Virus record (IMG/VR): IMGVR_UViG_3300032331_002544
Coordinates: 1-43,550 of that record
Source: a virus
DNA length: 43,550 nucleotides
Reading direction: 5' to 3' (one strand)
The notes beneath the pieces are model-generated. The model searched no databases. It was given only the letters and a program-made list of their open reading frames with translations, and had not been told where the DNA came from. The translations under genes and the position numbers were made by a program. Each line of letters begins with the position of its first letter. Positions within the stretch are counted from its first letter, which is position 1. Shown piece by piece: positions 1-43,550 of the stretch.

Positions 1-91
1 CTGGTTCCTACAGGAGTCAACACAGACAGTTAAGAACGTAGCCAAGAAGGCTGCTCCCAATAAAAATACCAGGAGAAAAATTGGTAAATAA
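1..91 (+). CDS. 3' end of a gene that starts left of the window
   Basis: Reading from base 2, an open frame of 29 codons runs to a TAA at 89-91. Its end is rich in Lys, Arg and Asn (KKAAPNKNTRRKIGK), like a basic DNA-binding tail. It overlaps the TTG start of the following WhiB gene by 11 nt, as in a translationally coupled operon. The other two frames close earlier (31-33 and about 40). No function can be assigned from so short a piece. Confidence 0.4.
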   Translation, partial: WFLQESTQTVKNVAKKAAPNKNTRRKIGK

Positions 92-413
92 AAGTAATAT
101 CTATAAATTACCCGTATTCGAACAACCTGTGTTTATACGTGGAACAGGGTGGATGGATCAAGCAGCATGCAAAGGAAAGACCAAACTAATGTTCCCCAAA
201 GAACATAAGGACATCACCTACATTGCACAAGCAAGAATGGTCTGCAAAGGATGCGAAGTAAAAGAACGTTGCTTAGAGTACGCACTGCAATATCCACCCG
301 CAGATATGCATGGTGTATGGGCAGGATTAACCTCAAGACAACTAGCAGCAGAACAAAGAAGAAGAAACGTCAAACCAACAAAGCCAACACTCGCACAGAT
401 GTGGGGAAACTAA
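81..413 (+). CDS. WhiB-like transcription factor (first of three)
   Basis: A 110-residue WhiB-family protein. Four Cys expected to hold a [4Fe-4S] cluster are at 30, 55, 58 and 64 (C, then CxxCx5C), followed by the GVWAG turn at 78-82 and a basic C-terminus for DNA contact. WhiB proteins are actinobacterial regulators that bind sigma factor region 4, and many actinophages carry one. The start is TTG with AGGAG five bases upstream. No ATG fits. It overlaps the end of the preceding open frame. Function in redox sensing or host takeover is inferred. Confidence 0.9.
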   Translation: MVNKSNIYKLPVFEQPVFIRGTGWMDQAACKGKTKLMFPKEHKDITYIAQARMVCKGCEVKERCLEYALQYPPADMHGVWAGLTSRQLAAEQRRRNVKPTKPTLAQMWGN

Positions 414-486
414 TGACCCTCCCAGGAAAGCCTTGCAGATGCTCATTCATCCCAGTAACCCTATGCGGTGAAAAGGAAGAAGAAGA

Positions 487-987
487 TTAAACCTGACGAG
501 CCTTCAACCAAGAAACGAACTCAGCAAAAGGTTTCATCAAACGCCTATCAGCAGTAAGCCAAGTTTCCTCAATCTTACGAACCCGATCAAACTTAGTAAC
601 ACTGCCCCAACTATCCTCAGAAGAAACAGGAATAACAAGAATAGAACCAGTCAACTGGCTTACAACACAAACAGCCAAAGGACGCGGAGACTTACGAGCC
701 CAACCAGAAACAGTATCGACAAACGCTGAATCCATAGGAAAAGAACTAGGAACATCAGAAAACCTAAGACGTCGAGACTTCACCTCAATACAACCAGACA
801 TCTTCGTAAGAACAACATCCTTCTCATTGCGGAACCTAGCCCTATCAGAAAGAGACTTACGTTTCTCCATATCAGTCGCATAGCAAGCTACATCCAAAGA
901 GTTAAGACGATCAGCAACATACTGCGCCCAAGAATGACCAGCCTCCAATTCCTTAAAGAACAGATCATCATTCTTCATCCAATCCAT
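487..987 (-). CDS. Hypothetical protein, possible PD-(D/E)XK-type nuclease fold
   Basis: 166 residues, not recognised with certainty. The central stretch has an acidic residue, then a hydrophobic run and CIEVKSR. This resembles the D...(E)xK core of restriction-endonuclease-like folds (roughly D57, E68, K70). No signal peptide or membrane segment is seen. It follows two ribbon-helix-helix genes on the same strand, with a 5-nt gap. A DNA-processing role is only a guess from the EVK motif; the rest of the protein gives no support either way. Confidence 0.65.
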   Translation of the reverse strand: MDWMKNDDLFFKELEAGHSWAQYVADRLNSLDVACYATDMEKRKSLSDRARFRNEKDVVLTKMSGCIEVKSRRLRFSDVPSSFPMDSAFVDTVSGWARKSPRPLAVCVVSQLTGSILVIPVSSEDSWGSVTKFDRVRKIEETWLTADRRLMKPFAEFVSWLKARQV

Positions 988-992
988 ACAGA

Positions 993-1337
993 TCAGCCTA
1001 TACGGATATTACAAGTTTTACAAAACTCCATACCACCTACAGCAACCCGTTTCATATCGCACTCACGCTGACCACAAGGCTTCAACAGCATCTCCCCAGA
1101 AAGATAAGACCTAAGCTCATCAGCCGGAGAAGGAATAGCAAACTGGGCAGACCCCGGATCAGGCAAACCCTTCTCATTCAAGATAAACACCCAAGTGGCA
1201 TACAGGATGAAATCAGACAGGGACATATCCAACTTATTGGCATAAGAGATAATCTCGTTCTTATCCCTGCCCTTAACCCTCAGAACAATATTGAAAAAGC
1301 TATCAAGGTGTTTAACCTTCTTAGCCTTACGCCCCAT
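993..1337 (-). CDS. Ribbon-helix-helix-like protein with C-terminal Cys knuckle
   Basis: About 114 residues. The N-terminal half (a short beta strand FNIVLRV, then two helices KNEIISYANKL and SLSDFILYATW) looks like a ribbon-helix-helix DNA-binding fold. The C-terminus has a CGQREC...FCKTC pattern that could bind zinc. ATG at 1337 is preferred, overlapping the end of the upstream RHH gene by 11 nt; a TTG at 1346 is an in-frame alternative. Function inferred: small DNA-binding regulator. Confidence 0.65.
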   Translation of the reverse strand: MGRKAKKVKHLDSFFNIVLRVKGRDKNEIISYANKLDMSLSDFILYATWVFILNEKGLPDPGSAQFAIPSPADELRSYLSGEMLLKPCGQRECDMKRVAVGGMEFCKTCNIRIG

Positions 1338-1494
1338 CTCGCTCAACCAAAGTCTTGATGTATTCCGTTAAAGTCATGTCATAAGCATCAGCCTGAACCA
1401 TCAAACGCTTCTTAAAAGCAGCAGACACACGAAGAGTAAGAGTAGAAAAGTCCTTAGAAGGCTCAACAGGAGGACGACCGACGTTTCGTTTCAT
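1327..1494 (-). CDS. Small ribbon-helix-helix (Arc/CopG-like) protein
   Basis: 55 residues. It has a GRPP-type N-terminus, then strand STLTLRVS and helices around AAFKKRLMVQADA and MTLTEYIKTLVE, a typical RHH arrangement. RHH dimers bind operator DNA through the strand. The end overlaps the next leftward gene by 11 nt, so the two RHH proteins are probably co-translated. A -10-like GATAGT lies 8 nt before the ATG, which suggests a leaderless or near-leaderless mRNA. Confidence 0.7.
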   Translation of the reverse strand: MKRNVGRPPVEPSKDFSTLTLRVSAAFKKRLMVQADAYDMTLTEYIKTLVERDGA

Positions 1495-1606
1495 GACGGA
1501 AAACTATCACAGCCCAAACAAAAGGTAAGGAAAAAGGAGAAAAAAGTTCGCGCTCGCGGCCGTTTTTTGGAAATTTTCAACTTTTGTTGTTGGCGGTTGT
1601 GGCTCC

Positions 1607-2062
1607 TTAGACTTTGTAGAGTTTGCGTTCGTACTGCAGAACGGCGTCTTCGTATATTGCTTCGAAGCGTTTCTGGTCGTACTGGTTGTGCATGGTGTAG
1701 GCGGTGTCTCCTAGGCTGTCTAGCGTTTTGCGTAGGCACTCGTGTACCTCTATAGGAGTGTGGGCACCATTATTGGCGTTCTTTATGAGGTTCTGAAAAG
1801 TTGCCCAAGCTAAGTTGGGTAATGGTGGTTTGGGTACTTTTGTACGGGCATTAATTGCTGCCTTACGAATGTCCATTGGTTTTGGTTGGTAAGTAGATTC
1901 CATGGATAGATCTACGAAGGCGAGGCGTGCTTCTTCTAGTTCTAGGTCTTGGATGTACGGGTACCAGGCTTTACCTATTTCGATCTCATCTTTGCGGATG
2001 AGTGTTTGGTTGTAGGTGTAGTGGACTATTCGGATTAGTTCTAGGGCTTCGTCTTTGGTCAT
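1607..2062 (-). CDS. Probable replicative helicase loader (G40P-loader-like)
   Basis: 151 residues. The N-terminal half (MTKDEALELIRIVHYTYNQ ... WYPYIQDLELEEARLAFVDL ... YQPKPMDIRKAA) has the all-helical pattern of the phage helicase loader/inhibitor family typified by SPP1 gp39 (the protein loading G40P helicase). Such proteins deliver the hexameric helicase to the origin. It abuts the upstream gene at 2063, which also looks replication-related. Identification is by pattern only; no ATPase motif is expected or seen. The C-terminal third is unrecognised. Confidence 0.6.
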   Translation of the reverse strand: MTKDEALELIRIVHYTYNQTLIRKDEIEIGKAWYPYIQDLELEEARLAFVDLSMESTYQPKPMDIRKAAINARTKVPKPPLPNLAWATFQNLIKNANNGAHTPIEVHECLRKTLDSLGDTAYTMHNQYDQKRFEAIYEDAVLQYERKLYKV

Positions 2063-2458
2063 CTAGGTAGCATAGCCGGCGAAGCGTTCAGTGTTCTCGG
2101 CATTTCTGAAGATTAGCTCTAGGGTGTTGTAGACAACCTTCTGCTTGTTCCTCCCCATGTGGAAGTCTGAGTAGCTACATCCATCTATGGCTAGCTTGCA
2201 TGTCTCCATGCCGTAGTCGTATATCGCTGCACCAATAAGACAAAAAGTTTTTTCGTTTATTTTTGGGCGCTTCTTCTTGTCCATGATCTCCATCCAGTGG
2301 GAGATGATGTCTTCAATATCAAGTTGATTGACTTTGGAAGTTTTTTGTCTGAGAGAACTTAATAGTTCTGTCGCCTTTTTATTCGGCCTGCGCTTCTTCA
2401 TTCCGCCATCGTTGCTCTCGTTAGTAGGAGGGAACAACTGGTCGTTATGGTCACTCAA
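2063..2458 (-). CDS. Phage replication accessory protein (hypothetical)
   Basis: 131 residues. The C-terminal segment LAIDGCSYSDFHMGRNKQK, then a hydrophobic stretch and RNAENTERFAGYA, is a recurrent motif of small phage proteins found beside primase/helicase genes. The N-terminus is polar and basic. The start is TTG at 2458 with AAAGGA about seven bases upstream. Its stop directly abuts the start of the helicase-loader-like gene. The role is inferred from motif and neighbour; no catalytic motif is visible. Confidence 0.6.
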   Translation of the reverse strand: MSDHNDQLFPPTNESNDGGMKKRRPNKKATELLSSLRQKTSKVNQLDIEDIISHWMEIMDKKKRPKINEKTFCLIGAAIYDYGMETCKLAIDGCSYSDFHMGRNKQKVVYNTLELIFRNAENTERFAGYAT

Positions 2459-2688
2459 CGGTAAATCCTTTCAGGACGCTGTTCTGGTTAAACACTTTGG
2501 AAGGGGGTCTGGGGGAAACCTTTTGCACTTTTTTAAGTCAAGGCAGCAGGAACTAGACCCCAGATTTTTGGCGGTTTTTCATAGGAATTTGTAGGTCGTT
2601 TGGCCAACGATTTATGTGGATGTCACCGTAGCAGCTTGGTCGCGCTAGACACAACACTTCTGAAAACTTTTTTGAAAAAGTTACACGA

Positions 2689-2718
2689 TTGTTACATACC
2701 CACTGGTAACCTTATCTT
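2689..2718 (+). promoter_or_regulatory. Promoter of the candidate ncRNA
   Basis: A -35 TTGTTA (2689-2694), 18-bp spacer and -10 TATCTT (2713-2718). Predicted transcription starts about 2722-2725, at the foot of a perfect hairpin. Confidence 0.5.
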
Positions 2719-2720
2719 GT

Positions 2721-2838
2721 TCGGAGATACGTTTCCTTTCCCTTATCTCCGGATGTAATGCAGCCCTCGGGTTGAGCTTTATGAATTCGGGTTCTGTAGG
2801 TGGCCCTGGTTTCGAATAGCTCCCCGGGGGCCTTTTTC
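2721..2838 (+). ncRNA. Candidate small structured RNA
   Basis: Between the promoter and a terminator-like hairpin there is no open frame but clear structure. CGGAGATA (2722-2729) pairs perfectly with TATCTCCG (2744-2751), and the stem can extend by two pairs. The 3' end has a GC-rich hairpin followed by a T run. Length about 115 nt. It lies antisense to no gene and between leftward genes. Family unknown. Confidence 0.5.
2801..2838 (+). terminator. Intrinsic terminator of the ncRNA
   Basis: GGCCCTGG near 2802 pairs with CCGGGGGCC ending about 2832, with one extra G, then TTTTTCTTT. A classical Rho-independent layout. Confidence 0.6.
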
Positions 2839-2844
2839 TTTCTC

Positions 2845-2856
2845 TTCCGCCACCGT
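2845..2856 (+). repeat. Boundary repeat CTTTCCGCCACCGT, copy 1 (TTCCGCCACCGT)
   Basis: Lies directly after the stop codon of the leftward gene at 2857. Downstream bases GCTTCTAATG fit the extended consensus. Confidence 0.8.
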
Positions 2857-3387
2857 TCATGCTTCTAATGCAAGAAGGAAGGTTCCTTCTTCAAGCATCA
2901 TTCCAATACAGCAGTAGCCAATCACGTCAAGGAGGTTGTCCTTGATTGATTCGTTCTCTGGAGATTTATCTGAGTTGATCAAGTTCTCTAGCCGCGCAAC
3001 TTTGTCATGGACTCTGACGAGTAGACCTTGGAAGCCAAAGCGAGCAATGTTCTCGTGACCATAGTCGTGCTGCTTGCGACACAGTAGATCAGCCATCGCG
3101 CCGGCTTCGAGCTCCGGTGTAGCCCCGTTTACCATCCCCAGATGCTGAGCGTATGCAACAGCTTTTGATCCTAGGGTGTGCCAGTACTCTCTACGTAGTG
3201 AGCTCTGTTCCATCTGGTCGCGCAGTAGTAGTACGTCATCTGACTTACCCCAGAACATCATGATCATCGAGTCAATGACGCCCCGCATCGCGCTGAGGGA
3301 ATAGTTCGATCTGTGTGGTGTCGTGAATATCCGACTCGTCTTGTCGCGTGCGGATTGGTTCCAGCTGACAAATGTAGGTGCGCTCAT
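2857..3387 (-). CDS. DUF1599 / nucleotide-modification-associated domain protein
   Basis: 176 residues. The signature RKQHDYGHENIARFG, then GLLVRVHDKVARLENLI and, after an acidic stretch, DNLLDVIGYCCIGMML is that of the DUF1599 (Nmad1) family, related in pattern to MazG-like nucleotide hydrolases and found in phages with modified bases. The acidic DNLLD and the DKxxRL helix are the likely metal- and nucleotide-binding parts. ATG at 3387 has AAAGGA just upstream. Substrate is unknown. Confidence 0.8.
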   Translation of the reverse strand: MSAPTFVSWNQSARDKTSRIFTTPHRSNYSLSAMRGVIDSMIMMFWGKSDDVLLLRDQMEQSSLRREYWHTLGSKAVAYAQHLGMVNGATPELEAGAMADLLCRKQHDYGHENIARFGFQGLLVRVHDKVARLENLINSDKSPENESIKDNLLDVIGYCCIGMMLEEGTFLLALEA

Positions 3388-3399
3388 TTTCTTCCTTTG

Positions 3400-3789
3400 T
3401 TATCCGAGATTGAAATCTCTGTTGGGTGGGTTATCTTCGTACTCATCGCCGGCTTTCTCTGAAGCCATCTGCAGGAACATTTCCCATGCTATTTCCTGCC
3501 CAGTTTCAGAATCTATCAGCGCGATCTTTTCTGCCATATCCTGAATAAATTCTTGAGCGAACGCAGCCAGAACGGTGTCATCTTCAGCCCCGGGGAATAA
3601 TACCGGACCCACTTCATTATCGATCGATGATCCAGGTACCACTATTCCCTTAATGACTACGCCCTCATCGCTCTTGGCAACAAACAGTATGTTGGGATCC
3701 TCTGCAACCATGCGCGCATGTTTCTCTGATTCACCCGGGTACTCCTCGTCGAAGTCTTTACGTATGACCATGCGCTTGCCTTTTCTCAT
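3400..3789 (-). CDS. Hypothetical protein
   Basis: 129 residues, not recognised. Acidic overall, with a mixed alpha/beta look (ILFVAKSDEGVVIKGIVVPG is a strand-rich core) and an acidic polar tail. No membrane segment or metal motif. The start at 3789 is two bases after the complement of a boundary repeat, whose GGCGGAAAG end may serve as a weak ribosome site; an internal ATG at the seventh codon is an alternative. It lies 12 nt upstream of the DUF1599 gene on the same strand. Confidence 0.6.
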   Translation of the reverse strand: MRKGKRMVIRKDFDEEYPGESEKHARMVAEDPNILFVAKSDEGVVIKGIVVPGSSIDNEVGPVLFPGAEDDTVLAAFAQEFIQDMAEKIALIDSETGQEIAWEMFLQMASEKAGDEYEDNPPNRDFNLG

Positions 3790-3791
3790 TG

Positions 3792-3805
3792 CTTTCCGCC
3801 ACCGT
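3792..3805 (+). repeat. Boundary repeat CTTTCCGCCACCGT, copy 2
   Basis: Full 14-bp match, between the divergent genes starting at 3789 (-) and 3907 (+). It is followed by AGCAGCTTTTAATATGG. Confidence 0.85.
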
Positions 3806-3906
3806 AGCAGCTTTTAATATGGGTCAAGAGTTCCATTAAATATAATTTATAAAATCTTGTTTGATTTTCACACTTCAAGATAACTGTTTGCACTATTGTA
3901 CTTTCT

Positions 3907-4275
3907 ATGGACAACAACACCAGGTTCGAACTTTATAAAAAAGCACTTATTCAATTCTCTTCGAGAGAGCTGCATAGCGATGTGCCGGCTGCTCATGTCG
4001 AGGTAGTCGATGGACGTGAGGTCACCCTTGGAGCTTGGGTCGGCTACATGCGTCAGCGCCGCAAGAAGGGACTGCTTCCTCAGCCCCGAATTTCTGAGCT
4101 CGAAGGAATTTCTGGTTGGCAGTGGGGACCACTCAAGCCTGGCCCAGCGACAAACGTTAAGCGCAACTCGTTGATACTTGATCTTCGTTCGAGCGGACAG
4201 TCGCTTCGTCAGATCGCTGATCAGTTTGAGCTTAGCCGTCAACGCGTTCACCAGATCGTTGGCAAGAATGCGTAG
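3907..4275 (+). CDS. Helicase-associated-domain and helix-turn-helix DNA-binding protein
   Basis: 122 residues. Residues about 20-65 (LGAWVGYMRQRRKKGLL, then a GWQW end) match the helicase-associated (HA) domain, a small DNA-binding module with a conserved W...R(R/K) helix. Residues about 90-118 (LRQIADQFELSRQRVHQIV) form a sigma-region-4-like helix-turn-helix. Together this suggests a sequence-specific DNA-binding regulator. The ATG follows -10-like TATTGT by seven bases, with no Shine-Dalgarno, so it may be leaderless. Confidence 0.75.
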   Translation: MDNNTRFELYKKALIQFSSRELHSDVPAAHVEVVDGREVTLGAWVGYMRQRRKKGLLPQPRISELEGISGWQWGPLKPGPATNVKRNSLILDLRSSGQSLRQIADQFELSRQRVHQIVGKNA

Positions 4276-4531
4276 ACCAATGAGTAGCTGGCCGCCACCG
4301 GACCACGAGATGGACCTTGATGATGATTTCGAAGCCGGCAGCGGAACTGCTCTTACTGGCTTCATGTCATGGGCTGTAAGTAACTGCTTGTACACCGCGC
4401 TCGCGTTTCTAACCCTGCGGGTTCTACGTGATGCGGATGTCATCAACTTCAGCTTCACATGGCGACAAGTTGGCATCATCGTCACCGCGGTGCAATTCGC
4501 ACGCATCTGGGACCGCGTCTTAATGCGATAA
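4268..4531 (+). CDS. Small membrane protein
   Basis: About 87 residues. An acidic N-terminus (MDLDDDFEAG) is followed by a hydrophobic segment (SWAVSNCLYTALAFLTL) and a second, less hydrophobic one (VGIIVTAVQFARIW). ATG at 4268 overlaps the stop of the HTH gene by 8 nt; ATG at 4280 is an alternative. Two-segment topology suggests a small inner-membrane protein, and its genomic coupling to a regulator is the only context clue. Function unknown. Confidence 0.6.
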   Translation: MRRPMSSWPPPDHEMDLDDDFEAGSGTALTGFMSWAVSNCLYTALAFLTLRVLRDADVINFSFTWRQVGIIVTAVQFARIWDRVLMR

Positions 4532-4655
4532 GCATGGATCCATCCTCCAGCCAGAAAGGAATAAAAAACTGGAGGACGGCATCCATCACCAGGCAACCAC
4601 TCCTGGCGCCGGCTGTGGCCGGGCATTTTCAGATTACTGCAATTGATAGCAGTGA

Positions 4656-5162
4656 TCATGAAGCTTTGTCAACTTGTTTGTCTGACTTCGGGTCTCGAAC
4701 TTCCCATAGGCCCTTTTTGATTTTTCGAAACACTGGGGACTCCTGAAGATACTTGAGGGTCGTCGGGTATGAGAACCCGCATTCTTCGGCAAGCTGCTCT
4801 GTAGTGAACTGCTCGAATAGGTGCCCTTTCGACCACCGTATAAATGCATCCCACTTGTCAGCGCGCTTCTCTGTCTTCGTCTCTTCGAGAACGTCTTCAA
4901 CGTTCAACTCGACGCCACAATAGATCTTGACGACTTCGGCAATGACGTCTTCAGGAATGTTGTAGTAAACCAGGGTGGGGACGGCGGAACCTTTCCCATC
5001 CCATTTCTGTAGACAATAAAGCGCACGTATGTAGGAGCTGTGTCGATTATGCTCTTCGGTCGGAACTTTAAATTTTGTTCCAAATTTTTGTTCCGCAATT
5101 GCCCACCACTGTCGATTGACATCTTCGATATGGGCTTCTGTTATACGTGTTCGTAGAGTCAC
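4656..5162 (-). CDS. Hypothetical protein with C-terminal winged-helix-like domain
   Basis: 168 residues. The first two thirds are charged and helical (W-rich N-terminus VNRQWWAIAEQKFG), ending in a Glu/Lys-rich linker. The last 45 residues (FTTEQLAEECGFSYPTTLKYLQ, broken here by a short gap, then KIKKGLWEVRDP) look like a winged helix with recognition helix and wing. GTG start at 5162 with AAGGA upstream. A promoter of the shared family lies at 5214-5242. Probable DNA-binding protein; target unknown. Confidence 0.65.
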   Translation of the reverse strand: MTLRTRITEAHIEDVNRQWWAIAEQKFGTKFKVPTEEHNRHSSYIRALYCLQKWDGKGSAVPTLVYYNIPEDVIAEVVKIYCGVELNVEDVLEETKTEKRADKWDAFIRWSKGHLFEQFTTEQLAEECGFSYPTTLKYLQESPVFRKIKKGLWEVRDPKSDKQVDKAS

Positions 5163-5213
5163 GCTGTTTCCTTGTCTGCTATAGGCCTTAGATGGCCGTA
5201 GTGGTTACTTCTA

Positions 5214-5242
5214 AAGTTATCGGATATAAATCATCATTGCAA
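5214..5242 (-). promoter_or_regulatory. Family promoter for the 5162 gene
   Basis: Read leftward: TTGCAA (-35), 17-bp spacer containing TATATCCGA, then TAACTT (-10). The predicted leader is about 45 nt and carries a Shine-Dalgarno. Confidence 0.7.
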
Positions 5243-5347
5243 CACATGCGGATAGATTTATCTGAAGATCTGGCCAGGCCGGCGATGCAGCCCCGGGTGA
5301 TGTCTCGTGGTACTCTCTTATAGGTAGTAAACATCAATACTGTGTTG

Positions 5348-5361
5348 CTTTCCGCCACCGT
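5348..5361 (+). repeat. Boundary repeat CTTTCCGCCACCGT, copy 3
   Basis: Full match, 18 bases before the Dps-like ATG; followed by ATGAACTTGGAGATATAA, so part of the extended repeat also supplies the ribosome binding site. Confidence 0.85.
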
Positions 5362-5379
5362 ATGAACTTGGAGATATAA

Positions 5380-5814
5380 ATGGATTTGGTAGCTGCGCTC
5401 AAAAGTTTGCTTGGAGATGCCGTAACTATGAAGTTCACCGCGCACGGATTCCATTGGAATGTCGAGGGTCAAGACTTCGCTCAGTATCATGAGTTGTTCG
5501 CCAACATATACGAAGATGTTGACAGTTCGATTGATCCGATTGCAGAGAACATCCGGAAGCTCGGCGCGTACGCCCCGTTTACCCTTTCGAGACTCTCCGC
5601 CCTCCGTGGCATCTCAGATGTTGATCCCGGGACTCCAACGGAGCAGCCGATGGCAGCAGCTCTTTTGAAAATGAACAATGCCGTCTTGGAGAACATCATG
5701 ACCGCATTTGATTTGGCTGTCAAAGAGAACCAGCAGAGCATTGCTAACTTCTTGGCAGAACGCCAAGACATGCACATGAAGTGGAAGTGGCAGCTTACTG
5801 CTTCTACAAAGTAG
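5380..5814 (+). CDS. dps: Dps-like ferritin (DNA-protecting iron-storage protein)
   Basis: 144 residues, close to the usual Dps length. The N-terminal half carries the Dps signature FHWNVEG ... YHELF ... DPIAENIRKLG. Ferroxidase-site residues by alignment from memory are H25, H37, D52 and E56; the position that is Asp67 in the E. coli protein is Ala41 here. Dps shells oxidise and store iron and protect DNA. The Shine-Dalgarno GGAG is present. The gene is an isolated rightward unit between leftward genes, hinting at separate acquisition. Basic N-terminal DNA-binding tail is short or absent. Confidence 0.85.
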   Translation: MDLVAALKSLLGDAVTMKFTAHGFHWNVEGQDFAQYHELFANIYEDVDSSIDPIAENIRKLGAYAPFTLSRLSALRGISDVDPGTPTEQPMAAALLKMNNAVLENIMTAFDLAVKENQQSIANFLAERQDMHMKWKWQLTASTK

Positions 5815-5853
5815 TCTGAAGACGCCGGCCGGCCGCATTGCAGCCCCGGAGCA

Positions 5854-6105
5854 TCACTGGCCCAGAGTGTTTTGTCCGTCATCTTCGGCGTCCTGAATGG
5901 CTCCATTGATGAGAACCCACATCTTTTGATTCATGTGGTCGTATCCTTCTTCACGGTCGTACTCTGCAACAGCGTAAGCCCATGACTCGTTAGAGATCGG
6001 CTCGCCTTCTGGATCTTCAAAGAGCTCCCTACCCCACCAAGAGATACAAACTTCTTCCTCTTGATCGTAGGTAGAGAGCAACGCAATGGCGTCTTTGTAT
6101 TTCAT
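5854..6105 (-). CDS. Hypothetical acidic phage protein
   Basis: 83 residues (MKYKDAIALL start). Strongly acidic, with a WW...WAY aromatic pattern, no membrane or metal motif. The ATG overlaps the stop of the upstream gene (ATGA), so it is the last member of a leftward five-gene operon from 7187. Such short acidic proteins are common among phage early genes and sometimes inhibit host enzymes, but nothing here shows that directly. Confidence 0.65.
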   Translation of the reverse strand: MKYKDAIALLSTYDQEEEVCISWWGRELFEDPEGEPISNESWAYAVAEYDREEGYDHMNQKMWVLINGAIQDAEDDGQNTLGQ

Positions 6106-6518
6106 GCCATCACTCGTGGGAAGACCCACTCTCGTGTGCCGAGTAGTTCGCCACCCATGTCGTACATCTCTAAGCAATCGTCTTTGAGGATGTAGAGGTA
6201 CTCTGCCCATGCGAAATCAGAATCCTTATCGGTGAACAAACCCTCATCTGATTCCATGTCTAGATGTGCAACGCCGTAACCCTCTACGAGTTTAAAGCGT
6301 CCGTCAGAGTCGTAAGGTCCGAGTTCTTTCTTGTCGGGATCTATACAAGACCACGACAGGTGATCATGGATGATGGTCTGACGAACTTTGTCAATTCCAT
6401 CTCTTACAACTAGCAAGAAGAGTTCTGACTCTTTTGCTTGCGGGTAACCGTCCCAATGACAGTAACGCCCTTGCCATCCAGTTGCTGTTGGCTCTGCAAT
6501 GATTGATCTTGTTGACAT
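6102..6518 (-). CDS. Conserved phage protein (MSTRSxIA family)
   Basis: 138 residues. The N-terminus MSTRSIIAEPTATGWQGRY followed by CHWDGYP is a widely shared signature among phages of several hosts; function is not known. The C-terminus (WAEYLYILKDDCLEMYD) is strand-rich. It overlaps both neighbours by one to four bases, in tight translational coupling. No catalytic motif can be defended. Confidence 0.75.
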   Translation of the reverse strand: MSTRSIIAEPTATGWQGRYCHWDGYPQAKESELFLLVVRDGIDKVRQTIIHDHLSWSCIDPDKKELGPYDSDGRFKLVEGYGVAHLDMESDEGLFTDKDSDFAWAEYLYILKDDCLEMYDMGGELLGTREWVFPRVMA

Positions 6519-6700
6519 TATGCACCTACCTTTTCGTATTGGTCTATTCCCTCAATGAGGGAGAGTGATGAGCCGTTGTCCCATTTAACTGAAACGACGA
6601 TGTCGCCCCATGGGTCTGTGCTTTCTGAAATAATCGTTCCCATGTCACCAGTTTGTAATTTGGTGTATTGGTCTGATGTGTGAACTAGTCGGATACGCAT
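6518..6700 (-). CDS. DUF4314-family protein
   Basis: 60 residues, all beta in character: RIRLVHTSDQYTKLQTGDMG then IVVSVKWDNGSSLSLIEGID. The pattern G-(D/T)-x-GTI ... VKWDNGSSLSL matches the small DUF4314 family of phage and bacterial proteins with an SH3-like barrel look. Role unknown. One-base overlap with the XRE regulator upstream and the next gene downstream. Confidence 0.8.
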   Translation of the reverse strand: MRIRLVHTSDQYTKLQTGDMGTIISESTDPWGDIVVSVKWDNGSSLSLIEGIDQYEKVGA

Positions 6701-6918
6701 TAGATCCCCTCAAAGATTTCTGCAGGTGTTACATCAAGAGCCGTTGTAAGGCGCAAGAGTGTTTCAATGTTTGGTGAGAAGTGACCGTTTTCAATTCGGT
6801 TCACGGTCTTGCGATCCACTCCAGCGTAGTCACTAAGTGCTTGCTGGGATAGTCCAGCCTCAACACGGTAGACCTTTAAACGCTTTGAGATGACGCTTGT
6901 TTTTGATTTGACGGACAT
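6700..6918 (-). CDS. XRE-family (Cro/CI-like) regulator
   Basis: 72 residues from ATG 6918. A single helix-turn-helix: RLKVYRVEAGLSQQALSDYA, then GVDRKTVNRIENG and a C-terminal helix ending PAEIFEGI, as in XRE proteins of DNA-binding-domain-only length. It probably represses or activates phage promoters as a dimer. Ribosome site GGAGC precedes the ATG, which overlaps the previous stop (TAATG). It is the only CI/Cro-like gene in the window and sits inside an operon, not in a divergent lysogeny switch. Confidence 0.85.
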   Translation of the reverse strand: MSVKSKTSVISKRLKVYRVEAGLSQQALSDYAGVDRKTVNRIENGHFSPNIETLLRLTTALDVTPAEIFEGI

Positions 6919-7187
6919 TAGTAATTGCTCCAATCGTAGTTGTCGTTTTTTTCTTGAACTTGCTTACTTGCTTTGCCAATAATTTCTAAGTTGTAATTAT
7001 TGACAATAACTCCACAGCGGAGACAAACAAAGTTGTTTCCGTTCCAGTCACCATTTTCAATCGGCGAGACAATAGCCCCATCGGACTTGCAAGAGTAGAA
7101 CCCGTCATAGTCAGGCTGATTACCGCAATCGCAAACCCACCAATCTTCATGTGGTGCATTCATGAACTTTTTTTCTGTCGTAGTCAT
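6918..7187 (-). CDS. Small zinc-ribbon-like protein
   Basis: 89 residues from the ATG at 7187. Cys pairs CDCG near residue 20 and CLRCG near residue 53, with an additional Cys between, suggest a zinc ribbon. The start is fixed by the promoter: the -10 ends seven bases before this ATG, so the mRNA is probably leaderless and the upstream in-frame ATG at 7217 lies in the promoter. First gene of the leftward operon 7187-5854. Confidence 0.7.
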   Translation of the reverse strand: MTTTEKKFMNAPHEDWWVCDCGNQPDYDGFYSCKSDGAIVSPIENGDWNGNNFVCLRCGVIVNNYNLEIIGKASKQVQEKNDNYDWSNY

Positions 7188-7194
7188 GGTACTA

Positions 7195-7223
7195 AGGTTA
7201 TCGGTTATAACATGCACTCACAA
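7195..7223 (-). promoter_or_regulatory. Family promoter, leaderless, for the 7187 gene
   Basis: Leftward TTGTGA, 17-bp spacer ending TATAACCGA, TAACCT, then seven bases to ATG. A boundary repeat directly abuts its upstream side. Confidence 0.85.
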
Positions 7224-7225
7224 CC

Positions 7226-7239
7226 TCTTCCGCCACCGT
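7226..7239 (+). repeat. Boundary repeat, copy 4 (TTCCGCCACCGT core)
   Basis: Core at 7228-7239, followed by AGTGGCTTTTATTTATAG. It touches the -35 region of the leftward promoter. Confidence 0.85.
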
Positions 7240-7251
7240 AGTGGCTTTTAT

Positions 7252-7578
7252 TTATAGAGAGTCCCAGTCATAGTTCTCGGGGAAATCTGACGCGTGACCG
7301 AAAGCGGACATGATGAGCCAACAGCATCGAAGCACCTGCCCATCGTTCCATTGCTCTCCTTCGAGTCCGTAGATAATTGCACGAATCGCCAGCAGTGCGG
7401 GTTCATTCGAGTTAAGCATGATGTCAGCCATGTGGGACCACTCTCCCAGCCCCGTCATCAGGTCGTCGAGTTGCTGACCGTTTTGACCTTCGTCCTTGTC
7501 GTACTTGTCATCCAAGTTCATCAGCACCCTGTCAATGTGCTGAAGAATTTCGGACGGAGTTTTCTTGTCGGTCATCAT
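7252..7578 (-). CDS. Hypothetical protein
   Basis: 108 residues from ATGATG at 7578, overlapping the stop of the Api92-like gene. Acidic and helical (ILQHIDRVLMNLDDKYDKD), with a central LLAIRAIIYGLEGEQW stretch and a Cys pair. Not recognised. It ends close to the boundary repeat. The tight overlap suggests it works in, or at least is made with, the upstream protein. Confidence 0.65.
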   Translation of the reverse strand: MMTDKKTPSEILQHIDRVLMNLDDKYDKDEGQNGQQLDDLMTGLGEWSHMADIMLNSNEPALLAIRAIIYGLEGEQWNDGQVLRCCWLIMSAFGHASDFPENYDWDSL

Positions 7579-8252
7579 GCCATCACCTTCTCCCAATGTT
7601 CCTTGAGTGCTTTGTCGGCTGACTCTTCTAGTTCCCACATGAGGTCGCTTTGGAACTCGGACTGCTCTTCCCACATGTCGTCTTCCTTGCCGTCTTCTTC
7701 CATCTTCTCCCACTTCGCCTGCACCTCTGCAGGTGGGTCGCATGGCATGTCGCCTTCGGCAACTGTCTTGCCATCATGGAATACGAACCAGCAAGCAAAG
7801 AAGTTTGCTTCCTCGGTGTTATGCATTCCGAACATGAGTTGAGGAAATAAACCCGAGATGCGCTCCATTAGCCCATTGGCTGGAGACCACGCTGACTCAA
7901 AGTGAAAGTGCAACGAGCCATTCTCTTCATCGAGGTTGCCTTCGTCCATTTCCATTTGGCATGCACCCCATTTGGTTCCCCAATTTTCGTGAGCCCAGTC
8001 GTACCAGTCCCTGTGACCGAACTTGGCAAGATTGTCTTTCATCTGCTGTTCGTGTTCAGGGCTATTTGCGTGACCGAATGCGGCTTGCGTTTCAGATAAT
8101 TCTGTAGGACATGGGTAGAGATGGTTCAGACCAAATGTCTGATAGTCATTACCCTCTTTGTTCTTTTCGGTAATCTTCATTGCCTCTACAAGGCGACGAA
8201 GTTCCTTGGGGTCACCTTTGACAGTGACATAGTTATAACACCAGTTAGGCAT
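7575..8252 (-). CDS. Api92-like (DUF1281) ferredoxin-fold protein
   Basis: 225 residues. MPNWCYNYVTVKGD at the N-terminus, DWYDWAHENWGTKWGA in the middle and FHFESAWSPANG later are the hallmarks of the Api92-like/DUF1281 family found on phages and mobile elements. The family has a ferredoxin-like fold; biochemical role unknown. The C-terminus is a long acidic helical tail (EEDGKEDDMWEEQSEF). Shine-Dalgarno AAAGGAC is present; a family promoter lies upstream at 8287-8315. Confidence 0.8.
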   Translation of the reverse strand: MPNWCYNYVTVKGDPKELRRLVEAMKITEKNKEGNDYQTFGLNHLYPCPTELSETQAAFGHANSPEHEQQMKDNLAKFGHRDWYDWAHENWGTKWGACQMEMDEGNLDEENGSLHFHFESAWSPANGLMERISGLFPQLMFGMHNTEEANFFACWFVFHDGKTVAEGDMPCDPPAEVQAKWEKMEEDGKEDDMWEEQSEFQSDLMWELEESADKALKEHWEKVMA

Positions 8253-8286
8253 AGTAGGTCCTTTGGTTTGTGGTTGATATTGACTA

Positions 8287-8315
8287 CAGGTTATCCGTTA
8301 TAACCGTCAACACCA
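8287..8315 (-). promoter_or_regulatory. Family promoter for the 8252 gene
   Basis: Leftward TTGGTG, 17-bp spacer ending TATAACGGA, TAACCT. It lies within the end of the 8291 gene and gives a leader of about 27 nt with a Shine-Dalgarno. Confidence 0.75.
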
Positions 8316-8668
8316 ACTCGGTCTCGGAATTTCTTTTCGAGTGAACTGAACCACTTCGAGTTGACAATGTCCATGGCTCGGTCGATCGACATCTCTGGCG
8401 CAGCCCCGACTTGAGCTGGATCTTCAGGTATTGAAACGTTCTTGCGTTCAAACCATTTTGATCCTGTTCCCTTTGTCGGCTCCACCAAAAGATCTAGGTG
8501 ACCATAACGAACGCGTGCATCTGAAACCGTGCCTTCCACTTTCATGTCCATGTCTGGAATTGAGAAGAGCACTTTCTGGCCGATGTACGCCCCGAGATTG
8601 ATCTTGCCATCTTCGTTACGTGCGTATGTGAACTTTGCTTCTGCTTTGTCTGTTGAGACGATATTCAT
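8291..8668 (-). CDS. Hypothetical protein
   Basis: 125 residues. A beta-rich core (INLGAYIGQKVLFSIPDM, then KVEGTVSDARVRYG) suggests a small barrel, followed by a linker carrying one AGCCCCG site and a charged C-terminal helix. No known signature. AAAGGAG precedes the ATG. Its end contains the promoter for the next leftward gene, so the two may be separately regulated. Confidence 0.65.
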   Translation of the reverse strand: MNIVSTDKAEAKFTYARNEDGKINLGAYIGQKVLFSIPDMDMKVEGTVSDARVRYGHLDLLVEPTKGTGSKWFERKNVSIPEDPAQVGAAPEMSIDRAMDIVNSKWFSSLEKKFRDRVGVDGYNG

Positions 8669-8722
8669 GATTGCTCCTTTAAATGTGAATGTAATTAATA
8701 CTTGTAGGCGTCAGGATAGGAC

Positions 8723-8736
8723 CTTTCCGCCACCGT
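8723..8736 (+). repeat. Boundary repeat CTTTCCGCCACCGT, copy 5
   Basis: Full match between leftward genes 8668 and 8755. It is followed by TACAACTTGCAAATGGG. Confidence 0.85.
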
Positions 8737-8754
8737 TACAACTTGCAAATGGGA

Positions 8755-9249
8755 TTAATACCACGCATCCATTCCCACCCCAAATTTTGCGCACCAGCGC
8801 AGATACCAAATGGCATGACGCACGTCGTCGTTCAGGTCTACGCCGTTGTCTACGATCGCACCCTTTTCATACCAAGCCTCTTCCAGGAACTCTGCGAGTT
8901 GCATGCACTCCGCAGGAGTCTTATGTGTGGCGTCATCGTTCTCGCCATAGAAATTGAATTCATCGTCATTGAGACCGAGCAGTCTGATCAGGTGATTGCC
9001 GTACTTGCCTCTGTACCAACAGTCAGTTCCGAGCATTCCATGTACTTCCCCGCTGTCCATGCCGTCCTGTCTACGGGCGTTCTTGTACGGGCATCCGCCG
9101 GCAGATTGTGTGGCCCCGCAATCCACTCTCGTCGAGACTGATCCGTCTTCTTCGAGGAGCGCTTTCCCGTCTCTGTCACGGATCGGAGTAAGCACCGCTG
9201 TGTTGCCAGTACGGCACGGGTACGCTGTTGGCATGTTGTCGAGTCCCAT
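8755..9249 (-). CDS. Hypothetical Cys-containing phage protein
   Basis: 164 residues. MGLDNMP start, then Cys residues at about 12, 44 and 53 (CGATQSAGGCPY) and others later, suggesting metal binding. The C-terminal half has a phage-like pattern (PAECMQLAEFLEEAW ... LRWCAKFGVGM). Function not known. ATG overlaps the stop of the 9476 gene by one base. Confidence 0.65.
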   Translation of the reverse strand: MGLDNMPTAYPCRTGNTAVLTPIRDRDGKALLEEDGSVSTRVDCGATQSAGGCPYKNARRQDGMDSGEVHGMLGTDCWYRGKYGNHLIRLLGLNDDEFNFYGENDDATHKTPAECMQLAEFLEEAWYEKGAIVDNGVDLNDDVRHAIWYLRWCAKFGVGMDAWY

Positions 9250-9476
9250 TACTTTGCCTTTCGCATCTCGAAGATTGAAGCGCTGACAGCGTTAGTCCAC
9301 TGTTTAAACAATGCTTCTTGAATGTTGAACACCTCGTCAAAGATTCTGTTTAATTCTGTGATAAGTAGAACGTTGTCCTCGTCATCAATCTGTTTGATTT
9401 CTACGGACATTGCGTCAAGAATATTCCCGACTGCGGTGATTGCTTCTAATGATGGATTGGTTGTGTAGTTAGTCAT
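9249..9476 (-). CDS. Hypothetical helical protein
   Basis: 75 residues, predominantly helical (LEAITAVGNILDAMSVEIKQ, then LITELNRIFDEVFNIQEALF). No recognised family. The ATG at 9476 is six bases after a family -10, so the mRNA is probably leaderless; it heads a two-gene unit with the 8755 gene. Confidence 0.65.
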   Translation of the reverse strand: MTNYTTNPSLEAITAVGNILDAMSVEIKQIDDEDNVLLITELNRIFDEVFNIQEALFKQWTNAVSASIFEMRKAK

Positions 9477-9482
9477 GATTCG

Positions 9483-9511
9483 AATCTATCGGTTATAAGT
9501 CTTAATCACAA
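9483..9511 (-). promoter_or_regulatory. Family promoter, leaderless, for the 9476 gene
   Basis: Leftward TTGTGA, 17-bp spacer ending TATAACCGA, TAGATT, then six bases to ATG. Confidence 0.85.
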
Positions 9512-9718
9512 CCCGTTTACCGAAAACCAATTAATTACTGTGGAGAGCAAGTTGTCGTAGTCGCCAGCCGTCGCCTCTGTTGTGAACAATGCAATCTCAT
9601 CGTCAGGTAAACCAGCACGACTCATCTTGCGCCTGCAACGGGAGAGAATAGCGAATGCATTCCCATCCTCGCCGACTAGGTCAATGGATATGTCAGGGTA
9701 TTTGATTGTGGTTGTCAT
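9506..9718 (-). CDS. Conserved small phage protein (DGNAFxIL family)
   Basis: 70 residues from ATG 9718. ISIDLVGEDGNAFAILSRCR, then AGLPDDEIALF and TAGDYDNLLSTVINW form a pattern I recognise from many unrelated phages, always of unknown function. The start is fixed by the promoter: seven bases from -10 to ATG, so the longer reading from 9754 is excluded. Confidence 0.8.
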   Translation of the reverse strand: MTTTIKYPDISIDLVGEDGNAFAILSRCRRKMSRAGLPDDEIALFTTEATAGDYDNLLSTVINWFSVNGL

Positions 9719-9725
9719 GACGTAA

Positions 9726-9754
9726 ACGTTATCGCTTATAAATAGCAACGACAA
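9726..9754 (-). promoter_or_regulatory. Family promoter, leaderless, for the 9718 gene
   Basis: Leftward TTGTCG, 17-bp spacer ending TATAAGCGA, TAACGT, then seven bases to ATG. Confidence 0.8.
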
Positions 9755-9804
9755 CCTGTTTGCTGAAGAACCGGCCAGGCGTCGAGGAGAGCCCCGTTGT
9801 ATTC

Positions 9805-9818
9805 CTTTCCGCCACCGT
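9805..9818 (+). repeat. Boundary repeat CTTTCCGCCACCGT, copy 6
   Basis: Full match in the divergent region; its last base is the first base of the next rightward -35 box. An AGCCCCG lies 15 bases upstream. Confidence 0.85.
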
Positions 9819-9846
9819 TGATCTTTGTATATGGATCGTGTAAGCT
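9818..9846 (+). promoter_or_regulatory. Leaderless promoter for the 9853 gene
   Basis: TTGATC, 17-bp spacer without the TATAACCGA element, TAAGCT, then six bases to ATG. Confidence 0.65.
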
Positions 9847-9852
9847 ACTGGT

Positions 9853-10065
9853 ATGTCGGGACATGGATACAACCTCTACTCGTGCGAACTCTGTCGTCAA
9901 CCAATAGATATCAAATCAGCGCAATGCCTTCGTATGGTGACTGGCTGGGTGAAAGGAACGTCCCGCTCTATGGCTGAGCAGGTCACAGACCACTACCGCT
10001 ATGTCCACGATTTCTGCCTAGCAGGACAGAAAGACAAGTCACTAGGACAAGACAGCCTATTCTGA
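9853..10065 (+). CDS. Small Cys-rich (zinc-finger-like) protein
   Basis: 70 residues. YSCELCRQPIDIKSAQC followed by a His/Cys-containing segment (HYRYVHDFC) suggests a treble-clef-type zinc site. The first gene of the long rightward block, with no Shine-Dalgarno and an ATG six bases after the -10. Function unknown; proteins of this size and pattern are common in actinophages. Confidence 0.7.
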   Translation: MSGHGYNLYSCELCRQPIDIKSAQCLRMVTGWVKGTSRSMAEQVTDHYRYVHDFCLAGQKDKSLGQDSLF

Positions 10066-10108
10066 TCGCTGGGCTGCCAGATGCAGTCCCTGAGGTTGAT
10101 TTTCTGGC

Positions 10109-10135
10109 ACTCGGCTTCGCAAGTTACCGCCGAGT
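10109..10135 (+). terminator. Hairpin after the 9853 gene
   Basis: ACTCGGC pairs with GCCGAGT across a 13-nt loop. No T run follows, so termination is uncertain. Confidence 0.35.
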
Positions 10136-10165
10136 AACACACGCAAATAAATCTTTCTAGCGAGG

Positions 10166-10194
10166 TTGTGATTATCGCCTATAACCGATAAATT
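10166..10194 (+). promoter_or_regulatory. Family promoter for the 10233 gene
   Basis: TTGTGA, 17-bp spacer ending TATAACCGA, TAAATT. The leader of about 30 nt carries an AAGGGGG ribosome site. Confidence 0.85.
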
Positions 10195-10232
10195 GAGTGT
10201 TACCTACTAAGACACCTAAGGGGGTGAAAAAT

Positions 10233-10628
10233 ATGTCCAAGCAACTTTCTGCCGTTGCTCGTCAGTACATCAGCGCACTAGAGGCGCAAGCGTCTGCCGA
10301 GCGAGCCGTCGCTGTTGCGAAGGAATTGCTTACCGAAGCGTACGCCGAACACGGCGTGAACTCTGTGGAAGCAGAAGGCAAGAGCGTAATGCTCATTGAG
10401 GCTGTCCGTCGTAACTTTGACGCTCAAGCGTTGGAAGCACTTGTCAGCGCAAAAACTTTCCGTGAAGTCACCAAGACTGCGGTAGAGCCAAAAGCGTTTG
10501 ACAAGGCTCGCAAGTCAGGCGAAATTGACGAGAGTGTGGAAACGGCGGTAGTCAAGCCGAGCCCATACACTCGCATTGTCGTAAAAGACCTTGCGGTCAG
10601 CGCAACCGAAACCGCCGAAGCGGTCTAG
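10233..10628 (+). CDS. Hypothetical coiled-coil protein
   Basis: 131 residues from the ATG after AAGGGGG (an earlier in-frame ATG at 10197 lies at the predicted start site and is disfavoured). Ala/Glu/Lys-rich helices at the N-terminus (YISALEAQASAERAVAVAKE) suggest a coiled coil; the C-terminal half has strand-like repeats of Val and Thr. Monocistronic, with its own promoter and a strong terminator, so probably made in quantity. Confidence 0.7.
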   Translation: MSKQLSAVARQYISALEAQASAERAVAVAKELLTEAYAEHGVNSVEAEGKSVMLIEAVRRNFDAQALEALVSAKTFREVTKTAVEPKAFDKARKSGEIDESVETAVVKPSPYTRIVVKDLAVSATETAEAV

Positions 10629-10640
10629 TCCTATCCGTCG

Positions 10641-10675
10641 GGGGTGGGGGAGAAATCCCTCACCCTCTTTTTTTT
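10641..10675 (+). terminator. Strong intrinsic terminator
   Basis: GGGTGGGGGA, GAAA loop, TCCCTCACCC, followed by eight Ts after one C. A textbook Rho-independent terminator for the 10233 gene. Confidence 0.85.
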
Positions 10676-10817
10676 GCCCATCATCTGGCAGCGCGGCAGC
10701 CCAGGGTTTCGCGTTGGCTGTTCTGAACGTAGAAACCACAGGCGGGGCTCACGGCACGCACAAAGCGCACCAAGCACAGAGGGGGCAGAAAGTTCCCAAG
10801 AAAGTTTGCTCGTCAGG

Positions 10818-10846
10818 TTGTTGTTATGGGGTATAACCGATAAAGT
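10818..10846 (+). promoter_or_regulatory. Family promoter for the 10889 gene
   Basis: TTGTTG, 17-bp spacer ending TATAACCGA, TAAAGT. Leader about 35 nt. Confidence 0.85.
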
Positions 10847-10875
10847 TCATAGTGCCAATAACAACCACAAGAAAG

Positions 10876-10887
10876 AGGTATATACCT
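10876..10887. promoter_or_regulatory. Palindrome AGGTATATACCT over the ribosome binding site
   Basis: A perfect 12-bp palindrome containing the AGAGG-like ribosome site and ending one base before the ATG at 10889. It could be an operator or a hairpin that hides the start. Confidence 0.4.
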
Positions 10888-10888
10888 A

Positions 10889-11323
10889 ATGGCAAGACAG
10901 CAAAGCATAAATGTCAAAGTCGCCACCAAAAAGGTGATTGAGGCATTGGAAAAGTCGCTCATTGAGCGTAAGAAAGTAAATGCCGAGTACGAGAAATTGG
11001 AAAAGGCGTATCAGACAGCAAAAGAGAACTCTACCAAAAAGGTAGCCACTCTTGTCAAGCAAGGCAAAGTCACCATTGACGACATCACCGAAAGTGGTAA
11101 CTACCATTGGAAGCGCACAAACGAAGATGAAGTGACTTTCAGCATTGACATCAAGGTATCAAAGAAAGTTCTTGGTATCCCTGAAAACCCAACCAACCCT
11201 TACCCGTACCACTCGTACAAAGAGGACAACCAAGCGATTGAGAACGCAATTCGTATTCTCAAAATGACTGACGAGGAATATGTGTCCACAAGCACCTACT
11301 CGGCAGTATCCAAGTTCATCTGA
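10889..11323 (+). CDS. Hypothetical coiled-coil protein
   Basis: 144 residues. Residues about 10-55 are a strong Lys/Glu coiled coil (VIEALEKSLIERKKVNAEYE, next to KLEKAYQTAKE). The second half has beta strands (VTFSIDIKVSKKVLGIP) and a Pro/Tyr patch. Unknown family. Like the 10233 gene it has its own promoter and a downstream hairpin. Confidence 0.7.
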   Translation: MARQQSINVKVATKKVIEALEKSLIERKKVNAEYEKLEKAYQTAKENSTKKVATLVKQGKVTIDDITESGNYHWKRTNEDEVTFSIDIKVSKKVLGIPENPTNPYPYHSYKEDNQAIENAIRILKMTDEEYVSTSTYSAVSKFI

Positions 11324-11335
11324 ACTGACGGCAAA

Positions 11336-11355
11336 GGGGGTGGGCAACCACCCCC
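11336..11355 (+). terminator. GC-rich hairpin after the 10889 gene
   Basis: GGGGGTGG, GCAA tetraloop, CCACCCCC: a perfect 8-bp stem. The following bases are C/A rich, with a T run only 30 bases on, so it may be a stabiliser or a weak terminator. Confidence 0.5.
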
Positions 11356-11401
11356 CAAGCCCCCAGCCCCGGTTGACTGATAGAAGTTTTTATCACACAG
11401 G

Positions 11402-11430
11402 TTGCTGTTGTCCCTAATAACCGATAAAGT
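11402..11430 (+). promoter_or_regulatory. Family promoter for the 11460 gene
   Basis: TTGCTG, 17-bp spacer ending AATAACCGA, TAAAGT; the leader carries AAGGAG. Confidence 0.85.
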
Positions 11431-11459
11431 GAAAGCACCTACTACTCAAGGAGATTTAT

Positions 11460-11978
11460 ATGGGAATGGATGTAATCGGAATAAACGCCACTTCAGAACG
11501 AGGTGAGTACTTTCGTAACAATGTTTGGTGGTGGCGACCCCTGTGGGACTACTGCCTCAACGAACACGGCGACATTGCTGGTCAGGTGGAACACGGTCAC
11601 TCAAACGACGGTGACGGTCTTGACGGCGATAGCAGTCGCACACTCGGACTTCGCCTCTTGGAAGATGTGAAAACGGGACGTGCTGCCGAGTACAAGCAGA
11701 CCTACGACAAGGCGTTGTCTGAACTGCCACGAGTGTCGTGTGACCTGTGCAACTCAACTGGTATTCGCACGGACAAGATTGGCTTAGAAATGGGAATGGA
11801 CAAGAAAGCCTTAGATGAGGCGAACGCAATTATTCTCGGGCGCACACACGGCACTTGCAATGCTTGTCACGGCTACGGAACGCAGGCACACTTCGGAACG
11901 AGTTATCCGTTTGATGTGGAGAATGTTCAGGAGTTCGCAGAGTTCCTGTTGGACTGTGGTGGATTTCAGATTTGCTGA
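11460..11978 (+). CDS. Conserved phage protein with DnaJ-type zinc fingers
   Basis: 172 residues. The N-terminus MGMDVIGINATSERGEYFRN, then NVWWWRPLWDYC is a signature shared by many phages and some plasmids. Two Cys motifs near the C-terminus, CDLCNSTG and CNACHGYG, match the CxxCxGxG repeat of DnaJ and would bind zinc together. Biochemical role unknown. Strong Shine-Dalgarno AAGGAG six bases before ATG. Confidence 0.8.
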   Translation: MGMDVIGINATSERGEYFRNNVWWWRPLWDYCLNEHGDIAGQVEHGHSNDGDGLDGDSSRTLGLRLLEDVKTGRAAEYKQTYDKALSELPRVSCDLCNSTGIRTDKIGLEMGMDKKALDEANAIILGRTHGTCNACHGYGTQAHFGTSYPFDVENVQEFAEFLLDCGGFQIC

Positions 11979-11980
11979 GG

Positions 11981-12009
11981 TTGTGGTTGTCACCTATAAC
12001 CGATAAAGT
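11981..12009 (+). promoter_or_regulatory. Family promoter, leaderless, for the 12016 gene
   Basis: TTGTGG, 17-bp spacer ending TATAACCGA, TAAAGT, then six bases to ATG. Confidence 0.9.
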
Positions 12010-12015
12010 GAACTT

Positions 12016-12228
12016 ATGACACCTACTGACTTCACAAAAGAAGCACTAGACGAACTCATTGGCGAGAACTATGAGGTCGGCACAAAAGGCGGTGACACCT
12101 ATGACGGTGAAATCTCTGATGTGACCGACACGGTTCTCACAATGCTTTGGTTCAACCTAGTCAAAGACCAAGTTCGTGAACTTGACATACCTATCGCAGA
12201 CATAAGTTGGATAAAGGAGAGCCTGTGA
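12016..12228 (+). CDS. Hypothetical small beta-rich protein
   Basis: 70 residues. YEVGTKGGDTYDGEISDVTD, then VLTMLWFNL and VRELDIPIADISWI has the look of a small SH3/Sm-like barrel. No family recognised. Leaderless start six bases after the -10. The last codons overlap the GTG start of the next gene. Confidence 0.65.
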   Translation: MTPTDFTKEALDELIGENYEVGTKGGDTYDGEISDVTDTVLTMLWFNLVKDQVRELDIPIADISWIKESL

Positions 12229-12548
12229 ACCACGCTGTTGATGAAGCATTAGAACTGGGAGTAATCTCTCGCAAGCTGTTTATGGCTTTGCGTTATCAAG
12301 ACTGCCTCTGCGTTGAGACAGATGAGTACAAAGAGTGGCGAGAAACTATGGAGTGGTTTCTCAAGTCCAATTACCCTGACGCTGACAAAGAAACACTTGG
12401 GGCGCACCGACTTATGTATATTCTCTTTGGCAATCCCTACGAAGGAGAGCAGGTATCAGAAACCTGTGAACGCTGTTCGGCAATGGAAGCCTACGAGAAC
12501 TTCATTGGGCAAGAACACCTGAACCTTTACATTGAGGGCAAGGAGTGA
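12225..12548 (+). CDS. Hypothetical protein
   Basis: 107 residues from GTG 12225, four bases before the end of the previous gene and with AAGGAG at the right distance. Helical, with two Cys near the C-terminus (CERCSAME). No recognised family. Coupled to the 12016 gene. Confidence 0.65.
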   Translation: MNHAVDEALELGVISRKLFMALRYQDCLCVETDEYKEWRETMEWFLKSNYPDADKETLGAHRLMYILFGNPYEGEQVSETCERCSAMEAYENFIGQEHLNLYIEGKE

Positions 12549-12580
12549 TGTCCGAGCCGGCCCCGTCGATTGGTTAGGCT

Positions 12581-12593
12581 CTTCCGCCACCGT
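12581..12593 (+). repeat. Boundary repeat, copy 7 (CTTCCGCCACCGT)
   Basis: One T shorter than the consensus; followed by TAGACCTAGACGATAGG, a sub-type shared with copies 8 and 9. Confidence 0.85.
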
Positions 12594-12665
12594 TAGACCT
12601 AGACGATAGGAAAACAAGCAAGCTGGTTTGCTGGGCTATAAGCACGCATCAAAAACCAAAACTGA

Positions 12666-12701
12666 CTTGACATAACTTTGATAAACGAACTTGACATAAC
12701 T
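12666..12701 (+). repeat. Direct repeat CTTGACATAACT (two copies, 24-bp period)
   Basis: Copies at 12666-12677 and 12690-12701 in AT-rich DNA, each containing a consensus -35 TTGACA but without a matching -10 at 17 bp. May be a regulator or initiator binding site. Confidence 0.5.
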
Positions 12702-12741
12702 CCACTCAACTTTGTTGCGTTGATATATTACAGGTGGCAGG

Positions 12742-12770
12742 TTGTGTTTGTGAGTTATAACCGATAAGGT
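12742..12770 (+). promoter_or_regulatory. Family promoter, leaderless, for the 12777 gene
   Basis: TTGTGT, 17-bp spacer ending TATAACCGA, TAAGGT, then six bases to ATG. Confidence 0.9.
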
Positions 12771-12776
12771 GAAATT

Positions 12777-13019
12777 ATGAACGACATACTAAAAGAAGCA
12801 CACGAAAAGCGAACCGAGAAATTGACAGACTTGTGGGCTTGCGCTCACGAGTATTCGTTTCACGACAGCGAAGCAGACAGCCTGCGTTTGGCTCTCTCCT
12901 CGCTCATTAGAATTATTGCTAGCCGTGAGGAGTTCGGCTACGAGTTCGTCAAAGATATGACAGCACTCGCCAACAGCACTATCGCCGAGCGTGTGGTGGA
13001 ACAGAAAAAAGCCTCGTAA
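12777..13019 (+). CDS. Hypothetical helical protein
   Basis: 80 residues, almost entirely helical (ILKEAHEKRTEKLTDLWACA, then LRLALSSLIRIIASREEFG). Not recognised. Leaderless. It ends directly before the next family promoter, so it is a single-gene unit. Confidence 0.65.
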   Translation: MNDILKEAHEKRTEKLTDLWACAHEYSFHDSEADSLRLALSSLIRIIASREEFGYEFVKDMTALANSTIAERVVEQKKAS

Positions 13020-13023
13020 GAGG

Positions 13024-13052
13024 TTGTCATTGTCGGTAATAACCGATAGAGT
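13024..13052 (+). promoter_or_regulatory. Family promoter for the 13166 operon
   Basis: TTGTCA, 17-bp spacer ending AATAACCGA, TAGAGT. Transcription is predicted to start at about 13059, at the first base of a long hairpin. Confidence 0.85.
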
Positions 13053-13059
13053 TAGATTT

Positions 13060-13134
13060 AGACAGGGAGACTGAAGAGTGTCCAATAACGCTAATCGGGA
13101 GATGGAAATGTCTCCCGACAGGCTCTCCCTGTCT
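13060..13134 (+). ncRNA. Nested-hairpin mRNA leader
   Basis: AGACAGGGAGA (13060-13070) pairs perfectly with TCTCCCTGTCT (13124-13134). Inside, CGGGAGA (13096-13102) pairs with TCTCCCG (13111-13117) around an 8-nt loop. GGGAGA/TCTCCC is shared, so the outer and inner arms can swap partners, as in an RNA switch. It ends 31 nt before the 13166 ATG. Family unknown. Confidence 0.55.
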
Positions 13135-13165
13135 ATCCAAGTACCTACTAAGAAATGGAGACCAG

Positions 13166-13396
13166 ATGACGCTTACAAGCCCCGAGGTACGGTCAGAGTA
13201 TCTCTACGCATTCAAGCAGTATGTAGCAAAGGCGTTCGCCCTTTCAAATGCGTGGGAACGCGTTCATACAGACAGCGAACTGAGCAACGCGATAGACGGG
13301 ACTATATTCCCGTTCGCAATGTCCTTTGATGAGTACTGTTACGAGATGCTGATAGTACTTCGCAAACTGGAAGAGGAACTTGGGGAAGCCGCATGA
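13166..13396 (+). CDS. Hypothetical helical protein
   Basis: 76 residues (MTLTSPEVRSEYLYAFKQY start), helical and acidic at the C-terminus. The frame is chosen over the overlapping frame beginning with GTG at 13078 because it has GGAGA upstream, ends with an ATGA overlap to the next gene and has ordinary composition. It carries an AGCCCCG. Function unknown; expression may be set by the structured leader. Confidence 0.65.
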   Translation: MTLTSPEVRSEYLYAFKQYVAKAFALSNAWERVHTDSELSNAIDGTIFPFAMSFDEYCYEMLIVLRKLEEELGEAA

Positions 13397-13596
13397 GCCC
13401 CGCCCACCAGATACTCGTGAAGGCAAACCTTCGTTGGAACACCCAGCACGTACCTTCAGCAACGGAAAACAGGTTCTACACCCCAGACGACATCGACGGG
13501 GCTTCCCTGCTCTGGATCGTTGATGGTGAGGCGACACTCCGACTTCACGACGGCAGGAAGGCTGTTGTGTTTCACGAGGACATAGAAATTCTGTAA
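13393..13596 (+). CDS. Hypothetical small protein
   Basis: 67 residues, starting in the ATGA overlap with the previous gene. Beta-rich end (LLWIVDGEATLRLHDGRKA, then VVFHEDIEIL). Two AGCCCCG sites lie within it. Not recognised. Confidence 0.6.
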   Translation: MSPAHQILVKANLRWNTQHVPSATENRFYTPDDIDGASLLWIVDGEATLRLHDGRKAVVFHEDIEIL

Positions 13597-13602
13597 CGCA
13601 GG

Positions 13603-13631
13603 TTGTGGTTATGCCCTATAACCGATAGAGT
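13603..13631 (+). promoter_or_regulatory. Family promoter for the 13660 gene
   Basis: TTGTGG, 17-bp spacer ending TATAACCGA, TAGAGT. Leader about 22 nt with GGAAGGA. Confidence 0.9.
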
Positions 13632-13659
13632 GAAGTCACCTACAAACGGAAGGAAAATT

Positions 13660-14100
13660 ATGTCCATAATGGCACTCGCTAGCAAGGTTGATGAACTCAT
13701 CACTTTGCCAGCCGACCAAAAGACAGCGAAACTCATCGCAGTATTTGGCACTAACGAGTTGGAGATTACCTCTGACGACCTAGCCCAAGTTGCTGAACAC
13801 GGTGATGTTTACGACCTGTTGGAGAGCGAAATTGCTCGCTCAACGGCGCAGTTCGCTGACGCTATCACACTCGTGACTTGTGGTTGGGCTTCCCCAATTG
13901 ACAACTCGCAAGACGAGGACAACCAAGTTGCGCCTTCGCAACACCCTGAACGCCGTAGGGTTCGTTTGGTGGTTACAGCCACCCGTGAACACACGGCAAG
14001 CGTTCTGCGTTTCTCTGACGACTGGGATAACCCCATTACCGATGAGGGACACGCACGAGGCTCACTCGCTGACGCTGTACGAGAGTTGTTTCAGGACTAA
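13660..14100 (+). CDS. Hypothetical protein
   Basis: 146 residues from the ATG after GGAAGGA; the longer reading from 13603 would start inside the promoter. Helical N-terminus (SKVDELITLPADQKTAKLIA), then a QHPERRRVRLVVTATREHTA block and an acidic C-terminus. Family unknown. Followed by a strong hairpin. Confidence 0.7.
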   Translation: MSIMALASKVDELITLPADQKTAKLIAVFGTNELEITSDDLAQVAEHGDVYDLLESEIARSTAQFADAITLVTCGWASPIDNSQDEDNQVAPSQHPERRRVRLVVTATREHTASVLRFSDDWDNPITDEGHARGSLADAVRELFQD

Positions 14101-14116
14101 TCACACCTGAACTCCA

Positions 14117-14155
14117 GCCACCTGCCGTTCGCCCCCCGTTCGGCAGGTGGCTTTC
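14117..14155 (+). terminator. Terminator after the 13660 gene
   Basis: GCCACCTGCCG pairs perfectly with CGGCAGGTGGC (14141-14151), followed by TTTCTC. Confidence 0.75.
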
Positions 14156-14181
14156 TCGCAGCCCCGAGCTGCTGTTAGTCG

Positions 14182-14195
14182 CTTTCCGCCACCGT
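14182..14195 (+). repeat. Boundary repeat CTTTCCGCCACCGT, copy 8
   Basis: Full match, followed by CACTCCTAGACGTATAG; an AGCCCCG lies about 16 bases upstream. Confidence 0.85.
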
Positions 14196-14457
14196 CACTC
14201 CTAGACGTATAGATGCGTCTTCGTTCCAAGCCGGGGCTCCACACCTACCCCTAGCCTTTTTTATACGGCTATAACTTGTTGCTTGGCTAACTGCAACCAC
14301 TCCCCTAATCTCACCCGTGCCGAACTGAAGTAGAAGACCAGCTCGGACAGTCCAGCCTTTGCGTTTACACGTGGTTCAGACGTAATCACTTCGCTGGGCT
14401 CCGTCCGTCGGTGCGCATTGTTGGCTTGTCGGCGACTCGGAAAATTATTGGCGCAGG

Positions 14458-14486
14458 TTGCTATTGCCAGTTATAACCGATAAAGT
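14458..14486 (+). promoter_or_regulatory. Family promoter, leaderless, for the 14494 gene
   Basis: TTGCTA, 17-bp spacer ending TATAACCGA, TAAAGT, then seven bases to ATG. Confidence 0.9.
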
Positions 14487-14493
14487 TATTCCC

Positions 14494-14763
14494 ATGACAA
14501 CCACAACCATGAGACATAAATTATCCACCAATGCCCTTCAGGCAGATTCCTTCGGTTGGAATACCACCGAGTACCAACTGGATATTTGGCAGGACGACAA
14601 CGACAATAGTTTGTTCGTCCGTGTGCTGAAGGACGGTAGCCCACACGCTGCGGCGACATTCCGTGACTGCGAGACCCAGCACCATGACAGCGAGCGTTGG
14701 CTGAACGACAAGGTTGGATTCCCCAACCCGTTCGCAGGGATTCTCTCCAACCAACTTTGGTAA
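14494..14763 (+). CDS. Hypothetical protein
   Basis: 89 residues starting MTTTTMRHKL, seven bases after the -10 (leaderless). A beta-rich centre (YQLDIWQDDNDNSLFVRVLK) and a Trp-containing end. Not recognised. The same first codons (ATGACAACC) open the 9718 gene on the other strand. Confidence 0.65.
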   Translation: MTTTTMRHKLSTNALQADSFGWNTTEYQLDIWQDDNDNSLFVRVLKDGSPHAAATFRDCETQHHDSERWLNDKVGFPNPFAGILSNQLW

Positions 14764-14913
14764 TCCCAAGTCACGGCGACTGGCGCACCCCCTGCGTCGG
14801 TTGCCGAAGACTGGCGTCCCGCCTCTTTGTTTGTTTGTGTTTGCAACCACCCGTGCAGGTGCAGACTCGGCGGAGAGTTGTCAACGCGAAAGCCTGGGCT
14901 TGCATCGAGACAT

Positions 14914-14937
14914 CGCACTAAATTTCGCACTAAATTT
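14914..14937 (+). repeat. Tandem 12-bp duplication CGCACTAAATTT x2
   Basis: Two perfect adjacent copies (14914-14925, 14926-14937), 26 bp upstream of a family promoter -35 box. Possible activator site or replication slippage. Confidence 0.6.
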
Positions 14938-14963
14938 AGTACTACGAAAATTCATGCGTGAGG

Positions 14964-14992
14964 TTGTGGTTGATATTTATAGCCGATAGGAT
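14964..14992 (+). promoter_or_regulatory. Family promoter for the 15046 gene
   Basis: TTGTGG, 17-bp spacer ending TATAGCCGA, TAGGAT. Leader about 47 nt with AAGGGG. Confidence 0.85.
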
Positions 14993-15045
14993 AGTGGTCG
15001 CTATAAATTCTTAGCCAACACCTACTAGACATAAGGGGCAAGCGC

Positions 15046-15330
15046 ATGAGCAATGAAAACTACACAGATAAGCCTTTGACGTATGACGAATTGGCGACAA
15101 CGATTGGTTACAAAATGATGACCGTTATTGGTCTTATGAGAAATCTCGGTCTGACAACCCTCCCGCATTTTGTGAAGTCCTACTTTGACCCAAGTCAAAC
15201 AGATGACCATGTACTGCGTGATTTTGAGCGATGGATGAAGTGGTCTATGGCACCAAAAAATGCCGATGAACGAGAACACCTATACCCGACTGATTTTGTA
15301 GAGATATGTCAGAAAGTCCTCACAAAGTAG
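15046..15330 (+). CDS. Hypothetical protein with possible helix-turn-helix
   Basis: 94 residues. TYDELATTIGYKMMTVIGLM followed by RNLGL resembles a helix-turn-helix for small DNA-binding proteins. The second half is Trp- and charge-rich (FERWMKWSMAPKNADERE). AAGGGGC precedes the ATG. DNA binding is inferred from pattern only. Confidence 0.6.
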   Translation: MSNENYTDKPLTYDELATTIGYKMMTVIGLMRNLGLTTLPHFVKSYFDPSQTDDHVLRDFERWMKWSMAPKNADEREHLYPTDFVEICQKVLTK

Positions 15331-15374
15331 CACCGGGGCTTGAAGCCAGCCCAACCAAAAAGTTTTGAGCGAGG

Positions 15375-15403
15375 TTGTGATTGTCGGTTATAGCCGATAA
15401 AGT
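15375..15403 (+). promoter_or_regulatory. Family promoter for the 15428 operon
   Basis: TTGTGA, 17-bp spacer ending TATAGCCGA, TAAAGT. Leader about 18 nt with GGAAGGA. Confidence 0.9.
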
Positions 15404-15427
15404 GGAAGCAACCTACGGAAGGAAAAT

Positions 15428-15775
15428 ATGAAAGTCATGTTCGGAAAGTCCTCGCACCACATTGCGACACTTGAGCGAGAAGGTCGTTCGTGTGATGGCG
15501 GTGTAATCCTCAGCCAAATTGGTAAAATGACAGTTCTCGGAGTTTGTGGTGGCAGAGTCATCGCACTCAAAGACAGCGAAGGCAGTCATGTCGGAGTTGC
15601 GTTGTTCGTAACCAACTCACGCCGTATTGAGGTTGTTCTCAACTTCATGGACGTTTACGACATACGCCGTATCCGCACAGACAAGGAAGGCAACGAAGTC
15701 GTTGAGGCAGAGTTCCCAATGGTCTATTGTGACGAACTAGAGAGTGCCGTATGGAAAGCGAGTTGCTGGGAATGA
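15428..15775 (+). CDS. Hypothetical beta-rich protein
   Basis: 115 residues. Alternating strands (VLGVCGGRVIALKDSEG, VGVALFVTNSRRIEVVLNF). No known motif. First gene of a compact operon 15428-16509 in which successive genes overlap or nearly touch; it ends in ATGA with the next gene. Confidence 0.65.
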   Translation: MKVMFGKSSHHIATLEREGRSCDGGVILSQIGKMTVLGVCGGRVIALKDSEGSHVGVALFVTNSRRIEVVLNFMDVYDIRRIRTDKEGNEVVEAEFPMVYCDELESAVWKASCWE

Positions 15776-15954
15776 CCCTCAAATTAGTTCCACCCGTCTA
15801 CGAGTGGCAGACATGGCGAGCAGGCTACGAACCAAGCGACGAGCAACTCGGGGCTATGGCTGAAGACGAGTACGAAGCCTACGCCCGTTGCGTAATCTAC
15901 CCGAAGGCAGAATTATCTAAGAGAAGCCACCCAACTTACAAAGGAGAGAGATGA
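15772..15954 (+). CDS. Hypothetical small protein
   Basis: 60 residues from the ATGA overlap; an ATG at 15751 adds seven residues. Trp/Tyr-rich and acidic in the centre (YEPSDEQLGAMAEDEYEAYA). Its 3' end carries the GGAGAG ribosome site of the next gene. Not recognised. Confidence 0.6.
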   Translation: MTLKLVPPVYEWQTWRAGYEPSDEQLGAMAEDEYEAYARCVIYPKAELSKRSHPTYKGER

Positions 15955-16241
15955 TGGAAACTCAGGAGCCCCGACTTACCCGTGAGGTGATCCACGAGGC
16001 ACTCGTTGCTATGGATGAAAGCGCATTGCTTATGGACGGGTTTGATGAAGCCTTTATCGGCTGGTCACGCAGGGGGAATGAGCCATTGCTCGCTGTCTAC
16101 TCTTACGACAAAATGATTGATGTTTGTGTTGATCGTGATGGCATGGAGTACGAGGAAGCGGTTGAATATATTGACTTCAACTGCGTAGGTGCTTGGATGG
16201 GAGAACGCACACCTATTATCGTTATGCCTTTGATGGACTAG
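15951..16241 (+). CDS. Conserved phage protein of unknown function
   Basis: 96 residues. DEAFIGWSRRGNEPLLAVYS, then DKMIDVCVDRDGMEYEEAVE and FNCVGAWMGERTPIIV follow a pattern that recurs in phages of very different hosts (DG...EAVEYIDFN...GAW.G..TP). No biochemical function is known to me. GGAGAG lies directly upstream of two adjacent ATG codons. Confidence 0.8.
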   Translation: MMETQEPRLTREVIHEALVAMDESALLMDGFDEAFIGWSRRGNEPLLAVYSYDKMIDVCVDRDGMEYEEAVEYIDFNCVGAWMGERTPIIVMPLMD

Positions 16242-16266
16242 ACTTGTAATAGACAAGGAGTCCAGA

Positions 16267-16509
16267 ATGAACCCAGAGAAGCAAGCCGGGGCTAATGGGA
16301 TGCCGTACACGTACACAGATTTCCTAGCCGATGTTCAACAAGCCCACTCAACAATGCAGGGTCATTGGCGTTATGGACAGTGTTACTTCAACACGCTGCG
16401 CTCCAAGCGTCCCGCTTTAGCTGAAGAGCTCAGGGGTTCATCCCTTGATCCGTTTCATCGAGACGAAGTAGATCAGTTGACCCATAACTGGGCGAGAGAG
16501 AATTGGTAA
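16267..16509 (+). CDS. Hypothetical protein
   Basis: 80 residues. YTDFLADVQQAHSTMQGHWR, then YGQCYFNTLRSKRPALAEEL resembles a short helical family (RxGQxYFNxLxxxRPxLAxxL) seen in actinophages; role unknown. AAGGAG precedes the ATG. Last gene of the 15428 operon, followed by boundary repeat copy 9. Confidence 0.7.
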   Translation: MNPEKQAGANGMPYTYTDFLADVQQAHSTMQGHWRYGQCYFNTLRSKRPALAEELRGSSLDPFHRDEVDQLTHNWARENW

Positions 16510-16521
16510 TAACAGTTCGTC

Positions 16522-16535
16522 CTTTCCGCCACCGT
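16522..16535 (+). repeat. Boundary repeat CTTTCCGCCACCGT, copy 9
   Basis: Full match; followed by GAGTCCTAGATGATAAG, the same sub-type as copies 7 and 8. Confidence 0.85.
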
Positions 16536-16654
16536 GAGTCCTAGATGATAAGCGTGTTGTCCCCTTTGGGGCGGGACTGTCCTGCTACGTTCGAACGGCT
16601 GATCTGATCTGATCGGGTTGGATATACCTGATCGTATATATTTTCGAGATCAGG

Positions 16655-16683
16655 TTGTCATTGTGGCCTATAACCGATAAACT
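16655..16683 (+). promoter_or_regulatory. Family promoter, leaderless, for the 16691 gene
   Basis: TTGTCA, 17-bp spacer ending TATAACCGA, TAAACT, then seven bases to ATG. Confidence 0.9.
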
Positions 16684-16690
16684 GATCTGT

Positions 16691-16942
16691 ATGACACCTA
16701 TAACCACGCTACCAATACTGCCCACGCACCCAAGCGATACCGAACTCGCCCAAATACTTTGGGAAGAGTACTTCGCACCGACCACGACACCTGCAAAGGC
16801 AATCGCAACTATGTTTGACGATCTCGCAGAAAAACGATTTCTGTATGACGAACTCCGAACGACAGAGTCAGAGATCCTCGCTCACATAATCGCCTTCGCT
16901 AAACAGACGCACGATCTAGGCGTACTGCACCAAGTGTTGTAG
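16691..16942 (+). CDS. Hypothetical helical protein
   Basis: 83 residues starting MTPITTLPIL; leaderless start seven bases after the -10. Helical second half (AIATMFDDLAEKRFLYDELR, ILAHIIAFAKQ). Not recognised. Followed by a GC-rich hairpin. Confidence 0.65.
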   Translation: MTPITTLPILPTHPSDTELAQILWEEYFAPTTTPAKAIATMFDDLAEKRFLYDELRTTESEILAHIIAFAKQTHDLGVLHQVL

Positions 16943-16950
16943 CCCAAAGA

Positions 16951-16977
16951 CGGTTGGCACGCCCCCCGTGCTGGCCG
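16951..16977 (+). terminator. GC-rich hairpin between convergent genes
   Basis: GCACG pairs with CGTGC across CCCCC, flanked by further CGG/CCG pairing. It lies between the ends of 16691 (+) and 16993 (-). No T run. Confidence 0.45.
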
Positions 16978-16992
16978 TCGCTGGCCGTCCCG

Positions 16993-17208
16993 TTATTGCT
17001 CTTCCAGAGGATAAACGATCATGAGGTCTGGTTTGCGAGCCGTGTCATCTTGCTCACCACCGCCCTGAATTGCTCTGAGTGAAAAGCTGGGCTTCAGCGC
17101 CGCAGCGATTTCTTCGTTTGCTTGCTCAACCTGTGCTATTTGTTCATGGACTTCATCCAACATCACCTGCAACTTTTTTACTTTGCGTTGAAAGAGTTCA
17201 TTTTCCAT
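16993..17208 (-). CDS. Coiled-coil protein, lone leftward gene
   Basis: 71 residues from ATG 17208. A Glu/Gln-rich coiled coil (LFQRKVKKLQVMLDEVHEQI, then AQVEQANEEIAAAL) and a polar tail. A -10-like TATTCT lies five bases upstream of the ATG, so it may be leaderless. It is a single leftward gene in a rightward block, divergent from 17317. Unknown role. Confidence 0.6.
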   Translation of the reverse strand: MENELFQRKVKKLQVMLDEVHEQIAQVEQANEEIAAALKPSFSLRAIQGGGEQDDTARKPDLMIVYPLEEQ

Positions 17209-17281
17209 TGGCGAGAATATAGCACGTTCCGCCGCTGCATCCGTGGCCCCGGGTTTTCGGCAGGAATTATTTTGTGCGAGG

Positions 17282-17310
17282 TTGTGGTTGCTGGTTATAG
17301 TAGATAGAGT
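17282..17310 (+). promoter_or_regulatory. Family promoter, leaderless, for the 17317 operon
   Basis: TTGTGG, 17-bp spacer ending TATAGTAGA (diverged from TATAACCGA), TAGAGT, then six bases to ATG. Confidence 0.8.
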
Positions 17311-17316
17311 GAACTC

Positions 17317-17415
17317 ATGAACGAAACAATCATGTACATAGAGGGACTTTTCCTCGGAGTAATTCACGGAATACTTATTGGCTTAATGCTCGGACGAAAG
17401 AGTAAAAAGAAATGA
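17317..17415 (+). CDS. 32-residue membrane peptide
   Basis: A short frame starting six bases after a family -10 and ending in ATGA with the LysM gene. A hydrophobic segment (YIEGLFLGVIHGILIGLML) is followed by a basic tail GRKSKKK, predicting one membrane helix with a cytoplasmic C-terminus. The promoter distance is strong support for translation. It could be a small membrane regulator or lysis-related peptide; not recognised. Confidence 0.65.
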   Translation: MNETIMYIEGLFLGVIHGILIGLMLGRKSKKK

Positions 17416-17741
17416 ACGAAAATGCCTACAGAGTTGTCAAGGGCGCAGTCATGTGCTTCGCCGTCACGATCGTTGGTCTCTTTTGTTTGAGGGTTATCAA
17501 CGAGCAGAGCCGACAAGCCAATGAGTTCTTTTGCAACGGTTCGCCAGTTCAGGTGAAAGAGGGGGACACCCTTTACTGGATTGCCCGTGAGCAATGCGAT
17601 GGGAATATCATGAATGTCGTAGATAAGTTGGTCGCAGTTTACGGGACTAATCTGAACGTCGGCGACACGATTTACCTGCCCACTCACCCCAAGTGCAAGT
17701 TCCGTTTGACCGATGGTGGTCAGCCAGTAGACGGTTGCTAA
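17412..17741 (+). CDS. Membrane-anchored LysM-domain protein
   Basis: 109 residues. An N-terminal membrane segment (AVMCFAVTIVGLFCLRVI, about residues 13-30) is followed by a LysM-like domain: VQVKEGDTLYWIAREQCDG, then VYGTNLNVGDTIYLP. LysM binds N-acetylglucosamine-containing cell wall polymers, so the protein should sit in the membrane with LysM facing the wall. Two Cys pairs could form disulfides. Its start overlaps the membrane peptide gene, suggesting the two act together at the envelope. Confidence 0.8.
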   Translation: MNENAYRVVKGAVMCFAVTIVGLFCLRVINEQSRQANEFFCNGSPVQVKEGDTLYWIAREQCDGNIMNVVDKLVAVYGTNLNVGDTIYLPTHPKCKFRLTDGGQPVDGC

Positions 17742-18115
17742 TGTCAGCAGTCATTGTTGGTGTAGAGGACGAACTCGGATACATCTGCGACGCGTGCGGG
17801 TCACCAGCCCCGACTCAAGGTTGGCACGTTCCATACGAGACCCTTGGTTACTACGATGGATTCACAGACAACCTAGAAGCACTCATGTCGGACGAGGATC
17901 ATAAGTATTGGTTCTTGTGTCATGACTGCATTGTCAAGTTCCTCACACTTTTCCCCCGACTTGGTTCTTTCTTTCCTCGGGGACAGCACCCGTGCGACGG
18001 CGATGCCCCGTGTTGTGATTGGGCTTGGCGTTCACACGAAGGTGTAACACAGGTCGCTGGAGATGACGGTGGGTGGGTTCCGATGCCAAAAAGCATTGAC
18101 GACTTCTTGTTCTGA
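17741..18115 (+). CDS. Hypothetical zinc-binding protein
   Basis: 124 residues from the ATG overlapping the LysM stop by one base. Cys pairs YICDACGS (near 20) and LCHDC (near 69), with a further C..CC cluster (CDGDAPCC), indicate one or two zinc sites. No recognised family. Co-transcribed with the LysM gene. Confidence 0.7.
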   Translation: MSAVIVGVEDELGYICDACGSPAPTQGWHVPYETLGYYDGFTDNLEALMSDEDHKYWFLCHDCIVKFLTLFPRLGSFFPRGQHPCDGDAPCCDWAWRSHEGVTQVAGDDGGWVPMPKSIDDFLF

Positions 18116-18170
18116 AGAGGAGACATCGGCGGGGCTGCACAGCTTGCCGGCCCTCCAGATATAATTAGAT

Positions 18171-18326
18171 ATGCCGAAAACAGTGTGCTGTCATTCCAGA
18201 CCTCGCTGTCACGATTGTGTAGAGAAGGTTGAAACAAAGTCCTTCGTCCGCTGGGTTCTTGACTTGTTACGTCGAGCTGCCAGATCCGATGCCCCGCAAG
18301 AAGACAAGCTGGGTGACAAACAGTAG
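18171..18326 (+). CDS. 51-residue Cys/His-containing protein
   Basis: Starts five bases after a perfect TATAAT -10 (no Shine-Dalgarno). The N-terminus VCCHSRPRCHDC could bind zinc; the rest is a basic helix (FVRWVLDLLRRAARSD). The end of the frame lies in the first of two direct repeats. Supported by the promoter distance and sensible composition; not recognised. Confidence 0.5.
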   Translation: MPKTVCCHSRPRCHDCVEKVETKSFVRWVLDLLRRAARSDAPQEDKLGDKQ

Positions 18327-18356
18327 CGTTTGAGATGGACAAACAGTAGTGTTTGA
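18315..18356 (+). repeat. Direct repeat GACAAACAGTAGYGTTTGA x2
   Basis: 19-bp copies at 18315-18333 and 18338-18356, differing at one base, just before a family promoter. Each contains an in-frame TAG. Confidence 0.7.
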
Positions 18357-18367
18357 TACGAGGCAGG

Positions 18368-18396
18368 TTGTGATTGACCTCTATAACCGATAGAGT
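18368..18396 (+). promoter_or_regulatory. Family promoter for the 18421 gene
   Basis: TTGTGA, 17-bp spacer ending TATAACCGA, TAGAGT. Leader about 18 nt with AAGGGGG. Confidence 0.9.
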
Positions 18397-18420
18397 GGTA
18401 TCAACCAAGAAGGGGGAACC

Positions 18421-18588
18421 GTGCCAAAACAAAAAGCACCAGCAGTTGATTTGACCGAAGAGCAATATGCAGAGGTCATCAAGTGGGCTGACAAGTTCGG
18501 TCTAAAACAAACATACATGGCGTCCAGAGGTGGGATGCAAATCATGGGTGTTGTGTACCGCAAGCCAGCATTTGACTTGAGCAAATAA
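18421..18588 (+). CDS. 55-residue hypothetical protein
   Basis: GTG start eight bases after AAGGGGG. Sequence begins PKQKAPAVDLTEEQYAEVIK and ends in a GGMQIMGVVYRKP turn. A mixed helix-strand mini-protein, not recognised. Own promoter and a downstream hairpin (18592-18610, AACCAGA/TCTGGTT). Confidence 0.65.
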   Translation: MPKQKAPAVDLTEEQYAEVIKWADKFGLKQTYMASRGGMQIMGVVYRKPAFDLSK

Positions 18589-18591
18589 AAG

Positions 18592-18610
18592 AACCAGAGT
18601 TATTCTGGTT
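18592..18610 (+). terminator. Hairpin after the 18421 gene
   Basis: AACCAGA, GTTAT loop, TCTGGTT: a perfect 7-bp stem without a T run. Confidence 0.45.
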
Positions 18611-18646
18611 GCTTGCCGTCCCGCTTTAAAGCTTGTTGGCAAAGTC

Positions 18647-18660
18647 CTTTCCGCCACCGT
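18647..18660 (+). repeat. Boundary repeat CTTTCCGCCACCGT, copy 10 (last)
   Basis: Full match, followed by TACTAATAGCAGAATACG. No copy is found after this point. Confidence 0.85.
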
Positions 18661-18787
18661 TACTAATAGCAGAATACGTTTGTGCTGCGTCCCAACCGGG
18701 GCTACCAGTCTTCAGGGGGGGTGGAGAAAAAACGAATTGTAACTTTTGTGTGACTTTGTTGCAATTGTGTAACTTTTATAATGAAGG

Positions 18788-18816
18788 TTGCTATTGAGGG
18801 TAATAACCGATAAATT
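18788..18816 (+). promoter_or_regulatory. Family promoter, leaderless, for the WhiB gene at 18823
   Basis: TTGCTA, 17-bp spacer ending AATAACCGA, TAAATT, then six bases to ATG. Confidence 0.9.
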
Positions 18817-18822
18817 GAAGTT

Positions 18823-19122
18823 ATGGAACTACGACCTACTATGGAAACCAACCCGACAAACGTATTGCGTGACAGTGATTTCAAGTGGCAAGACGAAGCG
18901 AAGTGCGTGGGAATGGATACAAACATCTTTTTCTACGACAGAGGCGCTCACGCCCAAGTAGAACGGGCTCGCAAGATTTGTGGGAACTGCCCAGTCGCAA
19001 ATGACTGCCTAGAGTTCGCCCTCACCAACCATATTGAGCACGGTCTATGGGGCGGTAAGTCAAACCGTGAACGCAGGAGTATTTTACAAGTCAGAGCCCG
19101 AAGCCGAAAGGTTGCGGTGTGA
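18823..19122 (+). CDS. WhiB-like transcription factor (second)
   Basis: 99 residues. Cluster Cys at 28, 53, 56 and 62 (CxxCx5C), GLWGG at 74-78 and a basic C-terminus (KSNRERRSILQVRARSRK). Leaderless start six bases after the -10, so this regulator is itself driven by the family promoter and could be part of the control loop. Its stop overlaps the start of a 22-codon frame (TGATG). Confidence 0.9.
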   Translation: MELRPTMETNPTNVLRDSDFKWQDEAKCVGMDTNIFFYDRGAHAQVERARKICGNCPVANDCLEFALTNHIEHGLWGGKSNRERRSILQVRARSRKVAV

Positions 19123-19190
19123 TGGCGACGGGGTGGCCCCGGTTTGTGCTCAGGTTTTTCCTACGATACGGGAAGGGGATAATCAAATGA
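19122..19190 (+). CDS. 22-residue coupled micropeptide
   Basis: ATG overlaps the WhiB stop (TGATG) and the stop overlaps the next ATG (ATGA). The peptide is basic with hydrophobics (PRFVLRFFLRYGKG). The double overlap is the only evidence that it is translated; it may only serve to couple WhiB and the next gene. It includes a GGCCCCG site. Confidence 0.4.
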   Translation: MATGWPRFVLRFFLRYGKGIIK

Positions 19191-19264
19191 ACAAGCGATT
19201 GGTGTTCGCCATTTTAGTTAGTTGTTTTGCGTTGGTGTATTTTTTTCAGAACTCACTGTTCTGA
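19187..19264 (+). CDS. 25-residue membrane peptide
   Basis: AAGGGGA precedes the ATG at a good distance. NKR at the start is followed by an 18-residue hydrophobic helix (LVFAILVSCFALVYFF), predicting a single membrane span. Downstream of WhiB in the same transcript. Its 3' end overlaps the end of the leftward 19218 gene by 47 nt. Not recognised. Confidence 0.5.
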   Translation: MNKRLVFAILVSCFALVYFFQNSLF

Positions 19265-19496
19265 CGTCACGGTAAAACGAGTTCAGTAATTCGTTCACGC
19301 TCGGCGTTTGGTCTCCAATAACACCTTGAAGTTCCTTGATGCTCTTCAGAAGGGTCGGCGCAGCCCCGGCATTGTTTGCGTTCTCGTGCTCAATTTCAAG
19401 GACACGGCGCTCCATTGCACGCAAGCGTCTATCAAAGCCGTCAAATTTATGGTTCAACGCTTCAATGCGCTGTAGTATTTGGTTCTCGTCTTCCAT
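19218..19496 (-). CDS. Coiled-coil protein divergent from the SNF2 helicase
   Basis: 92 residues from ATG 19496. A heptad-rich helix (QILQRIEALNHKFDGFDRRL, then RAMERRVLEIEHEN) and a polar end. Its ATG is back-to-back with the helicase ATG in CATATG. A -10-like TATAGT lies six bases upstream, inside the helicase gene, so it may be leaderless. Unknown role; the arrangement suggests a functional link to the helicase. Confidence 0.6.
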   Translation of the reverse strand: MEDENQILQRIEALNHKFDGFDRRLRAMERRVLEIEHENANNAGAAPTLLKSIKELQGVIGDQTPSVNELLNSFYRDVRTVSSEKNTPTQNN

Positions 19497-21446
19497 ATGA
19501 CAACTATACATAACAACTCTTTCCTCAGACTTGACACTGACCATTTAGTTTTGGATTTCCCGTATGACCGAGACCTCGTTGAAGACGTCAAACGGATAGA
19601 CGGGGCGAAGTGGGACAAAGTAGCGCGTGTCTGGCGAGCCCCAATGAAAAGCCTTTCTGCTGTTCGTGATTTTGCTTCCTCAAACAAGTTCACCATTGAC
19701 AATGATGTGCTGACATTCTCAATCCCACGGCGTGTGGTTTCTGATACGAAGCGTGGTGTCTACATAGAGGATGAATTTGTCTACCTCGCATTTGACTACG
19801 ACCCTGTGATGGTTCGCTCAGTCAAGCAGGTTGCAGGAATAACTTGGCACCCTAGCTCGAAAGCTTGGCGAGCCCCGTTAACGTCCCTCGAAGACGTGAT
19901 CCTTTGGGCTGAAACCTTCAACCAGAATGTTGATAGCGAAGCCACCCGTCAGGTTGGTCAGATACAAAGTTCTCTATCGGAACTGAGAGATGCTTCCCGT
20001 GCAGTAGATGCGGATCTGGAGATACCGGGACTAGTGGGAACGTTGATGCCGTATCAAAAAGCAGGAGTTGCGTACGCTATTGAGGCACGCAAATGTTTTA
20101 TCGCAGATGAAATGGGTTTGGGCAAAACAGTGCAGGCGATGGCGGCTCTTCACCTGGCCGGCGGCAGCTCGGGAGCCCCGTGTTACCCAGCTGTGGTTTC
20201 TTGCCCAGCGAACCTTGTGTTGAACTGGAAAGCGGAATACAACAGGTTCTTACCTGATGTTCGTGTCGCTGTCGTCAAAGACCGAAAGACTTTTCCTGAG
20301 GAAGGAACATACGATGTGGTTGTCATCGGCTACTCCAATATTACTTCGTGGGAAAAGCGTTTGTCAAATCACAATGCTTACGTGTTTGATGAAAGCCATT
20401 ACTGCAAGACACCAACAGCGCAGAGAACAAAGTCCGCCAAGAAGATTGCCGGCTCAGCCCCGAAAGGCGCGATGATCCTGTGCCTGACTGGAACACCCGT
20501 AACCAACCGACCAGCAGAATACGCATCGCAGTTGGACATACTCGGACAACTAAATAAGTTCGGTGGCTTGTGGGGTTTTTACCGCAGGTATTGTGATGCG
20601 TTCAAAGACAAGTGGGGGCAGTGGCATCTTGAAGGTCATTCTCATCTTGATGAACTCAACGATAAACTTCGTAGCGTCTGCTACATAAGGCGCACAAAAG
20701 ACCAAGTTCTTACCGATTTGCCACCCGTAGTCCACAACCCGTACGTCGTCGACGGGACTCCAGAGCTCGCAGCTGAGTATAAGAAAGCCGAAGACGACAT
20801 CATTGCGTATCTAGTTAATAGAGCAAAAGAGATAGCACTGGAAATGGGGAAGAGTCCTCACTCGGCAGGTGTGGTCGCAAAGATTAGAGCAGAGTCAAAC
20901 GAACACCTCGTGAAACTATCCGTGCTTCGTAGAATCGCCGCTAAAGGCAAGATGCAGGAGGCCCAGGACTGGGTGCAGTCCCGTCTTGACGCTGGGAAGA
21001 AAGTAGTGATTGCGGCTCACCACAGGGACATTGTTGACGAACTGACAAAACGGTTCAATGCGTGCAAGATTCAGGGCGGTATGAAGATTGAGGACGTTGA
21101 AGAAGCAAAGCGCAAGTTCCAAAACGACCCGTCAGCAAATGTGATGGTTCTGAGTATCCAAGCCGCCAAGACAGGACACACACTTACGGCTGCACAAGAC
21201 ATATTGTTCGTTGAACTCCCGTGGTCGCCCGCAGACATTGACCAGACCTATAGCCGTCTACACAGACACGGGCAGAAAGGTTCCGTGACTGCGACTTACA
21301 TGTTGATGAACGGGACTATTGACGAAGCCATCTACAAACTCACAGAGAAAAAGCGCAAAGTAATGAACTCGGCTGTTGACGGCGATGTGTTTGAGGATGA
21401 CGACGCCAGCACCGCACAACTAGTTCTAAGTTTCTTACCTCAATAG
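19497..21446 (+). CDS. SNF2-family helicase, SMARCAL1-like
   Basis: 649 residues from ATG 19497 (a TTG at 19479 is possible). Two N-terminal repeats (about 17-60 and 95-140), each YD..LV..VK.I.G..W....+.WRAP, resemble HARP-type modules of SMARCAL1. The SNF2 core follows: DEMGLGKT (Walker A, about 203), DESH (about 298), LTGTP and the motif VI region TYSRLHRHGQ (about 584). SMARCAL1 proteins anneal RPA-coated strands and remodel stalled forks, so a role in phage replication-fork repair is likely. It includes three AGCCCCG sites, all encoding Ala-Pro. Confidence 0.9.
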   Translation: MTTIHNNSFLRLDTDHLVLDFPYDRDLVEDVKRIDGAKWDKVARVWRAPMKSLSAVRDFASSNKFTIDNDVLTFSIPRRVVSDTKRGVYIEDEFVYLAFDYDPVMVRSVKQVAGITWHPSSKAWRAPLTSLEDVILWAETFNQNVDSEATRQVGQIQSSLSELRDASRAVDADLEIPGLVGTLMPYQKAGVAYAIEARKCFIADEMGLGKTVQAMAALHLAGGSSGAPCYPAVVSCPANLVLNWKAEYNRFLPDVRVAVVKDRKTFPEEGTYDVVVIGYSNITSWEKRLSNHNAYVFDESHYCKTPTAQRTKSAKKIAGSAPKGAMILCLTGTPVTNRPAEYASQLDILGQLNKFGGLWGFYRRYCDAFKDKWGQWHLEGHSHLDELNDKLRSVCYIRRTKDQVLTDLPPVVHNPYVVDGTPELAAEYKKAEDDIIAYLVNRAKEIALEMGKSPHSAGVVAKIRAESNEHLVKLSVLRRIAAKGKMQEAQDWVQSRLDAGKKVVIAAHHRDIVDELTKRFNACKIQGGMKIEDVEEAKRKFQNDPSANVMVLSIQAAKTGHTLTAAQDILFVELPWSPADIDQTYSRLHRHGQKGSVTATYMLMNGTIDEAIYKLTEKKRKVMNSAVDGDVFEDDDASTAQLVLSFLPQ

Positions 21447-21475
21447 TTGCAATTGTTCCCTATAGGGGATATACT
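21447..21475 (+). promoter_or_regulatory. Leaderless promoter for the 21482 gene
   Basis: TTGCAA, 17-bp spacer, TATACT, six bases to ATG. Same geometry as the family but the spacer ends TATAGGGGA. It starts one base after the helicase stop. Confidence 0.85.
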
Positions 21476-21481
21476 GAAATT

Positions 21482-21706
21482 ATGACAACAAGAATCACCC
21501 CAATCAAAGTAGACCTAGAACTTGTACCACTGAACGAACGCAAAGGAATGCCTTGTGCAGTTCTAGTACAGGGAAAAGAAGTGGAAATTTGGTTTCACTC
21601 GCCAACTGGAGACAGTAGCGATAGCCACATCTTCAGAATGCCTTGTCTTTCCGTAGAGCAAGCAGAGGTAATTGCAGAAACCTACAGGCTGGTTTTCTCC
21701 CTCTAA
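21482..21706 (+). CDS. Hypothetical protein
   Basis: 74 residues starting MTTRITPIKV, leaderless. Strand-rich (CAVLVQGKEVEIWFH) with a C-terminal helix (VEQAEVIAETYRLVF). Not recognised. Its TAA overlaps the TAG of the convergent 21703 gene. Confidence 0.7.
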   Translation: MTTRITPIKVDLELVPLNERKGMPCAVLVQGKEVEIWFHSPTGDSSDSHIFRMPCLSVEQAEVIAETYRLVFSL

Positions 21707-21879
21707 GGTTGTCCCAAGGGCTTGGGATGCGCCCCCCGCTCCCAAGTCCTAGGGTCAGAATTCTCGTCCCATTCCTCAATTGGTATAAGCCGATTAGGGT
21801 CTGGTGGCGGTATGTTTCTAACTTTCTTGTCCCCGCTGCACTTGAAGCCCCGTATTCGCTCAGGCTTTTGGTTTGACAT
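21703..21879 (-). CDS. 58-residue hypothetical protein
   Basis: Starts in an ATG within the last codons of the 21860 gene and ends at a stop that overlaps the stop of the rightward gene. Composition is protein-like: FKCSGDKKVRNIPPPDPNRL, then PIEEWDENSDPRTWERG. Polar, Pro-rich and probably unstructured. The coding reading explains why this stretch, which also contains a hairpin-prone GGGAGCGGGGGG region, has no stop for 58 codons. Confidence 0.55.
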   Translation of the reverse strand: MSNQKPERIRGFKCSGDKKVRNIPPPDPNRLIPIEEWDENSDPRTWERGAHPKPLGQP

Positions 21880-22336
21880 TCGCCATTACTTCTTCAACAA
21901 TCAAGCGGGAATACTTTCTGCGTAATCTCCAGATCTTTCCGTTGAGGTCTTGCATTGCTACTGTTTCCCGTGCTTTGCTAGCGATGTCGTCATCATAGAC
22001 GTTGTACTTCTTGAAGAGGATCTCGTCCAAGTCGGGGCTCTCTATCAAGATGTCGGAGATCCAACCAGCACGTTTGTCCATCGTGAGCATCAGTTCACAT
22101 AAACCTTCGTAGCCAAATTCGTGATGAATCTTGTTCACAACCATCTGACAGTAGTGTTTGCGGTAGGTCGCTTCGGCGTCGTTTGCGCCCTCCATGAAGT
22201 TGGCAACAAACTCTGATAGTTGAGCCCGTGTCAGGTCATCCATCTCGTCGTTATCAGGATTGTTTGGATCAAAAAAATCGCTCACAATATCAACCCATTT
22301 CTGAATGCGTTTAGTGCTTTCATTGTCTTGCTCCAT
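21860..22336 (-). CDS. Hypothetical helical protein
   Basis: 158 residues from ATG 22336, 17 nt after the DUF932 stop. Helical with charged stretches (LTRAQLSEFVANFMEGANDA, YEGLCELMLTMDKRAGWISD). One AGCCCCG site. Not recognised; likely co-expressed with the DUF932 gene. Confidence 0.65.
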   Translation of the reverse strand: MEQDNESTKRIQKWVDIVSDFFDPNNPDNDEMDDLTRAQLSEFVANFMEGANDAEATYRKHYCQMVVNKIHHEFGYEGLCELMLTMDKRAGWISDILIESPDLDEILFKKYNVYDDDIASKARETVAMQDLNGKIWRLRRKYSRLIVEEVMANVKPKA

Positions 22337-22353
22337 TATTCCACTCTTTTCTG

Positions 22354-23373
22354 TCAAACCAAGGACAGAATAATCTCCTGCGTTGTCGCCTTCTTGCGAG
22401 TAACCCACGAGTTGTAGTCCATTGATGCGATAGCGCGTTCTTCAGGCTTAGCGTCCCGGTAATGATCCAGGTACTCAACAACGGTGTTGTAAGCAGACCA
22501 GCCGTTGAAACCAAAACCACCAGCATTCTTTTCATTCAAGAACAACGAACGAACGACCGTGTAAATCTCCTCACGATTTTCTTTCTGACGCTGTGACTCT
22601 CCAGTCCGTTCAGGGAATGTTCCTTCAATGATCTTTGTCAGCCGCTGAGAGGATTGCGGGACACTGATTGCCAGAAGAGCTTCAGCATTTGCTTTGAATT
22701 CGCTCGCCCACTCTGTTGACATGTTCAGAACTGTCTGTGCATCCTCAATAGCCGAATCAGCATTACGAGTATGCCGTGCTGTGAACGTGGATCTGGCTGC
22801 CGACAGTCCCGCCATGACCGTGTTCTTGCAGACCGCACGGATTGATGTGTTTGCATAGGTGATTGGGGTGCGACCATCATGCCCGTTTCGTACAAGCATG
22901 TATCGCTCAATCTTGTCGTTGATTCCTGTTGGGTCAATAATCAGACCACCCAAGTCAAGACAGGCAAAGAACTCACGACCTTCGTCAAGAACACCACAGG
23001 TGTCTACGACTGCGTCGCCCTTAGAGGCACCCACTACATCCAGTGCACGGTTAAGGCACTCACGGTTCTGTTGAACCACAAATCGTGTACCTACTGTTGA
23101 TAGTCCGTCAAAGGTTCCATCAGGATTGCATCTCACCGTAGCTCGGGAGTCGGAGATGATGACGGGGCTTCCGTCCGGGTTCCGGATGAAGTTCCCCTTC
23201 GCATCTATTGCTGCAACCGAAGTAAGCGCAACATCGAAGTCTGCTTCTGCTGCAGAAAGCATCGCCTCTGCTGTTTGAAGCCCGACCATCTTCGTTCCGA
23301 GTCTGTGCCAAGGAACCTCGTTGGCGTAAGCCATCTTTGCTTTTCCGCCCTTAATTTCAATTTGGTGTGCCAT
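22354..23373 (-). CDS. DUF932 phage/plasmid-like protein
   Basis: 339 residues. The N-terminus AYANEVPWHRLGTKMVGLQT and the later VGTRFVVQQNRECL, MLVRNGHDGRTPITYANTSI and RAVCKNT segments match the DUF932 / phage-plasmid primase-like protein (TIGR03299-type) family, common on phages and plasmids; activity not established. GAGGAG lies just before the ATG. The promoter upstream has a palindromic operator. Confidence 0.85.
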   Translation of the reverse strand: MAHQIEIKGGKAKMAYANEVPWHRLGTKMVGLQTAEAMLSAAEADFDVALTSVAAIDAKGNFIRNPDGSPVIISDSRATVRCNPDGTFDGLSTVGTRFVVQQNRECLNRALDVVGASKGDAVVDTCGVLDEGREFFACLDLGGLIIDPTGINDKIERYMLVRNGHDGRTPITYANTSIRAVCKNTVMAGLSAARSTFTARHTRNADSAIEDAQTVLNMSTEWASEFKANAEALLAISVPQSSQRLTKIIEGTFPERTGESQRQKENREEIYTVVRSLFLNEKNAGGFGFNGWSAYNTVVEYLDHYRDAKPEERAIASMDYNSWVTRKKATTQEIILSLV

Positions 23374-23386
23374 TGTTTTCTCCTCT

Positions 23387-23422
23387 GTATGGATTTATCT
23401 AAGTCTACAGATAAATCCGTAC
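23387..23422. promoter_or_regulatory. Palindromic operator over the DUF932 promoter
   Basis: GTATGGATTTATCT (23387-23400) and AGATAAATCCGTAC (23409-23422) form an inverted repeat with one G-T mismatch around an 8-bp centre. The centre contains the -10 box, so a bound dimer would block RNA polymerase. Confidence 0.7.
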
Positions 23423-23430
23423 GAGAGCAA
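23402..23430 (-). promoter_or_regulatory. Promoter of the DUF932 gene
   Basis: Leftward TTGCTC (23425-23430), 17-bp spacer, TAGACT (23402-23407). Leader about 25 nt with GAGGAG. Confidence 0.75.
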
Positions 23431-23549
23431 CTGATTCTGGCAGCTAACTCTTGGGCGGGACGATTGGATCGCCTGATCCAATTGGACCGACCGACCGAGC
23501 GCAGCGAGGTGGTAGGCGGGGCTGAAGTCTTCTCCAGGCCCTGAAGGGA

Positions 23550-24275
23550 TTAGTTTTTGTAAACTCGCCAGTTGGCTAGCTTGCCCTTGGAGTTGTCCAT
23601 GATGTACTTAGCCACACGAACGTTACAGGCTGGGTCTTTGAGACCTGCCATACGCCCATTGACCGAGTCATCTCCGCATACAATCTTTGTTACAGAGAAC
23701 CAACTTGAGTTGATTTGTAGCAAGCCCGTGTCGTACGACTTGTCCTTGTTCAGGTGGAACGTCATGTTTCCATTGGCATCCCACTTGGCATTTTGCGCCT
23801 GCGGATTACAACCGCTCTCGCGCCAAGCAATATAAGAGAACACCTCTACTGGCTCAAGCCCAACTTCTTTAAACAACGGAACCCATTGAGGACAGCGCTT
23901 TGATTGGTCGCTAGGAATGTCGTACTGGACATCTCCTGACGCCTTTGGGGCGACAGTCGGAGGGACATTACCCGTAGGCAGGTTCAAGGCTTGAAGCTTT
24001 TCCAGATGCTCCCGCCGCGTGATAGCCCCGTAGTTGCCGTCGACACGTACTGTGCCGATGACTTGCTGGAGTCTTTTCACCCGTGCACTCGTCTCGTTGA
24101 AAGAGTACGTTGCTAACAAAACCGATTTAGGGGTCGTCTCAGCCCTCTCGGAAACCATCGCTACAACCGCAAAGGGTGGAGCAAAGACAAACGCCTCGGC
24201 ATTTGTTTGGACTGGGATAATCGTTCCAGTTCCAAGTGTGACTAAAGATGCTAACCATCCAAAAATGGGTTTCAA
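23550..24275 (-). CDS. Secreted lytic transglycosylase-like protein
   Basis: 241 residues. An N-terminal hydrophobic segment (WLASLVTLGTGTIIPV, ending TNAEA) looks like a signal peptide. A peptidoglycan-binding-like stretch (RLQQVIGTVRVDGNYG, about 68-83) is followed by a lysozyme-like domain from about 130: IAWRESGCNP with the putative catalytic Glu153, and TGLLQINSSW at about 183. Four Cys (128, 156, 200, 217) could form disulfides. TTG start with AGGAG. It probably cuts host cell wall from outside, in lysis or superinfection control. Confidence 0.8.
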   Translation of the reverse strand: MKPIFGWLASLVTLGTGTIIPVQTNAEAFVFAPPFAVVAMVSERAETTPKSVLLATYSFNETSARVKRLQQVIGTVRVDGNYGAITRREHLEKLQALNLPTGNVPPTVAPKASGDVQYDIPSDQSKRCPQWVPLFKEVGLEPVEVFSYIAWRESGCNPQAQNAKWDANGNMTFHLNKDKSYDTGLLQINSSWFSVTKIVCGDDSVNGRMAGLKDPACNVRVAKYIMDNSKGKLANWRVYKN

Positions 24276-24306
24276 TATTCTCTCCTGTGTTTGACGGATA
24301 GGGCAA

Positions 24307-24327
24307 CAGATATTTAGTACTTATCTG
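24307..24327. promoter_or_regulatory. Inverted repeat CAGATA-N9-TATCTG
   Basis: In the leader of the transglycosylase-like gene. The arms share AGATA/TATCT with the DUF932 operator, so both may bind the same repressor. Confidence 0.4.
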
Positions 24328-24422
24328 CCTATGGCATTCACTCGTTATGAGATGTATCTATATTACCAAAAGATTACAACAAGGGCAACTCTTGCCGGCC
24401 CTGCCGGCCTGAAGCCCCGTAT

Positions 24423-24662
24423 TTACGCGGTTTTGTCCTCAAAAATATTTGTAGGAATACCCAAAATAATGAGTCCTTGGACTTCGCTGACATCAGTAAC
24501 CCGTAGTGAAAGGGATTCCCAAATCACTTCCATGATTTCACGTGATGCTTCTTTTTCGTCTTGAGTTGGGACGTCGTCATCAGACCCAAGCTCAACCAGC
24601 ACATCTGCAATGAATTGTTTTACAGCAAGTGTTGCTTCTGCTTTGCTTAATTGCTTAGCCAT
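24423..24662 (-). CDS. Hypothetical acidic protein
   Basis: 79 residues. Helical and acidic (KAEATLAVKQFIADVLVELG, then EKEASREIMEVIWESL). Overlaps the upstream gene by 8 nt. Not recognised. Confidence 0.65.
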   Translation of the reverse strand: MAKQLSKAEATLAVKQFIADVLVELGSDDDVPTQDEKEASREIMEVIWESLSLRVTDVSEVQGLIILGIPTNIFEDKTA

Positions 24663-24840
24663 TGTTCTCCTCTTTCCTGTTTATGAACTCTGCTCGTTCT
24701 AAAGACGTAAGTATATTCTTGTACTCGCTCTTCGACACCGCATCGCAGTCCCGTTGTGCCCGGAGCTGTTTGATTCCATCACGCAATATCTGTAATTGGA
24801 AGTCAGTCAAATTAATTTTGTATTCTCTGCGCTCCGACAT
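24655..24840 (-). CDS. Hypothetical helical protein
   Basis: 61 residues. INLTDFQLQILRDGIKQLRA then YKNILTSLERAEFI: a helical hairpin. The ATG touches a 20-bp inverted repeat that also covers the SSB -35 box. A -10-like TAGGAT lies six bases before the ATG (leaderless). Shared control with SSB is likely. Confidence 0.65.
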   Translation of the reverse strand: MSERREYKINLTDFQLQILRDGIKQLRAQRDCDAVSKSEYKNILTSLERAEFINRKEENNG

Positions 24841-24860
24841 GTTGACATCCTAGCGTCAAC
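24841..24860. promoter_or_regulatory. Inverted repeat GTTGAC-N8-GTCAAC between divergent genes
   Basis: A perfect 6-bp inverted repeat with an 8-bp centre. It contains the SSB -35 box and directly abuts the leftward ATG, so a dimeric repressor could silence both genes. Confidence 0.55.
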
Positions 24861-24869
24861 TGATAGAGT
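24842..24869 (+). promoter_or_regulatory. SSB promoter
   Basis: Consensus TTGACA, 16-bp spacer, TAGAGT. Leader about 27 nt with AGTAGGAG. Confidence 0.75.
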
Positions 24870-24902
24870 GACGGCGTACCCAATTACGAGAGTAGGAGAA
24901 AT

Positions 24903-25349
24903 ATGAATAATTCACCAATTACTATCAGCGGAAACGTTGTTAGAGATCCAGAAATGCTGGTCCTTGGAAATGGATCACAAAAACTGTCATTCGCAGTTGC
25001 TGTGAACCACAGTTACACGGGCAAAGACGGCGAGAAGGTTGAGAATACCTCATTCTTCGATGTGCAAGCATGGCGCTACCTTGCAGAGAACAGTGGAAAT
25101 GTTCTTGAAAAAGGAATGGGCGTGATTGTGACTGGTCGTCTCGAACAGCGCTCATGGAAAGATGAGAAGACTCAAGAGAATCGCTACAAGATTGAACTTG
25201 TTGCCGATGAGATTGGAATTCTCACACGTTCAATCGAATCACTTGAGCGTCGCCGTTCTGCTGCTGGAACACCAGCTGCCGGAGCTCCCGCAGCCCCGAA
25301 ACGCGCAAAGCCATCAGCACCACAAACACCTGCTGACGAACCATTCTGA
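24903..25349 (+). CDS. ssb: Single-stranded DNA-binding protein
   Basis: 148 residues. An OB-fold N-terminal domain (ITISGNVVRDPEMLVLGNGS, FAVAVNHSY, SFFDVQAWRYLAENSGNVLE, VTGRLEQRSWKDE) is followed by an Ala/Pro-rich linker and the acidic tip DEPF, which in bacterial SSBs recruits replication partners. It coats single-stranded DNA at the phage fork. GGAG ribosome site, own promoter and terminator. The linker carries one AGCCCCG. Confidence 0.95.
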   Translation: MNNSPITISGNVVRDPEMLVLGNGSQKLSFAVAVNHSYTGKDGEKVENTSFFDVQAWRYLAENSGNVLEKGMGVIVTGRLEQRSWKDEKTQENRYKIELVADEIGILTRSIESLERRRSAAGTPAAGAPAAPKRAKPSAPQTPADEPF

Positions 25350-25372
25350 TTCGTTAACAATTAGTTAGTTAG

Positions 25373-25416
25373 AAGCCCCCATTAAGTTCAGGCAGAGACC
25401 CGAACATGGGGGCTTT
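25373..25416 (+). terminator. SSB terminator
   Basis: AAGCCCCCAT pairs with ATGGGGGCTT, with an inner TTC/GAA pairing, followed by TTTTGATT. Confidence 0.85.
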
Positions 25417-25489
25417 TGATTATTATGCTCGCTTCGCTCGCACCCTGCGTCCCTCCGGACACGGGGGCCCCGTTATGTTGGATCAATAC

Positions 25490-25906
25490 ATGAGTACAGA
25501 ACACAGAAAATCTCCTAGAAGAAAAATACTAGAGATACGCAAGACTGGCACTTGGGGCAATGTGCAGTACGTTCATATACTCGAATGCGGGCACTCGGAA
25601 ACTAGAGCCCGTGCTGCAACATCAAAAGAACTTGCTTGCGTGATGTGTCTGCGCCTAAAAGCAAAAGAGATTGAGATGACGTCTCTCTCTAAACCATCGA
25701 TCGTTGATGATAGTTATGACACAAACGTAAACATAAAAGAAACTCGTGCACAAATGATTCGTGCAGGTATTGCATCAAGCTTAAAAATATCTCACGAAGC
25801 AATCGATGTTGTCATGCGAGATGTAAATGGAAATTTAGAAATTTCTTCTGTTGTTCTATTTCTTTCTGCAACTGAGGCCTCTAGGATTGCGGGACTCGCG
25901 AAGTGA
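25490..25906 (+). CDS. Hypothetical protein with Cys/His motif
   Basis: 138 residues from ATG 25490 (25475 is an alternative; neither has a good Shine-Dalgarno). ECGHSETRARAATSKELACV followed by MC may form a zinc site. The C-terminal half is helical. Earlier in-frame codons lie in the SSB terminator and are excluded. First gene of the rightward unit with WhiB and primase. Confidence 0.65.
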   Translation: MSTEHRKSPRRKILEIRKTGTWGNVQYVHILECGHSETRARAATSKELACVMCLRLKAKEIEMTSLSKPSIVDDSYDTNVNIKETRAQMIRAGIASSLKISHEAIDVVMRDVNGNLEISSVVLFLSATEASRIAGLAK

Positions 25907-25918
25907 AAGGACCTCTCG

Positions 25919-26281
25919 ATGACCGAAGCAGTATTTCCGCCGGAAGGTGGAGCATGTAAAGGAAAGCCCGTTGAGTGGTGGTTTCCAGTGAAACTAGCAT
26001 CAATGAATAGAGCGCAAGTCGCAGGTCTCAAAGCATCTACAGCCGAGGCAATAAAGATTTGTGATGGTTGTGCCATAAAAGACCCATGCCTTGATTACTC
26101 ACTTGAATGGGAGCCAATGGGTATTTGGGGCGGTTATTCTGAGGGCGAACGACACTACATACGCAAAGAACGAAAGCTAAACTTGATGCGTGACACCCGT
26201 GTGTTGTTCGATGGACAAACAATTCGTCAGATACGTAGAGAAGCCGAACAGCAAAAGAAAATGATGCAGGCGAATGACTAA
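25919..26281 (+). CDS. WhiB-like transcription factor (third)
   Basis: 120 residues. Cluster Cys at 13, 48, 51 and 57, GIWGG at 68-72 and a long basic C-terminal tail (RQIRREAEQQKK). The spacing between the first and second Cys (34) is longer than in the other two copies. AAAGGAC precedes the ATG. It overlaps the primase start by 8 nt, tying this regulator to replication genes. Confidence 0.9.
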   Translation: MTEAVFPPEGGACKGKPVEWWFPVKLASMNRAQVAGLKASTAEAIKICDGCAIKDPCLDYSLEWEPMGIWGGYSEGERHYIRKERKLNLMRDTRVLFDGQTIRQIRREAEQQKKMMQAND

Positions 26282-28103
26282 TCACATACCCATCCACGTC
26301 GATAATGTCTTGGGTCGCCTCGATGGCGTGCGTCCAAACGGATCGGGATGGCAAGCTCGATGCCCGTGCCGCAATGACGATCAGAACCCGTCGCTCTCTG
26401 TGGGTATTGGACAAGAGGGTCAAGTGTTGTTCTTCTGTCAACGAGCAGGTGGATGTGACGCACAAGAGGTTTGTTCAACTCTTAGTTTGCGCATGAAAGA
26501 CTTGTGGCCAGATTCCGGAGCTGATACATATGTCCCGCCTTCCAAGCCAAAGACCAATAGGGTAGACATAGATATGCCGGAGCAATCTAAAGAGCCTGAC
26601 AAGTGGAAAGAAGTAGAGACCTACGACTACACGGACAGGGATGGGACTCTGCTATTTCAGAAAGTCCGTTTGGTTAATCAACACGGCAAGAAGTCGTTCC
26701 GTCAGAGGAAGCCCGATGGCAATGGTGGATGGGACTATAAAGTTTGGACATACGAGGATGGCGAAAAGTCTGGCCCTGTGCAGGTTCTTTACAACTTCCC
26801 CGCAGTAGTCAAGGCAGTCAACAGCAACATACCCGTATGGGTAGTTGAGGGCGAGAAAGATGCAAACACTCTCAATCGGCTTGGTTACGTTGCTACAACA
26901 ATGACTGGTGGCGCTGGAAACGGCAAGTGGCTTGAGATACATACGCTCGCACTCATGGGCGCAACGGTCGAAGTGATTGCAGACAATGATGAACCTGGCC
27001 GTATACACGCAGAGAACATAAAGAATGATCTTGAACAAGCTGGATGCGACGTACAGGTATGGATATCTGAGACGCAAAAGGACATTACTGATCACCTGAA
27101 CGCTGGCAACACAATGGATGATTTGATACCCATTGAGGAGTACGGGAACGGAATGGTTCCAGTTGCAGAAATAGCGGAAGAAACAATTGAAGAGCTTTCA
27201 CCTTCCACCCGTGCGATAACTGACTTACGTGCACTGCTTGAAGATGAGTCACTGTCAGATGCACAGAAGATTGCAAAGTCAAATAGATTGCTGTCAAACG
27301 CATTCACTGAGATACCCCGTGACGCTGGTCGATTGGTCGTATGGGAAGAGTTTCTCAAAGAAGCAGAGTCAGACACTTACGACTGGGCTATCCCAGGACT
27401 ACTTGAACGTGGCGAGCGTGTAATCGTTGTTGCTGCTGAAGGTGTTGGTAAGACCATGCTTGCACGACAGGTGGCAATCCTTGCATCTTCCGGAATGCAC
27501 CCGTTGACCTTCCAGAGGATTGAGCCAGTAAAGACCTTGACGATCGACTTGGAAAACCCTGAGCGAATCATTAGGCGTGCATCACGCAAGATTATGAGTG
27601 AAGCGATGAAGGCTGGGTATGTACGCAACCCGCAAGCGCACTTGCTTATCAAACCATCTGGTCTAAACCTGCTTACTCAAGAAGATCGTGCGATCTTTGA
27701 GCGTGCTATTGAAGAAGTGAAACCACAGTTGCTTTGTATTGGACCGTTGTACAAGTCATTCGTTGATCCTGGTGGTCGTACATCTGAGGCGATCGCTGTA
27801 GAGGTTGCTAAGTACTTGGACTCAATACGGACTATCTATAACTGCGCTATGTGGATTGAGCACCATGCCCCACTTGGTACATCAATAACCTCTCGTGATC
27901 TTCGTCCGTTCGGATCAGCAGTATGGTCACGCTGGCCAGAGTTCGGTATCTCTTTACAGCCAGATCCAACAGCCGGTGGTGCCTATGTGTACGACGTACG
28001 ACACTTCCGTGGTGCTCGTGATGAACGCCCATGGCCTACCAAGATGCGACGTGGGCTTAGATTTCCGTTTGAGGTGTTAGAGTTTATGAAGGTAACAACA
28101 TGA
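26274..28103 (+). CDS. Primase-helicase (zinc finger, TOPRIM, RecA-like ATPase)
   Basis: 609 residues. Zinc finger Cys at 30, 32, 55 and 61; TOPRIM domain with VWVVEGEKDA (about 188) and VIADNDEPG; RecA-like ATPase with VAAEGVGKTMLA (Walker A, about 385) and a hydrophobic strand plus Pro-containing Walker B region (LLCIGPLY). Layout resembles T7 gp4-like fusions with a RepA/AAA_25 helicase. It should make primers and unwind DNA at the fork. Overlaps WhiB before and the HTH gene after. Confidence 0.9.
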   Translation: MTNHIPIHVDNVLGRLDGVRPNGSGWQARCPCRNDDQNPSLSVGIGQEGQVLFFCQRAGGCDAQEVCSTLSLRMKDLWPDSGADTYVPPSKPKTNRVDIDMPEQSKEPDKWKEVETYDYTDRDGTLLFQKVRLVNQHGKKSFRQRKPDGNGGWDYKVWTYEDGEKSGPVQVLYNFPAVVKAVNSNIPVWVVEGEKDANTLNRLGYVATTMTGGAGNGKWLEIHTLALMGATVEVIADNDEPGRIHAENIKNDLEQAGCDVQVWISETQKDITDHLNAGNTMDDLIPIEEYGNGMVPVAEIAEETIEELSPSTRAITDLRALLEDESLSDAQKIAKSNRLLSNAFTEIPRDAGRLVVWEEFLKEAESDTYDWAIPGLLERGERVIVVAAEGVGKTMLARQVAILASSGMHPLTFQRIEPVKTLTIDLENPERIIRRASRKIMSEAMKAGYVRNPQAHLLIKPSGLNLLTQEDRAIFERAIEEVKPQLLCIGPLYKSFVDPGGRTSEAIAVEVAKYLDSIRTIYNCAMWIEHHAPLGTSITSRDLRPFGSAVWSRWPEFGISLQPDPTAGGAYVYDVRHFRGARDERPWPTKMRRGLRFPFEVLEFMKVTT

Positions 28104-28738
28104 GCGATGCTGGCGGAAAAGCCCTAACACGAGAATTCCTCTCCGAAAGGGATATGCGCATATTCAAGATGCGTCAATCAGGCGTATCAGTGTCTGAGAT
28201 TGCCAGAAGATTCAGTCTCTCCACCAGTGTGGTCAATAAGGCCGTACAGCGCACGCTAGAGAAGATGAACCGCGAAGCCCTGCTTGCGTACCCAGAGGTC
28301 CTTAGAATGGAACTGGAGCGCTTAGACGCCCTTCAGTCGGCTATCTGGCCCATGACTCAACATAGAAGAGAAGTCATGGATGATGGAACGGAAGTCCTAC
28401 ATGAACCAGACCTCAAAGCCATACAGCAAGTTCTTTTAATTAGTGACAGACGATCCAAGCTTTTGGGCATGGAACAGCAAAGCGTGAACGTAAAAGTAAA
28501 CGTGGAAGGCGAAGTAGGAGTCAAAGCCACCCTTGCTGGTGCGCCTGGTCTTACACCTGTCTCTGCATTTAGCCCTGAAACGGAAGCCCGCAAACTCCTA
28601 GAGTTGATGGGTATTGCTGGCGTATTACCAGCAGCAACGGTAAAACAACTACTAGGTACTGAAGACATACTGGATGCTGAAGTAGTATCTGACAACATCA
28701 TTGCAATCGAACAGGAGGCAGAAGAAAATGGAATCTGA
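28100..28738 (+). CDS. Helix-turn-helix protein, possible terminase small subunit
   Basis: 212 residues. An N-terminal HTH (MRQSGVSVSEIARRFSLSTS followed by VVNKAVQRTLE), a helical middle (LRMELERLDALQSAIWP ... LISDRRSKLLGM) and a hydrophobic C-terminal region. The pattern HTH plus a central SDRRSKLLG helix is typical of small-terminase-like or phage DNA-binding proteins. No terminase large subunit is in the window to confirm. ATGA overlap with the primase gene. Confidence 0.7.
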   Translation: MSDAGGKALTREFLSERDMRIFKMRQSGVSVSEIARRFSLSTSVVNKAVQRTLEKMNREALLAYPEVLRMELERLDALQSAIWPMTQHRREVMDDGTEVLHEPDLKAIQQVLLISDRRSKLLGMEQQSVNVKVNVEGEVGVKATLAGAPGLTPVSAFSPETEARKLLELMGIAGVLPAATVKQLLGTEDILDAEVVSDNIIAIEQEAEENGI

Positions 28739-29048
28739 AATCGAAAACAGCAGTAACATCCGTGCCGCTATGGACAAGGTTGTAGAGACCATGACGCCTA
28801 CACGCAAAACGAACGTCAAAGAGGGTGACGCCCCAGTTGGTTCACAACAACTGATTCGCTGCACTGATGAAGAGAAAGAAAACTGGAAGACTGTTGCAGC
28901 AAACGAAGGCATCTCCGTATCCGAGTGGATACGTAACCTCTTGAACAAGGAAGCACACAAGAAGCTCAAATGTCAACATCCAGCAGAGATGCGAAAGACA
29001 TACGCGTGGTCTGACAAGTGCACCGCTTGTGGCGAGAGACTCAGATAG
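28728..29048 (+). CDS. Ribbon-helix-helix protein with C-terminal zinc ribbon
   Basis: 106 residues from ATG 28728 (GGAGGCAG upstream). QLIRCTDEEKENWKTVAANE, then GISVSEWIRNLLNKEAH is an RHH-type fold; the tail has C-x-H ... CTACGERL, a zinc site. Probable DNA-binding regulator. Overlaps the HTH gene by 11 nt. Confidence 0.75.
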   Translation: MESEIENSSNIRAAMDKVVETMTPTRKTNVKEGDAPVGSQQLIRCTDEEKENWKTVAANEGISVSEWIRNLLNKEAHKKLKCQHPAEMRKTYAWSDKCTACGERLR

Positions 29049-29117
29049 AGCCTATCTAATTTAGAGATACATGCATAACTAGCAATCTCTCAATAAGTTT
29101 GCTGGCATACTAATTGC

Positions 29118-29297
29118 ATGAAAGCATTAATCACACTCTTTGTAGCAGTTATACCCGCAGTTGCCCTTATACATCGCTTCGTTATGAAGGCAGTAGAAAG
29201 TTACGACAGTTACGGTGACACCTCACATCAGACTCGTAGGCTCGATCAGATTACGTTTGAAACATACGTGCGCCAACAGAATCAGCGCGTAAGTTAG
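29118..29297 (+). CDS. 59-residue membrane-anchored peptide
   Basis: ATG six bases after CATACT (-10-like, with TG extension), so probably leaderless. Hydrophobic start (ALITLFVAVIPAVALIHRF) and polar, acidic-basic tail, predicting one membrane helix. TAG overlaps the TAA of the convergent gene at 29294. Not recognised. Confidence 0.55.
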   Translation: MKALITLFVAVIPAVALIHRFVMKAVESYDSYGDTSHQTRRLDQITFETYVRQQNQRVS

Positions 29298-29794
29298 TTG
29301 TTCTTTTTTTGCTTCCTATACCTGTCAAGTAGTCTTCTACCCTTAGCAGCCAAAGCCGCTGCATCTTCTGCGTTCTGAGGAACAGGCTCACCCCAAGCAG
29401 CCGCCGATAAAGCGAGTCTTGTTGATTTCCCATTTTCGTCTTTCATTGGTCCTGAAGGATTAGTGAAGAACCTCGTTAAGAACGAACCCTTGCGACGCAT
29501 CTTCTCTGGTGTATCAGCAGGACCCATTACACCCGGCTTAAGATTTGATCCCTGAGTGCGATTAAAGAACTTGCGACCAGCAGCAGTAAGCCCGCCATCT
29601 GGATCCTTAAGTGGAGCACCATCCTTCTTTTCGATAGGAACACAATTCGGAACGAGCTTTCCATTCTTGCCCTTCTTCATTCCAATCATTTCATAACCCT
29701 CCCAACAGGGGGCTACTTTCTTTTCCATATCATCAAGCTCTAACTGTTGCCCTATTAGCTCAAGATATTCGAAGTCTGATTCGTAGTCGTTCAT
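29294..29794 (-). CDS. DUF6321-family phage protein
   Basis: 166 residues. APCWEGYEMIGMKKGKNGKL and VPNCVP near the N-terminus, then GGLTAAGRKFFNRTQGSNLK, RRKGSFLTRFFTNPSGP and LALSAAAWGEPVPQNAEDAA are the marks of the DUF6321 group, which travels with virion genes in many environmental phages. The basic C-terminus may bind DNA. ATGA overlap with the large 29791 gene. Confidence 0.8.
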   Translation of the reverse strand: MNDYESDFEYLELIGQQLELDDMEKKVAPCWEGYEMIGMKKGKNGKLVPNCVPIEKKDGAPLKDPDGGLTAAGRKFFNRTQGSNLKPGVMGPADTPEKMRRKGSFLTRFFTNPSGPMKDENGKSTRLALSAAAWGEPVPQNAEDAAALAAKGRRLLDRYRKQKKNN

Positions 29795-32103
29795 TTTGAG
29801 TCCTCAACTGGAATATTTATTGGATAAGCGCTACCTAACTCGCGCATCGCGATCTGACCTTTTTCGGAAACAGTTCTAAATGCATTATCACGAGGACTAT
29901 ATGTGTCGATCTGTTCCATCTCTATAACCTTGTTGCCCTTATCGTTCACATAAATCCTCTTAACACGGAAGTTGCCCTGAACAACACTCTCCGTGTCGTT
30001 GCCTGCAGAGTAATGAGGGCCCACAATCTTCAGTATTGCACTACCTTTACCTAACTCACCGCCAATTATGGAGTGGTCTTCGTCAATACTCGGGATACGT
30101 ATGTCATCCACGCTATTTGCAACATTAGTAAGAGGAATTGGTATGACATCCCCAATAGCCATACCTTCTGGATATCCAACAAGACGCCACTTTGTTTCAC
30201 TATTTAGATCTGAGTCAGATATCGCTTGCATCACGCTCATTGCTCTTTCTAATGCAAACTGAATACTCTCTCTGTCATATTCATCGTATTTGGCAACATC
30301 ACCGGTAAGGATTGCATCGAACTCTGGGTTTACTTCCTTATCCCACTGCCCAGGACGCCCATAGTGCCTGAATTCTGCTGGTGCAATTTGATATCCAAAC
30401 AACAATGCTGATACTTGCCTATTGAACCAAGCATCACCCTCATGATGAACGGCACCATTGAACGAAGTGGTATCTAGGTGTTCAAGTACTGCTTTAACTG
30501 CTTTTTCTTGATAATCCTCATCTGTTGGGTCAAGTGGATCAACCCAGTCAAAAGAGAAGTCACCAAGTGTAAAACGGTGCACTGTTTCACCAAACTCGTT
30601 AATAGACACCTTATGTTTTGCTGGCCTGTCCCAATCCATGATTGACGGCTCATCCGGAACAAGTGTTGAAAGACTTGGCTTACTTCCTATATTGCTGCCT
30701 ACGATATTGCCTGGGATAGGTCCACTCCAAGGACGATCCTTTTTATCAACACCAAGCATTGCGTCGATCATGCTTTCCAATGCTGGAGACATAAGGTGAG
30801 CTTTGTTCTGATCCGGATGCGAATAAGCAGAAAACCCTTCGGCAAACATCTCCGAATAACTCTTTTGACCATACATCGATTGTACGTATGGAAGATTGCT
30901 AGTTACTGCATCATACAAACCTATCGCTTCAGGCTTATTCGATGATCTACCAATAGTCCATCCAGCCTCACGAAGCTTTGCATCTTTAAACATATCCATG
31001 TCGGGTCGATCGTCAAAGAGTGTGTCACCATGTGTCTCTAAAGCATGAGCAAAGTAATGCCCGTACTCATGTCTCAAGACTCCATTGTTTGTTGGATCAA
31101 CAAGGTGATTGATACCCTCGTTATTTGGAGTCTGTAGTTTATCGGCAGGCTTAAAAAGGTTTCTATCATAACTCTGCTGATTAATGCAGATTGTATGTAG
31201 CAGTGGATCATGGTATCCAGAGTAGGTAGGCATAGCAATCATGCCATTCTTTATTTTGTACTTCTTATCCATAACTATGGGTGGCATTCCATATCTCTCA
31301 ACTGTCCACTTCATTACGGGAGAATCAGACAGTGTTCTAATTACAAGGGCTCTAGCCTTATCCACTCCATCCTTGGAGTAGTCGAACAATGCCATGCGTG
31401 GATCTTCGAACTCTTTTAATAACTGCTCAGTATCTATGACACCATCCTCATGGTCCTTGCGTACCTTCAATGCCTTGTCTCTGAACTCTTTCATATAGTT
31501 CGACATGGTATTTGTGTGTTCTTTGACCGCCTTAGCAAACACCTTCTTGGATAAAGAGTCAGATGGATTGAGTTGATGCTTCCTACAGAACATCTCATAG
31601 CTACCTATGCGTGACTCAACCAGCATCTTCAAGTGGTCATTGAATGATGTGGGTACTACACGTGCTGCTATCTCTGAAGGGGTCAAGCCTGCAAAGCGAA
31701 GAGGATGACCATATGTATCCCTGTGCTTACCTGATACGGATGGTCTTGATCTGATCTTGTCAAGCATGGGGATGCGAGGACGTGGCTTATCCATGGCAAT
31801 GACAGGGCGAGGTATGCCATAAGGTGGTGCATCATCACCCGTAGTGCCACCCGTACGGCTTGCCCTCATCACACTAGGCATAGAACCTATAGTGCTTACA
31901 TCCTTAGGGCTAGGGGTAGCAGGTCTCTCAAAGGCTGTGCCTTCTTGCACAATGCCATCACCATCACCATCCTGTGCATCAGGATCATATGACTCATTCA
32001 ATCCACCAAGGGTCAATGACTTCTCTAACACTATATCCTGTGATTTGTTACGACTAATACGTGTATACGTATAGTCATACTCTGGTTCATAGGAGAAAGG
32101 CAT
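29791..32103 (-). CDS. Large virion-type protein with zincin metallopeptidase motif
   Basis: 770 residues from ATG 32103 (six bases after TACAAT; TTG 32121 is unlikely). The N-terminus has a calcium-loop motif DPDAQDGDGDGIVQEGT. A central domain has LRHEYGHYFAHAL (HExxH-type, H345, E346, H349) and, about 70 residues later, YSEMFAEGFSAY with a possible third ligand Glu: the pattern of zincin metallopeptidases fused to phage head or portal-associated proteins. C-terminal regions are strand-rich. A proteolytic or structural role in the virion is inferred. Confidence 0.75.
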   Translation of the reverse strand: MPFSYEPEYDYTYTRISRNKSQDIVLEKSLTLGGLNESYDPDAQDGDGDGIVQEGTAFERPATPSPKDVSTIGSMPSVMRASRTGGTTGDDAPPYGIPRPVIAMDKPRPRIPMLDKIRSRPSVSGKHRDTYGHPLRFAGLTPSEIAARVVPTSFNDHLKMLVESRIGSYEMFCRKHQLNPSDSLSKKVFAKAVKEHTNTMSNYMKEFRDKALKVRKDHEDGVIDTEQLLKEFEDPRMALFDYSKDGVDKARALVIRTLSDSPVMKWTVERYGMPPIVMDKKYKIKNGMIAMPTYSGYHDPLLHTICINQQSYDRNLFKPADKLQTPNNEGINHLVDPTNNGVLRHEYGHYFAHALETHGDTLFDDRPDMDMFKDAKLREAGWTIGRSSNKPEAIGLYDAVTSNLPYVQSMYGQKSYSEMFAEGFSAYSHPDQNKAHLMSPALESMIDAMLGVDKKDRPWSGPIPGNIVGSNIGSKPSLSTLVPDEPSIMDWDRPAKHKVSINEFGETVHRFTLGDFSFDWVDPLDPTDEDYQEKAVKAVLEHLDTTSFNGAVHHEGDAWFNRQVSALLFGYQIAPAEFRHYGRPGQWDKEVNPEFDAILTGDVAKYDEYDRESIQFALERAMSVMQAISDSDLNSETKWRLVGYPEGMAIGDVIPIPLTNVANSVDDIRIPSIDEDHSIIGGELGKGSAILKIVGPHYSAGNDTESVVQGNFRVKRIYVNDKGNKVIEMEQIDTYSPRDNAFRTVSEKGQIAMRELGSAYPINIPVEDSK

Positions 32104-32174
32104 GTGACTATTGTATGTCAATGCTTATAGGCAGGGCGCTAAGTATTCATACACATATGAGGTGTATGCAACGA

Positions 32175-32381
32175 TTATGAGTGAGGAAACTCTATAGTCT
32201 TTGATTCATCTGTAAAGGGATTATCAGAAGCTGTACTATTCTGCTTATTGTACGATTTCTCAATATCGTCTAGTTGCTTACGAAGCTTTTTGAGAGTATC
32301 TACAACATCTCTACTGTGATTTCGATTGCTAGGTGATCCTGCATGTGAATGAGGGTACTTATCACTGTTCTGATCTGTCAT
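32175..32381 (-). CDS. Hypothetical polar protein
   Basis: 68 residues. His/Ser/Asn-rich N-terminus (YPHSHAGSPSNRNHSRD) then a helix (VVDTLKKLRKQLDDIEKSY). Possibly a scaffold or coiled-coil partner of the large protein; not recognised. No Shine-Dalgarno is evident. Confidence 0.55.
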   Translation of the reverse strand: MTDQNSDKYPHSHAGSPSNRNHSRDVVDTLKKLRKQLDDIEKSYNKQNSTASDNPFTDESKTIEFPHS

Positions 32382-32664
32382 ATGGACATACTATTCAATA
32401 ACATATGTGGAATATATGAACTATGTAATAAGCAATACATACAGACAGGTGCTAGTGATTCGATAAAGGACTATGTGTATTGAATGTGTATAGATGCACC
32501 GCATACATAGCAATACTCATCAGCAACCTGGTGCAGGGATGGGTACGATCTATCCCCTGGTGCGTAAGTGGTGATACGGGACTTGTTGCAAACTTTTCCG
32601 CATAGGGCCGTAGGGGTGGGCACGCGTACGAAACTAAATGAGGTTTCTCAAACTTTGGTTTGAT

Positions 32665-33054
32665 TTATCCAACCCAGTCGTCTCTGCCCCAGAACTTGGG
32701 GTTGGGGTGGCGGTTTGCGAACATGTCTTTGTTCTCTAAGACTGGTGGTATTTCGCCTGTTTCTGCGTATTGTCCGAGTATGTCATTTGGGTCGTCTTGT
32801 GCTTCGCCCGTGTATGTGTTGATGATATCTCTTGCTACATCTGCGAATAGTGCGTTCAGGCCGGCTTGTGTTAGTCCGAAGTTTAAGGCGATTGATCGGT
32901 TTGCAATATGTTGCATGTTGATGGTGTTGTTCATTACTGTGCCTTTGTAGATGCGCAGCATGAGTCCGCCTTCCCAGTAGGCGTGCCATACAACTGAGCC
33001 GTCTCCGAACTCGTCTAGTACGTACACTCGTTCGTTTGACTCTTTCTTTTGCAT
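32665..33054 (-). CDS. Hypothetical phage protein
   Basis: 129 residues. RVYVLDEFGDGSVVWHAYWE then GGLMLRIYKGT form a beta-rich start; the middle is helical and the end Trp/Pro-rich (NPKFWGRDDWVG). GGAGC precedes the ATG. Not recognised. Confidence 0.65.
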   Translation of the reverse strand: MQKKESNERVYVLDEFGDGSVVWHAYWEGGLMLRIYKGTVMNNTINMQHIANRSIALNFGLTQAGLNALFADVARDIINTYTGEAQDDPNDILGQYAETGEIPPVLENKDMFANRHPNPKFWGRDDWVG

Positions 33055-33062
33055 GTTGCTCC

Positions 33063-33100
33063 TATAGTTTTATTTAATGCTGTATAAGCATATAACTATA
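33063..33100. repeat. Nested inverted repeats upstream of the 33054 gene
   Basis: TATAGTT (33063-33069) with AACTATA (33094-33100), and inside them ATGCT (33077-33081) with AGCAT (33087-33091). AT-rich; could be an operator or leader hairpin. Confidence 0.4.
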
Positions 33101-33137
33101 AAAATACAGAGAGCGAAACTACTCCGGATAGATTTAT

Positions 33138-33320
33138 CTAAGGATTGCGTTTTCCGAAGTATTTCCTGAAAGCATCACCGTCGATAATAATCTCTGGTTC
33201 ATAGACGCTTATAGAGGTGAGAGCATCTATTACTTCCATTACAGAGATTTCAACAGTTGGGTCTTTATAAATCAAACTATTCAGATAGTTCAGGTAAGCA
33301 CCAACCGTTGCAAAACTCAT
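33138..33320 (-). CDS. Hypothetical small protein paired with the HicA-like gene
   Basis: 60 residues from ATG 33320 (ATGA overlap; 33332 is an alternative). FATVGAYLNYLNSLIYKD then ISVMEVIDALTSI: helical. It sits directly after the HicA-like gene, where an antitoxin would lie, but lacks a recognisable HicB or HTH signature. Confidence 0.6.
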   Translation of the reverse strand: MSFATVGAYLNYLNSLIYKDPTVEISVMEVIDALTSISVYEPEIIIDGDAFRKYFGKRNP

Positions 33321-33550
33321 TGCGCGCGCCATTTTGGATCCAATTCCACACCATAAATCCGGCGGAAATCCGAATAAATGGCCTTGATTGCTTTTGGGGT
33401 GCCATGCGTCTTATACTTAGGCTTGTCAGGCATGCTGGCTGGCGGGAAGATCACGAACGCACTTTTAGTGTTCTCGATCCTGAAACCAAGCCTTTGCATC
33501 TCTCTGAACAACTTCTTAACTTCGCTGGAACCATGGGCTCTTGCAGCCAT
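33317..33550 (-). CDS. HicA-like (dsRBD-fold) small protein
   Basis: 77 residues from ATG 33550 (AGGAG five bases upstream). SSEVKKLFREMQRLGFRIEN, then AFVIFPP and HGTPKAIKAIYSDFRRIYG follow the helix-strand-strand-helix pattern of HicA mRNA interferases, though the conserved GSHH is replaced by KSAF, so catalysis is doubtful. Could be an inactive homologue or another use of the fold. Confidence 0.6.
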   Translation of the reverse strand: MAARAHGSSEVKKLFREMQRLGFRIENTKSAFVIFPPASMPDKPKYKTHGTPKAIKAIYSDFRRIYGVELDPKWRAQ

Positions 33551-33714
33551 ATTCACTCCTGTTGGTAGTAGGTGACAAGCACGCTATCCAAAATAGGTTT
33601 AAATACCAACCTGAAAATAAAAAAATTTTTTGGGTTTCTAGGGTTGCTTCTCTTATTTGCTATCTGTAAATTAAAGGTTGTTCATCTACTATCAATAGAA
33701 CAGGATTACTTAAT

Positions 33715-33918
33715 ATGTCTGAATATACAAAGCTCAAAATGAGCGGTCTCCCAAAGGGTCGTCGTCCACTTCCAACAGAAGAGAAGGAACGTCGGAACGT
33801 GATTAATCAGAAGAAACAAGAGGCTCGTCGCCGTGCTGGCATTGTTTTGCAGCATAAATATGCAGATGAGTTTGCCCTGCTTTGTGATGCTGAATTTAAC
33901 GCCCTTTTATCTCAATAG
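33715..33918 (+). CDS. Small basic protein
   Basis: 67 residues. A very basic middle (KGRRPLPTEEKERRNVINQK followed by KQEARRRAGIVLQHK) and a helical end (EFALLCDAEFNALL). Isolated rightward gene among leftward ones. A promoter TTGCTT-N17-TAAATT lies upstream near 33645-33673. Probably binds nucleic acid. Confidence 0.65.
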   Translation: MSEYTKLKMSGLPKGRRPLPTEEKERRNVINQKKQEARRRAGIVLQHKYADEFALLCDAEFNALLSQ

Positions 33919-33937
33919 GGCGGAGTAATCGGTTTGA

Positions 33938-34393
33938 CTACTCTTTTTCTTTTTTGTCGGTAGTTGTTGGTCCGCCAACAACCCACGCACGACAGGTGCG
34001 CTTTGCTGCGCACTTGAAATCGAATGCCTCGCAGTAACCTAGTTGTCCAGCGTCGACAATGTCCATAGCGTCGTTGCCTTTTTCATTCCCGAGCGCACCC
34101 TCGATGCACGAGAGCATGCGAGGAGAGCGAACAAACATAATGCAATTACCACAACGCTGTTTTTTGGCTTCATTTGGTTCTATGTTCCATTCGTCGGCTA
34201 GTTTTTTCCAGTAATCATCATTTGGTTCGCTTGGGTTGACAGGACCGTACATCGCAGTGTCAATAGCGTTCTTGCGATTCTTTAGGTTGACGGCAATATC
34301 CTGCGTGGCAGGAGGGCAGGACTGTTTGTCGGCTTTGCTTTCAAACTTAAAGCCCTTGATTTCTCCCGAATATGTTCCCCACGTTTGCTCCAC
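33938..34393 (-). CDS. Conserved Cys-rich phage protein
   Basis: 151 residues from GTG 34393, chosen because AGGAG lies five bases upstream and this removes a 50-nt overlap with the 34553 gene. Pattern QRCGNCIMF ... LSCIEGALG ... DAGQLGYCEAFDFKCAAKR then TCRAWVVGG: six Cys in a signature shared by many phages, usually near virion genes; it may bind a metal or Fe-S cluster. Function unknown. Confidence 0.8.
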   Translation of the reverse strand: MEQTWGTYSGEIKGFKFESKADKQSCPPATQDIAVNLKNRKNAIDTAMYGPVNPSEPNDDYWKKLADEWNIEPNEAKKQRCGNCIMFVRSPRMLSCIEGALGNEKGNDAMDIVDAGQLGYCEAFDFKCAAKRTCRAWVVGGPTTTDKKEKE

Positions 34394-34394
34394 G

Positions 34395-34553
34395 TTAGCT
34401 CCTGCTCTTCTTCGAGTCTTTGGCTTTGGTGATTGTGAAGTCACTTGTATTCAAGACAAGGTTTTTTAGGATCTGATAAGCGTGAGTAGGCGTCACCTCT
34501 TCAGGATCGACGCCAATCACATTTGCAGCTTGCTCTATGTATTGCTTTCTCAC
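34395..34553 (-). CDS. 52-residue hypothetical protein
   Basis: GTG start at 34553. Helical (YIEQAANVIGVDPEEVTPTH, AYQILKNLVL) with a basic end (KAKDSKKSRS). Its stop lies one base before the next GTG start, and its 3' end carries that gene's AGGAG. Not recognised. Confidence 0.55.
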   Translation of the reverse strand: MRKQYIEQAANVIGVDPEEVTPTHAYQILKNLVLNTSDFTITKAKDSKKSRS

Positions 34554-34580
34554 AGGTCAATTGTATATGACCTAGGGGCT

Positions 34581-34850
34581 TTACTTAGAAGCTTGACTTC
34601 TGAACCAGCCCATGACGCGCTTGCCAAGTGATGTCTTTTGGATGGCGTTAGCCACTTCCCGGACTTCATCAATGGTGGCAATGTTTTCGACTGCCTTAGC
34701 CATTTCATTGACTGAGCCACCCTTCTTGACAACGGTTGTCGTCTTGGAAGAGATCTTGCGACCGGCGGCCTTCTTTGGTGCTGCCTTCTTTGCAGCAGCC
34801 TTTTTTGGAGCTGCCTTTTTCTTTGCTGTGGTTTTCTTTTTAGTTGCCAT
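34581..34850 (-). CDS. Histone H1-like Lys/Ala-rich protein
   Basis: 89 residues from ATG 34850. An N-terminal half of AxKK repeats (KKAAPKKAAAKKAAPKKAA) as in histone H1 tails and bacterial HU-like extensions; then a small helical domain (VNEMAKAVENIATIDEVREV). It probably binds DNA non-specifically, either in the cell or packaged with the genome. A promoter TTGCAA-N17-TACTAG lies just upstream. Confidence 0.75.
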   Translation of the reverse strand: MATKKKTTAKKKAAPKKAAAKKAAPKKAAGRKISSKTTTVVKKGGSVNEMAKAVENIATIDEVREVANAIQKTSLGKRVMGWFRSQASK

Positions 34851-34929
34851 TCCTAGGAGGCTAGTAAATTGTTGAGACTTATATTGCAACTATTCCCAAA
34901 AGTTAGGTTTTCCATACTATTGTCTTTCC

Positions 34930-35571
34930 GTGGAAGACATATATGACGACTCGATGGGCAAAATAGCCCTTTGCGCAACCTCTGCCCAACTGGCTAAAAC
35001 TACGTGCGTTAAAGAGTTTGGTATTGGGGAAGAGTTGTCTTTCAACTTCTTTGGATGGCAGGATGAGCACCTAGCTGTTGTCTGTCAATTAGATAAACAA
35101 TTTATGCGTGATCTACCAATTGAGCGTTTTCAAAGATCAAGCGCACTATGCGTAGCATTGAGGCAGTACTGGGGTGTAACGGCAATTACGTTTCTTGCAG
35201 AAGGGTTCCATTCTTTTGACCCCGTTGCAACCAAGAATAAAAGCCTTTCTAAAGCGTTTATTGAAAACCCGGACAATGTAAGCGAATGCCTTGCAATAGT
35301 GCATTCGGAAATCAACCCATTAAACGGAGAGATTGAAACATCACTTGTTTCTATGCCTTATAAGACAGAAATTGGAAGAACAATAGTTTGGTCAGACTTA
35401 AGACCTTGCACTACTGGCGCCGATTCACAAATTAGAGAATCGCTCTATGTGAAAATGTTCGAAAATATTCTTTCTCAAAGTTCCGAAGAAGCAAATGATG
35501 TTTCGGACGAGCAATTTGACTGGTTGATTGAAGTAATCACGAAGAATGGTTTTCACGTTCAAGAACTTTAA
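34930..35571 (+). CDS. Hypothetical protein
   Basis: 213 residues from GTG 34930 (no Shine-Dalgarno; -10-like TACTAT nine bases upstream). Mixed alpha/beta, with AVVCQLDKQFMRDLP and TAITFLAEGFHSF stretches. No family recognised. Divergent from the H1-like gene and convergent with 35568, with which it overlaps by four bases. Confidence 0.65.
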   Translation: MEDIYDDSMGKIALCATSAQLAKTTCVKEFGIGEELSFNFFGWQDEHLAVVCQLDKQFMRDLPIERFQRSSALCVALRQYWGVTAITFLAEGFHSFDPVATKNKSLSKAFIENPDNVSECLAIVHSEINPLNGEIETSLVSMPYKTEIGRTIVWSDLRPCTTGADSQIRESLYVKMFENILSQSSEEANDVSDEQFDWLIEVITKNGFHVQEL

Positions 35572-35960
35572 GAGTCGATTGAATACTTACCGTGATGAAG
35601 TGTCTCTGCCGCATATTCCGGATTCAGTGTCTTGCGCCATCCACCGATTGACTTCATAAGAACACCCGGCTTCCCTGTAGCACTACAAGTTCTGGAAGCA
35701 ATCTCTTCGTACTTTGAGATAATGTCGGCAATTCGCTTCAGGGTGTCTTTGTCGTCTGGATTTGATGGCTTCGTATAATATCGAAGACCGCCAAACTTTT
35801 CCTTAACTTGATATATCTGGTACTTTGGGTCAGCGCCAGTTAATTCTTTATCGCAATCCAATACAAGCCGATACCAGCCCTCATCAACATCTATTGACTT
35901 CCAATATTCAGGAACTATCTTCTTCTTGAGTTCCTCAATCTGTAGTTGCAGTTCATTCAT
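35568..35960 (-). CDS. Conserved phage protein (KEKFGGLRYY family)
   Basis: 130 residues from ATG 35960 (GGGAAG upstream). WYRLVLDCDKELTG, then YQVKEKFGGLRYYTKP and a helical end with CSATGKPG match a family of small proteins on phages and prophages with a W.P...I......KEKFG.LR.Y core. Role unknown. Overlaps the 36111 gene by eight bases. Confidence 0.75.
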   Translation of the reverse strand: MNELQLQIEELKKKIVPEYWKSIDVDEGWYRLVLDCDKELTGADPKYQIYQVKEKFGGLRYYTKPSNPDDKDTLKRIADIISKYEEIASRTCSATGKPGVLMKSIGGWRKTLNPEYAAETLHHGKYSIDS

Positions 35961-36111
35961 TTGGATACTTCCCAATTAATTTATCCAACTCATCGTTTGT
36001 TAGGAACTTTTGAAACACCTCAACTGGCGCAGTGTTTTTGTGCATTATGCACCGCTCCGATTCACCAAACATGTCCAATACCGTTTTGATTGTCACGTTG
36101 AGGTTTTTCAT
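35953..36111 (-). CDS. 52-residue hypothetical protein
   Basis: ATG at 36111, 35 bases from the tRNA end. TIKTVLDMFGESERCIMHKN then EVFQKFLTNDELDKLIG: helical. The ATGAATGA overlap with the following gene supports translation. Not recognised. Confidence 0.55.
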   Translation of the reverse strand: MKNLNVTIKTVLDMFGESERCIMHKNTAPVEVFQKFLTNDELDKLIGKYPNE

Positions 36112-36145
36112 ATCTTCATCCTAATCACATAATGACGCGATTTAG

Positions 36146-36218
<73 letters not shown>

Positions 36219-36224
36219 TTATAG

Positions 36225-36299
36225 TGCCCCTGGTTGGAATTGAACCAACGTGGACCGCTACGGTTTCTACACCTTATAAGAGTGAGCCGATACAGGGGC
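36225..36299 (-). tRNA. tRNA-like sequence lacking a D-arm (possible TAT anticodon)
   Basis: Acceptor GCCCCTG pairs with CAGGGGC and the T-arm GTTGG-TTCAATT-CCAAC is perfect. Between them I see a 4-bp anticodon-like stem CACT/GGTG with loop CTTATAA (anticodon TAT, Ile) and an extra hairpin ACCG-TAG-CGGT, but only five bases where the D-arm should be. May be a degenerate or unusual tRNA. Confidence 0.55.
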
Positions 36300-36434
36300 G
36301 TTTTTCATGCCCTACGTATTCGCTTTTGATTGATTTTCTCAAATAGGTTGATGCTCACGCAGTAAACCATAGTCCACAAAAACAGTAAAAGCAATATATC
36401 TATATCAGTAAATTATTTAGGTATACAATTAGGC

Positions 36435-36731
36435 GTGGTTTTCTATAACAACGCAACTAACTCGCTTGGTATAACTTCATATGGCGCCGATAGGGAGCCA
36501 TGTTTGATTTGTGGTCATCCAACAGGTGATTGTGTTGGAACAGAGACTGCACCAAAGCAGGTTGCGGGTTTCAAGATCGATCAGGATCCAAAAGAAATTA
36601 GATCGTATCAAGTTAAAGAGGACATTATTGAAAGTCGTGAAATTGCTCCCGGCGTTATGACAAAAATCATCATGCATCGTAAAGGGAAATTTATTTCTAT
36701 TGATGAAGCAGAAAAGTTGGGTTTACTTTAG
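36435..36731 (+). CDS. Conserved small Cys-motif phage protein
   Basis: 98 residues from GTG 36435, close after TATACAAT (leaderless or nearly so). EPCLICGHPTGDCVG is a compact zinc- or turn-forming motif seen in phage proteins. The rest is strand-rich with a helical end (SIDEAEKLGLL). Role unknown. Confidence 0.65.
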   Translation: MVFYNNATNSLGITSYGADREPCLICGHPTGDCVGTETAPKQVAGFKIDQDPKEIRSYQVKEDIIESREIAPGVMTKIIMHRKGKFISIDEAEKLGLL

Positions 36732-36797
36732 ACGCTTTCTGTATTTTCCGTTAGGGTACAATTACCTACTCAATAATCACACCTGAAACGGGAAATC

Positions 36798-38723
36798 ATG
36801 ACAATTTTAGATCAAGCATTTGTGGACTCCTATTCCCTAAAGCAGGCCCCATGGGGTTTTAACGGCCTCGGAGAAATAGTTTTTCTTCGCACCTACAGTC
36901 GCAAGAAGGAAAACGGAAACGCCGAGACATGGGTGGAGACCCTTCAGCGCGTAATTAATGGTGCCCACGAAGTTGGTGTTGATTACACAAAAGAAGAAGC
37001 TGAGGCATTGTTCGATCACTGCTTTAATTTGCGTTGCTCGTTTTCTGGTCGCTCACTATGGCAACTTGGAACTCCACTTGTTCAGAAATTTAACGCTACA
37101 TCACTGAACAATTGTTACTTCACGAACATTGAGAAGATTGAGGATTTTGAGTTGCTTTTTGAGTACTTGATGCTTGGTGGCGGCGTTGGCTTTTCTGTAG
37201 AACGCTCCAAGATTCATGAACTTCCAAAAGTGAAAGTTGGCGTAACGATTACACACGAACGCAGCAACGACGCAGACATCATTGTTCCTGATTCGCGTCA
37301 AGGATGGAAGCGTTTGCTTCACGCAGTACTGAAGTCGTACTTTGACACTGGTAAGTCTTTCTCTTATTCAACAATTTTGATCCGCGAATATGGCGCACCA
37401 CTGAAGACTTTTGGTGGTACCGCATCTGGTCCGGGAGCACTTATTGAAGGCATTGCAGATATTGCGAAAGTGATGCAGAATCGTGAAGGCAAGAAACTTC
37501 GTTCCATTGACGTCCTAGATATTTGTAACATCATTGGTCGAGTTGTCGTTTCTGGTTCTTCTCGTCGCTCGGCGCAGATCGCAATGGGTGATCCTGATGA
37601 TGTTCTGTTCCTTCGTGCAAAGAATTGGGCGTCTGGCAATGTCCCAGCATGGCGTGCTAATTCAAACAACTCCATATATGCCGATTACTACGACGAGATC
37701 ATGCCGGAGCTGTGGAAGGGCTATGACGGAACAGGTGAGCCATACGGACTTCTCAATCGTCGCCTCGCCCGGAAGTTTGGCAGAATCGGTGAAGCAAAAC
37801 CAGATAACTCCATTGAGGGTTTTAACCCATGCGCAGAAATTGCGCTTGCCGATGGAGAGTCTTGCAACCTTGCAACCATATTCTTGCCTAATGTCGAATC
37901 TCTTGATCAGTTCAAGGAAATTTCACGCTTGCTCTATAAGACGCAAAAGCAGATCACTCGCATGGCTTATCCTTACGAGAAGACTACGAACATCGTTAAT
38001 AAGAATGCCCGACTTGGTCAGTCTGTTACCGGAATTCTTCAATGTTCGGAGGAGCAGGTTTCGTGGTTGTCACCCGCTTATGAGTATTTGCAGGAGTTTG
38101 ATAAGAACTATTCTGCAGAGCGTGGATGGCCGGCGTCAGTTCGCCTCACAACCGTTCAGCCGTCTGGAACTCTTTCGTTGCTTCCTGGTGTAACTCCAGG
38201 TATCCACCCTGCTTACGCTCCCTACTATGTGCGACGAGTCAGATTTGGCTCTTCGGATCCACTTGTTGATGCGTGCCGTAAGCGTGGCTACAAAATTCAG
38301 TGGGACATTGGAATCGATGGTAGAGAGGATCACACTCGTTATGTTGTCGACTTCCCCTGCATGTCGCCAGAGGGCTCTGTGCTTGCTGTAGACATGACTG
38401 CTGTTCAGCAACTTGAGCTAGTTGGATCTATGCAGAAGCTTTGGGCTGACAACGCTGTATCGGTTACTGTCTATTACCGAAAAGAAGAACTTCCAGCAAT
38501 CCAGGATTGGTTGGCGGAGAACTACGATAAGAGCGTTAAGTCAGTCTCATTCTTGCTCCACGTAGATCACAACTTCGTGTTACCTCCATACGAGGAGATC
38601 ACAAAAGCAGAGTACGAAAAGATGCTTGGCAAGATTGATAGTTCGATACCTTTGCAGGAAGTAGTTTTTGGTGGAGAATTAGATCTTGATAATTGTGCTA
38701 CTGGCGCATGTCCAATCAAATGA
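36798..38723 (+). CDS. nrdJ: Class II (B12-dependent) ribonucleoside-triphosphate reductase
   Basis: 641 residues, close to monomeric Lactobacillus-type RTPR. SLNNCYFTN (first Cys of the active-site pair), GGGVGFSVE, the catalytic loop NPCAEIALADGESCNLAT with N343, C345 and E347, QPSGTLSLLPGVTPGIHP, and the C-terminal shuttle Cys in DNCATGACPIK (633, 638). It converts NTPs to dNTPs with adenosylcobalamin, without oxygen or a small subunit, and would supply precursors for phage DNA synthesis. GGGAAA precedes the ATG. Confidence 0.95.
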   Translation: MTILDQAFVDSYSLKQAPWGFNGLGEIVFLRTYSRKKENGNAETWVETLQRVINGAHEVGVDYTKEEAEALFDHCFNLRCSFSGRSLWQLGTPLVQKFNATSLNNCYFTNIEKIEDFELLFEYLMLGGGVGFSVERSKIHELPKVKVGVTITHERSNDADIIVPDSRQGWKRLLHAVLKSYFDTGKSFSYSTILIREYGAPLKTFGGTASGPGALIEGIADIAKVMQNREGKKLRSIDVLDICNIIGRVVVSGSSRRSAQIAMGDPDDVLFLRAKNWASGNVPAWRANSNNSIYADYYDEIMPELWKGYDGTGEPYGLLNRRLARKFGRIGEAKPDNSIEGFNPCAEIALADGESCNLATIFLPNVESLDQFKEISRLLYKTQKQITRMAYPYEKTTNIVNKNARLGQSVTGILQCSEEQVSWLSPAYEYLQEFDKNYSAERGWPASVRLTTVQPSGTLSLLPGVTPGIHPAYAPYYVRRVRFGSSDPLVDACRKRGYKIQWDIGIDGREDHTRYVVDFPCMSPEGSVLAVDMTAVQQLELVGSMQKLWADNAVSVTVYYRKEELPAIQDWLAENYDKSVKSVSFLLHVDHNFVLPPYEEITKAEYEKMLGKIDSSIPLQEVVFGGELDLDNCATGACPIK

Positions 38724-39040
38724 CAGATACCACACACTCTGAAGATAAATGTGAAACATGTAACAGTTTTTGTTGTACGTGTGAACTTTGTGAATGTTGT
38801 AAAAAACACTTGGCGACATCTAGCGCTGTCGAGCGAGTGATGGAGTCATACGCACCATCTCCGTTTGAGTTGAATATGGCTAACGAAATTTTAGAATTGC
38901 AAAAACTTTTGCAAAACGAAAAAGAAATTAGCGATTCACTATTTGTTTCTCTGGTAAACCATGGATACAATGACGAAGACGAAATCTTTAGAAAATCTAA
39001 AGCGATTAATAATTACAAAAAATCACGTCAGAAAGATTGA
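38720..39040 (+). CDS. Cys-rich protein downstream of the reductase
   Basis: 106 residues from the ATGA overlap with nrdJ (ATG 38708 is an alternative). The N-terminus KCETCNSFCCTCELCECCKK has eight Cys in 20 residues, a metal-binding (zinc or Fe-S) cluster; the rest is helical (EILELQKLLQNEKEISD). Coupling to nrdJ suggests a reductant or metal partner, but this is inference. Confidence 0.7.
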   Translation: MTDTTHSEDKCETCNSFCCTCELCECCKKHLATSSAVERVMESYAPSPFELNMANEILELQKLLQNEKEISDSLFVSLVNHGYNDEDEIFRKSKAINNYKKSRQKD

Positions 39041-39392
39041 GGTTTTCTTGTCTAAGCAAGAAGTTATCAGTGTCGGATTTGGCGGAAAACCATATGTTGT
39101 TTTGTGTTATGCGAGAATGCGTTCGGGGTTCATAACAAAAACTGAGTACAGAAAATTCCAGTTAGACAATAGGCAAAAGCTGATCAATATTCATACCGAA
39201 TTTTCTTTCTTAACCTCGGTTGGTTACCTAGAACGAAATGACGAACTTGGGTATCCCAGGTTCAGGATCACGATGGATGGACAGAAGGCTTTGAGCGAAG
39301 TTTCCAGACGGAAGATGGTAAAAGAACGTAAGCTATTGAGGACCGGAAAACTGAAGCGAGAGGACACCTGTTATGTACACGAGCGTTTCTGA
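38970..39392 (+). CDS. Hypothetical protein, possible winged helix
   Basis: About 140 residues. A basic N-terminus (LKRLIITKNHVRKIEVFLSK), then SFLTSVGYLERNDELGYPRF, RITMDGQKALSEV resembling a winged-helix DNA-binding module (helix, then wing ending ITMDGQKAL). The start is uncertain: ATG 38961 or 38970 overlap the previous gene by more than 70 nt, and no later start is good. Confidence 0.55.
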   Translation: MTKTKSLENLKRLIITKNHVRKIEVFLSKQEVISVGFGGKPYVVLCYARMRSGFITKTEYRKFQLDNRQKLINIHTEFSFLTSVGYLERNDELGYPRFRITMDGQKALSEVSRRKMVKERKLLRTGKLKREDTCYVHERF

Positions 39393-39630
39393 TCTGTATC
39401 CAGTAATGATTAGACAGGCCCGATATAGCGGCATCTACGAGGGCGGAAAGTGGATAGCAATTGGCAATTACGAGGACGTTGACCTAGATGGATACTTTCA
39501 CGGTGGCGATTGTGATGCGTGGGACCTGTTTGATTCCGAGGCAGGACAACTCATAGGTGTTGGCGAAACTCCAAATGAAGCACTTGATGATATGTTGTCA
39601 AAATACAGTTCAAAAACTGTTATAGATTAG
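39373..39630 (+). CDS. Conserved phage protein (RQARYSGxYEGGxW family)
   Basis: 85 residues. MIRQARYSGIYEGGKWIAIG, then GDCDAWDLFDSEAGQLIGVG and ETPNEALDDML form a pattern known from many phages, with no function assigned. Overlaps the previous gene by 20 nt and ends just before a tRNA. Confidence 0.75.
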   Translation: MYTSVSDLYPVMIRQARYSGIYEGGKWIAIGNYEDVDLDGYFHGGDCDAWDLFDSEAGQLIGVGETPNEALDDMLSKYSSKTVID

Positions 39631-39637
39631 TAGTCAT

Positions 39638-39711
39638 GCGTCGGTAGCTCAATCGGATAGAGCAACAGACTTCTAATCTGTAGGCTGTAGGTTCGAGTCC
39701 TACCCGGCGCG
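39638..39711 (+). tRNA. tRNA-Arg (TCT)
   Basis: Acceptor GCGTCGG/CCGGCGC, D-arm AGCTC...GAGC, anticodon loop CTTCTAA (TCT, reads AGA), T-arm GGTTCGAGTCC. CCA is not encoded. Confidence 0.95.
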
Positions 39712-39724
39712 CAAGGAAATGAAT

Positions 39725-40087
39725 ATGACAAAGAACATGACCTACGAACAGCGTTTCTTTCAGAAGGTAAACAAAACAGAATCTTGCTGGCTTTGGACTG
39801 GGGCTCTCAATAGCAGGGGTTATGGCTCTTTTAGGTTCAACGGAAAGAGTGAAAGCGCTCATCGATTTTCGTTCCGTCACTTCAACGGTGAAATCCAACC
39901 CGGAATGATTATCTGCCACAAATGCGATGTTCCTGCCTGTGTAAACCCACAGCACCTTTGGGAGGGAACACATCTAGACAACAATCAGGACTGCATTGCC
40001 AAAGGCCGATTTGTCCAAAGCTCAGGGAATAAGCAGGGTCACAATCAATATAAAAACAATAAGATGCTTAAAAACATTGGCGAGTAG
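39725..40087 (+). CDS. HNH endonuclease between two tRNA genes
   Basis: 120 residues from ATG 39725 (AAGGAAA upstream). CWLWTGALNSRGYGSFRFNG, then AHRFSFRHFNG and HKCDVPACVNPQHLW with GTHLDN following: an HNH nuclease of the free-standing homing type. The last codons run into the 5' end of the tRNA-Asn gene (overlap 40078-40087). Such enzymes spread by cutting genomes that lack them, often at conserved sites such as tRNA genes. Confidence 0.9.
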   Translation: MTKNMTYEQRFFQKVNKTESCWLWTGALNSRGYGSFRFNGKSESAHRFSFRHFNGEIQPGMIICHKCDVPACVNPQHLWEGTHLDNNQDCIAKGRFVQSSGNKQGHNQYKNNKMLKNIGE

Positions 40088-40153
40088 CTCAGTTGGCAGA
40101 GCAAGGGACTGTTAATCCCTGGGTCGTAGGTTCGAGCCCTACCTCGCCAGCCA
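40078..40153 (+). tRNA. tRNA-Asn (GTT)
   Basis: Acceptor TGGCGAG/CTCGCCA, discriminator G and encoded CCA, D-arm GCTC...GAGC, anticodon loop CTGTTAA, T-arm GGTTCGAGCCC. Confidence 0.95.
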
Positions 40154-40216
40154 CATGTTTGAAATCTCCGTAGAGGTCTATATGCTGTCCATACCTACGT
40201 ATTAAGGATGGATCAA

Positions 40217-40966
40217 ATGAGTCGTTTTACGAAACTTGCAATTTGCATAACAGTTTTAACTATTGGAGTGGTTACTGCTCCCTCTATTGCCCTGGCTCAA
40301 GCTTGCCAGTCTTACTCTGAGGCGCCGTCATCATCTTCGGCCACAACTTTAACAATCATCGATACAGAGGTTGGGACTGATGCCTACCAGAGGCTTGTCT
40401 CTTACGGGAGTGGCGGTCACAAAGCACTGGGGATGGCTATTGCTGGTTCGTATGATTATTTTGGTGAGTGCCAGTATGCAGGGATTGGAATAATGGATGG
40501 AAGTGGTGGTAACGGATACCGTCCAAACTTCACTTTGGCAATTTGGCACGATGGGATAGATCTTTCAAAAGCGCGAGAGGTTATCTATTCGCTCATAGGT
40601 GCCAGTACGGCTCCCATTGTTACAAGTGGTGACTGCAACATCTCCTGCGACGGTTCCAATGGACGCCAATTTGACGGAACCACAACAACCATTGAGACAA
40701 CAACCACCACGACAACCGTAGTTGTAGCCGTTGAGACTGTGGTGCATGATCCATTGCCACAACAAGATGCCCCAATCGCTGTCGAGGAACCATTAGTACA
40801 AGCCGAAGCGCCCAGTTCTGTTCCGGAACAAAAATTAGAAGTATTTGTAGCGGTGGAATCTACAACGCCACCTGTTAATGGTTATGTGAATAATAAAGCA
40901 GTTTCAAAAAAGCCTATTGTCAAGCACAAGAGGTTGCCAGTACGCAAAAAGATTATTACAAAATAA
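40217..40966 (+). CDS. Secreted protein with Thr-rich linker
   Basis: 249 residues from ATG 40217 (AAGGA upstream; ATG 40208 possible). A clear signal peptide (KLAICITVLTIGVVTAPSIA, ending LAQA), a Gly/aromatic domain (about 45-150: SYGSGGHKALGMAIAGSYDY, WHDGIDLSKAREVIYSL) with Cys pairs (CNISC), a Thr-rich linker (TTTTIETTTTTTT), a Pro/Glu stretch and a strongly basic end (KHKRLPVRKKIITK). Probably exported and held at the host envelope. Family unknown. Confidence 0.75.
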   Translation: MSRFTKLAICITVLTIGVVTAPSIALAQACQSYSEAPSSSSATTLTIIDTEVGTDAYQRLVSYGSGGHKALGMAIAGSYDYFGECQYAGIGIMDGSGGNGYRPNFTLAIWHDGIDLSKAREVIYSLIGASTAPIVTSGDCNISCDGSNGRQFDGTTTTIETTTTTTTVVVAVETVVHDPLPQQDAPIAVEEPLVQAEAPSSVPEQKLEVFVAVESTTPPVNGYVNNKAVSKKPIVKHKRLPVRKKIITK

Positions 40967-40997
40967 TACGTACTAACGGTGCGCTAGTATTGGGGTT

Positions 40998-41762
40998 ATG
41001 TCCGTACAAATCATAGACAATGTTGAAATTGGCGTAATCCCACCAACACCATTTTTGCTAGACGACAATGTAAATGTGGATATTGCAGAATCATCGTTGC
41101 TTGAAATAGCAAAAGATTATGGATTTCCCATTTCGTATTTACAAGAACAAAACGGGAATGCCGTTCAGCATGTTTTTCCTATCAAGAAAACCGAAAAAGA
41201 GCAGATGTCAACCTCTTCAAGGGTTGAACTTGAACTGCATACCGAAACAGCTTTTCACATGTACAAGCCAGACTACGTAATGTTGTTGTGTCTCCGTGGG
41301 GATGAAAACGCAGCCACTACATACGTGTGCATGGAAGATCTTCTTGGTTCTGCAGAGCCAGAAATGCTTTATGAGTTAACTAAAGAAGACTTTGTAACGT
41401 CAATCGATAAGAGTTTTAGAATGAACGGCGAAGAAGACAAGCTAATTAAAACTGCAGTCATTCAGCGCCGAGAGGATGGTTATATAAGGCTGAACTATGA
41501 TAGTTCGGTTATGTATGGAGTGACCACGGATGCTCAACTTGCGTTGGATGAGTTTAAAAAGCTAATTGCAAAGAATATCAAGGAATTTACATTGAAGTCC
41601 GGACAGTTGGCTGTTATTGACAACTCTTCAACAATACATGGGCGTAAGAATTTTGATGCTCGTTACGACGGAACAGATAGATGGCTATTGCGCTGTTTGG
41701 TAAGAAGTGAACTTCCGCCAGACAATCACCGGAGTGGATCTGTTATAACAACTACTTTTTAA
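40998..41762 (+). CDS. 2-oxoglutarate/Fe(II) oxygenase, clavaminate-synthase-like
   Basis: 254 residues. ELELHTETAFHMYKPDYVML has the HxE iron motif (H81, E83), and IHGRKNF (H214) with the later RWLLR supplies the second His and the 2-oxoglutarate-binding Arg. The layout matches clavaminate synthase/VioC-type hydroxylases, which act on free amino acids such as Arg or Asn. TAGTAT lies seven bases before the ATG (leaderless). Substrate in a phage context is unknown. Confidence 0.85.
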   Translation: MSVQIIDNVEIGVIPPTPFLLDDNVNVDIAESSLLEIAKDYGFPISYLQEQNGNAVQHVFPIKKTEKEQMSTSSRVELELHTETAFHMYKPDYVMLLCLRGDENAATTYVCMEDLLGSAEPEMLYELTKEDFVTSIDKSFRMNGEEDKLIKTAVIQRREDGYIRLNYDSSVMYGVTTDAQLALDEFKKLIAKNIKEFTLKSGQLAVIDNSSTIHGRKNFDARYDGTDRWLLRCLVRSELPPDNHRSGSVITTTF

Positions 41763-42072
41763 GTGGTTCTTTTTTTGCTGCTGTTTGCTGTTCATCATCT
41801 GGTATGCCATCGCCGTCAGAGTCTTTTTTAGATTTCATTCCATTTGACATAACTAAACCGCCGAGTGAACCGGTAAGAAATACGGTAAGTGTCTTCAGGA
41901 GATCAATGAATGCGGCATCATTGGGCGACTGAGCACCAATCGGCTGCGTTATGAACATCAATGCATAGACAAAACCAAATACGCAAACTGCAAATACTAC
42001 GGCAAGGACAAGACCTACGATGAAAATAAGTCTTGCATGTAATTCTTGTCCTGAATATCTTTTCTTAGCCAC
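41752..42072 (-). CDS. Two-span membrane protein (holin-like)
   Basis: 106 residues from GTG 42072 (GAGGAGG upstream). Membrane spans at about 13-37 (LIFIVGLVLAVVFAVCVFGF) and 60-80 (LKTLTVFLTGSLGGLVMS), then a polar tail with a calcium-loop motif DSDGDGIPDDE and Lys-rich end. Size and topology resemble class II-like phage holins; the lipoprotein directly upstream supports a lysis-module reading. No endolysin is adjacent. Overlaps the convergent oxygenase gene by 11 nt. Confidence 0.7.
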   Translation of the reverse strand: MAKKRYSGQELHARLIFIVGLVLAVVFAVCVFGFVYALMFITQPIGAQSPNDAAFIDLLKTLTVFLTGSLGGLVMSNGMKSKKDSDGDGIPDDEQQTAAKKEPLKK

Positions 42073-42257
42073 TATTGGCCTCCTCTCGGTGTAATTAAGT
42101 ACTCTGTACAGCTTCCACTTGGGGTACATATTGGTGGGTTGCATTCTTTCTTTTGCCAGTTATTTGGGTCTTGACATGAGTATCTATATGATCCGTCGTA
42201 TCCACATGAAGCCAAGAAAGGCATAAATAGGATTGACGCAACAATTAACTTTTTCAC
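42072..42257 (-). CDS. Small lipoprotein
   Basis: 61 residues. Signal peptide KKLIVASILFMPFLASC with lipobox LASC, cleaved before Cys18; the mature part is short, with four further Cys (CQDP, CNPPIC, SGSC). It would be lipid-anchored on the outer face of the membrane. TAG/GTG overlap with the holin-like gene. It could be a spanin-like or superinfection protein. Confidence 0.75.
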   Translation of the reverse strand: MKKLIVASILFMPFLASCGYDGSYRYSCQDPNNWQKKECNPPICTPSGSCTEYLITPRGGQ

Positions 42258-42661
42258 TTCTGCTTAAACTCTTCCCATGTTTTATCTCCAACGCCAAAGT
42301 ACTCGCGTGCGTATCCGGCTTGAACAATGTCCTTATTTAGACATGCAGTAGTCGGATCATCTACTTTGTCGGAACTGAATATTCTTGCAAGAATTCTTCC
42401 GTACTTGTCATTCTTGTCTGGGATAGTGTTTACAAAAACCCACTTATGGTTTGTGAGCCAGTCTTCAGTAAAGTGCTTGGCTTTTAGTCCCATCTCTTTT
42501 TCAGCAAGGTCTTTTGTTCTTGATTCTGGAGTATTTACTCCATAGAGTCTTACTCTTATTTTGTGGTGTATGTTAAAACCAAGATCGATCATCAGCTCGA
42601 CGGTGTCTCCGTCAATGACTTTGAGCAACGTTGCGCCGTACCAGAATCTTGGGTTTTCCAT
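42254..42661 (-). CDS. Staphylococcal-type (TNase) nuclease
   Basis: 135 residues. ATLLKVIDGDTVELMIDLG, then RVRLYGVNTPES and DKYGRILARIF follow the SNase OB-fold: metal-binding Asp17/Asp19 region, Arg36, Glu46 and a later Arg near 89. It should cleave DNA or RNA in a calcium-dependent way. No signal peptide, so it probably acts in the cell (host DNA breakdown) or in the virion. ATGA overlap with the lipoprotein gene. Confidence 0.9.
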   Translation of the reverse strand: MENPRFWYGATLLKVIDGDTVELMIDLGFNIHHKIRVRLYGVNTPESRTKDLAEKEMGLKAKHFTEDWLTNHKWVFVNTIPDKNDKYGRILARIFSSDKVDDPTTACLNKDIVQAGYAREYFGVGDKTWEEFKQK

Positions 42662-42664
42662 GAG

Positions 42665-42820
42665 TTAACCCTTTTTTGCTTGTTCGATGTCTTCTTGTAT
42701 AGAGCGACGCATCTTTTGATCTTCAAGCATGGCTTCTTCTGCCATTTTGTCGTACTTGTCCATGAGGATGCGTAGTTTTTCTACGTTCTCTGGCAAAAGC
42801 ATTTCTTCTGATGGTGTCAT
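42665..42820 (-). CDS. 51-residue coiled-coil protein
   Basis: Starts in the TAATG overlap with the upstream gene. LLPENVEKLRILMDKYDKMA, then EEAMLEDQKMRRSIQEDIEQ: a long charged helix. Two bases separate it from the nuclease start. Not recognised; possibly a structural chaperone. Confidence 0.6.
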   Translation of the reverse strand: MTPSEEMLLPENVEKLRILMDKYDKMAEEAMLEDQKMRRSIQEDIEQAKKG

Positions 42821-42990
42821 TACTGTTCCTCGTCTATTGAAGGTTTGTTGTTGTCTCTTTTTTTCTTCTTCTTGATTGCGCTACCATGCAGGTCTTGTAC
42901 CCACGTTTGGAAATCTTCTGGAACGCCACGAGAGTTCTTTAAAAACCTTGTGTATTCGCTAACGTATTCGTCGTCTTCTTCTGGCTTCAT
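42820..42990 (-). CDS. 56-residue hypothetical protein
   Basis: Acidic start (KPEEDDEYVSEYTRFLKNS), then GVPEDFQTWVQDLHGSA and a Lys-rich end. Ends in a TAATG overlap with the next gene. The layout of two short consecutive frames resembles tail-assembly-chaperone-like pairs, but no slippery site is claimed. Not recognised. Confidence 0.6.
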   Translation of the reverse strand: MKPEEDDEYVSEYTRFLKNSRGVPEDFQTWVQDLHGSAIKKKKKRDNNKPSIDEEQ

Positions 42991-43012
42991 ATGTAATAGA
43001 TATTATCCCACA

Positions 43013-43546
43013 TTATATGGCGTCTATGATTAGATGGACACGGTCGTCATGCCCTGTATTTTCAACACTATGATATCTGTTGACATTGTCTATAACCCAA
43101 ATCTGACCAGACTTTAGATTCATGGATTCGTTACCCACATTGAAGATACATCCTTCATTGGTTATAACCGGAACATGTATCCTGTGCGTTTTGGCTGTCA
43201 ACGGGCCTTTATCCATGTGCCTTGGTATGACTGTTCCAGCGTTTAGTTTTGCGAGCATTGCTTGCTGTGTCTTGACTTCTCCAAGGTGTTCCCACGTGGA
43301 TGAAACAATTTCTTCTATATACATACTAAATTGTTCGTAGTTTTGATGCAAAATTTTTGAGTTGATCCGATGTTTTGTGTCGTACATCAATGGGATTGTC
43401 TCGGTGGTTTTTGACGCTACTCCGCCTGTCTTCTTGCGTTCGGTGTATTTTGTCCAGTCTTCTGTTGTCAGGACCAAAACTTCGCCAAGCAAGCCAGCAA
43501 ATGAAGGCATGTCCCCAATAAAGAGAAATGCGTTATTTTCCTTCAT
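43013..43546 (-). CDS. 2-oxoglutarate/Fe(II) oxygenase, Asp/Asn beta-hydroxylase-like
   Basis: 177 residues. IPRHMDKG (H110, D112), RIHVPVITNEGCIFNVGNES, IWVIDNVNRYHSVEN (H159) and DDRVHLIIDAI (R169) give the HxD...H iron triad and the 2-oxoglutarate Arg of the Asp/Asn hydroxylase group. ATG at 43546 is at the window edge, so the start is provisional. The target might be a virion or host protein, a tRNA or a small molecule. Confidence 0.8.
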   Translation of the reverse strand: MKENNAFLFIGDMPSFAGLLGEVLVLTTEDWTKYTERKKTGGVASKTTETIPLMYDTKHRINSKILHQNYEQFSMYIEEIVSSTWEHLGEVKTQQAMLAKLNAGTVIPRHMDKGPLTAKTHRIHVPVITNEGCIFNVGNESMNLKSGQIWVIDNVNRYHSVENTGHDDRVHLIIDAI

Positions 43547-43550
43547 ACAC

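Follow-up and report, generated by a model that had tools for sequence, protein, structure and literature searches.

Does the strongly folded segment at positions 13060-13134 of this phage DNA represent a functional RNA and, if so, what might it do? The original prediction saw in it a nested-hairpin leader, either an RNA switch or a protein-binding site, for the operon that starts at 13166. We examined the segment in the window, that is, the whole of a 43,550-base virus contig (IMG/VR record IMGVR_UViG_3300032331_002544), and in related phages; the features concerned are collected in Table 1.

The window contains a WhiB gene, and its SNF2-type helicase has its best-covering relatives in Arthrobacter phages. 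The gene at 13657-14100 is shared with hosts and serves as a host marker; relatives of its product occur at 39 MAG loci, mostly under the labels Acidimicrobiia, Ilumatobacteraceae or Actinomycetota. From this we infer that the host is a freshwater actinobacterium, probably a member of the Acidimicrobiia. A TauD-like dioxygenase (40998-41762) and a ribonucleotide reductase (36798-38723) are auxiliary metabolic genes of the phage. The C-terminus of the 13657-14100 protein (APSQHPERRRVRLVV.ATREHTASVLRFSDDWDNPITDEGHARGSLADAVR) is very conserved and common to cellular actinobacterial genomes.

Table 1. Features of the window around the structured RNA.
Feature	Coordinates	Strand	Basis or remark
80-aa upstream gene	12777..13019	+	homolog in L008
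Phage-family promoter	13024..13052	+	-35 TTGTCA 13024-13029, 17-nt spacer with AATAACCGA, -10 TAGAGT 13047-13052
Three-way-junction RNA, 75 nt	13060..13134	+	begins at predicted +1; fold, alignment, covariance-model matches
P1 5′ arm, AGACAGGGAGA + CTG	13060..13073	+	fold; two-sided changes in 7/14 pairs
P2 hairpin, AGTGT-CCAATA-ACGCT	13077..13092	+	5/5 pairs invariant in alignment; energy only
P3 hairpin, TCGGGAGATG-GAAA-TGTCTCCCGA	13095..13118	+	two-sided changes in 3/10 pairs
P1 3′ arm: CAG, bulge GC (13122-13123), TCTCCCTGTCT	13119..13134	+	fold, alignment
Short leader ACCTACTAAG...GGAG between RNA and gene	13143..13165	+	ordinary leader of the phage family
76-aa protein, first gene behind the RNA	13166..13396	+	ORF 75% identical in L005
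67-aa protein, second operon gene	13393..13596	+	

The promoter family and the predicted transcription start

The pattern of the promoter that precedes the segment has 21 matches in the window, against 0.16 expected, and was not found in 296 Acidimicrobiia genomes when up to one mismatch was allowed. At most of these promoters the start codon lies at the expected transcription start, so that the genes look leaderless. Because the ATG of the sister promoters falls at the equivalent of 13059/13060, the transcription start (+1) of the promoter studied here is predicted at 13059 or 13060, in agreement with the earlier claim that the outer 5′ arm begins with the first transcribed base. Among 165 family promoters from the window and its relatives, the 80-nt segments downstream have a mean folding energy of -14.6 (sd 4.4), with -38.5 for the promoter studied here and -23.3 for the next most stable; only this promoter, together with its counterpart in the close relative, leads into a strong structure, as had been noted.

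Promoters of this family (GGTTGTnnTTnnnnnnTATAACCGATA with a -10 of the form TAnnnT) occur in about 20 copies on both strands between 7199 and 18812 of the window, as well as in contigs L003-L009 and in L111, where the family reads AATAACGGATACAGT; the genes behind them are mostly small and apparently leaderless. Their spacer holds an imperfect palindrome, a possible operator, and a protein encoded at 28100-28738, with a weak match to sigma-70 region 4 or a LuxR-type helix-turn-helix, is a candidate factor for the family. Comparable to this promoter family, and not to the RNA, are the ESAS/SAS elements of the Cluster K mycobacteriophage Adephagia, in which a phage-specific promoter sequence with an imperfect inverted repeat is repeated before many small genes and a leaderless start is predicted (PMC11373665).

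Those family genes that do have a leader share ACCTAC(TA) at +1, followed by a Shine-Dalgarno (SD)-like sequence (10202, 11437, 13638 and 15411; also 13143), and in the sister genes (promoters 10164, 11400, 13601 and 15373) the ACCTAC leader comes directly after the promoter. Since other family promoters run straight into a leader of the ACCTACTAAG...GGAG type, the RNA looks inserted at +1.

Fold and stability of the segment

The segment has a minimum free energy of -37.8 kcal/mol (z -6.42; none of 200 shuffles was as stable) and is among the top three most stable loci when 17,390 75-nt windows on both strands are compared. The window has just two perfect inverted repeats with stems of 11 bp or more and loops of up to 80 (shuffle mean 0.65), one of them being the outer stem, in which AGACAGGGAGA (13060-13070) is perfectly complementary to TCTCCCTGTCT (13124-13134) and which can grow to 12 bp via 13059/13135. 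The inner stem CGGGAGA/TCTCCCG is likewise present, so that both stems hold the GGGAGA/TCTCCC words as noted before, and it reaches 10 bp when folded (13095-13104/13109-13118). Both of the hairpins described originally as nested are thus real; nevertheless, the outer stem is prolonged by a CTG/CAG step and another stem forms at 13077-13081/13088-13092, so that the overall fold is a three-way junction. Its stems P1, P2 and P3 measure 11+3, 5 and 10 bp, respectively, and P3 ends in a GAAA loop. An SD-like GGGAG is found six bases upstream of an ATG inside P3.

The words shared by the two stems had been taken as the basis of a re-pairing switch, an idea that finds no support here: the alternative pairings cost 12.4 and 21.5 kcal/mol, both pairings at once would make a pseudoknot, and the complementarity extends over only 4-5 nt in L106, L107, L111 and L114, four of the six members compared. 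Masking of the SD sequence by alternative pairing is also disfavored on folding energies. The RNA is not itself an intrinsic terminator, as neither strand has a T run (the RNA is followed by ATCCAAGT and, on the reverse strand, by AAATC), and a leader reading frame is not conserved, ending after 18 codons in the close relative and continuing in the window. A search with the outer-stem pattern gave 18 matches, 17 of which we dismiss as chance word pairs unrelated to the promoter family.

The RNA belongs to a family found in other phages

A search of the window against Rfam 15 at the gathering threshold retrieved three tRNAs only, with no match to the RNA, and the matches up to E 10 for four members of the family described below were limited to chance miRNA, snoRNA and lncRNA models and to shared sRNA terminators; the low-score matches to MIR408, ErsA, RybB and others were discarded on these grounds. 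Blast comparisons of the RNA with INPHARED and PLSDB gave no match. Likewise, 397 Actinomycetota genomes gave no match at E 0.01, and 395 Acidimicrobiia genomes gave nothing convincing, only a single partial match with an E value of 0.097; a host origin is rejected on this sample of about 790 actinobacterial genomes. The family is apparently previously undescribed. The manA and wcaG motifs of cyanophages are, like the window RNA, covarying structured RNAs, known from aquatic phage and metagenome DNA (PMC2864571), but they are separate families with curated models to which the window gives no match.

Relatives of the window sought through the 13166 protein, its alignment and the 13393 and 13657 genes amounted to only two in IMG/VR, one with the RNA and the other without it. 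In the close relative L005 (IMGVR_UViG_3300032270_001615) the RNA is identical at 74 of 75 positions, with the single change in the P2 loop, and the 13166 and 12777 proteins are 75% and 78% identical, respectively. Conservation between these two phages was rejected as proof of function, because 784 of 17,775 75-nt windows (4.4%) also reach 74/75; the conserved patch, 12972-13150, extends into the upstream gene. In the more distant relative L008 the 12777 homolog is joined directly to a different small gene, and there is no promoter, RNA or 13166 gene between the flanking genes.

An IMG/VR scan with the junction sequence alone as query, which left both long stems free, returned 18 contigs, including the already known close relative. 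With a covariance model built from the first two sequences only, nine further phage contigs scored 74.4-90.8 bits and the remaining eight, taken to be chance matches, no more than 18.3 bits. In these nine contigs P1 and P3 are rewritten yet paired, for example as GTTGGTGGGA/TCCCACCAAC and CAGGGAATG/TGTTCCCTG. Across seven distinct sequences 97% of cells are paired and two-sided, compensatory changes occur at 10 pairs, all of them in P1 and P3, with a covariation score of 0.343 versus 0.147 for shuffled alignments (reached in 0 of 500) and 0.03-0.09 when the partner was slid. The junction strands and P2 are invariant, as are CAGGC of the P1 3′ arm and the core CUGAAGAGUGUC..AUAACGCUAAU..GACAGGC, and the P3 loop is either GAAA or ACCAA; as P2 does not vary, its support comes from energy.

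The nine contigs make up three lineages besides that of the window, which share several genes and are thus broadly related phages; because all members come from related phages, the member counts are not independent and are inflated by common descent. Each of the 11 records of uncultured phages that have the RNA contains exactly one copy of it, and in every lineage the pairing of P1 begins 7-8 nt past a -10-like hexamer, behind promoters that differ in sequence between lineages. The covariation search proposed originally revealed stems that are kept in the close relative and changed in a compensatory manner across four lineages; the loss of stem bases that would have refuted the prediction was not seen. 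The idea that the transcript begins with a functional RNA structure is thereby supported. A GGGAGA/TCTCCC switch is not. On the evidence of these alignments, 13060-13134 is a member of a phage-restricted family of structured RNAs.

The genes behind the RNA differ among lineages

The first gene behind the RNA is the 13166 gene in the window, one for an SPTGDSSD-type protein in L102, one for an MGNQLA-type protein in L106 and L107, and another small gene in L114, and the position of the RNA in the gene order varies between related phages. In L111 a perfect 14-bp intrinsic terminator hairpin with T6 (6282-6330) lies within a few bases of P1, and promoter, RNA and terminator together make up a unit that stands alone and is folded throughout (z -6.45). 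The proposed tie of the RNA to the 13166 operon is therefore not supported. In none of the other three lineages was a terminator found directly behind the RNA; there, a gene with an SD-like sequence begins within about 30-45 nt of it. After the terminator of L111 comes a helicase gene without a family promoter of its own, although most other genes there have one, and the RNA and terminator stand between the helicase and the only family promoter found there; any argument drawn from this arrangement is weak, because the helicase of the window also lacks a family promoter.

The product of the 13166 gene is predicted to be mostly helical, with modest confidence (pLDDT 70.5), and had no significant family match, nor a fold match in a search with the model. 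At the end of the 13657 gene there is a perfect 12-bp hairpin, GCCACCTGCCG..CGGCAGGTGGC, followed by TTTC (14116-14152), likely the terminator of the operon that begins with the RNA. A repeat, CTTTCCGCCACCGT, occurs in four intergenic copies with diverging tails (12573, 14175, 16515 and 18640).

Possible functions of the RNA

Our analysis leads us to favor, tentatively, a cis-acting module at the 5′ end of the phage transcript, whose core would be recognized by the transcription complex or by a protein that binds RNA. The likeliest partner would be RNA polymerase in the act of transcription or an RNA-binding protein travelling with it; either transcription further downstream (pausing or the read-through of terminators) or what becomes of the message would be altered, irrespective of the gene behind the RNA. 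Because the invariant core sits within variable stems, recognition by a partner, and not mere stability, is suggested. A module of the transcription complex fits the place at +1, the varied following genes and the L111 terminator; against it, the single copy in each genome would fit an RNA acting in trans as well.

A precedent for such a module is the put RNA of phage HK022, which suppresses termination by binding the zinc-binding domain of the polymerase β′ subunit. It is about 70 nt long, with putL just downstream of an early promoter, acts in cis without a dedicated protein and is indifferent to the following gene (PMC9378689). The window RNA is likewise a phage RNA of similar size just downstream of a phage promoter, but it is not itself a put RNA: put consists of two adjacent stem-loops instead of a three-way junction, and it occurs in two copies in a lambdoid phage of E. 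coli, in contrast to one copy in what are probably actinobacterial phages.

A trans-acting small RNA or decoy is possible, if more doubtful than such a module; the 75-nt unit, about 120 nt with the terminator of L111, would itself be the product that functions, binding a protein or RNA of host or phage via its core, and the copies in message leaders would merely be co-transcribed or processed off. The single copy per genome, never bound to one gene, and the self-contained promoter-RNA-terminator unit of L111 agree with this, whereas the other three lineages lack the terminator and have a gene with an SD-like sequence starting within about 30-45 nt. On balance, we give a guarded preference to a cis module of the transcription complex over a free small RNA, to which we allow a lesser chance. 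Bolder, and distinctly doubtful, is the proposal that the family is a new class of regulatory phage RNA which, starting with the first transcribed base, would act unaided on the polymerase of the host. It would then be a non-lambdoid example of an antiterminator that needs no protein, and perhaps the descendant of a hammerhead ribozyme that had lost its general base but kept the fold.

That the RNA is a riboswitch-like leader, sensing a ligand or protein and controlling only the gene behind it, is unlikely. Most copies do head a message, and an invariant junction core within variable stems is aptamer-like. Yet the genes behind the RNA are not of one kind, and because the following gene varies, a metabolite switch for one pathway is disfavored; furthermore, the fold that pairs the SD sequence has an energy of -34.7 versus -40.2, no alternative within 5 kcal/mol reaches the start site, and in L111 the terminator abuts the RNA, leaving no space for a competing arm.

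We consider it improbable that the RNA is a plain 5′ stabilizer, whose blunt paired end would shield the message from decay. Stabilization by 5′-terminal stem-loops has a precedent in E. coli, according to the accounts of Emory et al. (1992) in PMC7509114 and PMC3997798, and the window does have a stable stem near the (predicted) 5′ end and clear of the SD sequence, with P1 at the predicted +1 and the SD sequence (13157) 22 nt past the stem. Nevertheless, pairing would suffice for this role and the invariant 25-nt core would not be needed, and messages of the actinobacterium M. smegmatis were not stabilized by 5′ hairpins (PMC11728522).

Less probable still is a degenerate or slow self-cleaving hammerhead-related ribozyme retained as a leader. 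The RNA and a hammerhead of type I topology share a three-way junction, CUGANGA and junction strands of seven and three bases: the open-junction form, which is only 3.5 kcal/mol less stable in all members, has the hammerhead topology, CUGAAGA is invariant in all members, corresponding to C3 U4 G5 A6 N7 G8 A9, and A13, A14, H17 (C) and G10.1-C11.1 also match. However, in place of G12 A13 A14 all members have UAA (U for G12), A15.1-U16.1 is reversed to U-A, 1.1-2.1 is A-A, four extra bases, AGGC, interrupt stem I, and none of the Rfam hammerhead models matches any of four members even at E 10. The reversed pair agrees with a natural U15.1-A16.1 hammerhead variant that cleaves slowly, and in haloviruses HF1 and HF2 a variant hammerhead, HHphage, is located at the start of an early transcript, ahead of a helicase (PMC3088659); the window RNA likewise stands at the predicted start of a viral transcript. 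Because the RNA departs from the criteria of PMC3088659 at the base of stem I, at G12 and at A15.1-U16.1, we do not class it as a hammerhead. Finally, it is extremely improbable that the inverted repeat is a product of chance or a selfish element and does nothing as RNA. The unexceptional identity with the close relative alone would conform to this, but the covariation in four lineages and the single copy at a fixed distance from the promoter contradict it.

Significance for probable phages of freshwater actinobacteria

To our knowledge, almost nothing is known about phage gene control in freshwater actinobacteria. Our results add a compact RNA family, backed by covariation, to phages that probably infect these very common freshwater bacteria. 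Its place at +1, its indifference to the gene that follows and its hammerhead-like invariant junction make its function testable through assays of read-through, of protein or polymerase binding and of cleavage. It would be a real surprise if such phages turned out to have an antiterminator that works without protein, or a domesticated ribozyme.
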